From positions 1 to 64,000 of the IMG/VR virus record IMGVR_UViG_3300044733_003647: a stretch of 64,000 nt of DNA; one strand, 5' to 3'. This document shows positions 1-64,000 of this stretch, piece by piece (position 1 is the stretch's first letter; every line of letters starts with the position of its first letter). The notes beneath the pieces are model-generated. The model saw only the letters and a program-made list of their open reading frames with translations, did no database searches and was not told the DNA's origin. Made by a program: the position numbers and the translations under genes. The DNA is from a virus.

Positions 1-231
1 GATTGGCAAAGTTACTATGGTTCCAATGAAGAACTTAAAAAAGACGTTGCAACTTACGGTAAAGAAAATTTTAAAAGAGAGATAAAACACCTTTGCAAAA
101 CAAAAGGTGAATGTGGTTATCTTGAAGCAAAAGAACAATTTGTCAATGGTGTTTTGGAGAGTGATGTGTATTACAATTCATGGATTATGGTAAGAGTGCG
201 AAAATCACACATCAAAGGATTACAATGTTAA
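1..231 (+). CDS. C-terminal part of a GIY-YIG/Seg-like phage endonuclease-type protein (5' truncated by window)
   Basis: The window opens inside a reading frame (frame 1, 76 codons then TAA at 229-231). The visible part reads DWQSYYGSNEELKKDV at its start, followed by a region with FKREI, then LEAKEQF, and ends IMVRVRKSHIKGL. This YYGS...G...FKREI...E.....YYN.W pattern is typical of a family common in T4-type phages that is related to GIY-YIG/SegE-like endonuclease domains. The N-terminal part, which would hold the GIY-YIG signature, lies outside the window, so catalytic competence cannot be judged. It overlaps the start of the next gene by 7 bases. Confidence 0.6.
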   Translation, partial: DWQSYYGSNEELKKDVATYGKENFKREIKHLCKTKGECGYLEAKEQFVNGVLESDVYYNSWIMVRVRKSHIKGLQC

Positions 232-578
232 AGTTTTTTGAAACAGTAAAAGATTATGATACATTATGTTTTATACCAGTAGAGGGACAAAATAATTCTC
301 TTAATATAATAGTGAGTCAACACAAAACCGCTGGAGAACCTGTTGGTGGTAGCCCAATGGGTCCAGAATGGCACGTAGTATTATTCAAATCAGAAAATGA
401 TGCTGTAGGTGACCTAGATCATTTTGATGCGATACTGACGGATCCTAGAGAGTATGTTTCCTCTTTAATAGAACAAGATTGGTATGGAATGGTTTCCAGA
501 AAAACAACAACCTCCAAAGAATTTGTTGAAAGGGTGTTGACTTCACTGAAAGAATGTGATAAGATTGGTGAAGTGTAA
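225..578 (+). CDS. Hypothetical protein, 117 aa
   Basis: The ATG at 225 was chosen because it overlaps the end of the upstream frame (TACAATGTTAA); an earlier in-frame ATG at 180 would lie deep inside that gene. The protein is soluble-looking and mildly acidic, with no membrane segment and no motif that I recognise. It is followed within 20 bases by the RNase H gene in the same direction. Confidence 0.6.
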   Translation: MLKFFETVKDYDTLCFIPVEGQNNSLNIIVSQHKTAGEPVGGSPMGPEWHVVLFKSENDAVGDLDHFDAILTDPREYVSSLIEQDWYGMVSRKTTTSKEFVERVLTSLKECDKIGEV

Positions 579-595
579 TTTTTTTAAGGTTTGTT

Positions 596-1462
596 ATGAT
601 TCTCGTTGATCTAAATCAGGTATTGTTGGCCGGTCTAATGGCACAAATTGCCAGCCAAAAAGGAGTTAAGTTGGAAGAAAGCTTAATTCGCCATATGATC
701 CTAAACATCATTAGGACTCATGTTAAAAACTTCCGAAACGATTATGATGAAATTGTTCTCTGTTGCGACAACAGGAAATATTGGCGCCGTGAGTTGTTTC
801 CTTTTTACAAAGCTGGCCGCAAGAAAACTAGAGAAAAATCTGATCTAGACTGGCACCTCATCTTTGATATGTTGACGAAATTTAAACAAGAACTGAAGGA
901 TTACTTTCCTTACAAAGTTGTTGATGTTGAAGGTGCCGAAGCTGATGATATTATCGGCACACTTGTACCACGACACATTATGCATGAAAATATATTGATC
1001 ATTTCTAGTGATGGTGATTTTCTGCAACTACAACAGTACAATATGCCATCAAACAAATACACAGTCAAGCAATATAATCCATCACAAAAGAAATTTATTG
1101 TTTCCGAGAATCCATTGATGGAACTAAAGGAAAAAATTATTCGTGGTGACAAAGGTGATGGCATTCCTAATATTTTATCACCATCAGATTGTTTCGTTCG
1201 TGATTTACGACAAACAACAATTTCCAAGATCAAATTCGAAAAGCTGATGGAAAAAAACTATGGTGACTGGGATAATGAAAATGAAAAAATTGGTTTTTCT
1301 CGCAATCAGGCTTTGATTGATTTGAGAAACATACCCGGTGATATTAAAGACAAAATTATAAATACTTATGATGAAATCAAACCGGCACCTAAAAATAAAC
1401 TACTAGATTATCTAATAGCCAATAAACTTAAAAATTTAATTGATGTAATTGAGGATTTTTGA
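596..1462 (+). CDS. rnh: T4-type RNase H (5'-3' exonuclease, FEN-1/FLAP family)
   Basis: At 288 aa it is close to T4 RNase H (about 305 aa). This family removes RNA primers and flap DNA at lagging-strand starts. The metal-binding acidic residues typical of the family are visible: D5 in MILVDLNQ, the CCDNRKYWRRELFPFYKAGR segment with its D and conserved Tyr/Arg/Lys (~residues 57-77), and EGAEADDIIGTL (~105-116). ISSDGDFLQL follows at ~135-145 and a helix-hairpin-helix-like GDKGDGIPN at ~185. The function fits the gp32/gp59 set found further along. The downstream gene starts on the last base of its stop (TGATG). Confidence 0.9.
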   Translation: MILVDLNQVLLAGLMAQIASQKGVKLEESLIRHMILNIIRTHVKNFRNDYDEIVLCCDNRKYWRRELFPFYKAGRKKTREKSDLDWHLIFDMLTKFKQELKDYFPYKVVDVEGAEADDIIGTLVPRHIMHENILIISSDGDFLQLQQYNMPSNKYTVKQYNPSQKKFIVSENPLMELKEKIIRGDKGDGIPNILSPSDCFVRDLRQTTISKIKFEKLMEKNYGDWDNENEKIGFSRNQALIDLRNIPGDIKDKIINTYDEIKPAPKNKLLDYLIANKLKNLIDVIEDF

Positions 1463-1887
1463 TGAAAACAATGTATGAGATTTTTGATGAATTTGAAAAT
1501 GCCAAAAGCAAAAAAGAAAGAATGCAAGTAATTGGTAATAACTTGTCACAGACTTTAGTTGACATTCTAAAATTGACTTATCATCCAGATTTTAAATGGA
1601 AAATAAAAGAGATTCCAGAAAATTATAAAGTACCAACTGATGTATTGCCAGGCATAACACATGATAGTTTAAATGCACAACTACGAAGAATTTATATCTT
1701 TCTAGAAGGCAATCATACAGCAGAAACTCTCTCCGAGAAAAGACGCAACGAACTACTAATTCAAATGTTAGAATCTATTGAACCAAGAGAAGCTGAAGTA
1801 CTGCTAGGTATTTTTCAAAAAGATTTAGGTGTAAAAGGATTAGATTATAAGTTTGTCAAGGAGGCTTTTCCTGATCTACTACCATGA
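1462..1887 (+). CDS. Conserved T4-type phage protein, 141 aa (DUF6433-like)
   Basis: It starts at ATG 1462, overlapping the RNase H stop codon. It has a helical N-terminus (MKTMYEIFDEFENAKSKKERMQVIGNN) and a Leu/Glu-rich C-terminus with NAQLRRIYIFLEGN and EPREAEVLLGIFQKDLGVKGL. This pattern resembles a conserved family of unknown role in T4-like phages near the replication genes; the DUF6433 assignment is from memory. The downstream gene overlaps by 4 bases (ATGATAA). Confidence 0.65.
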   Translation: MKTMYEIFDEFENAKSKKERMQVIGNNLSQTLVDILKLTYHPDFKWKIKEIPENYKVPTDVLPGITHDSLNAQLRRIYIFLEGNHTAETLSEKRRNELLIQMLESIEPREAEVLLGIFQKDLGVKGLDYKFVKEAFPDLLP

Positions 1888-2261
1888 TAACCAAAGAAAA
1901 AATAATAGTAACGTCTGGTTATTTTGATCCAATATCTTTAAAAGAAATAATACACCTACAGAAATGTAAACAGATGGGTGATTGGTTAATTGTGGGTATA
2001 CATTCCGATATGTTACTTCATATGAAGACGGGTATACTAAACCAAAGTATGGAAACTAGAAAAACAATATTAGAAAGTATAAAATACGTTGATGAAGTTT
2101 TTATCTTCAACGATTGTAACGATAATGTATGTAATTTATTAAAAGTGGTGAAGGTATGTTACCCCCGCACAAACATCACTTATGTTTCTGAGTTTGATAT
2201 GTCAGATAGACCAGAAACAAAAATTGGGGGCATTAATTTTGAAGTTTTAAGTAAGGAGTAA
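1884..2261 (+). CDS. Nucleotidyltransferase-like protein (cytidylyltransferase fold, degenerate)
   Basis: The 125-aa protein begins ITKEKIIVTSGYFDPISLKEIIHLQKCKQ, which matches the Rossmann-like start of glycerol-3-phosphate cytidylyltransferase/RfaE-type enzymes. The usual G-x-FD-x-x-H-x-GH motif is altered: SLKEIIHL stands where the HxGH should be. GDWLIVGIHSD and VDEVFIFND match the later strands. The second, ISSTS-type nucleotide motif is not seen. It may have lost catalysis or changed substrate. Start ATG 1884 overlaps the previous stop. Confidence 0.65.
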   Translation: MITKEKIIVTSGYFDPISLKEIIHLQKCKQMGDWLIVGIHSDMLLHMKTGILNQSMETRKTILESIKYVDEVFIFNDCNDNVCNLLKVVKVCYPRTNITYVSEFDMSDRPETKIGGINFEVLSKE

Positions 2262-2265
2262 CTAA

Positions 2266-2448
2266 GTGCCGAAAAATGTTGAAAGGTTTCGTAGGAATAG
2301 AGACTACAACGAAGATGAATATGAGTTCTTCTATGAAAAAAAGAAGACAACTAAAACAAAACCATCTAGAAAAGCATTTTATAATGAAGATTATTATGAT
2401 AATGAATATCAAAAATCTTCCAGAAAACGATATAGACGACAAGACTAA
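2266..2448 (+). CDS. Small charged protein, 60 aa (GTG start)
   Basis: It uses a GTG start seven bases after a strong AAGGAG, which overlaps the end of the upstream gene. The protein is extremely rich in Arg, Lys, Tyr, Asp and Glu, so it is probably disordered. No function is recognised. A competing +2 frame from 2276 lacks such a ribosome-binding site. Confidence 0.5.
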   Translation: MPKNVERFRRNRDYNEDEYEFFYEKKKTTKTKPSRKAFYNEDYYDNEYQKSSRKRYRRQD

Positions 2449-2459
2449 TATAAATCAAT

Positions 2460-2481
2460 GTTGTTGTTAGAACGCAACAAC
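2460..2481 (+). repeat. Perfect 7-bp inverted repeat between genes
   Basis: GTTGTTG (2460-2466) is the reverse complement of CAACAAC (2475-2481), with an 8-base loop. It lies between the 60-aa gene and the promoter at 2486. There is no T-run, so it may be a weak terminator, an RNA processing site or an operator. Confidence 0.4.
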
Positions 2482-2485
2482 CATC

Positions 2486-2513
2486 TTGACATTAAATCCA
2501 ATTCTGTTATACT
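2486..2513 (+). promoter_or_regulatory. Sigma-70 promoter
   Basis: TTGACA (2486-2491), 16-base spacer, TATACT (2508-2513), about 20 bases before the ATG of the next gene. It should drive the block that begins at 2533 and includes the VWA/peptidase gene. Confidence 0.75.
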
Positions 2514-2532
2514 TATAGCATTGGAGATTATT

Positions 2533-2871
2533 ATGATGATTTATACACGAATACAAAAATCGAAGGTCAAAAAACGGCCTAAAGCTGAACGCGAGCAATA
2601 TGAGAAATGGTTGGAGTCACACAAACCAACCAAAATTCTTAAACTTGCAAAGACCAGCAATTTGTTGACTGGTTATAAACTGTCGGCTCCTGCCGGCCGA
2701 GAGACTGTACGCCTTCCTTCACTAAGTACCGGTGAAAATGGCGGCACAAAAGCTGATCCCAAGGTTTATACTGGCACAAAAGTTGTCGGAATCGCTACAA
2801 TGCACAAATCCAATGCTGTTCCTGTGTTTTCCAATGAACAAGCGGTCGAAATTTCTAAAATGCGGCGTTAA
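2533..2871 (+). CDS. Conserved phage protein, 112 aa, basic N-terminus
   Basis: The start at 2533 follows GGAG by six bases; a second ATG follows directly at 2536. The protein begins MMIYTRIQKSKVKKRPKAER and continues with EQYEKWLESHKPTK, then a Gly/Thr-rich part with SAPAGRETVRLPSL. The KAEREQYEKWLESH motif recurs in T4-like phages next to VWA-type genes, but its role is not known. It sits directly behind a promoter and in front of two small genes and the VWA gene. Confidence 0.65.
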   Translation: MMIYTRIQKSKVKKRPKAEREQYEKWLESHKPTKILKLAKTSNLLTGYKLSAPAGRETVRLPSLSTGENGGTKADPKVYTGTKVVGIATMHKSNAVPVFSNEQAVEISKMRR

Positions 2872-2872
2872 A

Positions 2873-3025
2873 ATGAAGACAAAAAAGACTTTTGTTGTAA
2901 AATTACAACGTCCTGTGTGTCGGACTCCAATTAAATATGTTCAAAAGCACAAAAATGATGTAAAATACTCACGTAGAGACAAAAATTTGCGTAATTTTAC
3001 TAAATTTGTAATTGGAGATGAATGA
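2873..3025 (+). CDS. Small basic protein, 50 aa
   Basis: The ATG at 2873 lies two bases after the upstream stop. The protein is strongly basic (many Lys/Arg) and ends FTKFVIGDE. Nothing is recognised. The next gene follows immediately (TGA then ATG at 3026), which supports co-translation in this block. Confidence 0.5.
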   Translation: MKTKKTFVVKLQRPVCRTPIKYVQKHKNDVKYSRRDKNLRNFTKFVIGDE

Positions 3026-3217
3026 ATGTCGAAAGATTTTTCAAAAAAACACTGGACTACAAAACTGATCGAATCAGAAGATGGTTCCGGTGATGCAATC
3101 CTTCAATTTCCTGATGAACTCATTCAAGAAAAAGGTTGGAAAGAAGGAACTGTTCTAAATTTGAAAGTAGAACAGACAGAAACTGGCAATGTACTTGTAA
3201 TTACCGAGAAAAAGTGA
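3026..3217 (+). CDS. AbrB/MazE-type (SpoVT-AbrB fold) small protein
   Basis: The 63-aa protein contains GDAILQFPDELIQEKGWKEG followed by TVLNLKVEQ and GNVLVITEKK. This matches the swapped-hairpin AbrB/MazE DNA-binding domain: strand, 'P-x-E-L...GW-x-x-G', strand. No toxin partner is next to it. The neighbour is the peptidase-VWA gene, two bases downstream. It could be a transcription factor or an accessory to the VWA protein; this is an inference. Confidence 0.65.
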   Translation: MSKDFSKKHWTTKLIESEDGSGDAILQFPDELIQEKGWKEGTVLNLKVEQTETGNVLVITEKK

Positions 3218-3218
3218 T

Positions 3219-5324
3219 ATGAATCTGATTGACTCAAAATCTATTTTGGCCAAACTGATGGCCACCGAAGACCTGATCGTTGAACAGCGTAATGTATCAA
3301 CGGCTTTCTTTGATGTGCAGAACCGGATTCTTACAGTTCCTGTTTTGGATAAAAATATCTCTTCTCAACTTTATGATCTTTTCATGGGACATGAAGTTGG
3401 CCATGCTCTGTATACTCCTTTGGAAGGCCTGAAGAAATCCAAAGAAGAAAAAGTCAACATGTCGGTTTTGAACATTGTTGAAGATTCCCGCATCGAGCGT
3501 AAAATCAAATACAAATATCCTGGTCTAAAGAACTCTTTTGTAAAAGCTTATCAAGAGCTTCTGGAAAGAAATTTCTTTGAAACGACCGGCAAAGACCTTA
3601 ATGAGTATAACTTCATTGATCGTGTAAACCTGCACTGCAAAGGTGGCGCATTGCTTACTATTAAATTCAACGAAATCGAGCGCGAATTGCTGGGTCTTGT
3701 TGAATCAACCGAAACTTTCGATGAAGTTGTTGAAGTCACTAAAAAAATTATTGACTACATGAAGTTTGAAGAAGAGGAACGCAAAAAACAAAAAGAAGAA
3801 CGCGGAGAAGACGACTCCGATGAAGATTATGACATTGAAGAATATGAACTAGAAGAAAGTGATCCTCCTAGTGATGAAGAAGATGGTGAACCAAAAGATC
3901 AGAGTGAAGATAATTCTGAAGAAACTGAGAAAGAGGCCAATTCTTCTTCAAGCAATAAAGATGATAAAAAATCCGACAAAGATGAAGAAGAAAAAATTCG
4001 TTCTAAAACGGATGACGCCTATCGTAAAAACGAATATCAGTTGTTCGCTAATGATGACACCGAAATTCGTTATGTGAATATTCCAGATTTCAAAGTTGAG
4101 AACAACATCTTTGATTATAAAGATGTGTACAAACGATATGAAGAAGAAGGATATGATATCGCCAAAAAAGAATTCGATTCGTTCCGTAGAGATTCGAACA
4201 AAGTTGTTTCCTATCTTGTCAAAGAATTTGAAATGCGTAAGAATGCAGATCAATTGAAACGTGCTACGACAGCGAAAACCGGTGACTTGAATATGAAACA
4301 GGTGTTCTCATATCAATTCAATGAAGATATCTTCAAGAAAATTACTGTGGTGCCTGGTGGTAAATCACATGGATTGATCATGTTTGTTGACTGGTCTGGT
4401 TCGATGGCTCGTCACCTTGCAAATACAATCAAACAACTACTTAATCTTGTAATGTTTTGTAAGAAGGTGAATATTCCTTTTGAAGTGTATTCTTTTGTTG
4501 AGAGCACCATTACAGAAAATTCATCAACATTCAAATCAAAGAAAAATGATTTTGTGATCAATGATTTTGGTCTAATCAATTTGTTGTCTAGTCGAATGTC
4601 GGCCAAAGATTTTACTTATGCTGGCGCTGCTCTAATGTATATGGGTGGATTATCATCTTATCGTGCAATTCCCCGTACTCCTCACTGGATGGCCTTGTCG
4701 GGTACTCCGTTGAACGAAACAATTATTGCTGCTATGGAAATCATTCCTTATTTCCAGAAAAAATACAAGTTGCAGATTGTTAACACCGTTTTTCTGACTG
4801 ACGGTGATGGACACTCTTTGTCACAGTATCTACTCAACGATAAACCTTATCACACTGGAGATGTTCGTTATTCTCTTTCGAGCAGTAGAACGAAAAAAGT
4901 TAATAAGGTTGTAATTCGTGATACGAAAACCAAAAATCAAGAAGAATATCAAGCGGATTCTTATCACAATGGTCAAACTTCAGCTCTTATTAAATTGTTG
5001 AAGGCAAGAACCAAATCTAATGTGATTGGTTTCTATATTGCTCATGGTAAAGACTATCGTCAGAAAGTTGATCACTTTATTCCTATAACTAAGTCTATTG
5101 AAAGAGAAAAGGCAAAGAAAGATAGGTATTGTGTTGTGACAAGTGCAGGTTTTGATGACTACTATATCTTGCGTTCGGAGTCTATGGACACCGATGAAGA
5201 CAACGAACTTGTCGTCAAAGAAAACGCAACGACACGTGGTATTGTATCTGCTTTCAACAAGTATACGGGTAACCGAGTTGGTAATCGTGTGATTCTTAAC
5301 CGTTTCATCAATCTTATTATTTAA
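3219..5324 (+). CDS. Zinc-peptidase/von Willebrand factor A protein (CobT-like), 701 aa
   Basis: The N-terminal region (to about residue 180) carries a zincin-type HExxH motif in LFMGHEVGHALYTP (~residues 58-71) and a following NIVEDSRIERKIK, as in CobT-like and VWA-linked peptidase domains. A very acidic, disordered Asp/Glu/Ser linker runs about residues 185-265. The C-terminal VWA domain has a MIDAS signature DWSGSM (~residue 391) and later TVFLTDGDG. In phages and bacteria such VWA proteins pair with MoxR/CobS-type AAA+ ATPases; one is present at 21702-22850. The substrate is unknown; remodelling of a host or virion complex is the likely role. Confidence 0.85.
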   Translation: MNLIDSKSILAKLMATEDLIVEQRNVSTAFFDVQNRILTVPVLDKNISSQLYDLFMGHEVGHALYTPLEGLKKSKEEKVNMSVLNIVEDSRIERKIKYKYPGLKNSFVKAYQELLERNFFETTGKDLNEYNFIDRVNLHCKGGALLTIKFNEIERELLGLVESTETFDEVVEVTKKIIDYMKFEEEERKKQKEERGEDDSDEDYDIEEYELEESDPPSDEEDGEPKDQSEDNSEETEKEANSSSSNKDDKKSDKDEEEKIRSKTDDAYRKNEYQLFANDDTEIRYVNIPDFKVENNIFDYKDVYKRYEEEGYDIAKKEFDSFRRDSNKVVSYLVKEFEMRKNADQLKRATTAKTGDLNMKQVFSYQFNEDIFKKITVVPGGKSHGLIMFVDWSGSMARHLANTIKQLLNLVMFCKKVNIPFEVYSFVESTITENSSTFKSKKNDFVINDFGLINLLSSRMSAKDFTYAGAALMYMGGLSSYRAIPRTPHWMALSGTPLNETIIAAMEIIPYFQKKYKLQIVNTVFLTDGDGHSLSQYLLNDKPYHTGDVRYSLSSSRTKKVNKVVIRDTKTKNQEEYQADSYHNGQTSALIKLLKARTKSNVIGFYIAHGKDYRQKVDHFIPITKSIEREKAKKDRYCVVTSAGFDDYYILRSESMDTDEDNELVVKENATTRGIVSAFNKYTGNRVGNRVILNRFINLII

Positions 5325-5335
5325 AAGGGCATAAA

Positions 5336-5566
5336 ATGAATTCTGAATATTATAATGGCAACAAGAAGGCTGTCGTCAGTAAAAAGACTTCAACCAATAT
5401 CGATGAGAATCGATCTCTATGGGAAGTTTCAATGTATATCGATAATCGAATCGTACAAAAAACTAATGCATACAACGAACAACAAGCCGAGAATATTGCT
5501 GAAGACTTCATCAATGCTGGTTCACAGACTTCTCCTACTTTTTTGAATGAGCATCTCAATGGATAA
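5336..5566 (+). CDS. Hypothetical protein, 76 aa
   Basis: Starts at ATG 5336 after an AAGGG ribosome-binding site. The central part ENRSLWEVSMYIDNRIVQKT reads like a small beta-sheet domain, followed by a helix (EQQAENIAEDFINAG). No family is recognised. Its end overlaps the MazG-like gene. Confidence 0.55.
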   Translation: MNSEYYNGNKKAVVSKKTSTNIDENRSLWEVSMYIDNRIVQKTNAYNEQQAENIAEDFINAGSQTSPTFLNEHLNG

Positions 5567-5831
5567 GCAAATCAAAGAAGTTTTCTGTATTGCACAGGAA
5601 GAGTGTGCAGAAGTAACCCAAGCAATTTCCAAAATCTTCCGTTTTGGTTTCGATTCAAAGAATCCACAGACAAACAAAAGTAATAAACAATGCCTTGAGG
5701 AAGAAGTGGGTGACCTCCTGGCCATGGTTGACATTATGGTGGAGAAGTGTATAATCTCGGATAGTAACGTTAATGCTGCTCGAAAAGCCAAACGTGAAAA
5801 ACTAAAGGTCTGGTCCAATATCGAGGTTTAA
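5559..5831 (+). CDS. MazG-like nucleotide pyrophosphohydrolase
   Basis: About 90 aa, all-alpha NTP-PPase family. The metal-binding pattern is visible: EECAEVTQAISK (E-x2-E type, residues ~13-24), then EEVGDLLAMVD (E-x2-D, ~51-61). Such enzymes hydrolyse (d)NTPs to NMPs, or in phages may act on alarmone or modified nucleotides. ATG 5559 is chosen; ATG 5547 is an alternative and would add four residues. It overlaps the previous gene's end by 8 bases. Confidence 0.8.
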   Translation: MDKQIKEVFCIAQEECAEVTQAISKIFRFGFDSKNPQTNKSNKQCLEEEVGDLLAMVDIMVEKCIISDSNVNAARKAKREKLKVWSNIEV

Positions 5832-5832
5832 A

Positions 5833-6288
5833 ATGTTTCACAAGATTATGAACAAGGTGGGTCGGTATCGGCTCATCAAAGACAGGTTGTCCGGTGACGA
5901 TTACATGCACCGTTATTACCTGTTTCTGAAAGATCGTAAATGGTTTCCGTTTAACTTCACCTTACACAAAATTGTAAAGTCTGATGAACCAGTGATGCAC
6001 GACCATCCGTGGCCGTACATGACAATCGTTCTCAAAGGCGGTTACCATGAGCACACACCAGTCTTTGACAAAGATGGCAAGATTTTTGCCGAAGTCACTA
6101 AGTGGCGTGGTCCCGGCTCCGTCATTATCCGTGGCGCAAAAGAATATCACTGGTTAGAACTGGACAACAATCAACCAGCAACGACACTGTTCTTCATGGG
6201 ACCACAGCTTCGCGAATGGGGTTTCTGGAAGGGCAAATGGATTCAATCCGAAGAATATCTAGAGAAACGTCTTAAAAATGAGCAATGA
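5833..6288 (+). CDS. Cupin-fold (RmlC-like) protein, 151 aa
   Basis: The core has MHDHPWPYMTIVLKGGYHEH (~residues 54-74) and later GSVIIRGAKEYHWLEL, giving the His-rich metal-binding arrangement of a single-domain cupin (H-x-H...E/H...H). Related proteins occur in many large phages without a known substrate. It probably binds a metal and may be an enzyme acting on a small molecule; this is not demonstrable from sequence. The next gene overlaps its end by 11 bases. Confidence 0.7.
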   Translation: MFHKIMNKVGRYRLIKDRLSGDDYMHRYYLFLKDRKWFPFNFTLHKIVKSDEPVMHDHPWPYMTIVLKGGYHEHTPVFDKDGKIFAEVTKWRGPGSVIIRGAKEYHWLELDNNQPATTLFFMGPQLREWGFWKGKWIQSEEYLEKRLKNEQ

Positions 6289-6430
6289 AGAGTTAGAAAG
6301 AATTTACGATGAGATGAAGGAAATCTTTGGAGATAATCTTCCTCATCCAGAACAGGAACCAATCCGTTTTGCATATTATGTTAGGCTCTACAAATACTAC
6401 CACGTTTCAAGCGCTTCCGACATTTCCTGA
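6278..6430 (+). CDS. Small hypothetical protein, 50 aa
   Basis: The ATG at 6278 is out of frame inside the end of the cupin gene (MSNEELERIYDEMKEIF...). It has a helical N-terminus, a Pro-containing turn and an aromatic region (RFAYYVRLYKYYH). No homologue is recognised. Tight overlap on both sides supports translation. Confidence 0.5.
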   Translation: MSNEELERIYDEMKEIFGDNLPHPEQEPIRFAYYVRLYKYYHVSSASDIS

Positions 6431-6435
6431 GTAAA

Positions 6436-6618
6436 ATGCAAATCTTCTTTGAAATTTCTTTTGTTTCACTGAACCTTTTCAGCTTCATGCTCGGTATGCT
6501 GTATACCCTCAGCAACATCTCGACATTTGGTAATCCGAAAAAACTCTGGTTACAAGTTGTTGCCTATATTGTTGGTATCGCAATTTATTTTTACTTAAAG
6601 AGTATAGGATACATTTAA
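6436..6618 (+). CDS. Small inner-membrane protein, 60 aa, two TM helices
   Basis: Two hydrophobic segments are visible (about residues 5-26 and 38-57), joined by a short polar loop with GNPKKLW. Its role is unknown. The next gene begins at the last base of its stop (TAATGG). Confidence 0.55.
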   Translation: MQIFFEISFVSLNLFSFMLGMLYTLSNISTFGNPKKLWLQVVAYIVGIAIYFYLKSIGYI

Positions 6619-6920
6619 TGGTTCCCCAGTCCAACTTAAAGTATTACCGCATAGACGTTGTAATGAAGACGGGATTCAAGTACTCACTGGCTTGCATGGG
6701 CAAACAGTTGAATGGTATGAAAGAAAGTTCAAGTGGGCACTGGACCGAATCTTTGAACGTTGCTGAGATAACCGAAGAAGATTATCGAAAATTCTATTAT
6801 GACGAAGAGTTGGACGCAGAACCGGCTCCTGAAAAAAAATCCAGAAAGTCTAAGAAACCAGTTGTGTTTTCCACTGTGGAAGATTTCTTAGAAGGTAACA
6901 CGAAGAAGAGAAAGAAATAA
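6618..6920 (+). CDS. Hypothetical protein, 100 aa, Lys-rich tail
   Basis: The N-terminal half appears globular (KYYRIDVVMKTGFKYSLAC). The C-terminal half is a disordered acidic-then-basic tail (EKKSRKSKKP, then GNTKKRKK). No family is recognised. Confidence 0.55.
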   Translation: MVPQSNLKYYRIDVVMKTGFKYSLACMGKQLNGMKESSSGHWTESLNVAEITEEDYRKFYYDEELDAEPAPEKKSRKSKKPVVFSTVEDFLEGNTKKRKK

Positions 6921-6922
6921 TT

Positions 6923-7225
6923 ATGCCAGTATTTGATGATATGAAATTCGAACACCAAGAGTTTGCAATTGGCGGTAAACTCGTTACCGGTAGTATAATC
7001 GTTAAAGAATACGAATACCAAGATCCAATTGCAGTTCAAAAAGTAATCAAAGAAAAACTCTTAGAAAGATTAGTGAATCATATCATAGAGAATAAACTTG
7101 CAGAATTCACTATGGTTAAAAATCCAATAGAAGATTCCAGAATTTACAGAGTCCGTTGTTACCTTGCACCAGACCACACTGTTAAGATTCTAAGAACCCT
7201 TAAACAGAACCAATTACAGTTATGA
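6923..7225 (+). CDS. Hypothetical protein, 100 aa
   Basis: Mixed alpha/beta composition, with IVKEYEYQDPIAVQKVIKEK and a long helix (LLERLVNHIIENKLAEFTM), followed by a strand pair (RIYRVRCYLAPDHTVKIL). No family is recognised. The last codons overlap the ATG of the next gene. Confidence 0.55.
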   Translation: MPVFDDMKFEHQEFAIGGKLVTGSIIVKEYEYQDPIAVQKVIKEKLLERLVNHIIENKLAEFTMVKNPIEDSRIYRVRCYLAPDHTVKILRTLKQNQLQL

Positions 7226-7362
7226 AATACGTTTACTCAGAAGAATATGATGCGTATTACGATGAAGACACCAATGAGTGGCTTGATGATAAGTGTGATG
7301 ATCCGAATTGTGAATTCTGTATGAATAGACCAGAAAAACCACTGGAAAAATTAGATGAATGA
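7222..7362 (+). CDS. Small Cys-containing acidic protein, 46 aa
   Basis: ATG 7222 overlaps the previous stop (TTATGAAATAC). Very rich in Asp, Glu and Tyr, with three Cys in CDDPNCEFC, possibly a minimal metal-binding knuckle. Its end overlaps the next gene by 8 bases. Unknown function. Confidence 0.5.
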   Translation: MKYVYSEEYDAYYDEDTNEWLDDKCDDPNCEFCMNRPEKPLEKLDE

Positions 7363-7642
7363 ACTTGTAGAAAAAAGACTATTAACCAGAAAGAAAAAAC
7401 CAAAGGCTGGTTATCATCCGAACAGTGCGCCCTATAAAGTTATTGTGCATCCCTATCATTCTGATCCGTATATTAAAAGAGAATATTTGACAAAAGAGAA
7501 GGCTGAGAGATATGCTTTGGAACTATCAAAGAAATATAGATGTAAGATAACAATCGAATATATTAAGGTTTCCGGTCCAGGAAAAAAATTCGAATCTTCA
7601 GATTCCGGCCCAGAAAATAAAAAATTGGAAAAAAGAGTTTGA
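7355..7642 (+). CDS. Hypothetical basic protein, 95 aa
   Basis: Last gene of the first + strand block. Sequence features are LLTRKKKPKAGYHPNSAPYK and a DPYIKREYLTKEKAERYALELSKK segment, which looks like a strand-helix unit found in phage DNA-binding-like small proteins. No assignment. It converges on the inverted island; the 95 bases after it are C-rich (CCCATACC-type runs) and contain no gene. Confidence 0.5.
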   Translation: MNELVEKRLLTRKKKPKAGYHPNSAPYKVIVHPYHSDPYIKREYLTKEKAERYALELSKKYRCKITIEYIKVSGPGKKFESSDSGPENKKLEKRV

Positions 7643-7737
7643 CCTGGTGGGGCTTTTTATTATATACGCGCTCACCCATACCCCCCATCCATACCCCATA
7701 ACAGCTGCCATGGCAACCAGCAGCCACCATATAAGCC

Positions 7738-7761
7738 AAAAAAAAGGACGCCGAAGCGTCC
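7738..7761 (-). terminator. Rho-independent terminator with UUCG tetraloop (end of the inverted island)
   Basis: Read on the - strand: GGACGC, loop TTCG, GCGTCC, then eight T. The + strand shows GGACGC (7746-7751), CGAA, GCGTCC (7756-7761) and the A-run 7738-7745. A six-pair GC-rich stem capped by the very stable UUCG loop is a textbook terminator. It closes the - strand cluster just downstream of the gene at 7790. Confidence 0.9.
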
Positions 7762-7789
7762 CAAAGCAACCACCAACCACTAACCAATA

Positions 7790-8437
7790 TTAAGCAGCCA
7801 CTGCTATCCGAATAACCTTTGCCATTTTCCGTCCATGGGCCGGATATCCAACCACTGCCACATCCTTGGAGTAGCAGGCACGGCAGCCATTACACTTGCC
7901 ACCATGCTCATATGCACGGCACAGCGTGACACCAGCAGGCACATTGGATGCATCCGGCAGGATGGTGCTGCCATGGACACCATCCGTATACGTACCATCC
8001 ACAGCATCACTGGATGGACGGACCATGACATTAGGCAGTGCTTGCATGGCAGCAAGGATGGCAGCGAATTTAGTAAACTTATGCATCCTAGTGGGCAGCC
8101 AGTGCTTTACATGGGGAGTAGCCACCATGACAGCGTACATTTTCTCCGCAAGCTCAAGGCTGTACATGTCCCCAGAATCGAACCACCGGAAGAAGCGCTG
8201 TTTGGAGAGCGCTTTCACCATGGTGTCCACCCAGTCAGCTTCCTGCCAAGCCAGCTTATTGTCGAAGCGGACGGCTTTGACGCCAGGGAAATTGTACATT
8301 CCGGTGGTAGCGTAGCAACCAGAGCAAGCAGCGACCAGGTCGCCGTTGGTGGCTTTGCTGCCGGGGCAAGTCTCAATAGCTTGCAGCGACCAGGACAGGA
8401 TGTTGTCCAGCTTGGAGGTTTTGGAGAGCTTATTCAT
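7790..8437 (-). CDS. GP88-like Cys-rich phage protein, 215 aa
   Basis: Shows the pattern of the phage 'gene product 88'-type family: SWSLQAIETCPGSK, CSGCYATTG near residue 40, FFRWFDSGDMYS at ~80, WLPTRMHKF at ~115, and a C-terminal cluster CRAYEHGGKCNGCRACYSKD. The repeated Cys pairs suggest metal or iron-sulfur binding. The biochemical role is unknown. It has its own promoter (8468-8495) and is more GC-rich than the genes outside the island. Confidence 0.7.
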   Translation of the reverse strand: MNKLSKTSKLDNILSWSLQAIETCPGSKATNGDLVAACSGCYATTGMYNFPGVKAVRFDNKLAWQEADWVDTMVKALSKQRFFRWFDSGDMYSLELAEKMYAVMVATPHVKHWLPTRMHKFTKFAAILAAMQALPNVMVRPSSDAVDGTYTDGVHGSTILPDASNVPAGVTLCRAYEHGGKCNGCRACYSKDVAVVGYPAHGRKMAKVIRIAVAA

Positions 8438-8467
8438 TTTCTTGCCTTTTCTTGAATCGATGGATGG

Positions 8468-8495
8468 ATTATGACAGGACCAGAGGAAATGGCAA
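8468..8495 (-). promoter_or_regulatory. Island promoter P1 (TTGCCA-N16-CATAAT)
   Basis: On the - strand TTGCCA (8495-8490), 16-base spacer, CATAAT (8473-8468), 31 bases before the ATG of the GP88-like gene. Its upstream flank is almost identical to that of promoter P5. Confidence 0.75.
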
Positions 8496-8567
8496 CTGTA
8501 AACTTTAGTACTCCATCCGCCTGGTCAACCTCTTGCCAAGGACAATGGACTATGATAGGCTGCTCGG

Positions 8568-8705
8568 TTATGCTAGGACTGTACCGATTTGCTTGGCAAT
8601 GCTGACAACACCATTCCAGAGGATGTTAGCGGTGGCCATGGTTTGCACAGGAAACGCAGCACCAAGAACCATGAAACCAAAAGCAAGCAGCAACCGAATG
8701 ATCAT
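8568..8705 (-). CDS. Small secreted or membrane protein, 45 aa
   Basis: Reads MIIRLLLAFGFMVLGAAFPV, then QTMATANILWNGVVSIAKQIG. The N-terminus looks like a signal peptide or single TM segment, with possible cleavage after AFP-V-Q-T-MA. The ATG overlaps the stop of the upstream 33-aa ORF (ATGA), so the two are translationally coupled. The function is unknown; the pair could be a holin- or lysis-like or superinfection-related membrane duo. Confidence 0.55.
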   Translation of the reverse strand: MIIRLLLAFGFMVLGAAFPVQTMATANILWNGVVSIAKQIGTVLA

Positions 8706-8803
8706 ACAGCTCTCCAAAAGAAAACGTCCATACCAACCACGAACAATGCAAGCGCACCAACCACGGACAGGATCAGCAGCTCATGGCGATCAAAAAAGGA
8801 CAT
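8702..8803 (-). CDS. Very small membrane protein, 33 aa
   Basis: Reads MSFFDRHELLILSVVGALAL, followed by FVVGMDVFFWRAV: one TM helix with a short polar N-terminus. The ATG overlaps the stop of the 87-aa gene (TAATG) and its own stop overlaps the ATG of the 45-aa gene. This chained overlap supports that all three are real and cotranslated. Confidence 0.55.
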   Translation of the reverse strand: MSFFDRHELLILSVVGALALFVVGMDVFFWRAV

Positions 8804-9066
8804 TAAGCCCCCTTGGTGATAGTAACAGCACCAGCCTTGCGGTTGGCTTTGGCAGCCTTGGCACCAACCTTGCCGACCTGCTTGGACAGCAGCTTCTGGA
8901 GGCGAGCCTCTGCCTTAGCGATGGCAGCTGCCTGCTTGGCTTCTGCAGCCTCCAGCTTCTCTGCTTTCACCCGAGCAGCCAGCTGCTGGATCATAGCTTT
9001 AATTTCCTTAACATCAGCGCGAGCCTTACGGAGAGCTGCAACGGAGGGGGAGAGAGTCTTGGACAT
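8803..9066 (-). CDS. Ala/Lys-rich helical protein, 87 aa
   Basis: A continuous predicted coiled coil from about residue 8 to 70 (heptad-like ALRKARADVKEIKAMIQQLA...), very rich in Ala, Lys and Glu. It is reminiscent of small histone-like or spacer proteins, but no family is recognised. Preceded by ribosome-binding site GGAAG and promoter P2. Confidence 0.6.
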   Translation of the reverse strand: MSKTLSPSVAALRKARADVKEIKAMIQQLAARVKAEKLEAAEAKQAAAIAKAEARLQKLLSKQVGKVGAKAAKANRKAGAVTITKGA

Positions 9067-9096
9067 ATTGTCTTCCTTTCAAATTACGATGGTTGA

Positions 9097-9124
9097 ATTA
9101 TGACAGAATTGGAGGGATTGGCAA
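9097..9124 (-). promoter_or_regulatory. Island promoter P2 (TTGCCA-N16-CATAAT)
   Basis: - strand TTGCCA (9124-9119), 16 bases, CATAAT (9102-9097). The 5' leader (TTCAAATTACG...CTTCC region read on +) is nearly identical to that of P5. Just upstream on the - strand lies the CCGGTCAAGTATCC element shared with P4. Confidence 0.75.
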
Positions 9125-9148
9125 GCATCCATTGGATACTTGACCGGA

Positions 9149-9349
9149 TTAGTATGATTGACCACCAGGAAAACGCTCCCGGCTCCGACCAGGTTCGTGA
9201 TAAGATTCGAAAACCTTCTCCTTAAGCTTGGTGCCACGAACCGTGCGGATGGCTTGAATCTCCGCCTCCAAGCGCCGGTGTTCGGTATGGTAAGCTTCCA
9301 AAGCCTTGGCTTGGAGGGCTTTTAATTCTCGGATAGATTGTGTTTTCAT
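9149..9349 (-). CDS. Small charged helical protein, 66 aa
   Basis: Reads MKTQSIRELKALQAKALEAY and continues with HRRLEAEIQAIRTVRG, so mostly one amphipathic helix. The only usable starts are ATG 9352 and ATG 9349, which lie 7-10 bases after the -10 box of promoter P3. The transcript would therefore be leaderless or nearly so. Function unknown. Confidence 0.5.
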   Translation of the reverse strand: MKTQSIRELKALQAKALEAYHTEHRRLEAEIQAIRTVRGTKLKEKVFESYHEPGRSRERFPGGQSY

Positions 9350-9359
9350 CATGGAATGG

Positions 9360-9387
9360 ATTATGACAGAACCACAGGAAGTGGCAA
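9360..9387 (-). promoter_or_regulatory. Island promoter P3 (TTGCCA-N16-CATAAT)
   Basis: - strand TTGCCA (9387-9382), 16 bases, CATAAT (9365-9360). The -10 ends only seven bases before an ATG. The -35 flank overlaps the stop codon of the upstream gene. Confidence 0.7.
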
Positions 9388-9396
9388 TATACAACC

Positions 9397-9609
9397 TTAG
9401 TTCTCCAGCGGAGCGAACGGCTTTGCCATTTCATTATTGCAGGCCGCCGGGAACACTTTGCGGATGTCCTTGTGAACTGTCGCCAAAGACACTTCGAAGA
9501 TCCAAGCCACAGTCTCCGCTCCTTCGGCACTGGGCCACAAAGCACCGCTATGATACTGGTGAGCTTTGGCTAAAGCCAGTTCCCAGATCGCTTCTTTGTA
9601 AGTTTTCAT
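9397..9609 (-). CDS. Small helix-turn-helix-like protein, 70 aa
   Basis: Start ATG 9609 has AAGGAG at the right distance. The segment AETVAWIFEVSLATVHKDIR reads as a helix-turn-helix (A-x3-x-V-S-x-x-T-V-x-x-D-I), so it could be a DNA-binding regulator of the island. Otherwise unrecognised. Confidence 0.55.
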   Translation of the reverse strand: MKTYKEAIWELALAKAHQYHSGALWPSAEGAETVAWIFEVSLATVHKDIRKVFPAACNNEMAKPFAPLEN

Positions 9610-9636
9610 GGTCAGCTCCTTGTTGTCTATGTGTGT

Positions 9637-9664
9637 ATTATACCGGAACCGTGGAGAATGGCAA
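9637..9664 (-). promoter_or_regulatory. Island promoter P4 (TTGCCA-N16-TATAAT)
   Basis: - strand TTGCCA (9664-9659), 16 bases, perfect TATAAT (9642-9637). Upstream lies CCGGTCAACTATCC, matching the flank of P2. Confidence 0.8.
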
Positions 9665-9695
9665 CCATCCAAGGATAGTTGACCGGACTGGAGGG

Positions 9696-9914
9696 TTATT
9701 CCTCCTTAGCCAGCTCCTTGCCCATATCAAAGTCCAGGCATTCCTGAAGCGTAGGCTCGGGGAAGGCCAAGCACTCCTGCTCGACCATTTCACAATAGAC
9801 CTCAGCCACCCAGGACACGGGGACCTCATACTTGGAGGCAATCTCCGCAAAGGTCAAAGGACCATCCAGTATGTCCTTTTGGATATCAAAAACAAGGTTG
9901 GACATAGCGCTCAT
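9696..9914 (-). CDS. Small helix-turn-helix-like protein, 72 aa
   Basis: Residues about 18-40 (GPLTFAEIASKYEVPVSWVA) have the form of a helix-turn-helix seen in small phage regulators. The C-terminal half is acidic. Start at ATG 9914 (GGAAG upstream); ATG 9905 is a possible alternative. Together with the 70-aa neighbour it suggests the island encodes its own regulators. Confidence 0.6.
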   Translation of the reverse strand: MSAMSNLVFDIQKDILDGPLTFAEIASKYEVPVSWVAEVYCEMVEQECLAFPEPTLQECLDFDMGKELAKEE

Positions 9915-9941
9915 ATCTTCCTTTCAAATTACAATGGTTGG

Positions 9942-9969
9942 ATTATGGCGGATCCACAGGAAATGGCAA
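9942..9969 (-). promoter_or_regulatory. Island promoter P5 (TTGCCA-N16-CATAAT)
   Basis: - strand TTGCCA (9969-9964), 16 bases, CATAAT (9947-9942). The flank ACTAAAGTTTATGG matches P1 with very few differences, and the leader matches P2. Confidence 0.75.
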
Positions 9970-10002
9970 CCATAAACTTTAGTATTCCATCACCTTGGTC
10001 GG

Positions 10003-10152
10003 TTATTCCACAATCCGATACTTCCCGCTTTTGGGGAGGACGGTACCGTATGCACCAGCAATCCATACGGCGCGCTGGTAATGTGAAGCAGCAATGTACA
10101 TTGTGACAACCTCACCATCCGGCTTCAGAATTTTGAGCTCATACCGTGTCAT
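10003..10152 (-). CDS. Small hypothetical protein, 49 aa
   Basis: Reads MTRYELKILKPDGEVVTMYI, then AASHYQRAVWIAGAYGTVLP, then KSGKYRIVE. It looks like a compact beta-rich domain. The ATG at 10152 is preceded by GGAATG and by promoter P6 at the expected distance. Unknown function. Confidence 0.55.
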   Translation of the reverse strand: MTRYELKILKPDGEVVTMYIAASHYQRAVWIAGAYGTVLPKSGKYRIVE

Positions 10153-10181
10153 CCGCATTCCTTTGTTTAACCGATGGATGG

Positions 10182-10210
10182 ATTATGGCGGAGGATGGAA
10201 GGATTGGCAA
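10182..10210 (-). promoter_or_regulatory. Island promoter P6 (TTGCCA-N17-CATAAT)
   Basis: - strand TTGCCA (10210-10205), 17 bases, CATAAT (10187-10182). First promoter of the inverted cluster; it is divergent from the + promoter at 10248. Confidence 0.75.
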
Positions 10211-10233
10211 GCGCTCAGGAATGATCCAGCGGA

Positions 10234-10255
10234 CCGGTCAAGAATGCTTGACCGG
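10234..10255. promoter_or_regulatory. Perfect 8-bp inverted repeat over a -35 box (candidate operator)
   Basis: CCGGTCAA (10234-10241) and TTGACCGG (10248-10255) are exact reverse complements separated by six bases. The right arm contains the -35 box of the promoter at 10248. Single copies of TTGACCGG or CCGGTCAA recur near 9140, 9676, 10390 (CCGGTCAA) and 13303, so this may be the binding site of a local repressor. Confidence 0.55.
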
Positions 10256-10275
10256 GGCTCCAGCTCTGGTATAAT
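10248..10275 (+). promoter_or_regulatory. Sigma-70 promoter for a candidate small RNA
   Basis: TTGACC (10248-10253), 16 bases, perfect TATAAT (10270-10275). No convincing reading frame follows before the next promoter at 10413, which suggests a non-coding transcript. Confidence 0.75.
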
Positions 10276-10281
10276 GGACTC

Positions 10282-10412
10282 ATTCGAAAGCAGCCTGGGG
10301 TGGACGCTGGGGCTGCGTGACTGATCCACGACTATCGATACCTCTGCCGCGATAGGAATTTCCAATCGCAAAACGCTTGCCATAGCACTCCGGTCAAGAA
10401 TGCCAAAAGCGC
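10282..10412 (+). ncRNA. Candidate structured small RNA with a possible H-type pseudoknot
   Basis: About 130 bases between two + promoters with no credible gene. GCAGCC (10290-10295) pairs with GGCTGC (10311-10316). Inside that loop GTGGA (10300-10304) can pair with TCCAC (10325-10329) beyond the stem, giving pseudoknot topology. A second hairpin CTATCG (10332-10337)/CGATAG (10350-10355) follows. No T-run terminator is evident, so it could be a long leader of the 10471 gene instead. Confidence 0.4.
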
Positions 10413-10440
10413 TTGACAAACCGACCAATGCCTGTATTAT
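10413..10440 (+). promoter_or_regulatory. Sigma-70 promoter
   Basis: TTGACA (10413-10418), 16 bases, TATTAT (10435-10440), 30 bases before the ATG at 10471. Confidence 0.75.
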
Positions 10441-10470
10441 CTCATTATTGATTCAACGAAAGGCGACACC

Positions 10471-10680
10471 ATGAAAGCAGTAAAACTTCAGTATGCGGAA
10501 ATTCGGAGTATTATCAGCAATATGTCCGAAGCATCATATTCAAAATATGGATCATATTCATATTCTGCTGGTTATCTGGAATCTCAATTGGCGCAAGTAA
10601 TGGCCGATTTACCCGCTAATAAGCAAATTGATATTATCAAAACGCTTCAGCGGACCATTAATGATTTGCAAAAGGCATAA
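10471..10680 (+). CDS. Hypothetical protein, 69 aa
   Basis: First + strand gene after the divergent control region, with AAAGG upstream. It contains a Ser/Tyr-rich stretch (SKYGSYSYSAGYLESQLAQV) and a C-terminal helix (IDIIKTLQRTINDLQKA). No family is recognised. Confidence 0.6.
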   Translation: MKAVKLQYAEIRSIISNMSEASYSKYGSYSYSAGYLESQLAQVMADLPANKQIDIIKTLQRTINDLQKA

Positions 10681-10681
10681 T

Positions 10682-10855
10682 ATGGATTATAAAATCGAAT
10701 ATGATGGCGAATTCTATAATGTATATTATGGAGATAATCATTTAGAAACCTTTTGGTCTCTGAGTGAGGCTCTGGATTATCGCGCTATTATGATATGGGA
10801 GCGAGATAATGCCTTTCAGGACTATGGTACCGAGTGGGATATTGAGATGGTTTGA
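10682..10855 (+). CDS. Hypothetical protein, 57 aa
   Basis: The ATG at 10682 follows the upstream TAA by one base. Small alpha/beta protein (MDYKIEYDGEFYNVYYGDNH, then a helix SLSEALDYRAIMIWERD). Unknown. It is followed by about 350 bases without a gene that hold the origin-like site and a structured leader. Confidence 0.55.
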   Translation: MDYKIEYDGEFYNVYYGDNHLETFWSLSEALDYRAIMIWERDNAFQDYGTEWDIEMV

Positions 10856-10967
10856 GCGTCTCCTGCGTGATTTTGGTAGGTTTTGGATATATTTCGGTGC
10901 AATGCAGAAACTAAGTATCCAATCCTACTACCTATCCGCGACATTCTCCGCGCAGGTACGTACAGGC

Positions 10968-11081
10968 TGTGGATAACTTGTGGATAACATGTGGATATCA
11001 TCAGGTATGCATTATATTGCATAGTACTATAATGCATATCAGGTAAGCATTGAGGTAAGCATGGCGGTAGCGATCAGGTAG
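10968..11081. other. Origin-like region: three tandem DnaA boxes plus iterons
   Basis: TGTGGATAA occurs at 10968-10976 and 10979-10987, and TGTGGATAT at 10990-10998, with exact 11-base periodicity. The first two are perfect DnaA boxes (reverse complement TTATCCACA). Directly after come repeats ATCAGGTATGCAT (11000), ATCAGGTAAGCAT (11038), TGAGGTAAGCAT (11051) and ATCAGGTAG (11073). TGCATTATA (11008-11016) and TATAATGCA (11028-11036) form a perfect inverted repeat. The layout resembles iteron plasmid origins such as P1 oriR. No initiator gene is recognised nearby, so origin function is an inference; a DnaA-binding regulatory site is the alternative. Confidence 0.55.
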
Positions 11082-11090
11082 ACTCTATTT

Positions 11091-11134
11091 AATACAATGG
11101 TTCTCATACTAAAACACTGGAGAACTATTGTATT
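11091..11134. repeat. 15-bp inverted repeat (hairpin)
   Basis: AATACAATGGTTCTC (11091-11105) pairs with GAGAACTATTGTATT (11120-11134), with one G-U pair and a 14-base loop. It lies between the iterons and the promoter at 11138. It could be a terminator-like element without a T-run, part of an origin structure or a protein-binding site. Confidence 0.6.
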
Positions 11135-11137
11135 AGG

Positions 11138-11165
11138 TTGACAAACCTAGGAATACCTGTATGAT
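11138..11165 (+). promoter_or_regulatory. Sigma-70 promoter with overlapping palindrome
   Basis: TTGACA (11138-11143), 16 bases, TATGAT (11160-11165). The inverted repeat AATACCTG (11152-11159)/CAGGTATT (11167-11174) brackets the -10 box. It contains the iteron core AGGTA, so the same protein might bind the iterons and repress this promoter. It drives the small-gene block from 11206. Confidence 0.7.
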
Positions 11166-11205
11166 TCAGGTATTGATTGATTGATTCTTTACATGAGGTA
11201 ACATT

Positions 11206-11460
11206 ATGCGACATTCTGACATTATTGAGATGGTAAACGATTTGCTGGATGAGCAAGGTGAGGTTACTATTGGTAATCTAACCTTTTATCCTTCCCAGAT
11301 TCTCCGTGAGTGTGATCCGGTTGCTTATCGGATTACTGTCAACGAATATATCGATAATATGATTCAAGATTTGGAATATGATCTTGAGCGTACCGATGAT
11401 GGTGATGAGCAGGTAGATTTGAAAGAGCAAATTGCTCACCTTGAAGATTGCTATATGTGA
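11206..11460 (+). CDS. Hypothetical acidic protein, 84 aa
   Basis: The ATG follows GAGGTAAC. Acidic alpha/beta protein with IIEMVNDLLDEQGEVTIGNL and a C-terminal acidic helix (MIQDLEYDLERTDDGDEQVD). It is similar in style to small early genes of large phages; no family is recognised. Confidence 0.6.
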   Translation: MRHSDIIEMVNDLLDEQGEVTIGNLTFYPSQILRECDPVAYRITVNEYIDNMIQDLEYDLERTDDGDEQVDLKEQIAHLEDCYM

Positions 11461-11468
11461 GGTAATAG

Positions 11469-11675
11469 ATGGGTTTCGAAAAACGTATTCTAAATGAGAT
11501 TGATCCTTTGTTGGATTCTGATACTCATGTTGAATTCTATAATGGTACATTGTTCTTGGAGAATGTATCAGGCGAGACAGGTAAGCGGATCTATAATAGG
11601 TTGGTGAAACGTCTAGGTAAGGAAAATATCATTTTCTCTACTATTGGTGATGGTTTCGCTGTTGATTTTGTTTGA
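11469..11675 (+). CDS. Hypothetical protein, 68 aa
   Basis: Starts after a GAGGTAATAG ribosome-binding region that resembles those of its neighbours. Sequence: helix at the start, central LFLENVSGETGKRIYNRLVK, and strands at the end. Unknown function. Confidence 0.55.
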   Translation: MGFEKRILNEIDPLLDSDTHVEFYNGTLFLENVSGETGKRIYNRLVKRLGKENIIFSTIGDGFAVDFV

Positions 11676-11696
11676 CGAAGTAATTGAGGTAAGGTT

Positions 11697-12011
11697 ATGG
11701 CAAAATTGTTGATTACTACCCAGGTTCACGAAAACTATGGTGCCCATACTTGGGATGGTGAAGGTGTATGCCCCCAATACTGGAAAGCAAAGGGTGGTAG
11801 CCATTATGTGGTACGTAATATTACCGATTTTAGTAATATCACGGAGATTGTGATGGCGGTTCGACCTCAGGTAGAATCGGATAATGAATATTTCCGTGAA
11901 TACATTATCGATTGGGAGGTAGTCGCTGATGATTATCTCACCGAATTCGAAAAGCATCAGCTGGAATATGATGGTGTGATTCGTTTTGCACCCAAAGAAT
12001 TGACAATCTAA
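11697..12011 (+). CDS. Conserved phage protein, 104 aa
   Basis: Begins MAKLLITTQVHENYGAHTWD and includes CPQYWKAKGGSHYVVRNITD. The TTQVxENYGAHxWDGxGxCPQYWKxKGG pattern is widespread in phage and prophage small proteins of unknown role. Preceded by GAGGTAAGG. Confidence 0.65.
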   Translation: MAKLLITTQVHENYGAHTWDGEGVCPQYWKAKGGSHYVVRNITDFSNITEIVMAVRPQVESDNEYFREYIIDWEVVADDYLTEFEKHQLEYDGVIRFAPKELTI

Positions 12012-12021
12012 AGGAGATATC

Positions 12022-12228
12022 ATGGATTACGAAATGTTCACCGATAAAGGTAATGCAATGGTGCATGGTATCGTGGTCGCAGCAAAATATAAGGGCCTAT
12101 CATGGGGCGAAGTATATGATATGCTGATTACTATCTCCGAAATTGATGGTTATGGTGAGGCAACCGATACTGCGGTGCGTGAATGTGTATATTCTGCACT
12201 CGGTGTTAAGACCAATTTTTATATTTGA
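12022..12228 (+). CDS. Hypothetical protein, 68 aa
   Basis: Strong AAGGAG before the ATG. Helical protein (GKG-like linker, then GIVVAAKYKGLSWGEVYDML), possibly a small DNA-binding fold. Not recognised. Its stop overlaps the TTG start proposed for the next gene. Confidence 0.55.
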   Translation: MDYEMFTDKGNAMVHGIVVAAKYKGLSWGEVYDMLITISEIDGYGEATDTAVRECVYSALGVKTNFYI

Positions 12229-12479
12229 AAGTGTATACTAACATGATTGATCTTGCTTGTAAATCGGTTGCCGGTGGTTGGCAATGTATTGATAATGTCA
12301 CGAATAATGTATTCGGTCCTGTTTTTAATGATATTCAGGAACTATGGGATTGGCAACGGGCCAATCCTGTCGAAGGCATGAAATTGGTTAAAAACCTTAT
12401 GTCGGGTGAATATATTATGATTGCAGAAGATACACCTTGGTGCTGCAACCCGGCATCTGAAACTTATTGGAGTATGTAA
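12225..12479 (+). CDS. Hypothetical protein, up to 84 aa (start uncertain)
   Basis: The frame is open from TTG 12225 (overlapping the previous stop); GTG 12231 and ATG 12243 are alternatives. Sequence includes CKSVAGGWQCIDNVTNNVFG, a modest N-terminal Cys pair and aromatic content. Unknown. Its TAA overlaps the ATG of the next gene (TAATG). Confidence 0.5.
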   Translation: MKVYTNMIDLACKSVAGGWQCIDNVTNNVFGPVFNDIQELWDWQRANPVEGMKLVKNLMSGEYIMIAEDTPWCCNPASETYWSM

Positions 12480-12700
12480 TGAACCGTAAATTGCCTTTTG
12501 AATGTATTATCTTTGATTCTGAACCCCAAGTGGTTACTAACCGATTCTCTGGTGAATCGTGTACGCTTGAACCAGATGCTATTGCAGTTTATGATTGTAT
12601 TATCGGTGCAGAAATGATCGGTGATTATAAACGTATGCAAAAAGGTCTGAATTGGTTCCGTAAATACTTTCCCGAAGAATATATGGTGCTTTTGGATTGA
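12479..12700 (+). CDS. Hypothetical protein, 73 aa
   Basis: Starts on the last base of the upstream stop. Reads MNRKLPFECIIFDSEPQVVT and ends with an aromatic helix (GLNWFRKYFPEEYMVLLD). No family is recognised. Confidence 0.55.
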   Translation: MNRKLPFECIIFDSEPQVVTNRFSGESCTLEPDAIAVYDCIIGAEMIGDYKRMQKGLNWFRKYFPEEYMVLLD

Positions 12701-12702
12701 TT

Positions 12703-12885
12703 ATGCGAAAATCTCATCTTGTATATGTTGCGGAAGATCATAAACTTGATATTGATCAGTTTGTAGATTACTGCTTCAAATACCATTCTCAGTATGTTTG
12801 GGCAGTTCAAGGTATTGAATATTGCCACCCTAGTGATGCATCGTTTTTGGTGCAAGAGTTTAAAACGTTTAAGGAACAAGTATGA
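12703..12885 (+). CDS. Small protein, 60 aa; paralogue of the gene at 15348
   Basis: Reads MRKSHLVYVAEDHKLDIDQF, then VDYCFKYHSQYVWAVQGIEY. The gene at 15348 has LVYTAETHRLNIGDFIDYC and GIVYCLKSDEE in the same order, so the two arose by duplication. Function unknown. The final codons overlap the next ATG by four bases. Confidence 0.55.
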   Translation: MRKSHLVYVAEDHKLDIDQFVDYCFKYHSQYVWAVQGIEYCHPSDASFLVQEFKTFKEQV

Positions 12886-13061
12886 AAGATTTGAATTGGG
12901 TTATGATGCTGGATATTCTGTCTGGCGCAAAGTTTACTAACTTTGGTCTCCACCAAATGGCACAACTTAACTGTGGTGATGTTATTGAATCTAAACAGTA
13001 TACCCTTATGACGGATCGTAATTACGAACCGACCAGTGCGGAGAAGTTTGCAAAACTATAA
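12882..13061 (+). CDS. Small hypothetical protein, 59 aa
   Basis: ATG 12882 overlaps the previous stop (TATGA). Reads MKDLNWVMMLDILSGAKFTN and ends with SAEKFAKL. Not recognised; retained because of the overlap chain and in-phase composition. Confidence 0.5.
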   Translation: MKDLNWVMMLDILSGAKFTNFGLHQMAQLNCGDVIESKQYTLMTDRNYEPTSAEKFAKL

Positions 13062-13065
13062 TATT

Positions 13066-13281
13066 ATGACAGTTGTACGTACCCCTATTAAAATGGCTCT
13101 TTTGTCTATGGTCAAGGAACATTGGACAGCAGAAACCAAGGAAGAATTGATCCAGACATTTGATCGGATCGAATCGGAGTATCCCACACAAGGTTATGGC
13201 ACCATGCTCACCAACATTCGCCAGGACCCAACCGGGGCGCTCTGGCACGCTGAGTTTAGTCGGTTTATCAGTTGTGATTGA
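13066..13281 (+). CDS. Hypothetical protein, 71 aa
   Basis: ATG at 13066, five bases after the previous stop. Contains a helix (KEHWTAETKEELIQTFDRIE) and a strand region YGTMLTNIRQDPTGALWHAE. It ends this sub-block; a new promoter follows at 13335. Confidence 0.55.
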   Translation: MTVVRTPIKMALLSMVKEHWTAETKEELIQTFDRIESEYPTQGYGTMLTNIRQDPTGALWHAEFSRFISCD

Positions 13282-13334
13282 CCACTAACTTACAGATAAT
13301 ACTTGACCGGACGGATGGAGTACTTTTGTTGTAC

Positions 13335-13363
13335 TTGACAATCCTACGGGAAACCGTTACAAT
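13335..13363 (+). promoter_or_regulatory. Sigma-70 promoter
   Basis: TTGACA (13335-13340), 17 bases, TACAAT (13358-13363), with an upstream TTGACCGG element at 13303. The next gene starts at 13401 behind GGAG. Confidence 0.75.
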
Positions 13364-13400
13364 GGTATCTTTCTTTGATTGACATGGAGTTTTGATTATT

Positions 13401-13904
13401 ATGGAATTTAACAGCGATAAACCTACCCGTTCTGGCATGTATCTTGTCGACCGTGGTATGCAAGGCAAAGCATATCGATATTATAACGCAGATACCGATT
13501 TCTGGGGTATGTGCGGTTATGATATGTCAGATGCTGATGCCAATAAAGATAAACCTTCCGCTGTTGGTTTCTTCCCTTGGGTTGGTCCTTTGACTGGTCC
13601 GAACTACAATAAGAAAGCGGAAGAAGTCGAATCGAAACCCGCAAAGCGTAAGATGGCAAAAATGCGTGGTGTTGCACCTGCTGTCACCAAGGCGCCTGCG
13701 GTACCCAAGGTCAAAGCACCGAAGGCACCGCGTGCCAAGTCTACTGCTGTGCATCCTGATGGCACCGTATTCTACCGCGAAGACCGTCAAAAGTGGGTTG
13801 CTATGTATGCAGGCAAACAAGAGGCAGCACGACCTACTGCCGAAGCGTGTCTTAAGTTTCTTAAGAAGAAATACGATATCGTTGGTGTTGTAATCGAGAA
13901 ATAA
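13401..13904 (+). CDS. Two-domain hypothetical protein with Lys/Ala/Pro linker, 167 aa
   Basis: N-terminal part MEFNSDKPTRSGMYLVDRGM continues to about residue 75. A low-complexity linker rich in Lys, Ala, Pro and Val (KAPAVPKVKAPKAPRAKSTA) follows. The C-terminal part, HPDGTVFYREDRQKWVAMYA then a helix (ARPTAEACLKFLKKKY), has the strand-strand-strand-helix pattern of AP2-like or integrase arm-type DNA-binding domains. DNA binding is an inference. It directly follows a strong promoter. Confidence 0.6.
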   Translation: MEFNSDKPTRSGMYLVDRGMQGKAYRYYNADTDFWGMCGYDMSDADANKDKPSAVGFFPWVGPLTGPNYNKKAEEVESKPAKRKMAKMRGVAPAVTKAPAVPKVKAPKAPRAKSTAVHPDGTVFYREDRQKWVAMYAGKQEAARPTAEACLKFLKKKYDIVGVVIEK

Positions 13905-13905
13905 T

Positions 13906-14127
13906 ATGACTATACCCGTGGAAAGAACTCGCGCCGTTATTCATACACGGCAGTTTCTGTACGATCTATTAGATCCGAAGAAAACCCCACGGGTATCTAA
14001 ATCTATCCGTGCAAGTGCCTTGCATTGTTTGCGGCATTATCCAACCGATTTTGATATGGAAATAATTGCAGAACGGGAAGATAATGACACAAACAATATG
14101 TACAAAATCTTTGGCAAAGGTGTATAA
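13906..14127 (+). CDS. Hypothetical protein, 73 aa
   Basis: Starts one base after the preceding TAA. Conserved-looking core FLYDLLDPKKTPRVSKSIRA and ALHCLRHYPTDFDM, as in the small BPSL0761-like proteins common in phages and proteobacteria, though I am not certain of that family. The next gene starts within its stop codon. Confidence 0.6.
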   Translation: MTIPVERTRAVIHTRQFLYDLLDPKKTPRVSKSIRASALHCLRHYPTDFDMEIIAEREDNDTNNMYKIFGKGV

Positions 14128-14297
14128 TGGACTATTTGATTCGTGCTGAGAAATATGCTGAGGCTCGCGGTGATGAAATGTGGTTTAAAAACCTGTACAC
14201 CGGTTATCGTGAATATAACGGCGTAACCGATTCGGTTTGGAAAACCCTTTCTTATCTTTATAGTAACCAAGTCGCTGATATGTTGGAGTTTCAATGA
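14127..14297 (+). CDS. Small hypothetical protein, 56 aa
   Basis: ATG 14127 overlaps the previous stop (TAATGG). Reads MDYLIRAEKYAEARGDEMWF and ends with a hydrophobic helix (SYLYSNQVADMLEFQ). Coupled to the next gene by ATGA overlap. Unknown. Confidence 0.5.
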   Translation: MDYLIRAEKYAEARGDEMWFKNLYTGYREYNGVTDSVWKTLSYLYSNQVADMLEFQ

Positions 14298-14524
14298 ACG
14301 AACGATTGATTGAATTGTACCGTGCATCTAAACCAAAAGAGGCATTGGTATCTCAAGATGAATATAAAACGGCAAATGTATTGCTTGGTTCTGATGTTGA
14401 AAAGTTTGCCAATTTGATTATTCAAGATTGTTGTGATGTTTTACTTAAATGGAAAAATGAACCTTTTCCCTTTGATGAAGACCTTGCAGCATCTTTGATT
14501 CGTGAACATTTTGGAGTTAAGTGA
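14294..14524 (+). CDS. Small phage protein, 76 aa; distant paralogue of its neighbour
   Basis: Begins MNERLIELYRASKPKEA. The middle has KFANLIIQDCCDVLL and the end LAASLIREHFGVK. This 'FA-x-LI...C...IREHFGV' pattern is common in small T4-like phage proteins. The next gene has RFADLMINEAIRVVEK...LKKHFGVEK in the same positions, so they probably share ancestry. Confidence 0.6.
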   Translation: MNERLIELYRASKPKEALVSQDEYKTANVLLGSDVEKFANLIIQDCCDVLLKWKNEPFPFDEDLAASLIREHFGVK

Positions 14525-14775
14525 TGAAAGATAAGACCAAACATTTTGCTGAACTGGCCGGTTTTATGTTATGGCGTAATGAACCGTGGAATCCTGGTGA
14601 TGTAGTTGATTGGTCGGCACGTTATGATGATGAGTTGCAAAGGTTTGCTGACCTGATGATTAACGAAGCGATTAGAGTAGTCGAAAAGCGATTCATGGGT
14701 GACTTGAACCGCGAGGACATGGAAGTCCGCCGGTGCATCGAAGATTTAAAGAAACATTTTGGTGTTGAAAAATGA
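14524..14775 (+). CDS. Small phage protein, 83 aa; distant paralogue of its neighbour
   Basis: ATG 14524 overlaps the previous stop. It shares FAxLMINEAIR and the C-terminal KKHFGVEK with the 14294 gene. Just after it a vestigial ATGAACGAACGAATTGA (14772) copies the start of the 14294 gene but stops after ten codons. This hints at a third, decayed copy. Confidence 0.6.
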   Translation: MKDKTKHFAELAGFMLWRNEPWNPGDVVDWSARYDDELQRFADLMINEAIRVVEKRFMGDLNREDMEVRRCIEDLKKHFGVEK

Positions 14776-14793
14776 ACGAACGAATTGATTTTT

Positions 14794-15012
14794 ATGAGTG
14801 CTGAACCAGATTTTAAAATGTTTAGGTGGGTACCTGATGGTACTTATGACTACAGTGAATTTCTTGTAAGGTATGTCATTGTAAACGGTAACCCAATAAT
14901 TGTTATCAATAAAGCATGGGTAGATAAAGGCGGACCAACGGATGTGTCAGATGAACTGAGACAACCATGGGGGTCATTTCCCGATATGCCACCTAAGCCA
15001 TCTAAAAAATAA
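14794..15012 (+). CDS. Hypothetical protein, 72 aa
   Basis: Reads MSAEPDFKMFRWVPDGTYDY, then a strand pair VRYVIVNGNPIIVIN and a Pro-rich end. Not recognised. Confidence 0.5.
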   Translation: MSAEPDFKMFRWVPDGTYDYSEFLVRYVIVNGNPIIVINKAWVDKGGPTDVSDELRQPWGSFPDMPPKPSKK

Positions 15013-15025
15013 TGGGTACTATTTA

Positions 15026-15361
15026 ATGAAACTAAGTGAATTGCACCGTATCGTTAACCTTTATCATCGTGATGGTCATTATGAGGACCCGGAGGTGGTG
15101 ATTTTGATTAAACTACCCTATAATACAGTTGGTTCCCGTCCCATGGTGCCTGTAAAAAATATAAGCATGGGTTTCGATTGGGAAGCCGGTAGATTCATTA
15201 TCATGCCTGAGGAAGACATTACACCTTCTGACCGTGATTTTGCTAAACAAATGAAAGAAATGCAAGACCGTGCAGCATGGGCTGATTATGATAATCGTAA
15301 TCTCAAAGCAGAGATTCGTAAGTTGAAGAAACAGTTGGAACAGAAAAATGGTCAAGTGTAA
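15026..15361 (+). CDS. Hypothetical protein with C-terminal coiled coil, 111 aa
   Basis: The N-terminal part, MKLSELHRIVNLYHRDGHYE then DPEVVILIKLPYNTVG, resembles small phage 'DPEVVI' beta proteins. The C-terminal 35 residues form a coiled coil (NLKAEIRKLKKQLEQKNG). The next gene overlaps by 14 bases. Confidence 0.6.
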   Translation: MKLSELHRIVNLYHRDGHYEDPEVVILIKLPYNTVGSRPMVPVKNISMGFDWEAGRFIIMPEEDITPSDRDFAKQMKEMQDRAAWADYDNRNLKAEIRKLKKQLEQKNGQV

Positions 15362-15557
15362 CCTTGTCTACACCGCTGAAACACACCGGTTGAATATCGG
15401 TGATTTTATTGACTACTGCTTAGGTAATTTTCCTGAGTTGACTTGGGACCGTGGCGGTATTGTTTATTGCCTAAAATCTGATGAAGAAAAGCTTGTCAAA
15501 GAATACATTGAGTGGTATAATCTGAAAGAAGAAATATGGAACGAAAATACATTGTAA
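15348..15557 (+). CDS. Small protein, 69 aa; paralogue of the gene at 12703
   Basis: Shares LVYTAETHRLNIGDFIDYC and GIVYCLKSDEEKLVKEYIEW with the 12703 gene (LVYVAEDHKLDIDQFVDYC, GIEYCHPSDASFLVQEF). Overlapped on both sides by neighbours. Function unknown. Confidence 0.55.
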   Translation: MVKCNLVYTAETHRLNIGDFIDYCLGNFPELTWDRGGIVYCLKSDEEKLVKEYIEWYNLKEEIWNENTL

Positions 15558-15700
15558 TGTGTAGCGAATGCTCAGAGGAGCATTCTGTTTCTGAAGTTGA
15601 ATTCCTGAATATTGAAGAAGATATTCATGGGCGAGACACTATGCATTTTGTCTGCCCTATTACAAAAACGGAGACCAAGAGTTTGGTTTATGGAGTTTGA
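15536..15700 (+). CDS. Small Cys-containing protein, 54 aa
   Basis: Reads MERKYIVMCSECSEEHSVSE, with a CxxC pair at residues 9-12 and another Cys near residue 40 (FVCP). It may be a partial zinc ribbon. ATG 15536 is inside the end of the previous gene. Confidence 0.5.
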   Translation: MERKYIVMCSECSEEHSVSEVEFLNIEEDIHGRDTMHFVCPITKTETKSLVYGV

Positions 15701-15702
15701 AG

Positions 15703-15876
15703 ATGTATAAAGAAGATATTTTTGCTTTCCTGGATAATGTTCGTGAATGCGGTAGAATCAATATGTTCGGTGCGGCCCCCGTCCTGCAAGAGGTCTTTGG
15801 TCTCGATAGGCGCGATGCTCGGGATATGCTTCTGGAGTGGATGGACACTTTTGCTGAACGTCATGCAAAACAATAA
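15703..15876 (+). CDS. Conserved small phage protein, 57 aa
   Basis: Contains GRINMFGAAPVLQEVFGLDR followed by RDARDMLLEWM, a motif seen in many small phage and prophage proteins of unknown function. ATG 15703 lies two bases after the previous stop. The following gene overlaps its end. Confidence 0.6.
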   Translation: MYKEDIFAFLDNVRECGRINMFGAAPVLQEVFGLDRRDARDMLLEWMDTFAERHAKQ

Positions 15877-16066
15877 TAAGGTCTATGTGCTTTGGCACAA
15901 CTCGCTTAATTCCGAACAGGAAGAAACTGAACTGCTAGGCATTTTCAAGTCTAAAAAGGGCGCTGAGGATTATCGTGATGAACAAATTCTGGAAATGTAT
16001 GGTGATGAAATCCAAGCATCTGACCGTTTAGAATATTTTATTGAATCTTTCTATTTGGGTGAATAA
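15863..16066 (+). CDS. Hypothetical protein, 67 aa
   Basis: Reads MQNNNKVYVLWHNSLNSEQE and has TELLGIFKSKKGAEDYRDEQ. It resembles short phage proteins of the 'vYvLwh...ELLGVFsS...A' type, of unknown role. An earlier in-frame ATG at 15722 would bury most of the 15703 gene and is less likely. Confidence 0.6.
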   Translation: MQNNNKVYVLWHNSLNSEQEETELLGIFKSKKGAEDYRDEQILEMYGDEIQASDRLEYFIESFYLGE

Positions 16067-16446
16067 TGGGAACTAATTATTATGTGGCTAAAAACCTTTG
16101 TGAATGCTGCAACCGGTATGATGAAGAATATCATATCGGTAAATCGTCGTTTGGATGGGCATTTTCTTTTCAGGGATATCCTGCTGAGAGACTGACTTCA
16201 TGGAAAGCATGGAAAGAATTTCTGAAAAATCAAATCATCATGGATGAATATGGTGATAGGAAAGACTATGAATGGTTTGTCGTATTCATAGAAAAAGAAA
16301 AGTCACCAGGCTTTGTGAATGCTACTGGTCGTAAAAATGCATTGCACAATGAAGCTGGTAAAAAAGATAAGTACCCATGGTTCAATTCTGAGTATGATTG
16401 GGATGATGAAGATGGCTACTCGTTTACAACTAGGGAGTTTTCTTAA
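16066..16446 (+). CDS. Conserved phage protein with Cys-rich N-terminus, 126 aa
   Basis: Starts MGTNYYVAKNLCECCNRYDE, then HIGKSSFGWAFSFQGYPAE and SWKAWKEFL. The GTNYY...C.C......HIGKSS.GW pattern defines a family widespread in phages and bacteria. The three clustered Cys and a nearby His suggest zinc binding. Role unknown. Confidence 0.7.
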   Translation: MGTNYYVAKNLCECCNRYDEEYHIGKSSFGWAFSFQGYPAERLTSWKAWKEFLKNQIIMDEYGDRKDYEWFVVFIEKEKSPGFVNATGRKNALHNEAGKKDKYPWFNSEYDWDDEDGYSFTTREFS

Positions 16447-16851
16447 ATGGATGAAGAATCAAGAAATAAATTGATAGATGAATTGAGTAATGCATTGAGT
16501 GATGACTCAAATTTTTATATGAAAGTGATGAAAGAGATTGAGAATGAACAGGAAGCATATTGGAACTCCTTGTCTAAGGAAGACCAACTAAAAGCTTTTT
16601 GTGCAGTGGTACGCCGTATTCATCAGGCCGAAATTCTAGACCAAGGTACTTACCGTCATGCATTGTATGGTGTTTTTGGTTTTGGTCCAGAATCTTATGC
16701 AAGAGGTATGGACTGTGGTTACATGGCAATTCATAATGCTATCATGCCGGAGGACCATGACCAAAGGCTATTGAAAGAATTCTGTAAAAAGTATGACATT
16801 GAAAATAGTGATGAAAAGATTACGGGCTTTTTTGAATTTAAGTGGACTTAA
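16447..16851 (+). CDS. Hypothetical protein, 134 aa; paralogue of the gene at 26124
   Basis: Begins MDEESRNKLIDELSNALSDD, with SLSKEDQLKAFCAVVRRIHQ and HALYGVFGFGPESYARGMDC. The gene at 26124, nearly 10 kb away, is a clear duplicate with almost the same length and about two-thirds or more identical residues by eye. All-helical and probably cytosolic. No known function. Confidence 0.65.
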   Translation: MDEESRNKLIDELSNALSDDSNFYMKVMKEIENEQEAYWNSLSKEDQLKAFCAVVRRIHQAEILDQGTYRHALYGVFGFGPESYARGMDCGYMAIHNAIMPEDHDQRLLKEFCKKYDIENSDEKITGFFEFKWT

Positions 16852-16859
16852 GGATTGAA

Positions 16860-17297
16860 ATGAAATTATTTCTTGATACCGAATTTAACGGCTTTCAAGG
16901 CAAGTTAATCTCTATGGCACTGGTGCCCGAAAATGACTCGGTGCCTGAGTTTTACAAAGAACTTGAGATTAAAGACCAGCTAGAGCCGTGGGTGCGCGAT
17001 AACGTTGTGCCGCATTTGTTTCTAGCGCCATGTAGTTACTCTGAGTTTCAAAATGAACTGTCTAACTATCTGCGACACGTTACCTTTCACCATGACTGCA
17101 CCATTGTTGCTGATTGGCCAGATGATATTCGGTATTTTTGTGAATCACTGATTACTGGTCCCGGCATGATGATAAAGCTTAATGATAATCTCAATTTTGA
17201 ATTGGACTTTGATATTGAATATGAATCGCTGGTGCCACACAATGCACTGCATGACGCAAGGGCTATACGTGATTTTTATATGGGAAGATTGAAATGA
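16860..17297 (+). CDS. DEDDh-type 3'-5' exonuclease (Rv2179c-like exoribonuclease), 145 aa
   Basis: The first acidic motif is KLFLDTEFNGF (residues 2-12, D-x-E). A later segment is IVADWPDDIRYFCE (~80-93) and the final motif HNALHDARAI (~128-137) supplies His and Asp. This is the arrangement of the small DEDDh exoribonuclease family typified by Rv2179c. Likely role: RNA or DNA end trimming during infection. Start ATG 16860 is preferred over 16842. Confidence 0.75.
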   Translation: MKLFLDTEFNGFQGKLISMALVPENDSVPEFYKELEIKDQLEPWVRDNVVPHLFLAPCSYSEFQNELSNYLRHVTFHHDCTIVADWPDDIRYFCESLITGPGMMIKLNDNLNFELDFDIEYESLVPHNALHDARAIRDFYMGRLK

Positions 17298-17539
17298 AAA
17301 ATCGTTATGGTGATGAATACGGCTTTCGTAAACTGACCGATAACACTTACACCATCGAAGGTGATTTGAAGCATTGGCGTTTCGGTGGTCGAGAAGGTCA
17401 ACAACAAATGGATATGTCTGACCTTGGTTATGTTGACCCAAGCGGCGGCCCGTTTATCTCAATTGATTATCCGATTGATGGTCGCCTGGTCAAACGCATC
17501 GGCCTGGTTGAGGGAAAAATTGTTTTTGAGGTTGAATGA
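17294..17539 (+). CDS. Hypothetical protein, 81 aa
   Basis: ATG overlaps the exonuclease stop (ATGA). Reads MKNRYGDEYGFRKLTDNTYT and later YVDPSGGPFISIDYPIDGRL. All-beta composition. It looks like a small conserved phage protein; no function. Confidence 0.55.
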   Translation: MKNRYGDEYGFRKLTDNTYTIEGDLKHWRFGGREGQQQMDMSDLGYVDPSGGPFISIDYPIDGRLVKRIGLVEGKIVFEVE

Positions 17540-17823
17540 TGATAAAAGTTGTAATTAACAGAGATTTTGGTGGCTTTGGGTTGTCTGATGATGCTGAAGC
17601 ACTATACAAAGAACGCAAAGCTATCACCGACCCAGATTGGTGGTATAGAGATATTCTCCGTGATGACCCGGTTCTTGTTCAAATTGTAGAAGATATGGGC
17701 ACCAAAGCTGATGGCACTTTTGCTGCATTAAAAGTTGTGGAAGTTCCTGATGATGCTGATTGGTACATCGAAGAATATGACGGATCAGAATGGGTAGCAG
17801 AGAGACACCGTACTTGGAGATAA
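17536..17823 (+). CDS. Conserved phage/bacterial protein, 95 aa
   Basis: Contains VVINRDFGGFGLSDDAEALY, RDILRDDPVLVQIVEDMG, LKVVEVPDDADWYIEEYDGS and WVAERHRTW. This is the common 'GGFGLS...RdDP.Lv..vE.lG...kvVeiPddv.w.I.eydG.E.vae.hr.W' family found in many phages and their hosts. Function unknown. Confidence 0.75.
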   Translation: MMIKVVINRDFGGFGLSDDAEALYKERKAITDPDWWYRDILRDDPVLVQIVEDMGTKADGTFAALKVVEVPDDADWYIEEYDGSEWVAERHRTWR

Positions 17824-17824
17824 A

Positions 17825-17968
17825 ATGGCAACCTTTAGTCTTTTCATTTCTATATTGTGTGCAGTTGTATCCAAACAGGCATTTGAAAACGGTCTAAATG
17901 GATCCGGTTGGATGAATTTGGTATTCTCTGCTGTAAATATGGCAGTCTTTCTTGATGCCACATTTTAA
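17825..17968 (+). CDS. Small membrane protein, 47 aa
   Basis: ATG 17825 follows the upstream TAA by one base. Hydrophobic segments cover about residues 3-15 and 30-45, separated by KQAFENGLNGSGW. First of three tiny membrane ORFs in 17825-18280. Confidence 0.45.
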   Translation: MATFSLFISILCAVVSKQAFENGLNGSGWMNLVFSAVNMAVFLDATF

Positions 17969-18029
17969 CGGCTTGCCAAGACAAAACAATTCCTATAGAA
18001 TCGCGGTGTAGCCCCTTTGAGAATATATT

Positions 18030-18161
18030 ATGAATGATAAAACCACCATCTTAGATAACATCCTATTCTTTGTATTGATTACATTGTTTGTTGTCTCCAC
18101 AGTTGCATTAATCCAATCAGGCATTGTTAGTTTATTTTCTCTTATTGGTTCATGTAAATGA
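18030..18161 (+). CDS. Small single-TM membrane protein, 43 aa
   Basis: Reads MNDKTTILDNILFFVLITLF, then VVSTVALIQSGIVSLFSLIG. A hydrophilic start then one long hydrophobic helix. Its stop overlaps the ATG of the next small ORF (ATGA). Confidence 0.45.
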   Translation: MNDKTTILDNILFFVLITLFVVSTVALIQSGIVSLFSLIGSCK

Positions 18162-18280
18162 AAAATGATTTTGCCAATTTGATTGTGTTTATTGCATTTA
18201 AAACAATACAATATACCGCTTTATTTCTTGCTGTTATTGTTTTTATATACGGCATCGTTAATACTTTCTTCTTACAATAA
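18158..18280 (+). CDS. Small single-TM membrane protein, 40 aa
   Basis: Reads MKNDFANLIVFIAFKTIQYT, then ALFLAVIVFIYGIVNTFFLQ. Translationally coupled to the 43-aa ORF. Function unknown; the pair could form a membrane effector. Confidence 0.45.
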   Translation: MKNDFANLIVFIAFKTIQYTALFLAVIVFIYGIVNTFFLQ

Positions 18281-18313
18281 CACTACGGGTAAAAGTAAGA
18301 CTTTTTACTGATA

Positions 18314-18341
18314 TTGCCTCTTGTCTTGGTTGTGTTATACT
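18314..18341 (+). promoter_or_regulatory. Sigma-70 promoter
   Basis: TTGCCT (18314-18319), 16 bases, TATACT (18336-18341). It precedes the ATPase gene at 18377 with its AAGGAG ribosome-binding site. Confidence 0.7.
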
Positions 18342-18376
18342 CCTCTTATTGATTCAGTAACACAAGGAGTTTTTAT

Positions 18377-19219
18377 ATGCCCCGTGGCGTCCCCAAAGCA
18401 GGTTTCCGTATGACTAAGAATCGTATCGCTTCTGGCGGTGTTCCTACCACCACCAGCGCACCTGTTTCCGCACCTGTAGAGTCCCGCTTCTCTATCAATG
18501 AGCGCTTTGGTTTTGTGTCTGACATGGTGACTATGCTCGCACGTGGTGACCAGGCGGCCGTTGTTGTCACTGGTCCTGGTGGTCTTGGTAAGTCTTTCAC
18601 CGTCACCAAGGCATTGGCTGACATTGGCATGACCGATGTTTCCCTGGTCGATGATTTTGCTGTTGGTTCTACTCTTAACACCAAGAAGTCTTTCCGTGTT
18701 ATCAAAGGTTACTCTACACCTAAAGGCCTGTACCGTACCCTTTATGAGAATCGCGAAGGCGTGATTGTGTTTGATGATTGCGATTCGGTTCTCAAAGATC
18801 CGACCTCTCTTAACCTTCTTAAAGGTGCTCTTGATTCTTATTCGCGCCGTATTATCTCTTGGCGTGCTGATATGCGTGATGAAGAGCTGCCTACGTCCTT
18901 TGAATTCAAAGGTCGCGTGGTGTTTATCTCTAACCTGTCGTCCACACAAATCGATCAGGCGATTATCACCCGTTCTATGGCGGTTGACTTGACTATGACA
19001 AATGATCAGAAGGTCGAGCGTATGCGCCACCTGTTGGACTCTGGTGAGTTTATGCCTGAGTTTGACATGGCACACAAGGTTGACGCAATGAATCTTATCG
19101 ATTCTCTCAAAGATACTGTCAAAGAGCTGTCGCTTCGCACACTCATTCAGGTAACAAAAATTCGCAAGAGTGCAGGTGCCAACTGGCGCAATCTTGCTGA
19201 GTACACCATCTGCGGTTAA
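18377..19219 (+). CDS. P-loop ATPase (AAA-type), 280 aa
   Basis: Walker A is VVVTGPGGLGKSFTVTKAL (~residues 62-80), Walker B GVIVFDDCDSVL (~128-139), followed by a sensor-like VVFISNLSS (~174-182) and an arginine-containing ITRSMAVDL. It resembles phage AAA ATPases of unknown substrate. It has its own promoter and is followed by an HNH endonuclease, as often seen when homing genes sit next to conserved phage genes. Confidence 0.75.
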   Translation: MPRGVPKAGFRMTKNRIASGGVPTTTSAPVSAPVESRFSINERFGFVSDMVTMLARGDQAAVVVTGPGGLGKSFTVTKALADIGMTDVSLVDDFAVGSTLNTKKSFRVIKGYSTPKGLYRTLYENREGVIVFDDCDSVLKDPTSLNLLKGALDSYSRRIISWRADMRDEELPTSFEFKGRVVFISNLSSTQIDQAIITRSMAVDLTMTNDQKVERMRHLLDSGEFMPEFDMAHKVDAMNLIDSLKDTVKELSLRTLIQVTKIRKSAGANWRNLAEYTICG

Positions 19220-19233
19220 TTAAGGAGAATATT

Positions 19234-19710
19234 ATGGCTTCGAAAGTTCTTGTTAAGAAGGTAAAAGGTTTTGATGGTTATTTTGTCACCTCTGAAGGTG
19301 AGATCATTTCCAAAAAACGTGGTAAAGAAATTGTACTCAAGGCCACAAACACCAATGGGTATGATAAGATTGGTATGAAAAGTGATGATGGTATAACCAA
19401 GACATTTCAGGTGCACCGTGTTGTCGCTCTTAACTTCTTGAAGAAACCAAAAGGTTGTGACATTGTAAACCACATTGATGGCAATAAGCTGAACAACCGG
19501 TTGGCCAATCTGGAATGGACGACACGCAGCCAAAATGCTCAGCACTATGAAAAGAAGATTAAACCGAAATATGTTGCTAATCGAAAAGAAAAGAAACATG
19601 ATGATGTTGTGACTCGACTAAGTATTATTAAACATGCACAATCGGCCTGCACCAATAATCCACAATTGTTTAACTCCATTGTGTCGGCTGCACTAGATGG
19701 TTTGAGTTGA
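19234..19710 (+). CDS. HNH homing endonuclease, 158 aa
   Basis: An N-terminal NUMOD4-like stretch (GFDGYFVTSEGEIISKK, ~10-27) is followed by the HNH core QVHRVVALNFLKKPKGCD, IVNHIDGNKLNNRLANLEW and TTRSQNAQH (~62-105). The H, N and H residues of the ββα-metal fold are all visible. Likely a free-standing mobile endonuclease acting next to the ATPase gene. Confidence 0.85.
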   Translation: MASKVLVKKVKGFDGYFVTSEGEIISKKRGKEIVLKATNTNGYDKIGMKSDDGITKTFQVHRVVALNFLKKPKGCDIVNHIDGNKLNNRLANLEWTTRSQNAQHYEKKIKPKYVANRKEKKHDDVVTRLSIIKHAQSACTNNPQLFNSIVSAALDGLS

Positions 19711-19711
19711 T

Positions 19712-19945
19712 ATGTTCAAATCACTATTACACAGTCGACCATATGCAACATTCGATGCACACAATAAGAACCATCGAATGGAGTATTTTAAGTTCTTGCA
19801 AACAAACACTTGGTCGAATTGTCCCGTACAGTTTATGGTCGAGGCGCCATACACCGAATTGCCGCATGAGATAAACAATAAATTGGTGCGATACTATTTC
19901 AATAAAGAATTTATTAAAAAGGATAAGAAAAATGGAAATCTTTGA
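19712..19945 (+). CDS. Hypothetical protein, 77 aa
   Basis: ATG one base after the HNH stop. Contains HNKNHRMEYFKFLQTNTWSN and CPVQFMVEAPYTELPHEINN. Not recognised; the next gene overlaps its end. Confidence 0.5.
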   Translation: MFKSLLHSRPYATFDAHNKNHRMEYFKFLQTNTWSNCPVQFMVEAPYTELPHEINNKLVRYYFNKEFIKKDKKNGNL

Positions 19946-20408
19946 TGATGGTTCGGGTATGAGTGTCAACTACGAAAATTTGATCAATTCAAGGGAGTAT
20001 CTGGCGGTGACACGTAAACTTGCCAGCGATTTGATGAAGAAACCCTACATGACTGTAGAACAATTTATCAAAAGTCTTTCTAATGGTGACATTAGTCAAC
20101 TGCTTGAAATATCGGTAGATGATGACGATGAAGATGCGGATCCTTTTGATAGTATTGCTGAAACGGAAAAGAATTTGGGTGACCTTGTTCTAATTGCAGA
20201 GATGTTGGCTGTTGCTGAGGGACTTCCAAATTCTGATAGTTATGACATGGTGCAAAACAGGGTTAGCCAATTGATTGCATTTCTTGCAGTAGAATCATTG
20301 GCAAGGAAAGGTCTAGTCAAATCCCATCCACACAATATGTCTTTTGGTGAAGAGATGGCGAAGAAAATTATTGCAGAAAGGATTGATGATGAGTCAGACG
20401 ATTATTAA
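19932..20408 (+). CDS. Hypothetical acidic protein, 158 aa
   Basis: Helical throughout, with an acidic centre (SVDDDDEDADPFDS). C-terminal EEMAKKIIAERIDDESDDY. No family is recognised. Confidence 0.55.
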   Translation: MEIFDDGSGMSVNYENLINSREYLAVTRKLASDLMKKPYMTVEQFIKSLSNGDISQLLEISVDDDDEDADPFDSIAETEKNLGDLVLIAEMLAVAEGLPNSDSYDMVQNRVSQLIAFLAVESLARKGLVKSHPHNMSFGEEMAKKIIAERIDDESDDY

Positions 20409-20640
20409 GAGTGATGTTAACAAGATGCTTTATGGCATTCTTGGCAATATGAATTCGGTCGAAAGTTGGTGGCACTCCGAGAATATCAACTTTAATTTGT
20501 ATACACCCGAAGATATCTACCATTCTGGTGACGCAGGACGTAAGCTCGTGTATGATCTTGTAAGTATTCACGTAAACAAAGATGTTGATCATACAGTGTT
20601 CGAACAAAACGTTAAAGCATTTTTTAAAGGTAAGAAATGA
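20389..20640 (+). CDS. Hypothetical protein, 83 aa
   Basis: ATG 20389 (a second one at 20386) inside the end of the previous gene. Reads MSQTIIKSDVNKMLYGILGN and SWWHSENINFNLYTPEDIYH, and ends with a helix. Unknown. Confidence 0.55.
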   Translation: MSQTIIKSDVNKMLYGILGNMNSVESWWHSENINFNLYTPEDIYHSGDAGRKLVYDLVSIHVNKDVDHTVFEQNVKAFFKGKK

Positions 20641-20807
20641 AATATGTTACGTATCTAATCTATATTTTGCTGTTCGAAACACTGGTTCTTGGCGGCATAG
20701 GTTATGCGGTGTTCGTGTTGGATCACAGTGGATGGTGGATGTTACTTGCAGTTTTTTTGGCGTGTTCGGCATATTCACCAACAAAGTGGATTCATGGTGG
20801 TGAATAG
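20637..20807 (+). CDS. Small membrane protein, 56 aa, two TM helices
   Basis: ATG overlaps the previous stop (ATGA). Reads MKYVTYLIYILLFETLVLGG, then IGYAVFVLDHSGWWMLLAVF, then LACSAYSPTKWIHGGE. Two TM segments separated by DHSGWW. Unknown. Confidence 0.5.
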   Translation: MKYVTYLIYILLFETLVLGGIGYAVFVLDHSGWWMLLAVFLACSAYSPTKWIHGGE

Positions 20808-20833
20808 TGTGTTGTAAACTTGCAACAAAATAC

Positions 20834-20861
20834 TTGCCATCCAGACCTATTCTGTTATAAT
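20834..20861 (+). promoter_or_regulatory. Sigma-70 promoter
   Basis: TTGCCA (20834-20839), 16 bases, perfect TATAAT (20856-20861). Same -35 type as the island promoters. The next gene starts at 20890. Confidence 0.8.
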
Positions 20862-20889
20862 GGTATTTCAGTTGATGGGGAAGGTGTTT

Positions 20890-21159
20890 ATGATTTCTGA
20901 ATATTCTCTCAAGATTTTCGAATACGATGGTAAAAGAAAACTACTAAAAACCAGTTCTAATAATACTGGTCGTATACCCAGTGAACTCATTATAAGAAGT
21001 CATATCACTGGCGTAAGAATTCATTTCAAACCCATCAAACCAGATCATCCATGGTTCGATCAAGACCAATGGGATGGTGAACAAATGATCTATGAACCTG
21101 TTCCCGAACACGCACATTTGTGCCGTACTGTTGAAACCCTTGTTATTTACAATTGTTAA
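20890..21159 (+). CDS. Hypothetical protein, 89 aa
   Basis: ATG 20890 follows GGGGAAGG; an in-frame ATG at 20860 lies within the -10 box and cannot be used. Beta-rich (EYSLKIFEYDGKRKLLKTSS) with FKPIKPDHPWFDQDQWDGEQ. Unknown. Confidence 0.55.
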   Translation: MISEYSLKIFEYDGKRKLLKTSSNNTGRIPSELIIRSHITGVRIHFKPIKPDHPWFDQDQWDGEQMIYEPVPEHAHLCRTVETLVIYNC

Positions 21160-21161
21160 TT

Positions 21162-21380
21162 ATGCGATTCAAATTAAAAAAGAAAGAATATAAGATAGGC
21201 GATCTTAAATCGTTTGCCAAATTTGCTTGGTATCCTATCAAAGTCGAAGACCATATTGTTTGGTTGGAAAATTACAACTCAATGTGTGAACGTAAAACTT
21301 ATACAAAGAATTTTACTTTTGAACAGGTTGAAAAGTGGGTCGAATATGACCGTAGGCTTCGTGATAGTTATTCTGTCTAA
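21162..21380 (+). CDS. Hypothetical protein, 72 aa
   Basis: Reads MRFKLKKKEYKIGDLKSFAK, then FAWYPIKVEDHIVWLENYNS. Looks like a small beta-sandwich followed by a helix. Not recognised. Confidence 0.55.
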   Translation: MRFKLKKKEYKIGDLKSFAKFAWYPIKVEDHIVWLENYNSMCERKTYTKNFTFEQVEKWVEYDRRLRDSYSV

Positions 21381-21389
21381 GGATTGAAT

Positions 21390-21638
21390 ATGAGTTTTGA
21401 AAAAGACCGAGTGAAACGTAACAAACGCATTCAAACCAAAGAGAATGCAATTAAGAGACAGGCTAAGATTGCTAAGAGCAATGGGCTTGACGTAAAACAA
21501 ACTCACAGGTTTGTCAAACATCATGCAATGGACTGTGGTAATCCTAAGTGTATGTTGTGTGGTAATCCTAGGAAACTATATAAAGAACCTACTATTCAAG
21601 AAGAATCTTTTAAACAAACGGAATCCTGGGATGATTGA
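21390..21638 (+). CDS. Conserved phage protein with Cys4-like motif, 82 aa
   Basis: Basic N-terminus (DRVKRNKRIQTKENAIKRQA), then HHAMDCGNPKCMLCGNPRK with three Cys and His residues, probably a zinc knuckle. The KHHAM-x-CGNP-x-C-x-x-CGNPRK motif recurs in phages and bacteria. Possible nucleic-acid binding. Confidence 0.65.
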   Translation: MSFEKDRVKRNKRIQTKENAIKRQAKIAKSNGLDVKQTHRFVKHHAMDCGNPKCMLCGNPRKLYKEPTIQEESFKQTESWDD

Positions 21639-21641
21639 TGC

Positions 21642-21670
21642 TTGCCAACCACATTAGATTGATATATAAT
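21642..21670 (+). promoter_or_regulatory. Sigma-70 promoter
   Basis: TTGCCA (21642-21647), 17 bases, TATAAT (21665-21670), 31 bases before the MoxR-like ATPase ATG. Confidence 0.8.
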
Positions 21671-21701
21671 CAGTACACCTTTTAATCATGGAGTTTTTTG
21701 A

Positions 21702-22850
21702 ATGAGTTTCAACAAAAATCAAATGGCTTTTATCAAAGCCGCAGAGAACATTTTCGGTGTTGGTTCAATTCTGACACGTGACGGCATCCAACACGTTGTC
21801 AATGAATCTGGTGCTCCTTTTCCCTATTGGTTGGTGACAAAATCGGAGTTCCGTTATGATCGTGGTCGCTATCAACTTCCCGATATCGGTAGCAAACCTA
21901 AAGCAAAAGAGGTTCAACCTGAACCTGAGGCTGAGATGGCTCTTGCTGCACAGGTTCTTACTTTTAAACAACCTAAACTGATTGATGACTCTGATGTTTC
22001 CATTCCCTCAAAGTATCCTGACTATGTTCCGTTTGGCTTCTTTAAAGACATGCGTAACATTATTAAGTCTTCACAATTCTATCCTATCTTTGTTACCGGT
22101 CTTTCTGGTAATGGTAAAACGTTGATGGTCGAGCAAGTGTGTGCCGATCTGAAGCGTGAGTGTATTCGTGTTAACATTTCGATTGAAACTGATGAATCTG
22201 ATCTTCTTGGTGGTCCTACCCTTGTTAATGGTAATATTGTTAACCGTGATGGTCCTGTCATCACCGCAATGAAGCGTGGTGCAGTGCTGTTGATTGACGA
22301 AGTTGACCGTGGTTCCAATAAACTGATGTGTCTGCAAGGTATTCTTGAAGGCAAACCTTACTACAACAAGAAGAACGGCGAGATGGTTTATCCTGCTGAT
22401 GGTTTCAACATCGTTGCTACTGCAAACACCAAAGGTCGTGGTTCAGAAGAAGGTCGTTACCTGTCGCAGATTCTTGACGATGCATTCCTTGAGCGTTTCC
22501 CTATCACTGTTGAACAGGATTATCCTGACGCCAAGACCGAGAAGAAAATTCTTACGCCTCTTATTGAAGACAAAGACTTTGTTGATAACCTTGTGCAATG
22601 GGCCGATGTTGTTCGACAATCGTTTAATCAAGGTGCTGTTGACGAAATCATTTCGACTCGCCGCCTTGTTCATATTGCCAAAGCATTCAAAATCTTTGGT
22701 GATCGTATGAAAGCAATTGAATTGTGTGTCAGCCGTTTTGATGCTGAAACCAAGACGGCTTTCTTAGACCTGTATTCTAAAGTTGATGCCAAAGTTGAGG
22801 CACCTACTCAGAATACTGCACCCACCACAACGGAAGAAATCCCGTTTTAA
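21702..22850 (+). CDS. MoxR/CobS-type AAA+ ATPase, 382 aa
   Basis: A wing-like N-terminal domain (~1-70) precedes the AAA core. Walker A is VTGLSGNGKTLMVEQ (~130-144), Walker B AVLLIDEVDRGSN (~191-203), sensor 1 NIVATANTKG (~229-238), and an arginine finger region FLERFPI. CobS/MoxR ATPases work with VWA proteins to remodel targets; the peptidase-VWA protein at 3219-5324 is the obvious partner. In cyanophages such genes are labelled CobS, but no cobalamin role is implied here. Confidence 0.85.
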   Translation: MSFNKNQMAFIKAAENIFGVGSILTRDGIQHVVNESGAPFPYWLVTKSEFRYDRGRYQLPDIGSKPKAKEVQPEPEAEMALAAQVLTFKQPKLIDDSDVSIPSKYPDYVPFGFFKDMRNIIKSSQFYPIFVTGLSGNGKTLMVEQVCADLKRECIRVNISIETDESDLLGGPTLVNGNIVNRDGPVITAMKRGAVLLIDEVDRGSNKLMCLQGILEGKPYYNKKNGEMVYPADGFNIVATANTKGRGSEEGRYLSQILDDAFLERFPITVEQDYPDAKTEKKILTPLIEDKDFVDNLVQWADVVRQSFNQGAVDEIISTRRLVHIAKAFKIFGDRMKAIELCVSRFDAETKTAFLDLYSKVDAKVEAPTQNTAPTTTEEIPF

Positions 22851-22880
22851 TTTGTAATGTTAACTTGAAAAGGAAATTAT

Positions 22881-23207
22881 ATGACTAACACCGTTCGCAA
22901 AGGCAAACAAAATCGCCATGAGAAAATCACCGTCACTCTGCTGTCTGGCAAACCTGTGACGCCTGATGAAATCAAAGCCGTGTTCAAAGACACAGATCAA
23001 GAATCGGTTCTTTACCGACTGCCGACCAACATCTATAACATCCGCAAGGATGGCGGCATCATCAAGGTGCATAAGAGTGGTCGAAACGTAACCGCATATC
23101 AGCTTGTCAATTACACCGAGTTTGATGCGAAAGGTCGTTATGTTGGTGTCACCACGGCAAGCCCTAGCGCACCTGTGCAAGAACAAGAATCTGTTACCAA
23201 TGAATGA
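22881..23207 (+). CDS. Hypothetical protein, 108 aa
   Basis: Follows the MoxR gene behind GGAAA. Helical N-terminal region with LLSGKPVTPDEIKAVFKD, then LPTNIYNIRKDGGIIKVHKS, which resembles a winged-helix DNA-binding module. Unassigned; could regulate the neighbouring genes. Confidence 0.6.
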   Translation: MTNTVRKGKQNRHEKITVTLLSGKPVTPDEIKAVFKDTDQESVLYRLPTNIYNIRKDGGIIKVHKSGRNVTAYQLVNYTEFDAKGRYVGVTTASPSAPVQEQESVTNE

Positions 23208-23421
23208 TTGGGATAGAGACAATCTAAATTTTCTTCTAACAATTAGTTCAGAAACTTTTGAAGACTGGCTTGAACAAGCCGATGAAGATGATATTGATTA
23301 TGCAATTGAACTCTTACGTGCTGCAAAGTCTGAACTAATTATTGAACAGATGGAAGTTTTAGACATGGTGCAGGACACTTCTACAGCAAATAATTTTATT
23401 GAACAAATAAGGAAAAAATGA
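23200..23421 (+). CDS. Hypothetical acidic helical protein, 73 aa
   Basis: ATG 23200 overlaps the preceding gene's end. Reads MNDWDRDNLNFLLTISSETF; then helices (EQADEDDIDYAIELLRAAKS). Conserved in style among T4-like phages; no function. Confidence 0.55.
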   Translation: MNDWDRDNLNFLLTISSETFEDWLEQADEDDIDYAIELLRAAKSELIIEQMEVLDMVQDTSTANNFIEQIRKK

Positions 23422-24320
23422 AAGTCACAATCTGTTCCGATCTTCACCTAGAATTCGGCACCATCTCACTAGAGAACACCGAAAACGCGGATGTTTTGAT
23501 CCTGTCCGGTGATATCTGTGTCGTAAATGATTTGCGTGAATGTGATAGTTACAATATCCGAGGTGAAAATGATAAGTCCAATAAAATTCATACATTCTTC
23601 CAAGAATGCTGTGCAAGATTCCCTAATGTTATTTACATCTTGGGAAACCATGAACATTATCATGGTGATTTTGCTAAGTCTTTTACAGTTCTCCGTACCT
23701 GTCTTGGTTATCTACGCAATCTTCACATTCTAGAAAAAGAATTTGTAGAAATTGATGATCACATGTTCTTTGGTGCAACTTTGTGGACAGATATGAACAA
23801 GGAAGATACCAATACCTTGTATCGTATTAAAAGTTACATGAACGATTATCGTATCATCAAAGACAGTACGGAAAAAGTTTCATACAAAGTTCCTGAGTAT
23901 GAAATGCTTGAAGATGGCACCTATGATTATCAGAAACTAATCGGTGTAACATTCAAAGAACGCGAAGCACATTTCACACCTGAAAAGTCGGTGTCTGAAC
24001 ACAAAGAAACTCTGCGCCTTCTGAAGGAGAACATTGCTTCTAAACCTGATGCGAAGTGGATTGTTGTTGGGCACCATGCGCCTAGCAAACTGTCTACCAA
24101 GCCTCAGTATGAGAATGATGTGATTGTGAATGGTGCATACAGTTCTGATTTGAGTGAATTCATTCTGGATCATCCTCAGATCAAGTTGTGGACTCATGGG
24201 CATACGCACCATGATTTTGACTACATGATTGGTGGCACGCGAGTAGTTGCCAATCCTCGTGGTTACATTGGCTATGAAGAACAAGCCGATATCTTTAATT
24301 TAAAATTTGTTGAGGTTTAA
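23418..24320 (+). CDS. Calcineurin-like metallophosphoesterase, 300 aa
   Basis: All family motifs are visible: CSDLHLEF (D-x-H), VLILSGDIC (GD), YILGNHEHY (GNHE), VVGHHAPSK (GHH) and WTHGHTHHDFD (GHTH). Likely a phosphodiesterase or nucleotidase; the substrate cannot be deduced. Coupled to the gene before it by a 4-base overlap. Confidence 0.85.
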   Translation: MKVTICSDLHLEFGTISLENTENADVLILSGDICVVNDLRECDSYNIRGENDKSNKIHTFFQECCARFPNVIYILGNHEHYHGDFAKSFTVLRTCLGYLRNLHILEKEFVEIDDHMFFGATLWTDMNKEDTNTLYRIKSYMNDYRIIKDSTEKVSYKVPEYEMLEDGTYDYQKLIGVTFKEREAHFTPEKSVSEHKETLRLLKENIASKPDAKWIVVGHHAPSKLSTKPQYENDVIVNGAYSSDLSEFILDHPQIKLWTHGHTHHDFDYMIGGTRVVANPRGYIGYEEQADIFNLKFVEV

Positions 24321-24321
24321 A

Positions 24322-24636
24322 ATGGAAAAGAAACTCTATCTCGTTGAAACTATATCTTTCTTCCGCCAACGTTATGTTATCGAAGCACTTGAGGCTTCTC
24401 ATGCGGAAGATGAGGTTGTTATGACTATGCATGATGGTTCAATCACTGAGTTTTCACAGAAACATATTGATGAGAACATCACTTCTACTCGCGAAATTTC
24501 TGTAGATGAATATTTGAAACTATTTGATCAGGACAATGACTACCTAAGTAGTTGGAGTGTCTCTCAAAAAATGCAATCAATCAACACAATTAAATATGAT
24601 GATGAAAAAGATGAAAAAAATTCTAATCACTGGTAG
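24322..24636 (+). CDS. Hypothetical protein, 104 aa
   Basis: Starts at ATG 24322 right after the phosphoesterase stop. Reads MEKKLYLVETISFFRQRYVI, with an 'S-x-x-RQ-R-Y-V-I-E-A' strand typical of small phage proteins of the 'fr.rYvve...' type, and VDEYLKLFDQDNDYLSSWS. Role unknown. Its end overlaps the epimerase start. Confidence 0.6.
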   Translation: MEKKLYLVETISFFRQRYVIEALEASHAEDEVVMTMHDGSITEFSQKHIDENITSTREISVDEYLKLFDQDNDYLSSWSVSQKMQSINTIKYDDEKDEKNSNHW

Positions 24637-25441
24637 TTCGGGATACATCGGCAGGCATCTTGCCGATCTTTTGAAAAATGACTTTGTTGTTGGGCTAGAT
24701 AAAGTGTTTAGACCACAAATGACAGAGAAGTTTATTCAACAAGACATTAATGATCACAAACGCATTTGGCATCCAGATGGTGGTTATGATGTTGTTGTTC
24801 ATTTGGCTGCACATGTCAATGTTGGCAAATCTGTAATTGCTCCAATGCAATATTATCGAAACAACATTGGCGGCACAATGTCGATGCTTGAAAATGTTGA
24901 TTATGATCATTTCATCTTTGCATCTACTGGTGCCGCAGCCAATCCAACTAGCCCTTATGCAACCTCAAAGTTGGCTGCTGAAAGTCTTGTCAGAGAGTTT
25001 TGTGGATTGAATGGTAAAAAGGCTACAATCTTTCGTTTTTATAATGTTGTTGGTTCTTCTGGCTATGAACCAACGAATGTTGATGGTTTAATGTATAACT
25101 TGATGAAAGCGAGGCGAACCGGTGAGTTTAATTTATTCGGTACTGACTACGATACACCTGATGGCACCTGTATTCGTGACTATGTACACATACTTGAAGT
25201 ATGTGAAGCCATCAGAAACGCTATTGAACAACCTGTTGCAAGACACGAATTGGAAAACTTAGGATCAGGCATAGGTTACACAGTCAAGCAAATGATCGAA
25301 ACTTTTAAAATAGTTAACGAATGTGATTTCAAAGTAAATTATTTGCCGCGCAGAGAAGGTGATCTGGCCAAATCCGTACTCAATGGCGTTTCACCATACA
25401 TGCAAGTGAAATACACAATTGATGAAATGATGAAGGTTTAA
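24611..25441 (+). CDS. NAD-dependent epimerase/dehydratase (GalE-like SDR)
   Basis: Begins MKKILITGSSGYIGRHLADL, the GxxGxxG NAD-binding motif. Later VVVHLAAHVNVG, the Ser/Thr FASTGAA, and the YxxxK pair in SPYATSKLAAESLV (~115-130). RFYNVVGSSGYEP and CIRDYVHILEV are standard in UDP-hexose 4-epimerases. It may supply a sugar nucleotide for virion or DNA glycosylation, or alter the host surface. The exact start is uncertain (24596, 24599 and 24602 are also ATG). Confidence 0.85.
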   Translation: MKKILITGSSGYIGRHLADLLKNDFVVGLDKVFRPQMTEKFIQQDINDHKRIWHPDGGYDVVVHLAAHVNVGKSVIAPMQYYRNNIGGTMSMLENVDYDHFIFASTGAAANPTSPYATSKLAAESLVREFCGLNGKKATIFRFYNVVGSSGYEPTNVDGLMYNLMKARRTGEFNLFGTDYDTPDGTCIRDYVHILEVCEAIRNAIEQPVARHELENLGSGIGYTVKQMIETFKIVNECDFKVNYLPRREGDLAKSVLNGVSPYMQVKYTIDEMMKV

Positions 25442-25443
25442 AA

Positions 25444-26112
25444 ATGAAAGTATACATCTCCAAATATCGCAATCATTGGATTTCTCCTTACACGATTTTG
25501 GAGAAGGTATTCTTTTGGCGTGAGATCGATTATGATGAACCGCTGATTAACAAGTTGTCCAATATTCTAACTCCTTTCAGTTTTGGTCTACAAAAGGTTT
25601 TAGATTTTGTTCATCCCGAAATTAAATATGTGAAAATTGATCATTACGATACGTGGAGCATGGACTACACGCTGTCGCCTATTATTCTTCCTATGTTAAA
25701 ACAACTGAAGGCAACAAAACAAGGTTCTGGTTATATTGACCTTGAAGATGTGCCGGAGAACCTGCGTTACACGACCACAGAAGATTATGATGCACAAGAA
25801 ACATTTGATTTCTACAAAGATGAACGCACAAAGAAAATTGAATGTGACATTCATGTTCGTTATGATTGGGCATTGAGTGAAATGATTTGGGCTTTCGAAC
25901 AACTGGTTGATGAAGATTGGGAAGGTCAATATTGGATCAAATCACCAGAGATTGATTTCACCAAGCATGCCGAAGATGAAGGTAAAGAGGTCACACCAGT
26001 TCGTTGGAAAGTTCATGGTGAATGTGACTGGGAAGGTCGCAACAAACACCAAGAACGAATCAACAACGGACTGAGACTATTTGGTAAATATTACCAAACT
26101 TTGTGGGATTAA
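25444..26112 (+). CDS. Conserved phage protein, 222 aa
   Basis: Starts MKVYISKYRNHWISPYTILE. It has KYVKIDHYDTWSMDYTLSPI, IILPMLKQLKATKQGSGYID, VDDEDVP-like DLEDVPENLR and a C-terminal GLRLFGKYYQTLWD. This architecture is conserved in many T4-like marine and other phages, with unknown function. Confidence 0.75.
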   Translation: MKVYISKYRNHWISPYTILEKVFFWREIDYDEPLINKLSNILTPFSFGLQKVLDFVHPEIKYVKIDHYDTWSMDYTLSPIILPMLKQLKATKQGSGYIDLEDVPENLRYTTTEDYDAQETFDFYKDERTKKIECDIHVRYDWALSEMIWAFEQLVDEDWEGQYWIKSPEIDFTKHAEDEGKEVTPVRWKVHGECDWEGRNKHQERINNGLRLFGKYYQTLWD

Positions 26113-26123
26113 TGGAGTGAATA

Positions 26124-26516
26124 ATGGACGAAGAATCAAGAAATAAATTGATAGATAGATTGAGTGATGATTTGAGAGAAACCTCAAATTTTTATATGGA
26201 AGCAATGAAAGAGATTGAAAAAGAACAAGAGGCATATTGGAATTCTTTGTCTAAGGAAGACCAATTAAAAGCATTTTGTGCGGTGTCGCGCCGTATTCAC
26301 CAGGCCGAATTGATTGACCAAGGTTCTTATCGCCATGCATTGTATGGCGTTTTTGGTTTTGGTCCTGAAGCATATGTGAGGGGTATGGACTGCGGTTATA
26401 TGGCAATTCATAATGCTATTGTGGATGAAAACTATGATGTAAGACTATTGAAAGTATTTTGTGCAAAGTTTAAAATTACGGACAGTGATGAAAAGATTTC
26501 ACAGTTTTTGATTTAA
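26124..26516 (+). CDS. Hypothetical protein, 130 aa; paralogue of the gene at 16447
   Basis: Near-duplicate of 16447-16851: the same start MDEESRNKLID, the same EQEAYWNSLSKEDQLKAFCA and GMDCGYMAIHNAI blocks. Divergence is concentrated in the last 25 residues. Two copies retained in one phage suggests dosage or diverged partners. Confidence 0.65.
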   Translation: MDEESRNKLIDRLSDDLRETSNFYMEAMKEIEKEQEAYWNSLSKEDQLKAFCAVSRRIHQAELIDQGSYRHALYGVFGFGPEAYVRGMDCGYMAIHNAIVDENYDVRLLKVFCAKFKITDSDEKISQFLI

Positions 26517-26525
26517 GGATTTATT

Positions 26526-27035
26526 ATGAGTAATTATAGAATACATGCAATGAGCGAATTCAGAGCCGCAGGCTGGATTGATGAAGATGGTAAATACATC
26601 GATGAAATGCAAGAGGCTATTTGCCTTCATATTTTAAAACTGTTGGATGTATTTGGTGATGAAGGTCATTCTGGTACAACTGCACCGTACACGATTAATC
26701 TATTCAGTAAACTAGCAGCATTCGAACCTGTTGTACCGATTACTGGTGAAGATTGGGAATGGGTTGATCATGGAGAATGTATGCAAAACAAACGATGTGG
26801 TCATGTATTCAAACAGACCAACAGGTTTAATGGCCAGGCATATGATATTGATGGTAAAATCTTCTGGGAATGGTACAAAGATGAAGACGGAAAACCATTT
26901 AAATCATATTATACTGGTGCCGAATCACAGGTACCAATTACTTTCCCATATGTACCAAAGCGTGAGTATGTTTTTGTGCCGACTGAAGAATTTCCTAATG
27001 AAGTACTAGAGGTTGCCAACCAACCAGAATCGTGA
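26526..27035 (+). CDS. Hypothetical protein, 169 aa
   Basis: Contains AICLHILKLLDVFGDEGHSG, GEDWEWVDHGECMQNKRCGH and FKQTNRFNGQAYDIDGKIFW. It matches a recurrent phage family with 'GHSG-S....F.kL....pltPLTgeddEW' layout, unknown role. Aromatic-rich and soluble. Confidence 0.7.
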   Translation: MSNYRIHAMSEFRAAGWIDEDGKYIDEMQEAICLHILKLLDVFGDEGHSGTTAPYTINLFSKLAAFEPVVPITGEDWEWVDHGECMQNKRCGHVFKQTNRFNGQAYDIDGKIFWEWYKDEDGKPFKSYYTGAESQVPITFPYVPKREYVFVPTEEFPNEVLEVANQPES

Positions 27036-27047
27036 CATAATATTACT

Positions 27048-27287
27048 ATGTTTTCTGTACTACATTACATTTCGGCTTCACGCCGCCTAAAAGAATCGGA
27101 CAAAACCATCTTTATGTTGGGTGGTAAAGAAGATTGTGATGCAATGATTCTTGCACAAAATGAAATGATCAAACTAGAAAGAGATTACTACAAAGAAGAA
27201 TCAATCAAGTTTGCATTTTACTTTTCTGTTATCTTCTTTGTTGTTATCATGGGTTTAACTTTTTATGTGAAGATGGTTAGTGTTTAA
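27048..27287 (+). CDS. Small membrane protein, 79 aa, one C-terminal TM
   Basis: A charged N-terminal helix (~1-50, with SDKTIFMLGGKEDCDAM) is followed by a single TM (KFAFYFSVIFFVVIMGLTFY, ~55-75). Unknown; the topology suggests an N-in membrane anchor. Confidence 0.55.
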   Translation: MFSVLHYISASRRLKESDKTIFMLGGKEDCDAMILAQNEMIKLERDYYKEESIKFAFYFSVIFFVVIMGLTFYVKMVSV

Positions 27288-27311
27288 TTTTTTATATTGA
27301 GGAGTGTTAAA

Positions 27312-27641
27312 ATGAGTTTATTTGTTGAAGTTAATTCTATCGAAAAAGGTTGTCCAGTTATCATTAACTTAGACCACATTGTAGAGATTGCACCATTGAT
27401 TGATGGTGGGTGTGCTTTGTTTATGATTGATAACGCTGGCATGAATTCTAAATCTGCACTGCGCGTATCTGACAGTTATGATCAGTTCAAACAATTTGCA
27501 ATGCAAACTGTAACCGCTGAAGACATTGCTGCACGTTTTCCTAAGGCTAAAAAAGAACCTGCACCTGTTGCTGACCTGCTGCCGGGTCAAAAGAACATTA
27601 AGAGCAAGCCTTCTGAAAGCATTGAAATTCCCAAACTTTGA
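27312..27641 (+). CDS. Hypothetical protein, 109 aa
   Basis: ATG 27312 behind GAGGAG. Beta-rich first 70 residues (FVEVNSIEKGCPVIINLDHI) followed by a Pro/Lys-rich tail. It resembles a phage protein of the 'v.s.e.g..v.iN...I..i' type, possibly PH-like. No function. Confidence 0.6.
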   Translation: MSLFVEVNSIEKGCPVIINLDHIVEIAPLIDGGCALFMIDNAGMNSKSALRVSDSYDQFKQFAMQTVTAEDIAARFPKAKKEPAPVADLLPGQKNIKSKPSESIEIPKL

Positions 27642-27650
27642 AATAAATAG

Positions 27651-27938
27651 ATGATAGAGCTTTTTAAACCAACGTTCGATTGGATCAAAGATGACTTTGC
27701 CTCTCATCCTTTTCGCTTTTGTATTGAGCTTCTCGCTTGGGCTATCAGCATTGGTTGCTCTATCACTATGGCAATTACCGTCCCGAATCCTCCCCTTCTT
27801 GCTCTTTATCCTGTATGGATCTTGGGTTGTAGCCTCTACGCTTGGGCTGCTTTTACTCGGAAGAGTTTTGGGATGCTTGCTAACTACCTCTTGTTAACTA
27901 CAATCGATACTGTGGGTTTGATTAGGATGTTGATGTAA
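27651..27938 (+). CDS. Conserved phage membrane protein, 95 aa
   Basis: Three hydrophobic segments (about 21-43, 47-63, 70-93). Contains DWIKDDFASHPFRFCIELLA, FTRKSFGMLANYLLLTTIDT and GLIR, a pattern conserved in membrane proteins of large T4-like phages. Role unknown. Stop overlaps the next ATG (TAATG). Confidence 0.65.
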   Translation: MIELFKPTFDWIKDDFASHPFRFCIELLAWAISIGCSITMAITVPNPPLLALYPVWILGCSLYAWAAFTRKSFGMLANYLLLTTIDTVGLIRMLM

Positions 27939-28117
27939 TGATACCTCGCCTGAATCTTGTGTTACTTTCATTGTTGGGTTCCCACGAACTGGTAAACAAA
28001 TGGTGGAAATCCAACAATAAAGCCTTTGATAATGAAACACCGGAGAATATGTTTGCCAAAGACTCAGAAAGAGTGATAAACTACATCAAATCTCAACTTA
28101 ATGGTGATTATTCGTGA
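27938..28117 (+). CDS. Small MbcA/Xre C-terminal-like protein, 59 aa
   Basis: Reads LGSHELVNKWWKSNNKAFDN, ETPENMFAKDSERVINYIKS. The 'W...N.aF...tP.e......VI.YI' pattern matches the C-terminal helical domain of DUF2384/MbcA-ParS-type antitoxins, also common as small stand-alone phage proteins. No toxin lies adjacent. Confidence 0.6.
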   Translation: MIPRLNLVLLSLLGSHELVNKWWKSNNKAFDNETPENMFAKDSERVINYIKSQLNGDYS

Positions 28118-28695
28118 ACATCTTTTATCTTGATCCTGATCCCAAAATCTGTGCAGAAATGCATGTGTCAAAGCATGTTGTCAAAATGATTATTGAGTAT
28201 GCACAGCTCATGTCAACGGCTCATCGTGTACTTGATGGCACACAATACACTGACTTGACAGCAAATGGCCGGCGTATTCAACGTTGGCGCATGAGTGATC
28301 CTGTTATGGAATCCACGTTGTACAAAGCATCACACATTAATCATCCATCGGCTATCTGGTGCCGCGAGAACAAAGAAAATTATGTGTGGCTCTACCGCAT
28401 GTGGTTTTATTTGTTGCAAGAATACACCTATCGTTATGGTAGACAACATGAATGTGCAAAACTACGCGCTGCACTTTATTTGACACCTGAAAATATTCCT
28501 GATGGCAAATTCTTTGCACCAACACCAGCAATGCCACAGGAACTGAAGATTGTTGCCGAAAATCCAGTGCCTGGACGCAAATATGACTCACTTAAGTCAT
28601 ATCATAATTACTATATAAAGGACAAGATTCGTTTTGCCTCATGGAAAGGCAAAATTAATTCACGTAATATTCCTGATTGGTTTCAAACTGCATGA
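28114..28695 (+). CDS. Conserved phage protein, 193 aa (GTG start)
   Basis: GTG 28114 overlaps the previous stop. Reads MNIFYLDPDPKICAEMHVSK, HVVKMIIEYAQLMSTAHRVL, YKASHINHPSAIWCRENKEN and YNYYIKDK-like YHNYYIKDKIRFASWK. It belongs to a widespread phage family sometimes labelled pyrimidine-dimer glycosylase-like. I do not see T4 DenV motifs, so the function is left open. Confidence 0.75.
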   Translation: MNIFYLDPDPKICAEMHVSKHVVKMIIEYAQLMSTAHRVLDGTQYTDLTANGRRIQRWRMSDPVMESTLYKASHINHPSAIWCRENKENYVWLYRMWFYLLQEYTYRYGRQHECAKLRAALYLTPENIPDGKFFAPTPAMPQELKIVAENPVPGRKYDSLKSYHNYYIKDKIRFASWKGKINSRNIPDWFQTA

Positions 28696-28970
28696 TCTAT
28701 ACATTTTTAAATACTAACACTGGTCAAGTCGAAGAACATACAATGAGACTTTCTGAGTATGATTCTTTTAAAGAAAACAATCCGCATCTCCAACGACATT
28801 TCTCATCTGACAGCATCCCTGGGTTAGGTGACGGAATGCGTATGGACACACCAGGAACAGGCAAGGCAGATTCCACCTTTGAGAAGTACGTCATCAACCG
28901 TATCAAAGAAACCGTGCCCGGAAACACGGTTAAATCTGGCCACAAAACAAAGATGCAAAGAGAGTGGTAA
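28692..28970 (+). CDS. Hypothetical protein, 92 aa
   Basis: ATG 28692 overlaps the upstream stop. Reads MIYTFLNTNTGQVEEHTMRL, SEYDSFKENNPHLQRHF; the first 35 residues match small 'Y.F.n..tge..e..msi.e...f...nP.l.r' proteins of T4-like phages related to zinc-ribbon/FmdB domains but without Cys. Unknown. Confidence 0.65.
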   Translation: MIYTFLNTNTGQVEEHTMRLSEYDSFKENNPHLQRHFSSDSIPGLGDGMRMDTPGTGKADSTFEKYVINRIKETVPGNTVKSGHKTKMQREW

Positions 28971-29167
28971 TGGTTCAAATACCTGCATTGTTCCTACCTA
29001 AGAAATCGTCTGAGAAAAGAAAACCTCAGACCAAAGAACCACAAAAGCAACAAAAAAAGCCCAGTGGTCCTGGTAAAAAAGTTTCTGCACTACTAAAAGG
29101 GAGAGTTGATGGTTACAAAGAAAACAGCAGCCAGATATGCCGAGCAACAAGAAGAAGAGTGTGTTAA
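28970..29167 (+). CDS. Small basic Lys/Gln/Pro-rich protein, 65 aa
   Basis: ATG overlaps the previous stop (TAATGG). Reads MVQIPALFLPKKSSEKRKPQ and a Lys/Gln/Pro-rich centre. It overlaps the PhoH start by 59 bases in another frame. Its last third may only be a shadow, but the upstream coupling favours translation. Confidence 0.4.
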   Translation: MVQIPALFLPKKSSEKRKPQTKEPQKQQKKPSGPGKKVSALLKGRVDGYKENSSQICRATRRRVC

Positions 29168-29873
29168 TAAAACAAGACACCAACCGGTAACAAACAATTC
29201 ACTCAGAATCAAATTAGATCATTTAAAAACATTTGAACCACTAACAGAGAACCAAAAACTATTTTTTGAAATGTATAAAGGTGGTGCCTACTTCATGGGA
29301 CTATTTGGTAGTCCAGGTGTAGGCAAAACATTTTTGGCTCTGTACAAATCACTAGAAGAAGTTTTAGATAAAACCAATTCGTTCAAACAAGTTGTTGTTG
29401 TTCGAAGTCTAGTACAATTACGTGATGTTGGTTTCTTGCCAGGTTCACTGGATGAGAAACAAGAAATCTATGAGTTGCCATACAAAGAAATTTGTCATAC
29501 ATTATTTGGAAGACCTGATGCCTGGGATAGGTTGAAGGAACAAGGATATGTTAGATTCATTTCGACAACTGCAATTCGTGGTATCTCTATTGATGATGCC
29601 ATTATTATTGTTGATGAGAACCAGAACTTAAATTGGTCTGAAGTCAACACAATTATTACACGTGTTGGCCATCGTTCAAAGATTATTTTCTCTGGCGACT
29701 TCAAACAAACTGACCTAATTAAGAATAATAAAGATCAGTCTGCATTCCATAGTTTCTTGGAAGTTGCGAGAAAGATGCCATCGTTTCAGGAGATTTATTT
29801 TACGCCTGATGATATTGTTAGAAGCAGTTTAGTTAAGCAATGGATTGTGGCTTGCGAAGAACTCGGTTATTAA
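29109..29873 (+). CDS. phoH: PhoH-like P-loop ATPase/helicase, 254 aa
   Basis: Typical of phage PhoH: QKLFFEMYKGGAYFMGLFGS followed by PGVGKTFLALYKSLEE (Walker A, ~70-85), VVVVRSLVQLRDVGFLPGSL, AIIIVDENQNLNWSEV (Walker B, ~155-170), HRSKIIFSGDFKQTDL. PhoH proteins are RNA-helicase-like and sometimes linked to RNases. Function in infection is uncertain. The start ATG 29109 gives a Glu/Asn-rich N-terminal tail of about 45 residues. Confidence 0.9.
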   Translation: MVTKKTAARYAEQQEEECVNKTRHQPVTNNSLRIKLDHLKTFEPLTENQKLFFEMYKGGAYFMGLFGSPGVGKTFLALYKSLEEVLDKTNSFKQVVVVRSLVQLRDVGFLPGSLDEKQEIYELPYKEICHTLFGRPDAWDRLKEQGYVRFISTTAIRGISIDDAIIIVDENQNLNWSEVNTIITRVGHRSKIIFSGDFKQTDLIKNNKDQSAFHSFLEVARKMPSFQEIYFTPDDIVRSSLVKQWIVACEELGY

Positions 29874-29888
29874 TAGAAAGATTTTGCT

Positions 29889-30542
29889 ATGTTTAATTAT
29901 TGCCCACCAATGAAGTTGCCTGAACTGAAGTCAGAAACATTTCCAAATGGTAAAAGATATTACGTCACACCAAGTGGATCAAAACTGCCTTCAGTCACCA
30001 CTGTAGTCGGCGCACAGAAGAAAGAGGCCATCATGGCCTGGCGCCGTAGGGTTGGTGAAGAAACTGCAAATAAGATTTCTAAACAGGCAACTTCAAGGGG
30101 CACTAATGTTCATACGCTTTGCGAAAAGTATTTGAACAATGAGGCATTAGGTGAGATGATGCCTGATGCATTTCAAATGTTCAAGTCTCTTAAACCTCTA
30201 TTGAATCGTATCAACAACATTCATTATCAAGAGGTTGCGCTGTGGTCTGAACAACTAGGATTGGCAGGTCGTGTTGACTGTATCGGTGAATTTGATGGCA
30301 AACTATCGGTAATTGATTTTAAAACTTCTAAAAAAGTTAAGAATCTAGAAGACATTGAAGATTACTTTTGGCAAACTACCGCATATGCACTGATGTATGA
30401 GGAACTGGTCGGTAAACCGATTGATGATCTTGTGATTATCATGGCCGTACAAGATGGTGAGCCAATTCTTTTCAAGCAGAAGACCTCGGATCATATCGTT
30501 GGTTTGGTGAAAGCCATTGATTATTACCGAAAAAACTCTTGA
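29889..30542 (+). CDS. PD-(D/E)XK exonuclease (RecB/MGME1-like), 217 aa
   Basis: The family signature is clear: GTNVHTLCEKYLNNE (~75-89), GLAGRVDCIGEFDGKLSVID (D in GRVD, ~115-133), FKTSKK (the D-x-K motif, ID-F-K), and YFWQTTAYALMYEEL (Q-x-x-x-Y). Such nucleases trim single-stranded ends in recombination, as with mitochondrial MGME1. The tmRNA promoter's -35 overlaps its stop codon. Confidence 0.85.
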   Translation: MFNYCPPMKLPELKSETFPNGKRYYVTPSGSKLPSVTTVVGAQKKEAIMAWRRRVGEETANKISKQATSRGTNVHTLCEKYLNNEALGEMMPDAFQMFKSLKPLLNRINNIHYQEVALWSEQLGLAGRVDCIGEFDGKLSVIDFKTSKKVKNLEDIEDYFWQTTAYALMYEELVGKPIDDLVIIMAVQDGEPILFKQKTSDHIVGLVKAIDYYRKNS

Positions 30543-30567
30543 CAACTAAATAAATTACCACTATAAT
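30539..30567 (+). promoter_or_regulatory. Perfect consensus sigma-70 promoter of the tmRNA
   Basis: TTGACA (30539-30544), exactly 17 bases, TATAAT (30562-30567). This is the ideal E. coli-type promoter and the strongest-looking one in the window. Its -35 overlaps the stop of the exonuclease gene. Transcription should begin near 30575, at the start of the acceptor piece. Confidence 0.9.
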
Positions 30568-30574
30568 AGTGGTT

Positions 30575-30638
30575 ATGGTTGTATGAAGCAACTGGAAACG
30601 TGTTCTGGACGGCGGTTCGATTCCGCCCAGGTCCACCA
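30575..30638 (+). ncRNA. ssrA: Permuted tmRNA, acceptor piece (3' tRNA-like half)
   Basis: This segment precedes the coding piece, the reverse of a normal ssrA gene. It ends GGCGG-TTCGATT-CCGCC (a five-pair T stem and loop), then CAGGTCC-A-CCA at 30628-30638. CAGGTCC pairs with GGGCCTG at 30756-30762 to give the seven-pair acceptor stem, including a G3-U70 wobble, the alanine identity element. TGTTCT (30601-30606) pairs with AGGGCA (30776-30781) as helix P2. A short hairpin (GTTG/CAAC) sits near the 5' end. The encoded CCA and strong promoter support a functional molecule. Confidence 0.9.
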
Positions 30639-30755
30639 AAAGAATTCTGAGTGTACCGTAATCGGTCTTGAACCGTGCGGTGAAGGTGTTAAGCAGTAAC
30701 AAGTGAACCTGTAGCACTAGAGCGACACCTGCTCCTTAGACAGAATTCTTCTGAT
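30639..30755 (+). other. tmRNA intervening sequence (removed from the precursor)
   Basis: 117 bases joining the two tmRNA pieces. AAGAATTCTG (30640-30649) and CAGAATTCTT (30741-30750) are perfect complements and extend the acceptor stem into a long hairpin in the precursor, as expected for a substrate of RNase P and 3' processing. The interior carries ACCG-TAAT-CGGT (near 30656) and AGGTGTT/GACACCT pairings. No reading frame is likely here. Confidence 0.85.
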
Positions 30756-30921
30756 GGGCCTGACCAGGTTTCGACAGGGCAAAGAGTATAGAAGTGGACA
30801 ACTCACCAGAGAAGGTGTAAAAACTAAATTAAGTAAACGCAAACGATGAAAAGTTCGCATTGGCAGCCTAAACGCTGACTAGGGTTTCGATAGGTTTCCT
30901 CGTAACAGAATAACCTATCAC
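30756..30921 (+). ncRNA. ssrA: Permuted tmRNA, coding piece with tag ANDEKFALAA
   Basis: Begins GGGCCTGACCAGGTTTCGAC, matching the conserved 5' end of bacterial tmRNA (GGGGCTGA...GATTCGAC). The resume codon GCA is at 30839. The frame reads ANDEKFALAA, then TAA (30869-30871), preceded by TAAGTAAAC. CAGC/GCTG flanks the stop as in helix P5. An eight-pair hairpin, GATAGGTT/AACCTATC (30888-30895 and 30912-30919), marks the likely 3' end. The tag ends in ALAA, the degron recognised by ClpXP and related proteases. Role: rescue of stalled ribosomes during infection, perhaps replacing degraded host tmRNA. Confidence 0.92.
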
Positions 30922-30939
30922 AACATTGAAAGGAAAACA

Positions 30940-31497
30940 ATGAAAAGTAAACCAATACTTTTATCCATTGCTTTTTCTGCGACAATTCTGTTTTTGGGTA
31001 TGATTAACGTTGATCTTCATCGTATACTGCCATTCAAAACATCTTATGAGCTTTTGTCTAAAGATGTTCAGAAACAAGTTACATGTCTCGCGGAAAATAT
31101 CTACTTTGAGGCCGCACATGAGCCTCTAGACGGCAAAAAAGCCGTTGCGTTTGTGACGATTAATCGTTTGCAAACTGGAAATTATGCACACACTATCTGT
31201 GATGTTGTCTTTCAAAAGACTAATGGAACTTGCCAGTTCTCTTGGTACTGTGACGAATCCGTCCTTAGAAAACGCTTGACAATACGTGATACAAAACTGT
31301 ATAATGAGATTCGTGAGTTGGCAATTCACATGGTTGTCAATTACGAACGTATGAAAGATGTTACGGATGGTGCAACATACTATCATGCGGATTATGTGAA
31401 TCCTGGGTGGAAATTAAAGAAGGTCGACCAGATTGGTCGTCACATCTTTTATCGAAGCAACAAGGATAATATTGATAGAAATAAGGAGATTATATGA
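30940..31497 (+). CDS. Cell-wall hydrolase (SleB/CwlJ family), signal-anchored endolysin, 185 aa
   Basis: N-terminal hydrophobic segment MKSKPILLSIAFSATILFLG (TM ~6-25) suggests a signal-arrest or signal peptide. The Hydrolase_2 core has CLAENIYFEAAHEPLDGKKA (catalytic Glu in the IYFEA motif), VAFVTINRLQT, TCQFSWYCDE and DGATYYHADYVNPGW. It acts on peptidoglycan during lysis. It sits directly after the tmRNA behind AAAGGAAAAC. A second, lysozyme-like enzyme domain is in the 802-aa tail protein. Confidence 0.85.
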   Translation: MKSKPILLSIAFSATILFLGMINVDLHRILPFKTSYELLSKDVQKQVTCLAENIYFEAAHEPLDGKKAVAFVTINRLQTGNYAHTICDVVFQKTNGTCQFSWYCDESVLRKRLTIRDTKLYNEIRELAIHMVVNYERMKDVTDGATYYHADYVNPGWKLKKVDQIGRHIFYRSNKDNIDRNKEII

Positions 31498-31730
31498 CTG
31501 AAAAAGTGAGTAAAACTAACGAAATGATGACTGTTATTGTTTGTGTAACAATCATTGCATGTTCTCTTGTCATTGGTGGTTTCTTGTACAACATCAATGA
31601 TCGCAATAACATGGCAAAGAATATCGATTCAGCAATTCAAAAGGGTGTCGATCCAATTTCCGTTAAGTGTTCATATGAAGTCAATTCATCATCTACGTGT
31701 ATTGCATATGCAATGGCTCTGAAAAAGTAA
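31494..31730 (+). CDS. Small membrane protein, 78 aa
   Basis: ATG overlaps the endolysin stop (ATGA). One TM (TVIVCVTIIACSLVIGGFLY, ~14-33), then an outside-type domain with two Cys near KCSYEVNSSSTC. The position after the endolysin makes a lysis accessory such as a spanin or holin possible, but this is inference only. Confidence 0.6.
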   Translation: MTEKVSKTNEMMTVIVCVTIIACSLVIGGFLYNINDRNNMAKNIDSAIQKGVDPISVKCSYEVNSSSTCIAYAMALKK

Positions 31731-31732
31731 TC

Positions 31733-31954
31733 ATGCCAACAAAGAATGAAATTAGTGATTTCAGTAACAAGATTATTGAAATGGTTGAATCTGATGGTTG
31801 TACCATTATGGATGCAATCGTCAGTGTATGTGAAAAAACTGGTATGGAAATTGATGTTGCTTCTACACTCATTTCAAACTCTCTTAAAAGCAAACTGAGA
31901 GAAGAGGCAGAATCGCTTAACATGCTGAAGAAGAGTGCTAAATTGCCACTATGA
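31733..31954 (+). CDS. 33: Late-transcription coactivator gp33-like, 73 aa
   Basis: Reads MPTKNEISDFSNKIIEMVES, DGCTIMDAIVSVCEKTGMEI, and ends SLNMLKKSAKLPL. The C-terminal LN-x-[ML]KK-x-x-x-KLPL and the 'MDAIVSVCE' helix match short gp33 homologues in cyanophage-type T4-like phages. In T4, gp33 bridges RNA polymerase and the sliding clamp at TATAAATA promoters. It implies a gp55-type sigma elsewhere in the genome. Confidence 0.8.
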   Translation: MPTKNEISDFSNKIIEMVESDGCTIMDAIVSVCEKTGMEIDVASTLISNSLKSKLREEAESLNMLKKSAKLPL

Positions 31955-32571
31955 TTCTAACGTATGAAGAGGGTTCTGGCTTCTCTGCCTTTGCCATATT
32001 CAATGCCATCAAACTTCATTTTACTTCTGATTCTTACGATTTTTTTAGGTATAACGGTAAGTCAAACGTTACTAAACAAAACTTCGCCAATCGAAAAGAC
32101 AAGTATTCGTTCTATAAACTATCCAGAAAATATAGGAATGAAGACTTGATGAATTTCTATATTGCCAATTTCTTGGTCAAAGATGTGAACTGGATTGGTG
32201 ATATAACAGGCGCAGAAGGTGAAGAGAATTACAAGATGTGGCAGAAAAGAAACCAGAGCTTGAATTATCGATTCAAAGAAGATATAATGTACCTCATGGG
32301 CAAAGTTTCTATCGGTTCTGACATGATTAAAGTGAAAGATGGTCAGTATCCTTTACTGTTGAATGAGACTATGCAAGGTGCGGTGACCATCGAAACTTTG
32401 TCCATACTAAATCACATGATGGGCTTTTTTGAAATGTGGAACAAAAAGATTTCTGATACAATTATTTGGCCCACCTGGAAAAGAAAGTGTGAGAAATACA
32501 CACCATTCATTCATTACGATGAATCGAAATATAAAGAAACATTTAAAGAGGCAATCAAAGAATATGCCTAA
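31951..32571 (+). CDS. 59: Helicase loader gp59-like, 206 aa
   Basis: Length near T4 gp59 (217 aa). Signature features: AFAIFNAIKLHFTSDSYDFF, RYNGKSNVTKQNFANRKDKY, LMNFYIANFLVKDVNWIGDI, and a C-terminal helical domain with WPTWKRKCEKYTPFIHYDES. gp59 loads the gp41 helicase onto gp32-coated forks. It lies between gp33 and gp32, as in many T4-type phages, and overlaps gp33 by four bases. Confidence 0.85.
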   Translation: MILTYEEGSGFSAFAIFNAIKLHFTSDSYDFFRYNGKSNVTKQNFANRKDKYSFYKLSRKYRNEDLMNFYIANFLVKDVNWIGDITGAEGEENYKMWQKRNQSLNYRFKEDIMYLMGKVSIGSDMIKVKDGQYPLLLNETMQGAVTIETLSILNHMMGFFEMWNKKISDTIIWPTWKRKCEKYTPFIHYDESKYKETFKEAIKEYA

Positions 32572-32577
32572 ATACTA

Positions 32578-32606
32578 TTGACATGGTTTCTTTATCATGT
32601 TACAAT
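32578..32606 (+). promoter_or_regulatory. Sigma-70 promoter for gp32
   Basis: TTGACA (32578-32583), 17 bases, TACAAT (32601-32606), about 60 bases before the gp32 ATG, giving the single-strand binding protein its own transcript. Confidence 0.75.
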
Positions 32607-32657
32607 CCGTTTTTGTTATGAATCGTGTGGATAATCCGTTAATAATCCGTTTAAAAA
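32604..32657 (+). promoter_or_regulatory. Repeat-containing leader of gp32 (candidate translational operator)
   Basis: The leader contains AATCCGTT three times, at about 32605, 32633 and 32646, the last two as TAATCCGTT-AA-TAATCCGTT, just before AAAAAGGA (ribosome-binding site). T4 gp32 represses its own translation by binding an unstructured AU-rich repeat leader next to a pseudoknot. These repeats are good candidates for the equivalent site. A TGTGGATAA DnaA-box sequence lies at 32626-32634. Confidence 0.5.
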
Positions 32658-32666
32658 GGAAATACA

Positions 32667-33551
32667 ATGAGCAATTTTGCTAATATGAAGAAATCGTCCG
32701 GCAATCTGGACAAACTCACTAAAGCCATTGAAGCACTCAACGCTTCTTCTGAAGGTAAGTCCGACAAAGATAATTTCTGGAAACCAGAAGTTGATAAGTC
32801 CGGCAACGGCATGGCAACCATTCGTTTTCTACCTGCACCAGCTGTTGATGGTGATGATGGTCTGCCTTGGGTCAAAATCTATTCTCATGGATTCCAAGGT
32901 CCTGGTGGTTGGCTGATTGATAACTGTCTAACGACAAAGAATCAACAGTGTCCCGTGTGTGAACACAACAGCCGTCTGTGGAATTCAGGCATCGAAGCGA
33001 ACAAAGAAATCGTTCGTAAACAGAAACGCAAACTCAATTACATGGCAAACGTGTACATTGTTTCTGATCCAAAACATCCTGAGAATGAAGGTAAAGTGAA
33101 ACTATATCGTTTCGGTGCAAAGATTTTCGAGAAGATCACCGAAGCAATGAACCCACAGTTTGAAGATGAGACCGCAATCAATCCTTTTGATCTGTGGAAA
33201 GGTGCTAACTTCAAGTTGAAGATCACCAAGGTTGCTGGTTATCAGAACTATGATAAGTCTGAATTCATGTCACCTTCTGCACTTCTTGATGATGATGAAG
33301 AACTCGAAAAGATTTGGAAATCTGAACACTCTCTTAACGAAATGATTTCAGATAAAGAATTCAAGTCTTATGATGAACTGAAGTCTCGTTTGGATAAAGT
33401 TCTTGGTGGTGCTGATGCGCCTGCAAAGACTACTGTTGAACAGATGCGTTCTGGTCCTAAGAAACCAGTTGTTGCTGATGATGCACCTTTTGAAGTGTCT
33501 GCTGATGATGATGAAATGTCTTACTTTTCCAAATTGGCAAACGAAGATTAA
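32667..33551 (+). CDS. 32: Single-stranded DNA-binding protein gp32
   Basis: At 294 aa it matches T4 gp32 (301 aa). The N-terminal LAST-like basic part is followed by the OB-fold core with FLPAPAVDGDDGLPWVKIYS, HGFQGPGGWLIDNCLTTKNQ and QCPVCEH (His and Cys zinc ligands, ~76-100). It ends in an acidic tail (DDAPFEVSADDDEMSYF) used for partner binding. Coats ssDNA in replication and recombination and recruits gp59. Followed by a strong terminator. Confidence 0.9.
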   Translation: MSNFANMKKSSGNLDKLTKAIEALNASSEGKSDKDNFWKPEVDKSGNGMATIRFLPAPAVDGDDGLPWVKIYSHGFQGPGGWLIDNCLTTKNQQCPVCEHNSRLWNSGIEANKEIVRKQKRKLNYMANVYIVSDPKHPENEGKVKLYRFGAKIFEKITEAMNPQFEDETAINPFDLWKGANFKLKITKVAGYQNYDKSEFMSPSALLDDDEELEKIWKSEHSLNEMISDKEFKSYDELKSRLDKVLGGADAPAKTTVEQMRSGPKKPVVADDAPFEVSADDDEMSYFSKLANED

Positions 33552-33586
33552 ACTGAGAAAAAACTGATCCTTTCTTCACAGTTCGA

Positions 33587-33609
33587 CCCCGCCTAGTGCG
33601 GGGTTTTTT
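33587..33609 (+). terminator. Rho-independent terminator after gp32
   Basis: CCCCGC (33587-33592), loop CTAGT, GCGGGG (33598-33603), then six T. It ends the + strand block; the convergent - strand gene stops at 33612, right beside the T-run. Confidence 0.9.
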
Positions 33610-33611
33610 GT

Positions 33612-35156
33612 TTATACGACCCTTGTATTGTCCATAATTAGTCGCATAAACGTTGAATCCACATTTCTAACAGCAATCGTATTCAAATCTGCTATTTTTT
33701 GTGGCATCTGTCGTTGTTGAGCATTGTTGACATTATTGACAACAGTTGGACCACTACTGGTTCTAGTTATTGGCAAATTGACATTCAGATTCTGACTAAC
33801 TGCATCATTTAATCTAGAGGTCAAACCCGTTCCAGGAACCGATGCAGGCATTGCTGGTGCTGTTTGTGCTGGTGAAGCTGTCACACCAGGAGTTGTAGAT
33901 GCTCCAGTCATGCGATTAAATTGACCCATTCGACCTGGCTGAGCCGCCGCAGATGCTGATGCTGGTGCTGCTGATGCTGGTGCTGCTGATGCTGGTGCTA
34001 CTGGAGCGGGAGCAGTTTGTTTACTTGCAGGAGGTTCAACACCCGTCTTTCTGGTGCCATCATCATTATAATATGGAGCATAAACTCTGTTCCATTCTTC
34101 TTCATTTCTTTTTGCTGCAAGACCTGTTCCAATAAATTGTTTTTTGGTGAAGGCAAGTTTATCTGCCGATCCTGGCATAACCGCTGGCGCTGCGGGAACT
34201 TCATAAACTTTTGTGTCCGCTTCAATTTCTTTGACTTTACTCTCACCACCCAAGTTCAAAATCGTTAGTTTTTTAGCTGCTTTTTCCTCTTCGGTGTTTT
34301 CTGGCATGGCTAGTGCTTCTACAGCACGTTGTCTGCCATTCCTTACAATATCTTCCAAATATTCGCGGCCACCAAGAGCATCTATGTCTCTGGGACTTCC
34401 TTTCAAAGCATTTTCTGCTTCAGATGGGCTCAACGCCTTCATATTGGGTGTATTTTTGGCCAATCTATCCAGACCAACTGACAACAAAGCAATAAGCCCA
34501 ACAAGACTAGCCACACCCAATAACGCAAGACCAAGTGGGCTAGCAAACCACTTTAACACATTCATTAATCTTGAAGCTAAAGATGCACTACCAAGCAAAT
34601 CCAACAGTGAAGGACGTTTCTCTTCTTCAGTAACTTTTGATGCAGTTCCCAAACTTAAAGAACTGAGAACCTTTAATAGTTCTTTGTGTCTCTTTTCTGC
34701 TTCCAATTTCTTTTCTTCAGCAAAGTTTAACTCTGCATCACTTCTTTTTAGGTCTGCTTGTCTAGTAACTTGCATCAGATAATATATTTTTCTGAGCATT
34801 TCGTTGACGCCTTCACCCATTCCTGTTCTGGGTTCTTTGCCTATTCTAGATGCAGTTCCTCTATCACGAATTGGTCGCATACGACCAGAGAAATATTGAA
34901 TGTCTCTATCGGAGCGGCCAGTGATTTTACCAAGTAGAGCTGGACCTAAACTTGATCCACCAGTCAAAAATTTTGCAATATTTAATGGATCAAATTTCTC
35001 TTTGAAACCTTTTACTCTGGCTTGAGCTTTTAGTGATATTGTCTTTTTAAGTGCGCCGCGAATTGTTGGTGAATCAGCTAACTGATCCGACAAAAGATCG
35101 GCAAAACTTGTACCGCGTACTCTACTTGCTTTTTGGTAATCTAAATTAGTAGCCAT
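33612..35156 (-). CDS. Tail-associated structural protein with central TM segment, 514 aa
   Basis: N-terminal third basic (MATNLDYQKASRVRGTSFAD, then FLTGGSSLGPALLGKITGRS). A coiled-coil stretch follows (LRKIYYLMQVTRQADLKRSD, ~120-170) and a strongly hydrophobic helix (PLGLALLGVASLVGLIALLS, ~207-228). The C-terminal third is disordered Pro/Ala (VAPASAAPASAAPASAS). The coiled-coil segment resembles one near the N-terminus of the 802-aa neighbour. Last gene of the - strand tail operon. Probably part of the tail interior or hub; the function is not known. Confidence 0.6.
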   Translation of the reverse strand: MATNLDYQKASRVRGTSFADLLSDQLADSPTIRGALKKTISLKAQARVKGFKEKFDPLNIAKFLTGGSSLGPALLGKITGRSDRDIQYFSGRMRPIRDRGTASRIGKEPRTGMGEGVNEMLRKIYYLMQVTRQADLKRSDAELNFAEEKKLEAEKRHKELLKVLSSLSLGTASKVTEEEKRPSLLDLLGSASLASRLMNVLKWFASPLGLALLGVASLVGLIALLSVGLDRLAKNTPNMKALSPSEAENALKGSPRDIDALGGREYLEDIVRNGRQRAVEALAMPENTEEEKAAKKLTILNLGGESKVKEIEADTKVYEVPAAPAVMPGSADKLAFTKKQFIGTGLAAKRNEEEWNRVYAPYYNDDGTRKTGVEPPASKQTAPAPVAPASAAPASAAPASASAAAQPGRMGQFNRMTGASTTPGVTASPAQTAPAMPASVPGTGLTSRLNDAVSQNLNVNLPITRTSSGPTVVNNVNNAQQRQMPQKIADLNTIAVRNVDSTFMRLIMDNTRVV

Positions 35157-37564
35157 TATGCTCTACTCTTTCTTGAGTATGGTGAACTGTCATCGACAAC
35201 ATCTCTATTTTGTTGTTGTGTTGCGTTTCCAGCCACGGTGTTTTGTTGGTTTATGACGACTGTTTGTGCAGGATTTTGGCTTGCTACATCAGTACGTCTT
35301 AAATTTGGAGTTGTATCAAGATTTAAAGGTGGACTTAGTGTAGATACAGATTCTTGCATTCTTTGTGGAGTGATGTTTAATTCTTCTATTTGTTCTTTTA
35401 TATAAATTTGTTTTGCTATTAGAAATTGTGAGACAGTCTGTGTAGCCAATTCTTTATTGGCAGTCATACCTTGCGTTGGATCAATTTTAATTCGTCTTAA
35501 GTAAGCTTCTCTTACCGTTACATTAGGATTTTTTTGCGCTTCATCCATAATGGCTAAAAATCCTCTAGCACCCAAGTAATTCGCTTGCAACATCATTGCT
35601 GCGGTTATTGGCCCCGTATAACCTATTTTTGGCAATCCCGCTTGCAACGATTTATATATTCCGTTAGAATTTATTTCAGAAAATTTTTTCTGATTATCTA
35701 GTGAAAATTTATCAGTCCATTTAAATCCAGATTCAAACCATAAACCAGCCGGATAAGTTTTTCCGTTAAATGTTGAAGTTCCATCCAAATTATATCCAAA
35801 AATTGTAGCAGGCATAAATCCTGCTATACCGACAGCACCATATGGTCCCTTTTTTCCTTCTTTTTTTGAAATCATTGTTGTTCTATATTTCACGTATTGA
35901 AGAAGTTCAGCAAAAGTGAAATCTGTTAAATCTTTTCTTTTTCCCAAATTATTTTCAGACCATTCTTGGGGCCTATCACCATGTTCGTTTAATATTCTTC
36001 CTGTTCTTTCCATCACATATTTTCCATTTTTAGCAACAATTGGTTTGCCGTCTTTTCCAAGTTTTGGTCTTCTTTCATAATAATCACCATAAACTGCGTT
36101 TTCATTTCCTTCATGTTTTGAAATTATTGCTCTCAAATCTTCCGATGTAATTGCTAAACCACCACCAATAGAAAATAAACGACCACCACTTGGTGCTCCT
36201 GTACCAGGTCTAGGTACTGGTGTAGCAGTTTGACCTGGTCTCGCAGGCGGCGGCGCTGGTTGAGCTGTCGCCGGTTGATCAGGTTTTCTCTCAACTCTCT
36301 CAGCACTTTTTCTGGCAGATTCTTCTCTAGCTCTTCTATCAGCTTCCCTTTTCGCCGCCTCACCAGCTGCTCTTACACCCTTTTCTTCTTCAGTGGTTCT
36401 ATCATTTCTTCTTTTATCTGCTTCTTTTCTAGCCAACTCTTCTCTGGCTTTTCTAGCAGTTTCTTCTCTGGCTTTCCTATCAGCTTCTCTTTTTGCAGAT
36501 TCGTTAGCCGCTCTTACACCTTTTTCTTCTTCGGTGGTTCTATCATTTCTTCTTTTATCTGCTTCTCTGGCTATTCTAGCAGCTTCAGCAGCTTCTCTGG
36601 CTTTTCTAGCGGATTCTTCAGCTTCTCTGGCTCTTTTAGCAGCTTCAGCAGCTTCTCTGGCTTTTCTAGCGGATTCTTCAGCTTCTCTGGCTCTTTTAGC
36701 AGCTTCTTCCGCATCTTTAGCTCTCTTGGCAGCTTCAGCTGCCTCTCTGGCTCTTCTAGCAGCTTCTTCCGCATCTTTAGCTTTCTTGGCAGCTTCAGCT
36801 GCCTCTCTGGCTTCTCTGGCTATTCTAGCAGCTTCAGCAGCTTCTCTGGCTTTTTTAGCGGTTTCTTCTTGAGCTCTTCTAGCAGTTTCTTCTTGAGCTT
36901 TTCTAACAGCCTCCTCTCTGGCTTTTCTCTCAACTTCTTCTTTAGCCTTATTTTCAGCTTCTCTTTCTGCTTTTCTGAAAGCCTCTTTTCTAGCAGTTTC
37001 TTTTGCAGTCTCAGCTGCCTGTCTTCTTGCTGTTTCTTCTGCTGCCCTTCTCGCGGCTTGTTGTCTAGCAATTTCACCAGCACTTGGTCCACTTGGTGCA
37101 CCAGGGCTTGGAACTGGTGCCGGAGTTCCTGGTTTTGGACCACTTGGTGCACCAGGGCTTGGAACTGGTGCCGTAGCGCCTGGTTTTGGACCACTTGGTA
37201 CACTAGGTTTGGCTGGAACAGGAACTGGTTTGCGACCAGGTAAAGTTGGTAATCTAAACGGCTTTTTTGCTTTAGCTTTCTTTGGTGCAGGCTTTCTACG
37301 AACAGTCAGTGCCTTAACTATTTCAGCATGTCGTCTAGCTTGTTCAATGTCTTGCTCTTCAGCGTAATTTTTTCTTTTCTCATAATCAAGTCTGTTCAAA
37401 TTTTCTTTTTGAACCATCAATTTGTATATACCGCCAAGAACTTCAGAATCGGATGCGTTTTTACCAAGTAGTTCCGAATCTTTATTACTGCCGCGCAAAA
37501 GACTCAATAGACCACCCATCAAACTTTTGGTGGTCTTTTTTGTTGAATCGTTTATATCTGCCAT
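35156..37564 (-). CDS. Probable tape-measure/tail protein with TolA-like helix and lysozyme-like domain, 802 aa
   Basis: Layout: N-terminal helical segment (~1-90); Pro-rich repeats PSGPKPG/APVPSPGA (~110-162); a long Ala/Glu/Lys/Arg single helix or coiled coil (~165-415) with repeats such as EAAEAAKRAREAEESARKA; a second Pro-rich linker (~415-455). A lytic transglycosylase/lysozyme-like domain follows (~460-690), with ISKHEGNENAVYGDYY (candidate catalytic Glu), GAVGIAGFMPATIFGY and MMLQANYLGARGFL. The C-terminus is Asn/Gln-rich. It follows directly on a frameshifted chaperone gene, as tape-measure genes do; this assignment is inference. It could cut peptidoglycan during DNA entry. Confidence 0.65.
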   Translation of the reverse strand: MADINDSTKKTTKSLMGGLLSLLRGSNKDSELLGKNASDSEVLGGIYKLMVQKENLNRLDYEKRKNYAEEQDIEQARRHAEIVKALTVRRKPAPKKAKAKKPFRLPTLPGRKPVPVPAKPSVPSGPKPGATAPVPSPGAPSGPKPGTPAPVPSPGAPSGPSAGEIARQQAARRAAEETARRQAAETAKETARKEAFRKAEREAENKAKEEVERKAREEAVRKAQEETARRAQEETAKKAREAAEAARIAREAREAAEAAKKAKDAEEAARRAREAAEAAKRAKDAEEAAKRAREAEESARKAREAAEAAKRAREAEESARKAREAAEAARIAREADKRRNDRTTEEEKGVRAANESAKREADRKAREETARKAREELARKEADKRRNDRTTEEEKGVRAAGEAAKREADRRAREESARKSAERVERKPDQPATAQPAPPPARPGQTATPVPRPGTGAPSGGRLFSIGGGLAITSEDLRAIISKHEGNENAVYGDYYERRPKLGKDGKPIVAKNGKYVMERTGRILNEHGDRPQEWSENNLGKRKDLTDFTFAELLQYVKYRTTMISKKEGKKGPYGAVGIAGFMPATIFGYNLDGTSTFNGKTYPAGLWFESGFKWTDKFSLDNQKKFSEINSNGIYKSLQAGLPKIGYTGPITAAMMLQANYLGARGFLAIMDEAQKNPNVTVREAYLRRIKIDPTQGMTANKELATQTVSQFLIAKQIYIKEQIEELNITPQRMQESVSTLSPPLNLDTTPNLRRTDVASQNPAQTVVINQQNTVAGNATQQQNRDVVDDSSPYSRKSRA

Positions 37565-37757
37565 TATTGTCTACTTCGTTCTTTTAGTTTTAGGTTTTCT
37601 TCTTCAAGATACTGTATTAATAATGTGATGTAGATATCCCTTTCCCAAGGTATCATACTCTCAAGCTCAGACAAACTATATTTGTGGTGTTGCATCAATG
37701 AGAAGTTTGTCTTGTAATAGTTCTTTAAATCATCATAACAAATTATAAGCCGAAAAA
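37564..37757 (-). CDS. Tail assembly chaperone, -1 frameshift extension (gpT-like half)
   Basis: A -1 frame continues without a stop from the end of the gp26-like gene to TAA at 37566-37564. It reads RLIICYDDLKNYYKTNFSLM, QHHKYSLSELESMIPWERDI, YITLLIQYLEEENLKLKERS. The 'HH.YSL.ELE.M.PWERDIY..LL...L' motif is typical of the downstream part of phage tail chaperones. No ATG or GTG precedes the conserved part, so it is most simply made by frameshifting at 37752-37758, giving a fusion of about 303 aa. Its stop overlaps the ATG of the 802-aa gene (TAATG). Confidence 0.75.
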
Positions 37758-38474
37758 ACTTTCGAGGCCCTCCACCTCTAAGCTGTGGTCAAAACCACAC
37801 TTTGAGCATGTTATTGCAATTTTCTTCTTCAATTTTGGAATATTGTTGAAGAAGTGTTCGACCCTATCAAATTGTTCTTGACTCATACTTTCAACGAATT
37901 CAAGCAACTCTTCTTTTGTTGTTTCTTTTGCATAATGAAACTGTTCACCATCATAGATGTGTTCAATCGAACTTGCGATCATATTAAATGTAACATCGGT
38001 GATATTGTCCATATCAATAGAATCTTTGATCAACCCAAATTGTGGATATTTCATCTTCACAACGATCTTATCATTGATTGCAATTTCTGGATCAACCACT
38101 TCCTCGGATTCTGGATATATCTCAGTCAAATTGATTTTCGACTCCATGATATTACCACATTCTTTCGTGTCAGTAACTTTATTGTTGCAACGATACTTTG
38201 ATTCCGAAATTTCACCAACAGACTTTGCTCTGAGGTTGATGAAATAATATTCAACATCAATAATTGGAAGTTCATCCAAATCAACACCTTCAGTCATTGT
38301 ACAAACATTCAGAATCTCTCTGATGTTGTGTTGAATAGTGTCCGCATCACCAGATTCCATTGCCATCAGAAGATTCTTTTGCTCTTTGACTAGGAATGGT
38401 CTGTATTTTATTTTCTTTTTTGAAAGTGGCAATTCAATTTCATATGTTGGCACTTCAAGTCTTGGTAAAGCCAT
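37743..38474 (-). CDS. 26: T4 gp26-like baseplate/tail assembly protein, 243 aa
   Basis: Resembles the T4 baseplate gp26 family (T4 gp26 208 aa): MALPRLEVPTYEIELPLSKK, IKYRPFLVKEQKNLLMAMES, DLDELPIIDVEYYFINLRAK. Two Cys pairs, CNNKVTDTKECGN (~97-110) and CSKCGFDH near the end, could bind zinc. The C-terminus LESFFGL spans a slippery site, so part of the product is probably extended by about 62 residues. Together they behave like the gpG/gpGT chaperone pair of other phages. Confidence 0.8.
   Translation of the reverse strand: MALPRLEVPTYEIELPLSKKKIKYRPFLVKEQKNLLMAMESGDADTIQHNIREILNVCTMTEGVDLDELPIIDVEYYFINLRAKSVGEISESKYRCNNKVTDTKECGNIMESKINLTEIYPESEEVVDPEIAINDKIVVKMKYPQFGLIKDSIDMDNITDVTFNMIASSIEHIYDGEQFHYAKETTKEELLEFVESMSQEQFDRVEHFFNNIPKLKKKIAITCSKCGFDHSLEVEGLESFFGL
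37752..37758 (-). promoter_or_regulatory. Slippery heptamer T-TTT-TTC for -1 frameshifting
   Basis: On the - strand the zero frame reads AGT TTT TTC GGC TTA TAA. The heptamer TTTTTTC fits X-XXY-YYZ exactly. It lies nine bases before the zero-frame stop, the classic geometry of tail-gene programmed frameshifts. Confidence 0.75.
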
Positions 38475-38491
38475 AGTAACTCCTTATAAAT

Positions 38492-39028
38492 TCAAACGAT
38501 AGTTTCCCATCTAGTATATGCAAATGTTGCATTCAGTTTATGATATCCATCAGAACTCCAGTCCAAGTCCATCTGATTGATTGAAATTGGATACGATTCA
38601 ATAAATCTCACTTCATGTGTAACTTTATCTGTAACATCATATTGTTTAACGGTGATATCGGTACAATATGTGTTTCTATAATTAAAGTTGTTGGTGGAAG
38701 AAGGATTGATAAGTTGCATCCATGCATCAAACAACTTCTTTTGTTTCATGTCGCTATCGACAATTAACGTTACATCAAGATCGTTGTATGTTGTAAGATA
38801 TGGAAACTTTTCAATTGGTCCATAGGTTCTCTGTTCGGTTGTTGCTAAAGTTCTTCCTGGTATCTGTGCATTCTCACATCTGAATGTCAATATTGCTTCA
38901 GAACTACCATAAATATCTACTTCTAGAGATGGAGGAAAATTGGGCAGAGGAAAAAATACCTGAAATCTATTAGGTCTAGCAAAATCGCTCCTAAAAGATG
39001 CGACTATTCTGTCAATTGATAATGACAT
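38492..39028 (-). CDS. 19: Tail tube protein (gp19 family), 178 aa
   Basis: Matches the T4 gp19 fold family: FARPNRFQVFFPLPNFP near the N-terminus, LTFRCENAQIPGRTLATTEQ, RTYGPIEKFPYLTTYNDLDV, and a C-terminal strand FIESYPISINQMDLDWSSDG. It forms the inner tube or tube-initiating ring. AAGGAA lies upstream of ATG 39028. Confidence 0.85.
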   Translation of the reverse strand: MSLSIDRIVASFRSDFARPNRFQVFFPLPNFPPSLEVDIYGSSEAILTFRCENAQIPGRTLATTEQRTYGPIEKFPYLTTYNDLDVTLIVDSDMKQKKLFDAWMQLINPSSTNNFNYRNTYCTDITVKQYDVTDKVTHEVRFIESYPISINQMDLDWSSDGYHKLNATFAYTRWETIV

Positions 39029-39649
39029 TTATGAATTCCTTATTTCTTCGATAGAATCTTGCCAAACTGATTTGGCGGCTTGTTTTTTAAACTGGTGTAC
39101 TGGTAAATATGTGGCAACGTCCCACTCATCAGGTTGAACCGCCAGGATTCTGGATCTGACATGTGAGTACAAGTACTGTTTCACGCACGGCCTGAACTCC
39201 CTCAGTCGCCTGGTTGCGTCCAGTATGTCATAGGTTATGCGGATGCGTTTAATCTCATCATTCTCATCATAGATGGCTCTACCCATCAACTTACGCATGA
39301 ACAGGATTCGGTAATTAACCGGTAAATAATGCAGATTTAAACCTAAAAACCCGTCAGATTGCCTTTGGAGTGGCATCACCAGTGGAAATCTATCATAATA
39401 TGGCAATTCAACTTTGGTTTTGGGATCATATATGAAGAAATACAAGCCACCAAGTAAAAACTTCTGTCTATTTGATGGTGGTGTGTATCTAAACTTTTCC
39501 CTCGTCATTGGTGGGATGTATGCAGTTGGATTTCTGAGCTGCAACATCTTTTGTCTTAACCATGCAAAAGACTGGCGACTCATGTTCTGAACGCCAGCCG
39601 CAGATTTTTCTTCTGCTATTGTAGTGAGTATTGAAGGTTTTGTAGCCAT
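39029..39649 (-). CDS. Conserved T4-type structural protein, 206 aa (possibly gp2/gp3-like)
   Basis: ATG 39649 (MATKPSILTTIAEEKSAAGV) is preferred over an upstream start inside the gp4 gene. Core: FLLGGLYFFIYDPKTKVELP, YYDRFPLVMPLQRQSDGFLG, LNLHYLPVNYRILFMRKLM. This block is conserved in T4-like phages next to gp4. By synteny with T4 (3-2-4-53) it may be the DNA end protector or tail completion protein, but sequence motifs alone do not settle that. Confidence 0.65.
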   Translation of the reverse strand: MATKPSILTTIAEEKSAAGVQNMSRQSFAWLRQKMLQLRNPTAYIPPMTREKFRYTPPSNRQKFLLGGLYFFIYDPKTKVELPYYDRFPLVMPLQRQSDGFLGLNLHYLPVNYRILFMRKLMGRAIYDENDEIKRIRITYDILDATRRLREFRPCVKQYLYSHVRSRILAVQPDEWDVATYLPVHQFKKQAAKSVWQDSIEEIRNS

Positions 39650-39660
39650 GTAATATTTAG

Positions 39661-40107
39661 TTAGAGTCCAAGGTGTTCTTCGGTGATGATTTTGAACTCC
39701 CAACCACGGTCCAAACAGTATTCGGTCGCGGCTTTCCATTTTGCCTGATTGACACCCCAAGTTGCAACTTCATTGATATACTGTTTCGTTACTCTTTTCT
39801 TGACTTCTGGCGCGTGTGTTTGTTTCTTTGGTTTGACTTCCAACATCATCGTTTTTTGTTTTCCGTCTTTTGTTCGCACCTTGACTAGAAAATCTGGAAA
39901 ATATCTGTGCCACTTTCCATCAACCGGCGATATATAAGGAACAATCATTTCCTCAGAAGCCCATGATATTATATCTGGATTTTTGTCGAGCCAGTTCATC
40001 ACCCTACATTCCCAAGATGAACGATAAACAATATTTGTGTGATCACCCACATATTTCCGTGGATTTCTGGGTCTAAACAGACCCTTGTAAGATGATTTGT
40101 ATGTCAT
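39661..40107 (-). CDS. 4: Head completion protein gp4-like (TnsA/PD-(D/E)XK nuclease fold), 148 aa
   Basis: Length like T4 gp4 (150 aa). Reads MTYKSSYKGLFRPRNPRKYV, then YRSSWECRVMNWLDKN (Glu), WHRYFPDFLVKV (PD), MLEVKPKKQT (E-x-K): the catalytic set of a TnsA-like nuclease. In T4 gp4 joins with gp2 to finish heads. ATG 40107 is chosen; an in-frame ATG at 40137 would add ten unlikely residues and reach the divergent promoter. Confidence 0.85.
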   Translation of the reverse strand: MTYKSSYKGLFRPRNPRKYVGDHTNIVYRSSWECRVMNWLDKNPDIISWASEEMIVPYISPVDGKWHRYFPDFLVKVRTKDGKQKTMMLEVKPKKQTHAPEVKKRVTKQYINEVATWGVNQAKWKAATEYCLDRGWEFKIITEEHLGL

Positions 40108-40114
40108 ATAAATA
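40107..40114 (+). promoter_or_regulatory. T4-type late promoter TATAAATA
   Basis: Exact TATAAATA, 40 bases before the ATG of the + strand baseplate block (40154), overlapping the start codon of the divergent gp4 gene. gp33 is encoded in this phage, so late transcription by the T4 mechanism is plausible. Confidence 0.6.
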
Positions 40115-40153
40115 TTATGTATGCACTCTGCAAACAAGAAAATAAGGTATTAA

Positions 40154-41143
40154 ATGGCAACAGCAAATACAGCCACTCAAACTGTTTACAACGAAATTAC
40201 ACAGCAAGTTTTTGACCCTTCGGCTGGTCCTGCTGCCGACCTGTATAAATCAAAGTATACAGTTTCTTCAAATTATTCATTATCTTATCCCAAAGATTTG
40301 GAAAGTTCAAGAAAAGGGCATGCTGTTTATTTTGATATATATGAAATTAATCCTGTTTCTTTGGCAGAAACACTAAAGCCTTTTGGTATAAATTTGAATG
40401 CACCAGCAACCACAACTGTTAATGATGAAAGTGGTGGGCATAGTGTTACCAATCCCAATGAAGTTACTTCTCAAGGTTTGATAGCTGGTACTAAAAGTTT
40501 TTTTCAAAGTGTGATTAGCCCAACCGCGGTTAACATTTCTCCCAGAACTAAAGATAATGCAGTTGCAACCATTGCATTGTATATGCCGGAAACAATGAAT
40601 TTTACTTATGATGCGACATATAATAGTTTAAGTTTGTCTTCGGCTATAAATTCTACACCCATAACCAGTCTTGGTGGATTGACAAATGCTATAACATCGA
40701 TAGCGGAAAATTCAGCCGTTAAACTAGCAATGAGTGCTGCAGGATATGTTTTCAATCCACAACAACAAGTGTTGTTTGAGGGCATAGATTTTAGACCATA
40801 TGACATGACATTTACTTTTACACCAAGTTCACCTGAAGAAACCAGAAGTGTGAATGCTATCATAAAAACACTTCGTTATCATGCTGCACCACAAATAGGT
40901 GGCGTAGGAGGATTCTTCTTCATACCACCATCAGTTTTTAATGTTTCTTTCCGTTATAATGGAAAAGTAAATCCAAATATAAATCTTTTAAAAAGAAGTG
41001 TTTTGAAAAACGTAAACGTAAATTATGCACCAAACGGATGGGCAGCTTTCGAGGGCAACGGCGCACCAGTTCAAACAGTTGTGTCACTTCAATTTCAAGA
41101 AATCGTTCTTGTCGATAAGACTCAGATCAACCAAGGATTTTAA
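40154..41143 (+). CDS. 48: Baseplate tail-tube cap protein (gp48/gp54-like), 329 aa
   Basis: The C-terminal half carries the features of T4 gp48/gp54: FRPYDMTFTFTPSSPEETRS (equivalent to the F-x-W-x-L-x-PRS-x-ED motif), VNAIIKTLRYHAAPQIGGVG, FRYNGKVNPN, VNYAPNGWAAFEGNGAPVQT, LQFQEIVLV. The N-terminal part is Ser/Thr/Asn-rich. These proteins cap the baseplate and start the tail tube. First gene of the + strand baseplate block; the next ATG overlaps its stop. Confidence 0.75.
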   Translation: MATANTATQTVYNEITQQVFDPSAGPAADLYKSKYTVSSNYSLSYPKDLESSRKGHAVYFDIYEINPVSLAETLKPFGINLNAPATTTVNDESGGHSVTNPNEVTSQGLIAGTKSFFQSVISPTAVNISPRTKDNAVATIALYMPETMNFTYDATYNSLSLSSAINSTPITSLGGLTNAITSIAENSAVKLAMSAAGYVFNPQQQVLFEGIDFRPYDMTFTFTPSSPEETRSVNAIIKTLRYHAAPQIGGVGGFFFIPPSVFNVSFRYNGKVNPNINLLKRSVLKNVNVNYAPNGWAAFEGNGAPVQTVVSLQFQEIVLVDKTQINQGF

Positions 41144-41742
41144 TGAGTTACTTTACAAAATATCCAAAAGTAGTCACAACTCAGAAAGATGGCACAAGAA
41201 GTGTCATGGTGAATTTGCTGGCTAGAAGTAGCATTATACAAACTCTATTGGATAATCCACTTCTATTCTATAGTTATGATGTACAAGATGGTGAAACACC
41301 AGAAATGATTGCACATAGATATTATAATGATTCCTATTTTTACTGGTTAATTCTTTATGCAAATCAAATAAGTGATCCACAATGGGGTTGGCCACTAGAT
41401 CGTGCTTCTTTCGAAAGATACATTGTTGACAAATACACAACACAAAATCCATATTCAACAGTACACCATTACGAAAAAATTATTTCACAATATGAATCAT
41501 CAACAAGAACCACGACAGAAAAAAAGGTAACGATTGATGAAGATACTTATAATGGTTTGATACCATCGAAAACCGTTTATCAATTTCCAACAAGTACAAC
41601 CACGATAACAATTTCGAAAGCAGCGATAACAATGTATCAATATGAGTTGGATTTCAATGAATCGAAAAGAAACATAAAAGTCATAAAGAAAGAATTTGCA
41701 CAAACTATTAATTCGCAATTTGAAACACTAATGTCTGAATAA
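41143..41742 (+). CDS. 53: Baseplate wedge protein gp53-like, 199 aa
   Basis: Contains LLDNPLLFYSYDVQDGETPE, MIAHRYYNDSYFYWLILYAN, QISDPQWGWPLDRASFERYI: the LysM-like 'D-G-[ED]-T-P-E-x-I-A-x-x-Y-Y...YWxIL' signature of gp53 wedge proteins (T4 196 aa). gp53 joins the wedges to each other and to the hub. Confidence 0.85.
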   Translation: MSYFTKYPKVVTTQKDGTRSVMVNLLARSSIIQTLLDNPLLFYSYDVQDGETPEMIAHRYYNDSYFYWLILYANQISDPQWGWPLDRASFERYIVDKYTTQNPYSTVHHYEKIISQYESSTRTTTEKKVTIDEDTYNGLIPSKTVYQFPTSTTTITISKAAITMYQYELDFNESKRNIKVIKKEFAQTINSQFETLMSE

Positions 41743-41743
41743 A

Positions 41744-43087
41744 ATGATTGATACTCCAAAAAACGTAGCTTACTATCCTCAAAGTGCGAGTGTAGATGAA
41801 TTAAGGATCTTTGCATCAACTGGTGAGTTTGATGTAACTAAGCTTTTTACAGAACTGTGTTTTTTCGAGGACATGTACAGCTTTGTTGTTTCTGGTTATG
41901 TTATCATACGTGATGGTGTTGGTTTGGTGGAAAAGTTTCAGTTGTCTGGTAAAGAAGAGATTCAAATCAGTTTTGGTCAAGTAAAAGGTGGGTCAGAAAA
42001 TATTGGTAAGTTGCCTGGAAATTTAAAAAAATATAGAATTTATTCTATACCAGATAGAAAACCGGTTGGAAATCAATCAAGTGAATATCTAAAAATATAT
42101 TTTTGTTCAAAAGAATTATTCGATTCTGAACAAACAAAAGTGGTGAAATCTTACAAAGGTAAGGCAATACATCAAATTATAACCGATATTCTTTTAACAC
42201 AATTGAAAGTTGATCCCAAAAGATTAGACTTACAAAATTTTGAAAAAACAGTTGGTGTTTATGATTTTATAATTCCAACACTTCGACCATTTGAGGCAAT
42301 AAGTTGGATGTGTACATATGCGAAACCACTAAAGAATGGTGGGCAAACTGCCGATATGTTGTTCTTTGAAACAAAAGATGGTTTTCAGTTTAGATCAATT
42401 TCTAGTATTTACAAAGATCAACCATACAAGACATACACATATAATATTAAAAACATTGAAAGTCAAACTTTTGAACAAAAGGCAACCTCTGTATTGGATT
42501 ACCAATTTGTCAAAGATTTTGATAGTTTGAATGAGATTAATTCTGGCACATTTGTAAACAGAGTTATGTTTTTTGATCCTTTAAATAGATCAATTAATTT
42601 TACAGATTTTGATTATACAAAATATACTGGTACAAGACTGAATAAAGGTTCACCAACAGATGTATCAGAATACACTGATTCAAGAGATACCAATTATTCG
42701 TCAGTCTTAAAATTGGTTGTGTCGAATTCAAATCAAAAATTGAAACCAACATTTCAAAACTTAGATGCTTTCCAAAAGAATTTGTCACCAGATGTTTTTA
42801 TTCAGGAAACTGTGAGAAACAGAACCGCACAACTGGCCTTAGCAAACTATACAATCCTAAAGATTAGAGTACCAGGCGACACAGGTTTAACAGCAGGTTC
42901 AGTTATCAATTTTAATCTGCCAGCTTTAGACTATAAAAGTGGTAGAAAAGAATTTGATAAATTTTATTCTGGTAAATATTTGGTGACAGCTGTGAGACAC
43001 ATAGTTCAATCACAAGGTGTGTTTCAAACTATTTTAGAAATAACTAGAGATAGTTCACCGGGAACATACGTTGATATACGTAGTTGA
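41744..43087 (+). CDS. Baseplate hub protein (gp27-like), 447 aa
   Basis: Starts MIDTPKNVAYYPQSASVDEL, with ELCFFEDMYSFVVSGYVIIR and DGVGLVEKFQLSGKEEIQIS, then FIIPTLRPFEAISWMCTYAK, typical of hub proteins with two tube-like domains (T4 gp27 391 aa). It ends with a beta domain (LKIRVPGDTGLTAGSVINFN). It should form the trimeric hub under the tube, seated on the gp5-like spike encoded just after it. Confidence 0.75.
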   Translation: MIDTPKNVAYYPQSASVDELRIFASTGEFDVTKLFTELCFFEDMYSFVVSGYVIIRDGVGLVEKFQLSGKEEIQISFGQVKGGSENIGKLPGNLKKYRIYSIPDRKPVGNQSSEYLKIYFCSKELFDSEQTKVVKSYKGKAIHQIITDILLTQLKVDPKRLDLQNFEKTVGVYDFIIPTLRPFEAISWMCTYAKPLKNGGQTADMLFFETKDGFQFRSISSIYKDQPYKTYTYNIKNIESQTFEQKATSVLDYQFVKDFDSLNEINSGTFVNRVMFFDPLNRSINFTDFDYTKYTGTRLNKGSPTDVSEYTDSRDTNYSSVLKLVVSNSNQKLKPTFQNLDAFQKNLSPDVFIQETVRNRTAQLALANYTILKIRVPGDTGLTAGSVINFNLPALDYKSGRKEFDKFYSGKYLVTAVRHIVQSQGVFQTILEITRDSSPGTYVDIRS

Positions 43088-43102
43088 TGGAGCAAAATTG
43101 AA

Positions 43103-43450
43103 ATGACAAATTTTTTAGGTAAAGATGGATTAATTTGGTGGGTTGGAACTGTTGAAAATAGAATGGATCCTCTTGGTTTGGGCCGTTGTCAAGTTCGAAT
43201 TTTTGGTTGGCACTATGATGGCAGTAAAGATTCACAACAAAAAATACCAGTAACTGATTTACCATGGGCTTTACCAATATTACCATGCAATAATCCAAAG
43301 TCCTTTTCTTCGCCAGAATTAAATGATTGGGTGGTTGGTTTCTTCTTTGATGGTCTGGCCGGCCAGTTTCCTGTGATGTTTGGTGTTATCCCTGGTTTTG
43401 TACCCACAGCAGAAGATAAAAATATTGGCGGAAACGATTATTTCATTTGA
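43103..43450 (+). CDS. 5: gp5-like N-terminal OB domain, stand-alone, 115 aa
   Basis: Reads DGLIWWVGTVENRMDPLGLG, RCQVRIFGWHYDGSKDSQQK, LPWALPILPCNNPKSFSSPE, and DWVVGFFFDGLAGQFPVMFG. This corresponds to the OB-fold that begins T4 gp5 (residues ~1-130). Here it is a separate gene with no lysozyme domain attached; the beta-helix follows one gene later and the lysozyme-like domain is in another operon. Confidence 0.8.
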   Translation: MTNFLGKDGLIWWVGTVENRMDPLGLGRCQVRIFGWHYDGSKDSQQKIPVTDLPWALPILPCNNPKSFSSPELNDWVVGFFFDGLAGQFPVMFGVIPGFVPTAEDKNIGGNDYFI

Positions 43451-43457
43451 GGTATAA

Positions 43458-44366
43458 ATGGCAACAGAAAAAAAACCAACAACAGTCAATATAGGCGGTT
43501 TTGACTTAATAAACTTCAAAATCACGGAAACATTTCCACCCAACTCAACGTTTTCCCGTATGTTTGCGAAACCTGGTGTGCAAACGACACCGGCTTTGGC
43601 TAGAGGTTATGTTCCGGGATCAGCAATTGATCTTATGAATAAGAACTTGACACACGTATGTGATTTCAGATTCATTTTTAATATTGATATTTTTGCGTCT
43701 TTGGGTTTGGTCAATCCAATTGCTGCAATACAACGTGCAATTCGTAATGCCAAATTGAAAGCAGCAATCCGCATGAGAGATTTGTTACAGAAAGCGATTG
43801 AAGTTGTCAAAAAAATAATGAAGGCGATAACAACGGCACTAAATTTCGATCCTTCTGGACAAATCTCTTTGGTCGTTGATTTTGCAAAAGATGCGATCAG
43901 AAGAGTAAATCAAGCTATCGAAGATGTGGCCGATGCGATTGAAAGTGTTTTGCAATGGGTATTTTTTGCACAACAAATTATTGAATTGATAAACTGGATT
44001 AGAAGTCTACCAGAAAAAATTAAAAATTTATTGCTTGCATGTATTGCAAACTTTACTAGTTCTCTGCAACAGGCAGTTCAAAGCTTACAGTCCATTCCTA
44101 GTCAGATTGAAAATGCAACTGTCGGCCAAGCAAGACGAATTGCTGATCAATTTGTTGGTGCAGTAAAGGAAGTTGAAGATGCCACAAGAATTGAATTTAA
44201 TAACGATTCACAAAATTATTCTCCGGAACTTCTGTCTTTAATAAACGATCCATCAGAAAATAGTGCTAATAATTTCATAACATATATAAATCAAAATACA
44301 CCGAATGCGAATGCTGCGTTTGCAAATACAACCGGAGCACTAATGGAACAATCATCTTCACCCTAA
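43458..44366 (+). CDS. Conserved structural protein, mostly helical, 302 aa
   Basis: N-terminal FDLINFKITETFPPNSTFSR and GYVPGSAIDLMNKNLTHVCD, followed by long amphipathic helices (~95-240, for example RDLLQKAIEVVKKIMKAITT). Lies between the OB part and the beta-helix part of the split gp5. It might hold the spike in place or act as a hub plug; no homologue with known function is recognised. Confidence 0.6.
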   Translation: MATEKKPTTVNIGGFDLINFKITETFPPNSTFSRMFAKPGVQTTPALARGYVPGSAIDLMNKNLTHVCDFRFIFNIDIFASLGLVNPIAAIQRAIRNAKLKAAIRMRDLLQKAIEVVKKIMKAITTALNFDPSGQISLVVDFAKDAIRRVNQAIEDVADAIESVLQWVFFAQQIIELINWIRSLPEKIKNLLLACIANFTSSLQQAVQSLQSIPSQIENATVGQARRIADQFVGAVKEVEDATRIEFNNDSQNYSPELLSLINDPSENSANNFITYINQNTPNANAAFANTTGALMEQSSSP

Positions 44367-44372
44367 TAAATT

Positions 44373-45245
44373 ATGACAACAACTGTAAAAAGACCCGACG
44401 GAGTATTGGCATGGACTGAACCCGAATCTGCTGCAAACAGCGATTATCAGCCTGTATATCCGTATAATAATATAACACAGACAAAAGGTGGGCATTCATT
44501 TGAACTGGATGACACACCAACCCGTGAACGAATTCGCCTACAACACAAATCCGGAACATTCACGGAGATACATCCAAACGGCGATGAAGTACACAAAATT
44601 ATCGGTGATGGTTATCATATTGTTTTGGGCGATCACAATATCTCTATTGGTGTGGATGATGGTCAATTAGCAAAAAAATTAAACATCACAGTAAATGGTG
44701 ATGCTTATTTCTATGTAAAAGGCAATAAAGTTGAACAAATTGATGGCAGTGTTGAACAGTACATTAAAGGTGATTATACACAGACTGTACAAGGTATACA
44801 CACTGTAACATCTTTTGGTAACATGAAAATTAATGCTGGTTCAAATCCTGGGCTTGTTCCTGGACTACAAAGTAAACTAACAATCAAAACATCTTTGGTT
44901 AATGTGAGTGGTGATCTTCAAGTTGAAGAAGCTTTGTCATCTGGTTATATTTTCTCTAGAGGAAGAATAGATGCTGGTTTGGGTGTTGCTGCAGGACCAT
45001 ATGGTTTCAATTCTCTTCTTGGCGGTATCTCTATTGGTCTACCAACTCCAGCAATACCAGCCACGATCATGTGTTCAGGTCCAATAACTTCATATTCAAG
45101 TATGTCTGCACCACTCGGTACTTATGGAATATCATCATCGATACTAGGTTTCGATGTTATAAACACACTTTTGAGAAAAGTACATACGCATATTGCGAAA
45201 GGTGGTCCAACAAGCCCACCACTTCAACAAGAAACATACATTTAA
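44373..45245 (+). CDS. gp5-like C-terminal beta-helix spike protein, 290 aa
   Basis: The region KGGHSFELDDTPTRERIRLQ, HKSGTFTEIHPNGDEVHKII, GDGYHIVLGDHNISIGVDDG, VNGDAYFYVKGNKVEQIDGS and VEQYIKGDYTQTVQGIHTVT is the repeating pattern of the gp5/VgrG beta-helix needle. C-terminal part is Gly/Ser-rich with VHTHIAKGGPTSPP, as in cyanophage spike proteins. It should form the membrane-piercing needle. Confidence 0.8.
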   Translation: MTTTVKRPDGVLAWTEPESAANSDYQPVYPYNNITQTKGGHSFELDDTPTRERIRLQHKSGTFTEIHPNGDEVHKIIGDGYHIVLGDHNISIGVDDGQLAKKLNITVNGDAYFYVKGNKVEQIDGSVEQYIKGDYTQTVQGIHTVTSFGNMKINAGSNPGLVPGLQSKLTIKTSLVNVSGDLQVEEALSSGYIFSRGRIDAGLGVAAGPYGFNSLLGGISIGLPTPAIPATIMCSGPITSYSSMSAPLGTYGISSSILGFDVINTLLRKVHTHIAKGGPTSPPLQQETYI

Positions 45246-45255
45246 GGATTATATT

Positions 45256-46143
45256 ATGGCTGGAGTATACGCACTATTAGAATTTGACACCACAGATCCT
45301 ATTGCCAACGGTGCGGTGGAAGAGTTGAGCCAATCGGTTCAAACGCAAATGAAAATGATGCCAAAGATGTTGCAACCTTGGCAAGAAACTGATTTGATTT
45401 CGGATGAACAAGAACAATATTTTGTTAATCCAATGGCCAACATTACCAATACGATTTGGTCTACAGCAAATTCTTGCGTTGCACAGTCTTTTAATTCACT
45501 TGCAACCGCAGGTTCTGGTGGTGCATCTAGTTATTGGGATGCATCCAATGGAAACATAATCATCACTTTTAGTAATCCTGGCGTTGCAAACGTTATGAAT
45601 GTCGCTTTGATGATGGTGAAAGAACTTTCAACAAATGTGTCAAATAATTTTATGATACATACAAATCGAATATCAAATGTTATTCCATTGGATTTCGATA
45701 TAACTTTACCACATTATGAAACTGCGATAGGTTATGGAAAGATGATAATGTATATTACCAATCAAACGGATAATATACAAAACAACTCACCAATGATTGG
45801 TAGTTTTTCCAGTCTTTTTTTAGCAAATACACTTAGTGGTTATGCAAATTCGTTTGTTTCTATTAATAATGTTTACTTGGGTTCAATTGTAAACAACGTT
45901 TCTTCACTAAGTTTGACGGATGCAAACCAATTTTCGAATGCAGCCAACCTAGTTTCCAGTACAATGGATACTTATAGACAAAAAGACACCAATTTCTTTC
46001 AAAACTCACAAATGATTGTTGATAGATACAATGATGTTAGTCAATTCAATAGGGTCGGTCAAACCGAACTGTTTTTAATTAACAATTACATCGGAACTCA
46101 GAATTTGAAGAATAATCTGGCAAATACCGGTAATACATCCTAA
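45256..46143 (+). CDS. Virion structural protein, 295 aa
   Basis: ATG 45256 with AAGGA is preferred to an upstream in-frame start that overlaps the spike gene. Reads MAGVYALLEFDTTDPIANGA, then MKMMPKMLQPWQETDLISDE; the rest is Asn/Ser/Thr-rich with hydrophobic patches (NVALMMVKELSTNVSNNFMI). Probably a baseplate or tail-fibre-related protein; not recognised. Confidence 0.55.
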   Translation: MAGVYALLEFDTTDPIANGAVEELSQSVQTQMKMMPKMLQPWQETDLISDEQEQYFVNPMANITNTIWSTANSCVAQSFNSLATAGSGGASSYWDASNGNIIITFSNPGVANVMNVALMMVKELSTNVSNNFMIHTNRISNVIPLDFDITLPHYETAIGYGKMIMYITNQTDNIQNNSPMIGSFSSLFLANTLSGYANSFVSINNVYLGSIVNNVSSLSLTDANQFSNAANLVSSTMDTYRQKDTNFFQNSQMIVDRYNDVSQFNRVGQTELFLINNYIGTQNLKNNLANTGNTS

Positions 46144-46157
46144 AATTTCGAAATTTT
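46142..46157. repeat. 16-bp perfect palindrome in the gap before gp25
   Basis: AAAATTTCGAAATTTT begins with the last base of the upstream stop codon and continues into the 90-base gap before gp25. AT-rich and without a GC stem, so not a standard terminator. The remaining gap has no ORF; an ATAAATA is visible at 46224-46230 but is too near the ATG to be a normal late promoter. Confidence 0.5.
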
Positions 46158-46233
46158 TCGTTCCGGCCCAAGAATTTTCTCCGACGAAACCAAAAGTCCA
46201 AAAAAGCGTTTTACTCCTAGACATAAATAAAAG

Positions 46234-46629
46234 ATGGCACAAACACTAAACAAACTATATTCGGACATAGATTTCACCTTCACCAGAGTACCGGTGACTG
46301 GTGATGTTGCCGTTAGTTATGATTTTCAAGCTGTCACACGTTCCGTCAGAAATTTGTTACAAACAAATAACTACGATAGACCTTTTAATCCTGATTTGGG
46401 TTCAAGATTGAATGCATTATTGTTCGAACCAATGAATCCTTTGACGGAAAACAGTATACAAAACGAAATTGCTCTGATGCTTGAAGCCTATGAACCTAGA
46501 GTAATTTTGCAAAAGGTGAATGTGGAAGCAGATGATGCTAGGAATGCCTACAATGTGACAATAAGTTTCTTCTTACAAAATGCTACCACACCAACATCAA
46601 TAACAATACTTTTAGAGAGAAACCGATAA
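46234..46629 (+). CDS. 25: Baseplate wedge protein gp25-like, 131 aa
   Basis: Same size as T4 gp25 (132 aa). Reads YSDIDFTFTRVPVTGDVAVS, YDFQAVTRSVRNLLQTNNYD, RPFNPDLGSRLNALLFEPMN and EIALMLEAYEPRVILQKVNV: the GPW/gp25 domain with EPR motif. It forms the baseplate core bundle with gp6. Followed directly by gp6. Confidence 0.92.
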   Translation: MAQTLNKLYSDIDFTFTRVPVTGDVAVSYDFQAVTRSVRNLLQTNNYDRPFNPDLGSRLNALLFEPMNPLTENSIQNEIALMLEAYEPRVILQKVNVEADDARNAYNVTISFFLQNATTPTSITILLERNR

Positions 46630-48705
46630 ATGGCTGGAGCAAATAGCAATATTCAGATAACGGATTTGGATTTTAATGACATTAAAACCAATCTGAAGAA
46701 CTATCTAAAGTCACAAAACGCTTTAAAAGACTACAATTTTGAAGGTTCAGCACTCTCCGTACTATTAGACATACTTTCATACAATACGCAATACAATGCA
46801 TATTATTTGAACATGGTTGCAAATGAGATGTTTTTAGACTCTGCAATTCAGAGAGAATCTGTTGTTTCGTTAGCAAAATTACTGAATTATACACCAAAAT
46901 CCGCAATTGCACCTGAAGCCACTATCAATGTTCTTGTCAATCAGGTTACAGATGCATCACTAACATTACCAAAGAATACACAATTTTTATCTGAAAATAT
47001 CGATGGTGTCAACTACAATTTTGTTACAACAGATGCATCAACCGTTGCCGTTTCTGGTCAACAAGCATTATTTTCAAATGTATCAATAAAACAAGGTATT
47101 GTTGAATCAATATCATATGAAGTCGATTCAACTACAAATCCAACTTATACATTCTCTATTCCAGATGAAAATGTTGACACCACAACACTTTTGGTATCGA
47201 TACAACAATCTATTTCGAATACAACATCTGAAATCTATACAAAAGCATCAGATGTTTTGTTGTTAACAGGTGATTCAACAGTTTATTTCTTGCAAGAGAG
47301 TGTTAATGGATTGTATGAAATTAATTTTGGTGATGGTATACTTGGTAAACAACTTGTGGATGGTAACATTGTCAACCTAAGTTACTTGTCCACAAACGGT
47401 TCGGCTTCTGCTGGCGCAAATAGTTTCATCAATATGGACGCAATTGGAGGATTCTCCAATGTTGTGGTTACAGCTGTGCAAGCAACATCTTATGGGCAAG
47501 ATAAAGAATCCGTAAGTTCGATAAAGTTTCAGGCACCAAAGTCTTTTTCTGCACAGAAACGCGCAGTGACTAAAGAAGATTACATCACCGCAATTCAACA
47601 AAACAACTTGGGTTATTCTTTTGATGCTGTCAACGTTTGGGGTGGGCAAGAAAATGATACGCCAATTTACGGACAAGTTTTCGTTTGTTTGAAACCAGCA
47701 GGTTCTTACAATCTAACACAACTACAGAAACAAAAACTGATACAAGACGTTATCCGACCAATTTCTGTTCTGACAGTTACACCAACAATTGTGGATCCAG
47801 ACTACACATACTTGCAACTGACTGTAAATGTGTTGTATGACCCAAGTAAAACGAACTTGACTTCTTCACAAATTAAAACAAACGTAAAAAATGCGATTTC
47901 TAATTTGGCTGTAAGTCAGTTGAATACTTTCAATTCAACATTCAACATTACAAATTTCAATAATGCAGTCAACAATGTTAGCCCATCAATTATTACAAAT
48001 GAAATAAGTCTACAAGTTCAGAAAAAATTCTTGCCAATTTTGACTGTTCCAACAACATATAATTTGTACTACGGGACACCGCTCAAAAAAGGCATGTTTC
48101 AAAGTGGTATTAGCACATCACCATCTCTACAATTCAGAGATCCAGACAATTTAACAACAATTATTAGTGGTGTGCAGGTTGAAGAGGTGCCATCATCAAC
48201 TGGTGGTGTTGAATCAATTTCAATTATTAATCCAGGTTTTGGTTATCAGAGCGCACCAACAATCGAAATTCTTGGTGACGGAGTTGGTGCAACAGCTGTT
48301 AGTACAATTTCCGCCACAGGTACACTAAAATCAATCAATATAACCAAAAAAGGTTCGGGATACACAAGTGCAATTGTTAAGATCACACCAAAGTCTAATG
48401 ATACCACAGGTCAATTAGGAGCTGCAATTGCAAATCTTGAAGGTCGTTATGGTACATTGAGATCATATTATAACAACAATGAGAATGTAAAAATCATATT
48501 GAATAATTCTGTGGGTACTGTTGATTATAACTTGGGTGTCATTAATCTTGAAAACTTTAATCCCTTTGGTGTACAGAATGACCTTGGTCAACTGACAGTT
48601 TCTGCAAACCCGACAACATCGATTATATCATCGACTTATAACAGGATCATCACAGTAGATCCATTTGATCCAAATTCGATTATTGTCAACGTAACAGCTA
48701 AGTAA
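46630..48705 (+). CDS. 6: Baseplate wedge protein gp6-like, 691 aa
   Basis: Close to T4 gp6 (660 aa). N-terminal ITDLDFNDIKTNLKNYLKSQ, FEGSALSVLLDILSYNTQYN, AYYLNMVANEMFLDSAIQRE, SVVSLAKLLNYTPKSA; middle YEINFGDGILGKQL and RAVTKEDYITAIQQN, the Baseplate_J-like features. C-terminal Gly-rich repeats GFGYQSAPTIEI and GSGYTSAIVKI form an insertion also seen in neighbouring structural proteins. Confidence 0.9.
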   Translation: MAGANSNIQITDLDFNDIKTNLKNYLKSQNALKDYNFEGSALSVLLDILSYNTQYNAYYLNMVANEMFLDSAIQRESVVSLAKLLNYTPKSAIAPEATINVLVNQVTDASLTLPKNTQFLSENIDGVNYNFVTTDASTVAVSGQQALFSNVSIKQGIVESISYEVDSTTNPTYTFSIPDENVDTTTLLVSIQQSISNTTSEIYTKASDVLLLTGDSTVYFLQESVNGLYEINFGDGILGKQLVDGNIVNLSYLSTNGSASAGANSFINMDAIGGFSNVVVTAVQATSYGQDKESVSSIKFQAPKSFSAQKRAVTKEDYITAIQQNNLGYSFDAVNVWGGQENDTPIYGQVFVCLKPAGSYNLTQLQKQKLIQDVIRPISVLTVTPTIVDPDYTYLQLTVNVLYDPSKTNLTSSQIKTNVKNAISNLAVSQLNTFNSTFNITNFNNAVNNVSPSIITNEISLQVQKKFLPILTVPTTYNLYYGTPLKKGMFQSGISTSPSLQFRDPDNLTTIISGVQVEEVPSSTGGVESISIINPGFGYQSAPTIEILGDGVGATAVSTISATGTLKSINITKKGSGYTSAIVKITPKSNDTTGQLGAAIANLEGRYGTLRSYYNNNENVKIILNNSVGTVDYNLGVINLENFNPFGVQNDLGQLTVSANPTTSIISSTYNRIITVDPFDPNSIIVNVTAK

Positions 48706-48706
48706 A

Positions 48707-51511
48707 ATGATTCCTGATTTTCAGAAGACTTCGTTACTAATACCATCACAGCTTCCCTCTTTCGTTAGGGAAAATCCAGACTATGACAAGTTTGTTACGT
48801 TCTTGCAGGCATACTATGAATGGATGGAAGAGAATGGTAATGTCACAGAGAGAAGTAAGAATATTCTCAACTATAAAGACATTGATAGAACGACAGAAGA
48901 ATTTATAAAATATTTTACAGATGAGTTTCTTCAATATTTTCCGCAAGAAGTTTTAATTGACAAACGTACTGCTGTAAAATATGCTCGTCAACTATACTAC
49001 ACAAAAGGCACACCAGCATCTTATCAATTCTTATTCAGGATTTTATACGATTCTGATTTCGATATTTTCTATACAAAAGATGCGGTTCTAAAAGCTTCTG
49101 ATGGTTCTTGGTACGTTGCAAGAAGTTTAAAGTTGGCAACGGGAAATAAAAATTTCTTAAAAGTTAATAACTATAGACTGTTTGGTGAAACAACAAAATC
49201 GATTGCAACAATTGAAAATGCAACATCAACAGGCAACAGAGTTGAAGTGTTTATTTCCGATATTACAAGATTGTTTCAGTCGGGTGAATTTGTTAAAGTA
49301 GTTGACACAAACAACCAAGATGTTTTGTTTGGTGGGCAACCACTCAGAGCAAAGATTGTTGGTCAAATAAATCAAATCAATATTGATCCAAACAGAAGAG
49401 GTTTGCTTTATCAAACTGGCGACCCAGTGGTAATTTATGGTGGATTGAACTCCGCCAATGGAATTGGTGCATCAGCAACAGTTGGACAAACAACATCAGG
49501 ATCTATTCAACGTATAAATGTTGTTGATGGAAGTTATGGTTTCAGAACTGATCCAAATACAATCATCACACTAACAAATGCACCTGGTGCAACTGCTGTT
49601 GTTGGTTCTGTGGAACCAGATCCCACAAAAACTGCCAATGTTACTTTATTGTCTATAGAAGCTATCGGCCTTAAAAGATTTGTAACAATTGGTAACACAA
49701 ATTATGGATTCACCAATGTGGCTTCAGCAAATGCGAACACCAGATTATCTGATGCATTTAGTTTCACTCAATTTGCAGCATATCCAATATCTTCTGTTAT
49801 TGTTACAAATGGTGGTGGTGGAATCAGAACTATTCCAACAGTGCAAGCAACATCTGTGTATCAAAATGAATTAGGTGATTCAATTGATCTTGGTAATTTA
49901 GGTATACTCTCACCAATTCAAATTTTAAATGGTGGGCATGGTTATCAAGCAAATGATCGAATTGTTTTCTCTGGTGGATCTGGTGTTGGTGCTCGAGCAA
50001 ATGTGGTGGCTGTTTCCAACACGGGTTCTATTACAGATGTTGAATACGTTTATGGTACTATAAGAGATTATCCACTTGGTGGTTTGGGTTATTCTGAATT
50101 ATCTATACCAACAGTGACTGTGCAATCAGCCAATGTGCAAGCCGCAAATGCAAGTTTAGTTGTACCAGGAATACTTGGTAGAGGTGCAACATTCTCTGTC
50201 GTAACAAACAGAACTGGTTCGGTGACAACAATCAATATTAGTAATCCTGGTGAAGATTATGTTTCTGCACCTGGCGTTTCTTTAAAGGTTGAAGATATTT
50301 TAGTTTCTAATGTTTTACCATCACTAATAGAAAGTGGAGATGTTATTTTCCAAGGAGTTGATGCAAACACCTCAACATATTTGGCATACGTGGATTCTTT
50401 TTCTGTGTATCGTTTTAATGCTGATTCCGCACAAACAGTATATAATTTGCGTGTTTACAACTATAACTCAACACCAAATACTGCATTACCACTAAGAACA
50501 GAAAACAATGTCAACTTACAAATGGTTGGTGCAGCACTAGATTCAAATTATAATTCTAGTGGTATAAGAAGATATGGTGACGGTAACGCAAGAGCTAATG
50601 CATCTTTCTTGAATGGATTAGTTGTCAGTCAAGGGCAATACCTAAACTCAAGAGGTAAACCAAGTTCTTCGGACGTATTGCAAAGCAAAATATACAACAA
50701 CTTCACTTATATAATCAGTGTCGAAAAAGAAATTGAAAAGTATAGAGAAATTCTACTGAACTTGTTGCACCCAACAGGAATGAATTTCTTAGGTCGTTAT
50801 GTATTAAGATCAAATACCGACTTTCAACTCGACACCTACAGTGCAGTATTCCAAGGTTACCCATTAGACCACTTTACGGGTTATACTGGTACACATGCAC
50901 ACATTTATACCAGTTTCACAAATGGCAGTAACAACATAGTTTATTTTGATGACCTGGCTGGTGCAAATCTCGCCAACATCATATTTGCAAACACAGATAC
51001 ACTTGTTTTGAAGACAACAAATGGTCCAGATGTTTCATCAAGAGTTGTTTCTGTTAATAGTGCTGCGAATACAGTAACACTTGAAAGCAATGTTTGGTTG
51101 ACATATGCGAATGTTGCATTCGTATCTGGCAATTCTGGTTCGAACGTCATAAATATTAGATCATTGACCAGTGCTTATAATATTATGAACAATGGTCAGT
51201 ACAGCAACACAGACTATCCAATCAAAGATATCGTTTATGTTGGTGATACAATTTTGGTGGATAACAATACAAGTAAGGTTGTACAGAGTGTTGACTTTGA
51301 AAATGATCGAATTTATCTGACAGCCAATTTGACTTCGAATGTTGGTAACTCATACATGGCAGTTAACAGAACATTTATTGCAAACACTGCACTGAACTCA
51401 AGACAGATATTCATTTATGGTGCAGTTGGACAAGTTTATATACCAGAACTTACAACAGAAGATGGTTTTTCAATAACAACTGAGGATGGTAGAACACTTC
51501 TATTAGGATAA
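48707..51511 (+). CDS. Large baseplate/tail structural protein, 934 aa (gp7 position)
   Basis: N-terminal SQLPSFVRENPDYDKFVTFL, QAYYEWMEENGNVTERSKNI, YARQLYYTKGTPASYQFLFR: a conserved cyanophage-type wedge domain. The rest has Gly-rich beta repeats (GHGYQANDRIVFSGGSGVGA) and ends EDGFSITTEDGRTLLLG. Its place between gp6 and gp8 suggests a gp7 equivalent (T4 gp7 1032 aa), but that is synteny-based inference. Confidence 0.65.
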   Translation: MIPDFQKTSLLIPSQLPSFVRENPDYDKFVTFLQAYYEWMEENGNVTERSKNILNYKDIDRTTEEFIKYFTDEFLQYFPQEVLIDKRTAVKYARQLYYTKGTPASYQFLFRILYDSDFDIFYTKDAVLKASDGSWYVARSLKLATGNKNFLKVNNYRLFGETTKSIATIENATSTGNRVEVFISDITRLFQSGEFVKVVDTNNQDVLFGGQPLRAKIVGQINQINIDPNRRGLLYQTGDPVVIYGGLNSANGIGASATVGQTTSGSIQRINVVDGSYGFRTDPNTIITLTNAPGATAVVGSVEPDPTKTANVTLLSIEAIGLKRFVTIGNTNYGFTNVASANANTRLSDAFSFTQFAAYPISSVIVTNGGGGIRTIPTVQATSVYQNELGDSIDLGNLGILSPIQILNGGHGYQANDRIVFSGGSGVGARANVVAVSNTGSITDVEYVYGTIRDYPLGGLGYSELSIPTVTVQSANVQAANASLVVPGILGRGATFSVVTNRTGSVTTINISNPGEDYVSAPGVSLKVEDILVSNVLPSLIESGDVIFQGVDANTSTYLAYVDSFSVYRFNADSAQTVYNLRVYNYNSTPNTALPLRTENNVNLQMVGAALDSNYNSSGIRRYGDGNARANASFLNGLVVSQGQYLNSRGKPSSSDVLQSKIYNNFTYIISVEKEIEKYREILLNLLHPTGMNFLGRYVLRSNTDFQLDTYSAVFQGYPLDHFTGYTGTHAHIYTSFTNGSNNIVYFDDLAGANLANIIFANTDTLVLKTTNGPDVSSRVVSVNSAANTVTLESNVWLTYANVAFVSGNSGSNVINIRSLTSAYNIMNNGQYSNTDYPIKDIVYVGDTILVDNNTSKVVQSVDFENDRIYLTANLTSNVGNSYMAVNRTFIANTALNSRQIFIYGAVGQVYIPELTTEDGFSITTEDGRTLLLG

Positions 51512-51514
51512 AAA

Positions 51515-52873
51515 ATGTCAACAGTAAAAATTACAGACTTAGCATCAAAAACACTGGCAACAAACACTGCAAATACAATATTTGTTGGTGTGGATTTGCC
51601 AACTGGCGTAACAGGAAAGTATACAGCCAAAAATTTAGTTGATAATCTGTATGCGAATGATCCTTTACCCATTGGTAATACAATTATATTTGCTGACAGT
51701 ACCACACAAAACACCTCTTTCGCTGCGGCCGCATCATATGCTAATGCTGCGTTCTTAAGAGCCAATGCAGCATACGGTTCACAGAACACAACAGGAACTT
51801 ATGCCAATGCAGCATTTTTGGTGGCAAATACACCACACGCTATTGCAAACTCTGCTGCACTATATGCCAACGGCGCATTCTTACAATCAAATGCTGCATT
51901 CTTGGTAGCAAATACACCTACACATGTAGCAAACTCAGCAGCTCTCTATGCTAACGGTGCATTCGCAAAAGCAAATGCTGCACTGGCCAATACATCAGGA
52001 ACATTTGCTGGCAACCTATCAATAACAGGTGATTTAAACCTATTGAATGGTTCATTATATTCTGCTGGAAACATGTCTGTCAATGGAACCATGGTTCTGG
52101 CAAACAGTAATTTTTCAGCAACAGAAGCCGCAATAACAATCAAGGCAACTGCAAATACGGCCACACCGTCAAATGATGGTTACATGCTGCACATTTCAGG
52201 TAAACAAAACGTTGCTTCACGAATCGTATTTGATTCTTATAGTGTGACCGGTAATGCATATGCTGTTGTTGCTGGTAGAACAGCAAGAGGTACAGTCGAT
52301 GCACCATTAGCCGCAGCAAATGGTGATGTGTTGATGAGAGTTTCGGGTAACGGACATGGTGGTGCAGGTGCAGGCTTCACACAGTTTGGTGTTGCACGTA
52401 TTGATATCGTTGCAACAGAAAACTATTCGTCCACAAATAGAGGATCACAGATTCAATTCTGGAATTGCCCAGTGGGATCTAATACACTACAAAGAATTGC
52501 ATCATTCAATGGTAATTCTGTAACTTTCACGGGTGTTGTTGAACCACAAAAAGGATTCATTTACGTACCAACGGTTCTCCCTGGTTCACAAACGGCATTC
52601 ACAATTGATTTTTCAACAACATCATTGATTAAAGCAAGTTTGGTAGCAGATTGTACCATAACACTTTCAAATTATGTGGCAGGTAAAGTTGTTGAAGTGT
52701 GGTTAACAAACACAGGTGGCACAAATAGAACTATTACACACGGATGCACAGCAACCAATTCTTCCGAAAATGCCACCACATTTACGATTCCTGCAACAAG
52801 TTCAGCTTATCTGAGGTATTTCAGTATTGATGGTGATAACGCAAATACATTTGTAGCAATCCAACACGGTTAA
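51515..52873 (+). CDS. Tail fibre-like protein with Ala/Asn repeats, 452 aa
   Basis: N-terminal attachment domain (~1-60; KITDLASKTLATNTANTIFV). Repeats of the form Y-A-N-[GA]-A-F-L-x-[AS]-N-A-A-[FY] follow (~70-155), then a globular beta-rich C-terminal region (KQNVASRIVFDSYSVTGNAY and FTIDFSTTSLIKASLVADCT) that could bind receptors. The same repeats recur in the unfinished gene at 61662. An insertion between gp7- and gp8-like genes. Confidence 0.6.
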   Translation: MSTVKITDLASKTLATNTANTIFVGVDLPTGVTGKYTAKNLVDNLYANDPLPIGNTIIFADSTTQNTSFAAAASYANAAFLRANAAYGSQNTTGTYANAAFLVANTPHAIANSAALYANGAFLQSNAAFLVANTPTHVANSAALYANGAFAKANAALANTSGTFAGNLSITGDLNLLNGSLYSAGNMSVNGTMVLANSNFSATEAAITIKATANTATPSNDGYMLHISGKQNVASRIVFDSYSVTGNAYAVVAGRTARGTVDAPLAAANGDVLMRVSGNGHGGAGAGFTQFGVARIDIVATENYSSTNRGSQIQFWNCPVGSNTLQRIASFNGNSVTFTGVVEPQKGFIYVPTVLPGSQTAFTIDFSTTSLIKASLVADCTITLSNYVAGKVVEVWLTNTGGTNRTITHGCTATNSSENATTFTIPATSSAYLRYFSIDGDNANTFVAIQHG

Positions 52874-52886
52874 TAAATAACTCACT

Positions 52887-54254
52887 ATGACAAATAAAAT
52901 CGTAATCACACCTGAAGCCAAGCTCTTACAAGTGCAACAGAGTTATTATGCACCTGTTGCCGTAATCACATCAAAAAACAATTTGCCTGTCGAGACAGAC
53001 TACTGTTTTCTTTCTAGAGTTGACCCGTGGCCACAGGCAAACACTCCACCCACTCCTGGATTGGACCAGAAGAGTCGAAAAGAAGTCTTCAAAAACATCT
53101 TTGCAGTAAAAAAAGTAAACACATCCGATATTTCTCCAGTAATTCAGAGAATTGATTGGAGGTCAGGAACAATTTACGATTATTATCGCGACGATATTAA
53201 TATCTTAGAACAAGATGAAAATGGAAATTTAGTTTATAATTTCTATGTCAAGAATAGATACGACCAAGTTTTTAAGTGTTTGTGGAATGGAAACGGTGCT
53301 GCTGCAACAGACGAACCAATGTTCACACCAGGCACATACGGAACAAACAACATTTATGTCGGTTCAGATGGTTACAAATGGAAATTTATCTATTCGATTG
53401 ACACCGGTTTAAAAGTTAAATTCATGGACACCAAGTGGATGCCTGTTGGTGTCAGCACAACTTCATTGAATGCATTAACAGCTCCAGAAGGCATTGGTGG
53501 AGTTGAAGTTATAAATGTTTATAGTGTTGGTTCTGGTTACGATGCACCCAATGCAACGATTACTGTAACTGTAACTGGTGATGGCAACGGTGCAGTTGCA
53601 ACAGCTAACACATCAAACGGATCTATTATAGATATTATCGTTACAAATCCTGGTGCAAATTATACTTTTGCGAACGTAACTATCACATCAGCATTAGGTA
53701 ATGGCGTTGTTGCATATGCAAATACGTCACCTGTCGGTGGCCACGGATTCGATCCAATTTCTGAACTTGGTTGTTCACATGTTATGTATTCGGTTGAGTT
53801 TAATGGTTCTGAAGGTGGTGAAATACCAACCGATATCGACTTTCACCAATTGGGTTTGATAGTAAATCCAACATCTAAGCAATCAAGTCCGAATCCAGCA
53901 AATGGTACAATTTATAGAACGACAACCGATTTAATTGTTGCTCCGGGTTTTGGTACATTTGAAAGAGATGAGGTTGTTTATCAAGGTTCTTCTTTGGCTG
54001 CAGCTACATTTACTGCAAAAGTTTTAAGCTTTGATGTTGCAACTAATGTACTTAGACTCATAAATACAACAGGCACACCAGCACTTAATGGTTCCGTTTA
54101 CGGAAACACATCATCAACAGCAAGAACTGTACTAACCGTCAGTTATCCAAACTTTGTTTTATTCTCTGGTTACTTGGCATATATAGAAAATAGAGAAAGC
54201 ATTCAAAGAAGTTTTGACGGCATAGAACAATATAGATTCGTATTAGGTTACTAA
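52887..54254 (+). CDS. 8: Baseplate wedge protein gp8-like, 455 aa
   Basis: Start and end match T4 gp8 features: TDYCFLSRVDPWPQANTPPT (F-x-x-R-x-x-PW), VFKNIFAVKKVNTSDISPVI, QRIDWRSGTIYDYYRDD (R-x-DW), VGSDGYKWKFIYSID, and C-terminal SGYLAYIENRESIQRS (YIENR). T4 gp8 is 334 aa; the extra ~120 residues are a Gly/Thr-rich insertion (~195-275) with GSGYDAPNATITVTVTG. Confidence 0.8.
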   Translation: MTNKIVITPEAKLLQVQQSYYAPVAVITSKNNLPVETDYCFLSRVDPWPQANTPPTPGLDQKSRKEVFKNIFAVKKVNTSDISPVIQRIDWRSGTIYDYYRDDINILEQDENGNLVYNFYVKNRYDQVFKCLWNGNGAAATDEPMFTPGTYGTNNIYVGSDGYKWKFIYSIDTGLKVKFMDTKWMPVGVSTTSLNALTAPEGIGGVEVINVYSVGSGYDAPNATITVTVTGDGNGAVATANTSNGSIIDIIVTNPGANYTFANVTITSALGNGVVAYANTSPVGGHGFDPISELGCSHVMYSVEFNGSEGGEIPTDIDFHQLGLIVNPTSKQSSPNPANGTIYRTTTDLIVAPGFGTFERDEVVYQGSSLAAATFTAKVLSFDVATNVLRLINTTGTPALNGSVYGNTSSTARTVLTVSYPNFVLFSGYLAYIENRESIQRSFDGIEQYRFVLGY

Positions 54255-54263
54255 AGGAAAAAA

Positions 54264-57200
54264 ATGGCTCTGAATTTTAACGTTGATCCATATTACGATG
54301 ATTTCGACCCATCAAAGAATTTTCATCGTATTCTTTTTAAACCAGGCGTTGCAGTACAGGCAAGAGAATTAACACAATCTCAAACAATTCTGCAAAGCCA
54401 GATTTCTAAATTTGCAGATAACATTTTTTCACAGAACACACCAGTTACTGGTGGTAAAGTTACTGTAAATCAAAATTGTTATTATTTAAAACTAAACGCA
54501 CAATACAATAGTGCTGACATTGTTGCTGGTGATTTTACCAATAAAATTATTCAGGATTCAACCGGTCAAGTTATTGCGAAAGTAATTAAGACAGCAGAAG
54601 CAACAGGTACAGATGTAACTGCAGGTGATCCACCAACACTAATTGTTACATATCTTTCTGGTAGTCAGTTTAGTGATGGCATGGATATTTTCCCTGCTGA
54701 CGGATCAAACTTTGCAGCAACAATTATTGGTACTCTTGGTGGTTCAACTGGTGTCGGGCTTTCTTCTGTTGCATCCATTTCTGATGGTGTTTTCTACATT
54801 GTTAATGGTTATTCACAGTCAAGTACACAGAATGAAGATGGTTCTTATACCAAGTATTCAATCGGTAATTTTGTATCCGTTCAACCACAAACAACAATAC
54901 TGGACAAGTACAGTTCAACACCGTCCTATCGTGTAGGTTTGTCGATCCAAGAAACAATCGTAGACTATATCGATGATCCATCACTATTGGATCCGGCAGT
55001 TGGTGCATCGAACTATCAGGCACCAGGTGCAGATAGATATCAAATTAACTTGTCACTCACAACATTACCATTAGAATTGGGTAATGATGATGCATTCGTT
55101 GAGTTACTAAGAATTGAAAATGGTAATGTTCAGAAGCAAGTAAACAGCACAGTTTATTCTGTCATTGATGAATACTTTGCAAAGAGAACTTCTGAGACAA
55201 ACGGTGATTATATCGTCAGTAATTTCAAGATAACACCTTCTGCAAACACAATTGACGCAAATACATATATCTTAGGCGTTGGACCGGGCATTGCATATGT
55301 TCAAGGTTTTAGAATAGAAAATCAATCGACATTGCAAATTACATCTGGTCGTGCAAGAACAACAGATTCTATCAATAACAATAGTAACTTTATTGATTAT
55401 GGTAACTACATCTATATTGATAATTTGAAAGGTCAAGGCGGCAGTTTCTTTGATATCACAACCGGCAGCCCAGTAGATTTTCATATTGTTGGCACCACGG
55501 GTGTTGATAGATCAAACACAACAACTTACAATTCAACTTTAGCTGGCAGTGGTTATATTCGTGCATTAAGTTATGTTCAGGCCTCAAACGGTTCAAATAC
55601 ACAAACATATACTTACAAGGCACACATCTTTGATCTTGCAAGTAAAACACTTTCAAGCAACGTTTCAGTTGCCAACACCAATTTCACAACACTGTATGTT
55701 GGTTCAGCTGGTCAATTGTCAAACGTAGCAAATGCATACGTTGGTTGTTCTATCACAATTAATTCTGGCACAAATGCGGGTGATGCAAGAACAATTACCT
55801 ATTACGATCCGAACAACAAAACAATTCAAACCGATGCACCTTTCACCATTTTACCTGACGGAACATCTCAGTTCTCAATTCGTTTTGGTGTAAAAGATTT
55901 CGAAACAATTGTGCAACCTGTTGTAGGTACACCTTACACATTTGAAGGTAGTGCAAGTGTTAGCAATTTGGGTAAAGTAAACAATGTCGCATCTGGTTAC
56001 ACACAGTTATTCAATCCAGGAAATCCACAACTGATCTTCCCATTGGGTAACAAGTTTGTTTCTGCTGTAACAGATTCTTCTTACACAACACTACAAGAAT
56101 TTAGAGCACAATCTTTCGCAAGTTACCTAACTGGTTCAAGAAGATATCTGCAATTGGATCCATCATCTACAGGAACATTTGATTTAATTAGAACAGGTAC
56201 AACAGAATCTGCTGATGCGATTAGACAAAATTGGATAGTTGTTGTAACAAACAGATTAACCAATACCACCATAAACAACGGTGATATTATCGATTTCACA
56301 ACAGGCAGCAGAAGTATTGCTGTTGACTCGGACAAAAATGGTGTTTATCTAACATGCCCGGATCTTGCTCCATTCGTTGCAACAATCTATACAAAACTAT
56401 CTGTTACAGATGGCAATGACACAAACTACGTACTGAAAACAAAGACACTTGTTCAAGCAAATACAACAGTTGCAAGTTCTGCTGGACCAGATGGTGTTGT
56501 CAATAACACATACATCGATCTGACAAATGGTCAAATCTGGATTCCAACTGCTGGCGTATTGAGTTATGGCAACAACCAGAAATTGTATGTTTCTGATGTT
56601 AAGAGAATTGTTAAGATTATTGATACGAATGGTGTAACACCAAATACAACACTGTTGACAACAGGTACCGATATTACATCTTACTATACATTTAATGATG
56701 GTCAAACAGACAGTTACTATGGGCACTCATACATCACATTGAAACCTGGTCGTCAGAAACCAGTTTCATTGTGGATTCTATTTGATCACTTCAACCATTC
56801 TGGTGGTGATGGTTACTTTAGCGCACAGTCTTATACAAACGTTGGTTTCACCGACAGACCAAAATACTATGCTGGCAATGGTACACTTTATGATCTGAAA
56901 GATTGTTTAGACTTTAGGCCTGCTGTGTTGAATGGACAAGGTAACTTTGTATTCAAATACAAAATCACGCCAACGACCACAAACAACTCCGGTTTCTTTA
57001 TTCCTTCAGACTTGAGTGCGTTTACATCCGATTATGCATACTATCTGGGAAGAAAAGATATACTTATAATTGGTAAAGACAAAGGCATAAGATTAATTGA
57101 AGGTGTTCCAGATATTAATCCTATTTTCCCCAGTCAGCCAGAAGGTTCTATGTTGTTGGCCAAAATTTCTTTGGATCCATACACCGAATATGTGACTGGT

Positions 57201-59351
57201 CAAACAACAACTGGGCAAATTGCAAACATCAGTGTTCAACCAGTACTACACAAACGTTGGGCATTCAAAGACATTACAGATTTGCAAACACGTGTCAATA
57301 ATCTGGAATATTATACATCATTAAATCTGTTGGAACAAAAGGCCGCAAATCTACAGATACCTGACGGAAATGGTTTAAATCGTTTCAAGAATGGTATTTT
57401 AGTTGATGACTTTTCAACCTTTAGTGTTGGTGACACATTCAATCCAGACTTTAGTGCAGCAATCAATACAAGATTGCAATATTTGACACCTGCATTATTG
57501 ATTAAAAATTATTCTCTACAGAACCAACAGTTGTTAAGTGTTGGTGGTTTCAAAGGCTTGTCAAATACAGCCACTACCGGACTATCATTCAAACCAACAA
57601 ATTCTGATAATTCTCCAATTTATACTTTAAAGTATACAGAAGAAATAATTGCAAGTCAACCTCTGGCAAGTAGAGTTATTTCGGTTAATCCTTTTGCTGT
57701 AGCAGATTCGGTTGGTACACTGACTCTGACTCCACCAATGGACAACTGGATTGACAATACAGCACAACCTGATTTGTTGTTCATTGATCCTAATCTGAGA
57801 ATGTATCAGCCTTCAAGCACTCTCAATTTACTTGAAGGTGATCCAACTTTGGCTGTTGGTGACTGGAAAACAATTCCAGGAACAGAAACAACAACCACAC
57901 AAACAATGACAGAAACTGTTGATGATGGTTTTTTTAATTTTTCTTCTTCTTACAACGCAAACGTCACAACCGTAGATAAACAAAACATCTACACCTACGG
58001 TTATTGGTCACAAACATATTCTGTTGAAGGTAATTATATTACCAACGTTTCTCTGTTGCCATATATCAGAGCACAACAGATTGCTTTCAGAGCAACAGAC
58101 ATGTTGTTTAATACAACAGTGAACGTATTCTTTGATGAGAAACGTGTCTCGCGTATGATTAGAAAGCCAAACATCATCGAATTGAGTGGTGTAACCGGTG
58201 AATTCAAAGTTGGTGACACAATTGGTTATGTCGTGAGTTCAATTTTCACAAAGACCGGTATTATTTCCGATATTTACAAGTATGCAAACGGCAACGTTCG
58301 TCTGTATGTTATTGGTGATATTGGCACCGCATCTTATGGTACAACTGTTAGAAACGGATTCTTCAATACGTCCGGTGTGTATCAGAACAGTACAGCAAGT
58401 GGTACATTTGTTTCGTTAACTCACTATTCTGGTGCATTCACAGCCAATACATCTTCAGCAAACACCGTAACACTTGCATCAACAGCTTCTTCAAGCAACA
58501 CAGCATATGTTGGGCAAGAATTCTGGATTGTTAATGGATCAGAGTCAAGTGTTCTGTCGATTCCTATCGGTCAGAAGGCAACAGTTTCAAGTTACAATGG
58601 TGTTACAAAAGTCGCCACATTGAATAGAAATATTACCGCAAAAACTGGCGAAACATATTCAATTGGACCTTTGGTTACCAACGAAGTTGGTTCCGTATCT
58701 GGTGTTTTCAACTGCCCAGGCGGTTACTTCCATGTTGGTGAAAGAACGATGAAGATTGATAACAGAATTGTTACAGAAGGTATATCAGACTTCTTCTACA
58801 ACAAAGGTACCGAAACAACATCGGCTCAAGCAACTTTCTTTGCACAAGGTTTATCTACAACATCTCAGCAAATTAATTATTCTGCAAGCGTGTCTGGTCA
58901 AGCAAACACAATCACAACCATCAAAACTGTTAATGACTTTGTTACAAATACACAGAGAATACAAACTGGTGGTGGCGGCGGAGGTTGCTGTGTTATTTCT
59001 ACAGCAATGGCTGACATGGGTATTTGGTCGAAAGATCAGAAGTTTGATCTGATTGAATGGTGTGAGAAGTATCTGCACAACAAAACACTTGGTGAATGCT
59101 TCCGCCGTGGTTATCAAGTGATTGGTTCTAAGGTTGCTGTGCCGTTGTTGAGGGATCAAGGCATTATTGGTAAGATTATAAGACCTTATGGTAATTGGGC
59201 ATTCACAAACGGAACAAACATGGTTCGTGGTAAGAAATTCTCATGGTTGTCAGTACCAAACTCTGTAGTTTGGATTGCAGGTTTCATGGCAGTTGGTGCA
59301 GTTGTCACAACAAAGTATGCAAACAAGTGCTGGAAAAAACTGTACGAATAA
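54264..59351 (+). CDS. Giant virion structural protein with DUF4815 domain, 1695 aa
   Basis: N-terminal DUF4815-type start: NVDPYYDDFDPSKNFHRILF, KPGVAVQARELTQSQTILQS, FADNIFSQNTPVTGGKV. Long beta-rich middle. Near residue ~1140 LYDLKDCLDFRP-like (YDLKDCLDFRPAVLNG). The C-terminal ~125 residues are unlike the usual family end: GGGGGGCCVISTAMADMG then WSKDQKFDLIEWCEKYLHNK, RGYQVIGSKVAVPLL and a hydrophobic helix (SVVWIAGFMAVGAVVTTKYA). Likely a peripheral baseplate or fibre-attachment protein. The 'DPxAQTF' module that usually completes this protein is encoded separately at 59785. Confidence 0.7.
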   Translation: MALNFNVDPYYDDFDPSKNFHRILFKPGVAVQARELTQSQTILQSQISKFADNIFSQNTPVTGGKVTVNQNCYYLKLNAQYNSADIVAGDFTNKIIQDSTGQVIAKVIKTAEATGTDVTAGDPPTLIVTYLSGSQFSDGMDIFPADGSNFAATIIGTLGGSTGVGLSSVASISDGVFYIVNGYSQSSTQNEDGSYTKYSIGNFVSVQPQTTILDKYSSTPSYRVGLSIQETIVDYIDDPSLLDPAVGASNYQAPGADRYQINLSLTTLPLELGNDDAFVELLRIENGNVQKQVNSTVYSVIDEYFAKRTSETNGDYIVSNFKITPSANTIDANTYILGVGPGIAYVQGFRIENQSTLQITSGRARTTDSINNNSNFIDYGNYIYIDNLKGQGGSFFDITTGSPVDFHIVGTTGVDRSNTTTYNSTLAGSGYIRALSYVQASNGSNTQTYTYKAHIFDLASKTLSSNVSVANTNFTTLYVGSAGQLSNVANAYVGCSITINSGTNAGDARTITYYDPNNKTIQTDAPFTILPDGTSQFSIRFGVKDFETIVQPVVGTPYTFEGSASVSNLGKVNNVASGYTQLFNPGNPQLIFPLGNKFVSAVTDSSYTTLQEFRAQSFASYLTGSRRYLQLDPSSTGTFDLIRTGTTESADAIRQNWIVVVTNRLTNTTINNGDIIDFTTGSRSIAVDSDKNGVYLTCPDLAPFVATIYTKLSVTDGNDTNYVLKTKTLVQANTTVASSAGPDGVVNNTYIDLTNGQIWIPTAGVLSYGNNQKLYVSDVKRIVKIIDTNGVTPNTTLLTTGTDITSYYTFNDGQTDSYYGHSYITLKPGRQKPVSLWILFDHFNHSGGDGYFSAQSYTNVGFTDRPKYYAGNGTLYDLKDCLDFRPAVLNGQGNFVFKYKITPTTTNNSGFFIPSDLSAFTSDYAYYLGRKDILIIGKDKGIRLIEGVPDINPIFPSQPEGSMLLAKISLDPYTEYVTGQTTTGQIANISVQPVLHKRWAFKDITDLQTRVNNLEYYTSLNLLEQKAANLQIPDGNGLNRFKNGILVDDFSTFSVGDTFNPDFSAAINTRLQYLTPALLIKNYSLQNQQLLSVGGFKGLSNTATTGLSFKPTNSDNSPIYTLKYTEEIIASQPLASRVISVNPFAVADSVGTLTLTPPMDNWIDNTAQPDLLFIDPNLRMYQPSSTLNLLEGDPTLAVGDWKTIPGTETTTTQTMTETVDDGFFNFSSSYNANVTTVDKQNIYTYGYWSQTYSVEGNYITNVSLLPYIRAQQIAFRATDMLFNTTVNVFFDEKRVSRMIRKPNIIELSGVTGEFKVGDTIGYVVSSIFTKTGIISDIYKYANGNVRLYVIGDIGTASYGTTVRNGFFNTSGVYQNSTASGTFVSLTHYSGAFTANTSSANTVTLASTASSSNTAYVGQEFWIVNGSESSVLSIPIGQKATVSSYNGVTKVATLNRNITAKTGETYSIGPLVTNEVGSVSGVFNCPGGYFHVGERTMKIDNRIVTEGISDFFYNKGTETTSAQATFFAQGLSTTSQQINYSASVSGQANTITTIKTVNDFVTNTQRIQTGGGGGGCCVISTAMADMGIWSKDQKFDLIEWCEKYLHNKTLGECFRRGYQVIGSKVAVPLLRDQGIIGKIIRPYGNWAFTNGTNMVRGKKFSWLSVPNSVVWIAGFMAVGAVVTTKYANKCWKKLYE

Positions 59352-59354
59352 ATT

Positions 59355-59804
59355 ATGGGACTAAGTGTAGCTGAATATTTCGCACAAAAGGAGGCATGTG
59401 CCTCCTGTGTGGATCATGGCACCGAAGAACATTGTGTTACCACATTGTTAAGTAGAAAAGAAAATTGTTTTGTTTATAGTATTATACATAATCAAATTGG
59501 TGAGTATAAACAAGAAGAGATTGAGTTACTTAGAAAAATGAGGGAAGATTCTTCAGAAGAAGAGAACGTAATTTATTATGTTAGAGGTGAAAGAATCATT
59601 GAAAAGATGCATCTGATGGAAAAACCTTTCTATGAGCAGGTATCCTTTTTCAGTTATATTAATTTTAAGTATATCAAAAGTGTCGTCGAAGCATTAGTTC
59701 AAAAACGAACAGATGACGCAAAACGTCTAATAAATACTATGTTAGAAGTTCTTGAAAAAGAAAATAACATACCGAAGGAATTAAATGAGTTCAAGTACTA
59801 TTGA
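59355..59804 (+). CDS. Hypothetical protein, 149 aa, Cys-rich N-terminus
   Basis: Starts three bases after the giant gene. Four Cys in the first 50 residues (KEACASCVDHGTEEHC and ENC), then acidic helices. It could be a chaperone for the giant protein or for the C-terminal Gly-Cys domain, whose Cys-rich nature it shares; this is speculation. It overlaps the next gene by 20 bases. Confidence 0.5.
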   Translation: MGLSVAEYFAQKEACASCVDHGTEEHCVTTLLSRKENCFVYSIIHNQIGEYKQEEIELLRKMREDSSEEENVIYYVRGERIIEKMHLMEKPFYEQVSFFSYINFKYIKSVVEALVQKRTDDAKRLINTMLEVLEKENNIPKELNEFKYY

Positions 59805-61440
59805 TCCAGTAGCGCAAACATTTATCATAGATGGTCAGAATTTTCCATCTGGAGCTTTTTTAAGTTCCGTTAATTTGTTTTTCAGAACAAAACCATCAAC
59901 GAGTGTGCCTGTTCGTGTTTGCATATTACCAACTCTTAATGGTTATCCAACTGGACAACCATTACAGTATTCTATTGTTAGTTTGCCTTCTACTTCTGTT
60001 AATGTATCTGAAACACCACACTATCTGAATTCAAATACATATACAAATTTTGCCTTTTCGTCACCGGTTTATATTAACCCGGATCAATTATACGCAATAG
60101 TTGTACAGTCATCTTCAGATGATTATACTTTATGGTGTTCACAACAAGGTGATACTGCACTATTATCAACATCAAAAGCTCTGCCAACAGACGTTAATCC
60201 ACCATCACCAACAAAGATTGTTACGACACCATATGTTGGTGATTTATTTGAGTCGCAGAATGGATTGACTTGGACAGCCGATTTATTAAAAGATTTGATG
60301 TTTACAATTAATAGATGTAAGTTTAGTACCAATACATCACCATCAATTTCATTTGTTGTTCCGGCAGGATTACCGGAAAGAAGAAGAATCGAATCGACTA
60401 CAGCTCTTGCTGCAGCCAATTCCATATATGATGCACTCAACCTATCCACAACAGACTTAACACCACCAGGAACATCTCTTACATATCAGTACACAACGAC
60501 ACTAGAGTCTGGTATATCCGATGGTCCATACAGTGTGGTTCCAGGAAAATATGGAACACCAAAATCAGAAGATGTTAGTCTGAATGACAACAAAGGATCA
60601 AGAGTATTAAATTATACCGCAAATGATTCATTCAAATTACAAGTTACTTTATCAACGGATAATGATGCGGTAAGTCCAGCAATTGCAGAAGATGGATTGA
60701 ACCTATGGACAATTCGTTATAGAATTAATAACATGGGTATTTCGAATGATGATATTTTCTTAATTACTGGTGGAATTGGCTACTTAGCTAATGCAAACGG
60801 AACAATTTCTTATCCTCAAATTAGCGTTTCTGCACCAGATTTGGATGTTGGCGAACAAGCTTATGTTTCCGCCAACATTCAGTCTGGAAATATTGTCAGT
60901 GTGTATGTTACATCAGAAGGTTCTGGATATCTGACAACACCAACAATTACTATTTCAAACACATCAAACGTGTCTGCGAACGTAATTATTGCTGGTGAAA
61001 CTTCACCTTCCGGTGGAAATAGCAGAGCCAGATACATTACACAGATTGTCACATTAGCTGAAGGCAGCGATTCGGGTGACTTAAGGGTTTACACATCAGC
61101 CTATAGACCAACAAATTCCGACATTCATGTGTATTATAAAATTGTGGCTAGAGATGATACACAGAAAATTGAAGAAGGTGATTGGAAACTAATGACAATT
61201 ACAAGTGGTGCTGGAAGATATTCGACAAGTTTTTCCGATATCATTGAATATGAATTTTCACCAGGAACCTTAAATGTTGCGGATGAATTTGTAAGTTATA
61301 CCAGTAAAGCCAATGGGCTTTCTTACACATCATTCTATCAGTTTATGATCAAGGTTGTTATGTCATCTTCTGATTCAACATTTGCACCATTCTTGGATGA
61401 TATAAGAGCGATTGCTCTACCACCAGGAACAGGACTATAA
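59785..61440 (+). CDS. Virion structural protein carrying the 'DPxAQTF' module, 551 aa
   Basis: AAGGA precedes ATG 59785. Begins MSSSTIDPVAQTFIIDGQNF, then SGAFLSSVNLFFRTKPSTSV, CILPTLNGYPTGQPLQYSIV, and YAIVVQSSSDDYTLWCSQQG. In related phages this jelly-roll-like region forms the C-terminal part of the DUF4815 protein; here it stands alone, two genes later. The end has DLRVYTSAYRPTNSDIHVYY and FLDDIRAIALPPG. Confidence 0.7.
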   Translation: MSSSTIDPVAQTFIIDGQNFPSGAFLSSVNLFFRTKPSTSVPVRVCILPTLNGYPTGQPLQYSIVSLPSTSVNVSETPHYLNSNTYTNFAFSSPVYINPDQLYAIVVQSSSDDYTLWCSQQGDTALLSTSKALPTDVNPPSPTKIVTTPYVGDLFESQNGLTWTADLLKDLMFTINRCKFSTNTSPSISFVVPAGLPERRRIESTTALAAANSIYDALNLSTTDLTPPGTSLTYQYTTTLESGISDGPYSVVPGKYGTPKSEDVSLNDNKGSRVLNYTANDSFKLQVTLSTDNDAVSPAIAEDGLNLWTIRYRINNMGISNDDIFLITGGIGYLANANGTISYPQISVSAPDLDVGEQAYVSANIQSGNIVSVYVTSEGSGYLTTPTITISNTSNVSANVIIAGETSPSGGNSRARYITQIVTLAEGSDSGDLRVYTSAYRPTNSDIHVYYKIVARDDTQKIEEGDWKLMTITSGAGRYSTSFSDIIEYEFSPGTLNVADEFVSYTSKANGLSYTSFYQFMIKVVMSSSDSTFAPFLDDIRAIALPPGTGL

Positions 61441-61441
61441 G

Positions 61442-61669
61442 ATGTTAGTCAAAGTAGAAGGCACCAATCTGTATCGCGATACAGAAACCATGGCTTTAAT
61501 TAATAGAGACACCAAAGAAAAAAATGATTATATAATGAAGTCTCGTTTAATTAAGAACCAAAAAGATCAAATAAATACCGTCAAAGAAGAAATAGAAGTC
61601 ATCAAAGGCGAAATGTCAGAAATTAAACAGTTGATGATAAAACTACTCGAAAAAGGTTCAAATGGCTAA
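61442..61669 (+). CDS. Small coiled-coil tail protein, 75 aa
   Basis: Reads MLVKVEGTNLYRDTETMALI, NRDTKEKNDYIMKSRLIKNQ, with a C-terminal coiled coil (DQINTVKEEIEVIKGEMSEI). The 'V.G...l.RD..s.Ai.n.D...y..Y' start is conserved in T4-like cyanophage-type structural clusters. Its stop overlaps the next gene by eight bases. Confidence 0.65.
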   Translation: MLVKVEGTNLYRDTETMALINRDTKEKNDYIMKSRLIKNQKDQINTVKEEIEVIKGEMSEIKQLMIKLLEKGSNG

Positions 61670-64000
61670 TACAGTTACATCGTTAAGTTACGCAAACACA
61701 TTTGGTGAGTGGGTTGTTGCGACTAATAGTCTTATTAGAGAGAATAATGATCTTGCGGCAAATGATTATGTTAAAAGTACAGGTACAATTTACCTAAATG
61801 AAACTACACAAAACTCTCTTCAATCAAACGGAACTGTAATTATACAGAAAGAACTGCTTGTACAAGGTACAGGTTCATCTGCGACAGTACAAAATAATTT
61901 AAACGTTGGCAGTCAACTGTATCTAACAAATGGCGCACTAAGTTTAGTTGCATCAGGTCAAGCAAACGTTGCTGGTCAGATTAACGGGCAAGCTTCTGGT
62001 ATTGGTCTGTTTATTGCAAACAATGCACACATTGGTGGAACTACAGTTTCTGCTGTTAGACTGACAACAGGAGTTTTGCAGGCAAACTCTTCTGTTAATA
62101 CATCAAACGCATCGATTGTTAATACATTATTCACTAAAGATTTACAGGCAAATTCAACAGTTAATACAGCAACCGCTTCTGTAACTGGTACCACATTTAC
62201 CAATGTACTACAAGCCAACACATCAACAAACACAAGTAATGCTTCGATTGTTGGAACGACATACACCGGTATGTTACAAGCCAATACTTCTGCAACTGTT
62301 GGTACATTGCAAGCTAATACATCCACAAATACTGCAACTGCGTCCGTAACAGGCACAACATTTACTAATGTGTTGCAGGCAAATACGTCAACTAACACCG
62401 CGACAGCATCCGTAACTGGTACTACATTTACCAGTGTGTTGCAAGCCAATACATCGACAAATACTGCCACAGCATCTGTCACAGGCATCACATTTACTAA
62501 TGTATTACAAGCCAATACTTCTTCAAATACCAGAACAGCTTCCGTAACAGGAACAACATTCACTGGTTCATTACAGGCTAATACATCGACAAATACTGCC
62601 ACAGCATCTGTCACAGGCACAACATTTACGGACATTTTACAAGCGAATACGACCGCAATAGTTGGTACATTACAGGCCAACACAACTGTAATTGCACCAA
62701 CATCATCCGTATCTGGTACAACATTCACCAATGTTTTACAGGCCAATTCGACCGTCAACACAGCAACAGTATCTGTAACTGGTACAGTAATTACAAATGA
62801 AGTTGCAGCAAACACATCTGTAAATTCTCCATTAGTTGTTGCGAATAATATTACATCAAACAACACAATTACTGCAAATAATATTTTTCTTTCTAATGTA
62901 TTGAATGGAAATACAAGCACTGCTTATTTTAATAGTATACTTGTTCAAGGTGGTGGTCTAACAATTAATGGAAATTTTGTTTTAACTGGAACAACAGTTT
63001 ATACAGCAAATACATTCTTACTTTCCGCCAACGTATCAACCGCAGTATCCAGTTTCTACAATGTTGACAGAGGTTCAACTGGCGTCGATGCTGCATTTCG
63101 TTGGAATGAACCTGCCAAATATTGGGACACATTGAATGTCACTTCAAACACATATTATCGTGTATTGACTGATGAATATTTCAACGATACATTAACATCG
63201 ACTAGCACAACATCTGTTGCAACTGCAAACGCAGTTAACGCATTAAATACACTTTATAATACATCAAATACGTTCTTGCAAGCTGGTGTTATTTCTGCTG
63301 GTTTGTATGCAAACGGAGCATTCTTAAGAGCTAATGCTGCATATAATTCTCAAAATACAACTGGCACATACGCAAATAATGCATATGCACAGGCAAATAC
63401 AGCAACTAATAACGCAGCTGGTGCATCACTTTATGCCAATGGTGCTTTCATACAAGCCAATGCAGCGTTTTTGGTAGCAAATACAGCAACTAATAACGCA
63501 GCTGGTGCATCACTTTATGCCAATGGTTCTTTCATACAAGCTAATGCTGCGTTCTTGAGAGCCAATACACCAGATGCTATAGCGAATTCGGCTGCACTAT
63601 ATGCAAATGGTGCTTTTACACAAGCAAACACTGCGACCACTAATGCAGCCACAGCCGACAGTAAAGCAGTAACAGCTGGTTCTTATGCTAACTCCGCATA
63701 CGGACAAGCAAACACTGCTACAACCAATGCAGCAATAGCAGACTCCAAAGCTGTTACGGCTGGTTCTTATGCAAACTCAGCATATGGTCAGGCTAATACC
63801 GCAACTAATAATGCCGCAGGTGCTTCTCTATACGCCAATGGTGCTTTTAGACAAGCTAATGCTGGTTACGCTCAAGCGAACACTGCAACAACCAATGCTG
63901 CAACAGCAGACTCTAAAGCTGTCACTGCCGGATCATATGCAAACTCCGCATTCACTCAAGCCAATTCGGCTTTCTCAACAGCAAGTAGTGCATTGAATGC
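61662..64000 (+). CDS. Very large repeat-containing tail fibre protein (3' end beyond window)
   Basis: Open from ATG 61662 to the window edge (780 codons, no stop). N-terminal attachment part (MANTVTSLSYANTFGEWVVA). About ten 22-residue repeats LQANTSTNTATASVTGTTFT-NV occur at ~residues 138-385. A globular domain (~400-530) includes DRGSTGVDAAFRWNEPAKYW. Finally, repeats of YANGAF-x-QANAAF and KAVTAGSYANSAYGQANTAT continue to the end. Likely a trimeric beta-structured long fibre; a receptor-binding tip is expected beyond the window. Confidence 0.75.
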   Translation, partial: MANTVTSLSYANTFGEWVVATNSLIRENNDLAANDYVKSTGTIYLNETTQNSLQSNGTVIIQKELLVQGTGSSATVQNNLNVGSQLYLTNGALSLVASGQANVAGQINGQASGIGLFIANNAHIGGTTVSAVRLTTGVLQANSSVNTSNASIVNTLFTKDLQANSTVNTATASVTGTTFTNVLQANTSTNTSNASIVGTTYTGMLQANTSATVGTLQANTSTNTATASVTGTTFTNVLQANTSTNTATASVTGTTFTSVLQANTSTNTATASVTGITFTNVLQANTSSNTRTASVTGTTFTGSLQANTSTNTATASVTGTTFTDILQANTTAIVGTLQANTTVIAPTSSVSGTTFTNVLQANSTVNTATVSVTGTVITNEVAANTSVNSPLVVANNITSNNTITANNIFLSNVLNGNTSTAYFNSILVQGGGLTINGNFVLTGTTVYTANTFLLSANVSTAVSSFYNVDRGSTGVDAAFRWNEPAKYWDTLNVTSNTYYRVLTDEYFNDTLTSTSTTSVATANAVNALNTLYNTSNTFLQAGVISAGLYANGAFLRANAAYNSQNTTGTYANNAYAQANTATNNAAGASLYANGAFIQANAAFLVANTATNNAAGASLYANGSFIQANAAFLRANTPDAIANSAALYANGAFTQANTATTNAATADSKAVTAGSYANSAYGQANTATTNAAIADSKAVTAGSYANSAYGQANTATNNAAGASLYANGAFRQANAGYAQANTATTNAATADSKAVTAGSYANSAFTQANSAFSTASSALN
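62076..62820 (+). repeat. Tandem 66-bp repeats encoding 22-residue fibre units
   Basis: Units of the form LQANTST-NTATASVTGTTF-TNV recur about ten times, with two half-length units (TSATVGT and TTAIVGT types, 11 residues). The 22 = 2 x 11 register suggests a beta-helix-like fibre shaft and easy length change by recombination. Confidence 0.75.

Follow-up and report, generated by a model that had tools for sequence, protein, structure and literature searches.

We suggest that the 350-bp non-coding gap at positions 10856-11205, which lies at the divergence of the early genes and contains a cluster of DnaA boxes, houses a conserved cis-acting origin or control region that resembles oriE of phage T4 and recruits the host initiator DnaA. 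We give this reading a probability of roughly 0.45, and what speaks for it is comparative and architectural throughout. By its phased repeats, dyads, AT-rich segments and early promoter, the locus appears origin-like. A cluster of DnaA boxes in this position is unexpected in phages equipped with a replication machinery of their own.

The source record is a 156,657-bp IMG/VR sequence, and the stretch analysed here (the window) is a 64-kb part of it. The phage, judged to be a T4-like phage from freshwater, has a T4-like set of genes comprising a peptidase (phrog_459), a T4-type DNA polymerase, UvsX, a gp41-like helicase, a gp59-like helicase loader and a gp32-like SSB. DNA comparison with the isolated phages of a phage collection gave no close relative, and when proteins are compared the nearest isolated phages are cyanophages, with no more than 40%. 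A permuted tmRNA gene of betaproteobacterial type (30525-30962, plus strand; tag ANDEKFALAA) is also present, its type hinting at a betaproteobacterial host. Elsewhere in the genome, at about 138.9-140.0 kb (L205:14862-15968), a gene directly downstream of that for the gp41-like helicase matches DruA, a Druantia defence protein (Pfam, E = 5e-11).

Transcription is divergent on either side of the locus. The leftward cassette ends with GP88, which also points leftward in L127, L133, L156, L160, L174, L183 and L218; between the cassette and the gap stand two small genes that point rightward (10471, 10682), and beyond the gap comes a rightward early array. The promoters ahead of the genes of the leftward cassette, at 8495, 9124, 9387, 9664, 9969 and 10210 (minus strand), are alike, of the form TTGCCA-N16/17-(C/T)ATAAT, and several have upstream GGA(G/A)(A/T)ACTA or CCGGTCAA motifs. 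The G+C content of about 0.50 between 7800 and 10400, compared with about 0.38 on the flanks, suggests that this cassette is of a different source. The features of the locus and its borders are as follows.

7790-10158, minus strand: leftward cassette of GP88 (7790-8437) and small genes, with early-type promoters ahead
10862-10956 (about 95 bp), plus strand: non-coding core element with CCTGCG/CGCAGG ends and an inner dyad TTGGATA/TATCCAA
10938-10954, plus strand: a pair of GCGAC-type motifs with 12-bp spacing, GCGACA at 10938 and GCGCA at 10950
10968-10976, minus strand: predicted DnaA box 1, TTATCCACA, perfect (direct reading and pattern search)
10979-10987, minus strand: predicted DnaA box 2, TTATCCACA, perfect (direct reading and pattern search)
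10990-10998, minus strand: predicted DnaA box 3, ATATCCACA, one mismatch (direct reading and pattern search)
11003, 11041, 11053 and 11076: 10-bp repeats, AGGTATGCAT at 11003, AGGTAAGCAT at 11041 and 11053, and the partial copy AGGTAGACTC at 11076
11006-11016 / 11028-11038: perfect 11-bp inverted repeat with an 11-bp centre (repeat search)
11041-11080, plus strand: four [A/C]GGTA motifs, at 11041, 11053, 11065 and 11076 (12, 12 and 11 bp apart)
11090-11135: 16-bp inverted repeat, 94% complementary, 14-nt loop, z = -6.5, a hairpin or operator
11138-11165, plus strand: strong predicted sigma70 promoter of early type, TTGACA-N16-TATGAT, ahead of the rightward early genes (consensus match)
11206-11460, plus strand: first gene past the gap, 84 aa, phrog_9396/9294, function unknown

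The three boxes follow one another at an exact 11-bp period (10968-10998), and the two perfect boxes and one near-perfect box in helical phase that a first, sequence-only reading had described were borne out by direct reading and pattern search. Other parts of that reading required revision. Copies of its three iterons and partial fourth are present, but the first is out of register (spacings of 38 and 12 bp), and it is the 5-mer [A/C]GGTA that recurs in register; the perfect inverted repeat likewise exists, but sits between iterons 1 and 2 and contains most of iteron 1. The interval proposed for the site, 10968-11081, misses its best-conserved part at 10862-10956 and should be extended to approximately 10862-11165, the dyad at 11090-11135 and the promoter at 11138-11165 belonging to the same module. 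Within the core, AAACTAAG occupies 10908-10915. In duplex stability the bins 10980-11039 and 11080-11139, both AT-rich, rank at the 8.5th and 5.3rd percentiles, and they lie either side of the GGTA array; the 3' ends of the boxes in the window face GC-rich DNA, with the AT-rich bins on the other side, unlike the arrangement in oriC. A GC-skew check neither supports nor refutes an origin, as the cumulative dip at 8-10 kb tracks the leftward genes and fourfold sites have no clear switch.

Two other explanations for these elements were considered and rejected. Only six of the 30 AGGTA on the plus strand of the early region have an ATG within 12 nt, and remnants of ribosome-binding sites therefore do not explain the phased array. 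The core was also compared with ordinary early promoters, which share GGAG(A/T)ACTA upstream motifs, but it has no -35/-10 pair.

A chance origin of the box cluster is excluded. Tandem TTATCCACA pairs at 11 bp are expected about 8e-6 times per genome; one was observed, together with a third, near-perfect box in phase. Box-like 9-mers with at most one mismatch are not raised in the window (94, compared with 108 +/- 10 in shuffles), and the signal is the cluster of boxes and not their total abundance. With two mismatches allowed, the tandem pattern had one other match in the genome, a weak one, and the largest records contained almost no further strong match. Of chains of three or more [A/C]GGTA motifs, the 156.7-kb genome has only one. 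The exact tandem-box 20-mer TGTGGATAACTTGTGGATAA was also found in at least 120 viral-contig stretches, far above chance.

Relatives were gathered via the peptidase, core DNA patterns and GP88. The core motif, AAACTAAG followed by GCGAC, occupies the same syntenic position in 20 T4-like contigs, which do not represent 20 independent events, some of them being mutually related; for relatives other than L127 and L211, a crude global comparison with the window gives identities of about 0.45-0.6. Perfect boxes stand beside the core in 12 of the 20 (the window, L133, L160, L174, L183, L013, L218, L233, L234, L240, L241 and L269). The segments counted, within 250 bp on the 3' side of the core, add up to 5,020 bp and contain 33 boxes, whereas 337,116 bp elsewhere contain 17. 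Conservation of the boxes in relatives, proposed earlier as a check, holds: they are enriched 130-fold at one syntenic spot, commonly 11-12 bp apart, but their exact spacing and their orientation relative to the core differ among relatives. This conservation strengthens the case for a predicted involvement of DnaA. In a further contig, L156, boxes are clustered at this position with no recognisable core.

Conservation of the core is higher than that of the boxes. In a comparison of the window with L133, identity is 90% and 80% in the two 50-bp bins of the core and 32-78% in the neighbouring bins, coding ones included. The boxes and iterons are not the centre of the site: conservation is stronger in the separate ACTAAG/GCGAC element, and boxes are missing from two close relatives. 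These two, L127 and L211, are 82-98% identical to the window flanking the boxes and 12% identical in the 50-bp bin of the boxes; at the junction GCGCAGGTA is joined directly to TGCATTATATT, with about 48 bp cleanly absent between CAGGTA repeats. Boxes occupy this position in L133 and L160, which are more distant, so that a loss in L127 and L211 through recombination between short repeats seems the likelier direction of change. As the box segment alone is absent, the boxes are selected but dispensable, and since six further contigs with the core (L167, L190, L194, L198, L244 and L251; eight of 20 in all) have no boxes nearby, the element in general cannot depend on DnaA.

Absence from L127 and L211, as for an accessory trait, would also suit a decoy, in which phage copies sequester host DnaA and block firing of oriC as a device of host takeover. 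Two to five high-consensus boxes per genome, multiplied by the phage copy number, could contribute to such an effect. However, a decoy would have no need to keep to one position next to a conserved element and early promoter, and the few boxes present early in infection would lead to little titration; we consider this scenario improbable.

The repeats next to the boxes show a similar periodicity. A pair of GCGAC-type motifs 11-12 bp apart is found in the core of the relatives read, GGTA motifs are spaced by 11-12 bp in the window, L127 and L211 (with four-copy chains in the latter two), and L160 has two AGGTA beside its boxes. The helical spacing of these arrays suggests that a nucleoprotein complex forms on the DNA. 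In the box-less relatives L189, L194 and L198, tandem AGGATAATCT-type repeats were observed directly ahead of AAACTAAG.

The core could instead encode a structured RNA, either a regulatory RNA or a replication pre-primer, to which the DnaA boxes are mere neighbours. The hairpin energy of 10858-10966 is below that of shuffles (z of about -2.3 for one strand and -2.6 for the other), although the z-scores for the whole element are modest and differ little between strands. One pair position shows three pair types (GC/AU/UA) among four relatives, but this covariation is within the controls, with 38 of 500 shuffles reaching the score and a slide of +1 scoring higher. There is no fold common to all groups of relatives, and an Rfam search with the core returned no credible match to a known RNA family. 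An RNA of this kind is in our view an unlikely explanation.

A closer rival emerges from the promoters. A promoter of the TTG(A/C)CA..TATAAT type follows the boxes in L133, L160, L183, L013, L233, L234, L240 and L241, and most of the relatives with boxes have them placed between the core and a promoter of early type. DnaA might act here as a transcription factor, its boxes tuning early promoters to the replication state of the host, in an early-gene control region that is not an origin. The regulation of transcription by DnaA is established (PMC8203912), and in L183, L013, L233, L234 and L240 a distance of about 42-52 bp separates the end of the last perfect box from the -35 downstream of it. 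However, boxes and promoter are about 105-150 bp apart in the window, L133 and L160, no promoter stands out by eye near the boxes of the podovirus-like contigs described below, and several tandem boxes with extra phased arrays exceed the needs of simple regulation. DnaA regulation of the early promoter is a possibility to be held tentatively, and it explains the locus nearly as well as an origin does.

Box clusters also accompany GP88 in other phages. A survey covered 55 GP88 loci for which 2 kb or more of upstream sequence is present. Of these, 18 have two perfect boxes within 60 bp of each other in the 2.6 kb upstream, and the box density upstream of GP88 is 18 times that downstream. Podovirus-like contigs are among the 18; such contigs, apparently unrelated to T4 (L257, L263, L264, L265, L266, L271 and L290), have clusters of perfect boxes just before GP88. 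Here the terminase runs leftward and GP88 rightward, the cluster is flanked by the terminase on one side and the early genes on the other, and the two contigs tested have a phrog_239 primase/helicase; L263 has three boxes at an 11-bp period. A box cluster near GP88 is absent from Acinetobacter phage AM24, Pelagibacter phage HTVC027P, Roseobacter phage CRP-4 and isolate ct2os315. The presence of DnaA-box clusters before GP88 in podovirus-like freshwater contigs suggests a wider habit.

T4-type genomes are usually circularly permuted, and a fixed internal stop makes little sense in such a genome, which argues against an injection-stop signal like that of T5 (ISS). The position of the podovirus-like clusters between terminase and early genes would agree with a signal of this type, as would the combination of repeats, dyads and DnaA boxes in the T5 ISS (PMC13250531), but we regard it as very improbable for this locus. 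Both titration and an injection stop are less likely than an origin or the regulation of a promoter.

For the origin reading, the anatomy of the locus, its conservation, its uniqueness in the genome and the presence of replisome genes (gp43, UvsX, gp41, gp59 and gp32) are directly established. We propose that host DnaA, which is present already at infection, would bind the tandem boxes, and other proteins would attach to the dyads and to the GCGAC and GGTA motifs in phase, so that one nucleoprotein complex forms. Transcription from the early promoter, together with bending or melting by DnaA, could then open the AT-rich segments, after which gp59 would load the gp41 helicase and gp43 polymerase would start copying. 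Later replication would be driven by recombination, with DnaA no longer needed. Against an origin stand the box-less near relatives, the variable orientation of the boxes, the box 3' ends directed toward GC-rich DNA and the fourfold sites without a clear skew switch.

A bolder form of the proposal, which we consider rather doubtful, is that this T4-like clade starts at least its early replication with host DnaA at a single conserved compound origin, from which the gp59/gp41 replisome takes over the opened DNA. The melting step alone would be outsourced to the host, and the ACTAAG/GCGAC core would serve as a platform for a phage or host factor. The clade provides a natural comparison, with near-identical phages that have or lack the box segment around a conserved core, and it makes testable whether the host initiator is used by a phage with a complete T4 replisome for opening an origin, for timing early transcription or for starving the host of DnaA.

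Among known systems, the closest parallels are with T4 oriE, which has 12-nt iterons whose role is unestablished and described as still ill defined, has an early promoter and lies near a transcription switch (PMC3016281). Our locus shares with it short phased direct repeats (the GGTA and GCGAC arrays, differing in sequence and length from the 12-nt repeats of T4), an early-type promoter at the site (11138-11165, predicted by consensus), a nearby switch in transcription direction (leftward at 7790-10158, rightward from 10471) and a phage that has gp43, gp41, gp59 and gp32. Unlike oriE, it has in addition the DnaA boxes, the ACTAAG/GCGAC element and the GP88 neighbourhood; in the oriE review DnaA has no occurrence (PMC3016281). 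The sequence-only reading had called such a site unusual in a T4-type phage, and this is true of the DnaA boxes, but the contrast was drawn too sharply given the iterons of oriE itself (PMC3016281).

With P1 oriR, the model favoured in that reading, and with other iteron plasmid origins, the locus shares tandem DnaA boxes at the origin edge, beside short repeats and AT-rich DNA. The P1 analogy nevertheless fails, as no Rep family was recognised among the ORFs of 7790-12008 and no plasmid origin was matched. In place of long Rep iterons in register (about 17-22 bp) there are 10-bp repeats at spacings of 38 and 12 bp and short 5-mers 11-12 bp apart, and unlike iteron plasmids the phage has its own replicative helicase and loader. 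In a plasmid DNA search, the best match spans no more than the 34 bp of the tandem DnaA boxes.

As in bacterial oriC, consensus TTATCCACA boxes stand in tandem next to AT-rich DNA and, as in DnaA-dependent origins, they are conserved across relatives (12 of 20 contigs). Unlike in oriC, there are only three boxes, they are absent in eight of the 20 and vary in orientation between relatives, and in the window the AT-rich DNA lies opposite to their 3' ends. The ISS of the lytic phage T5 likewise combines DnaA boxes with palindromes, inverted repeats and multiple other repeats (PMC13250531), but this first-step-transfer signal marks the end of the first-step DNA, whereas ours is an internal site of a T4-like genome. 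Finally, Pseudomonas phage PseuGes_254 has an origin with a DnaA-box cluster predicted by Ori-Finder (PMC11512268), proposed in silico like the one described here; that prediction concerns a single genome, whereas ours draws on a comparison over about 20 contigs together with box-less close relatives.
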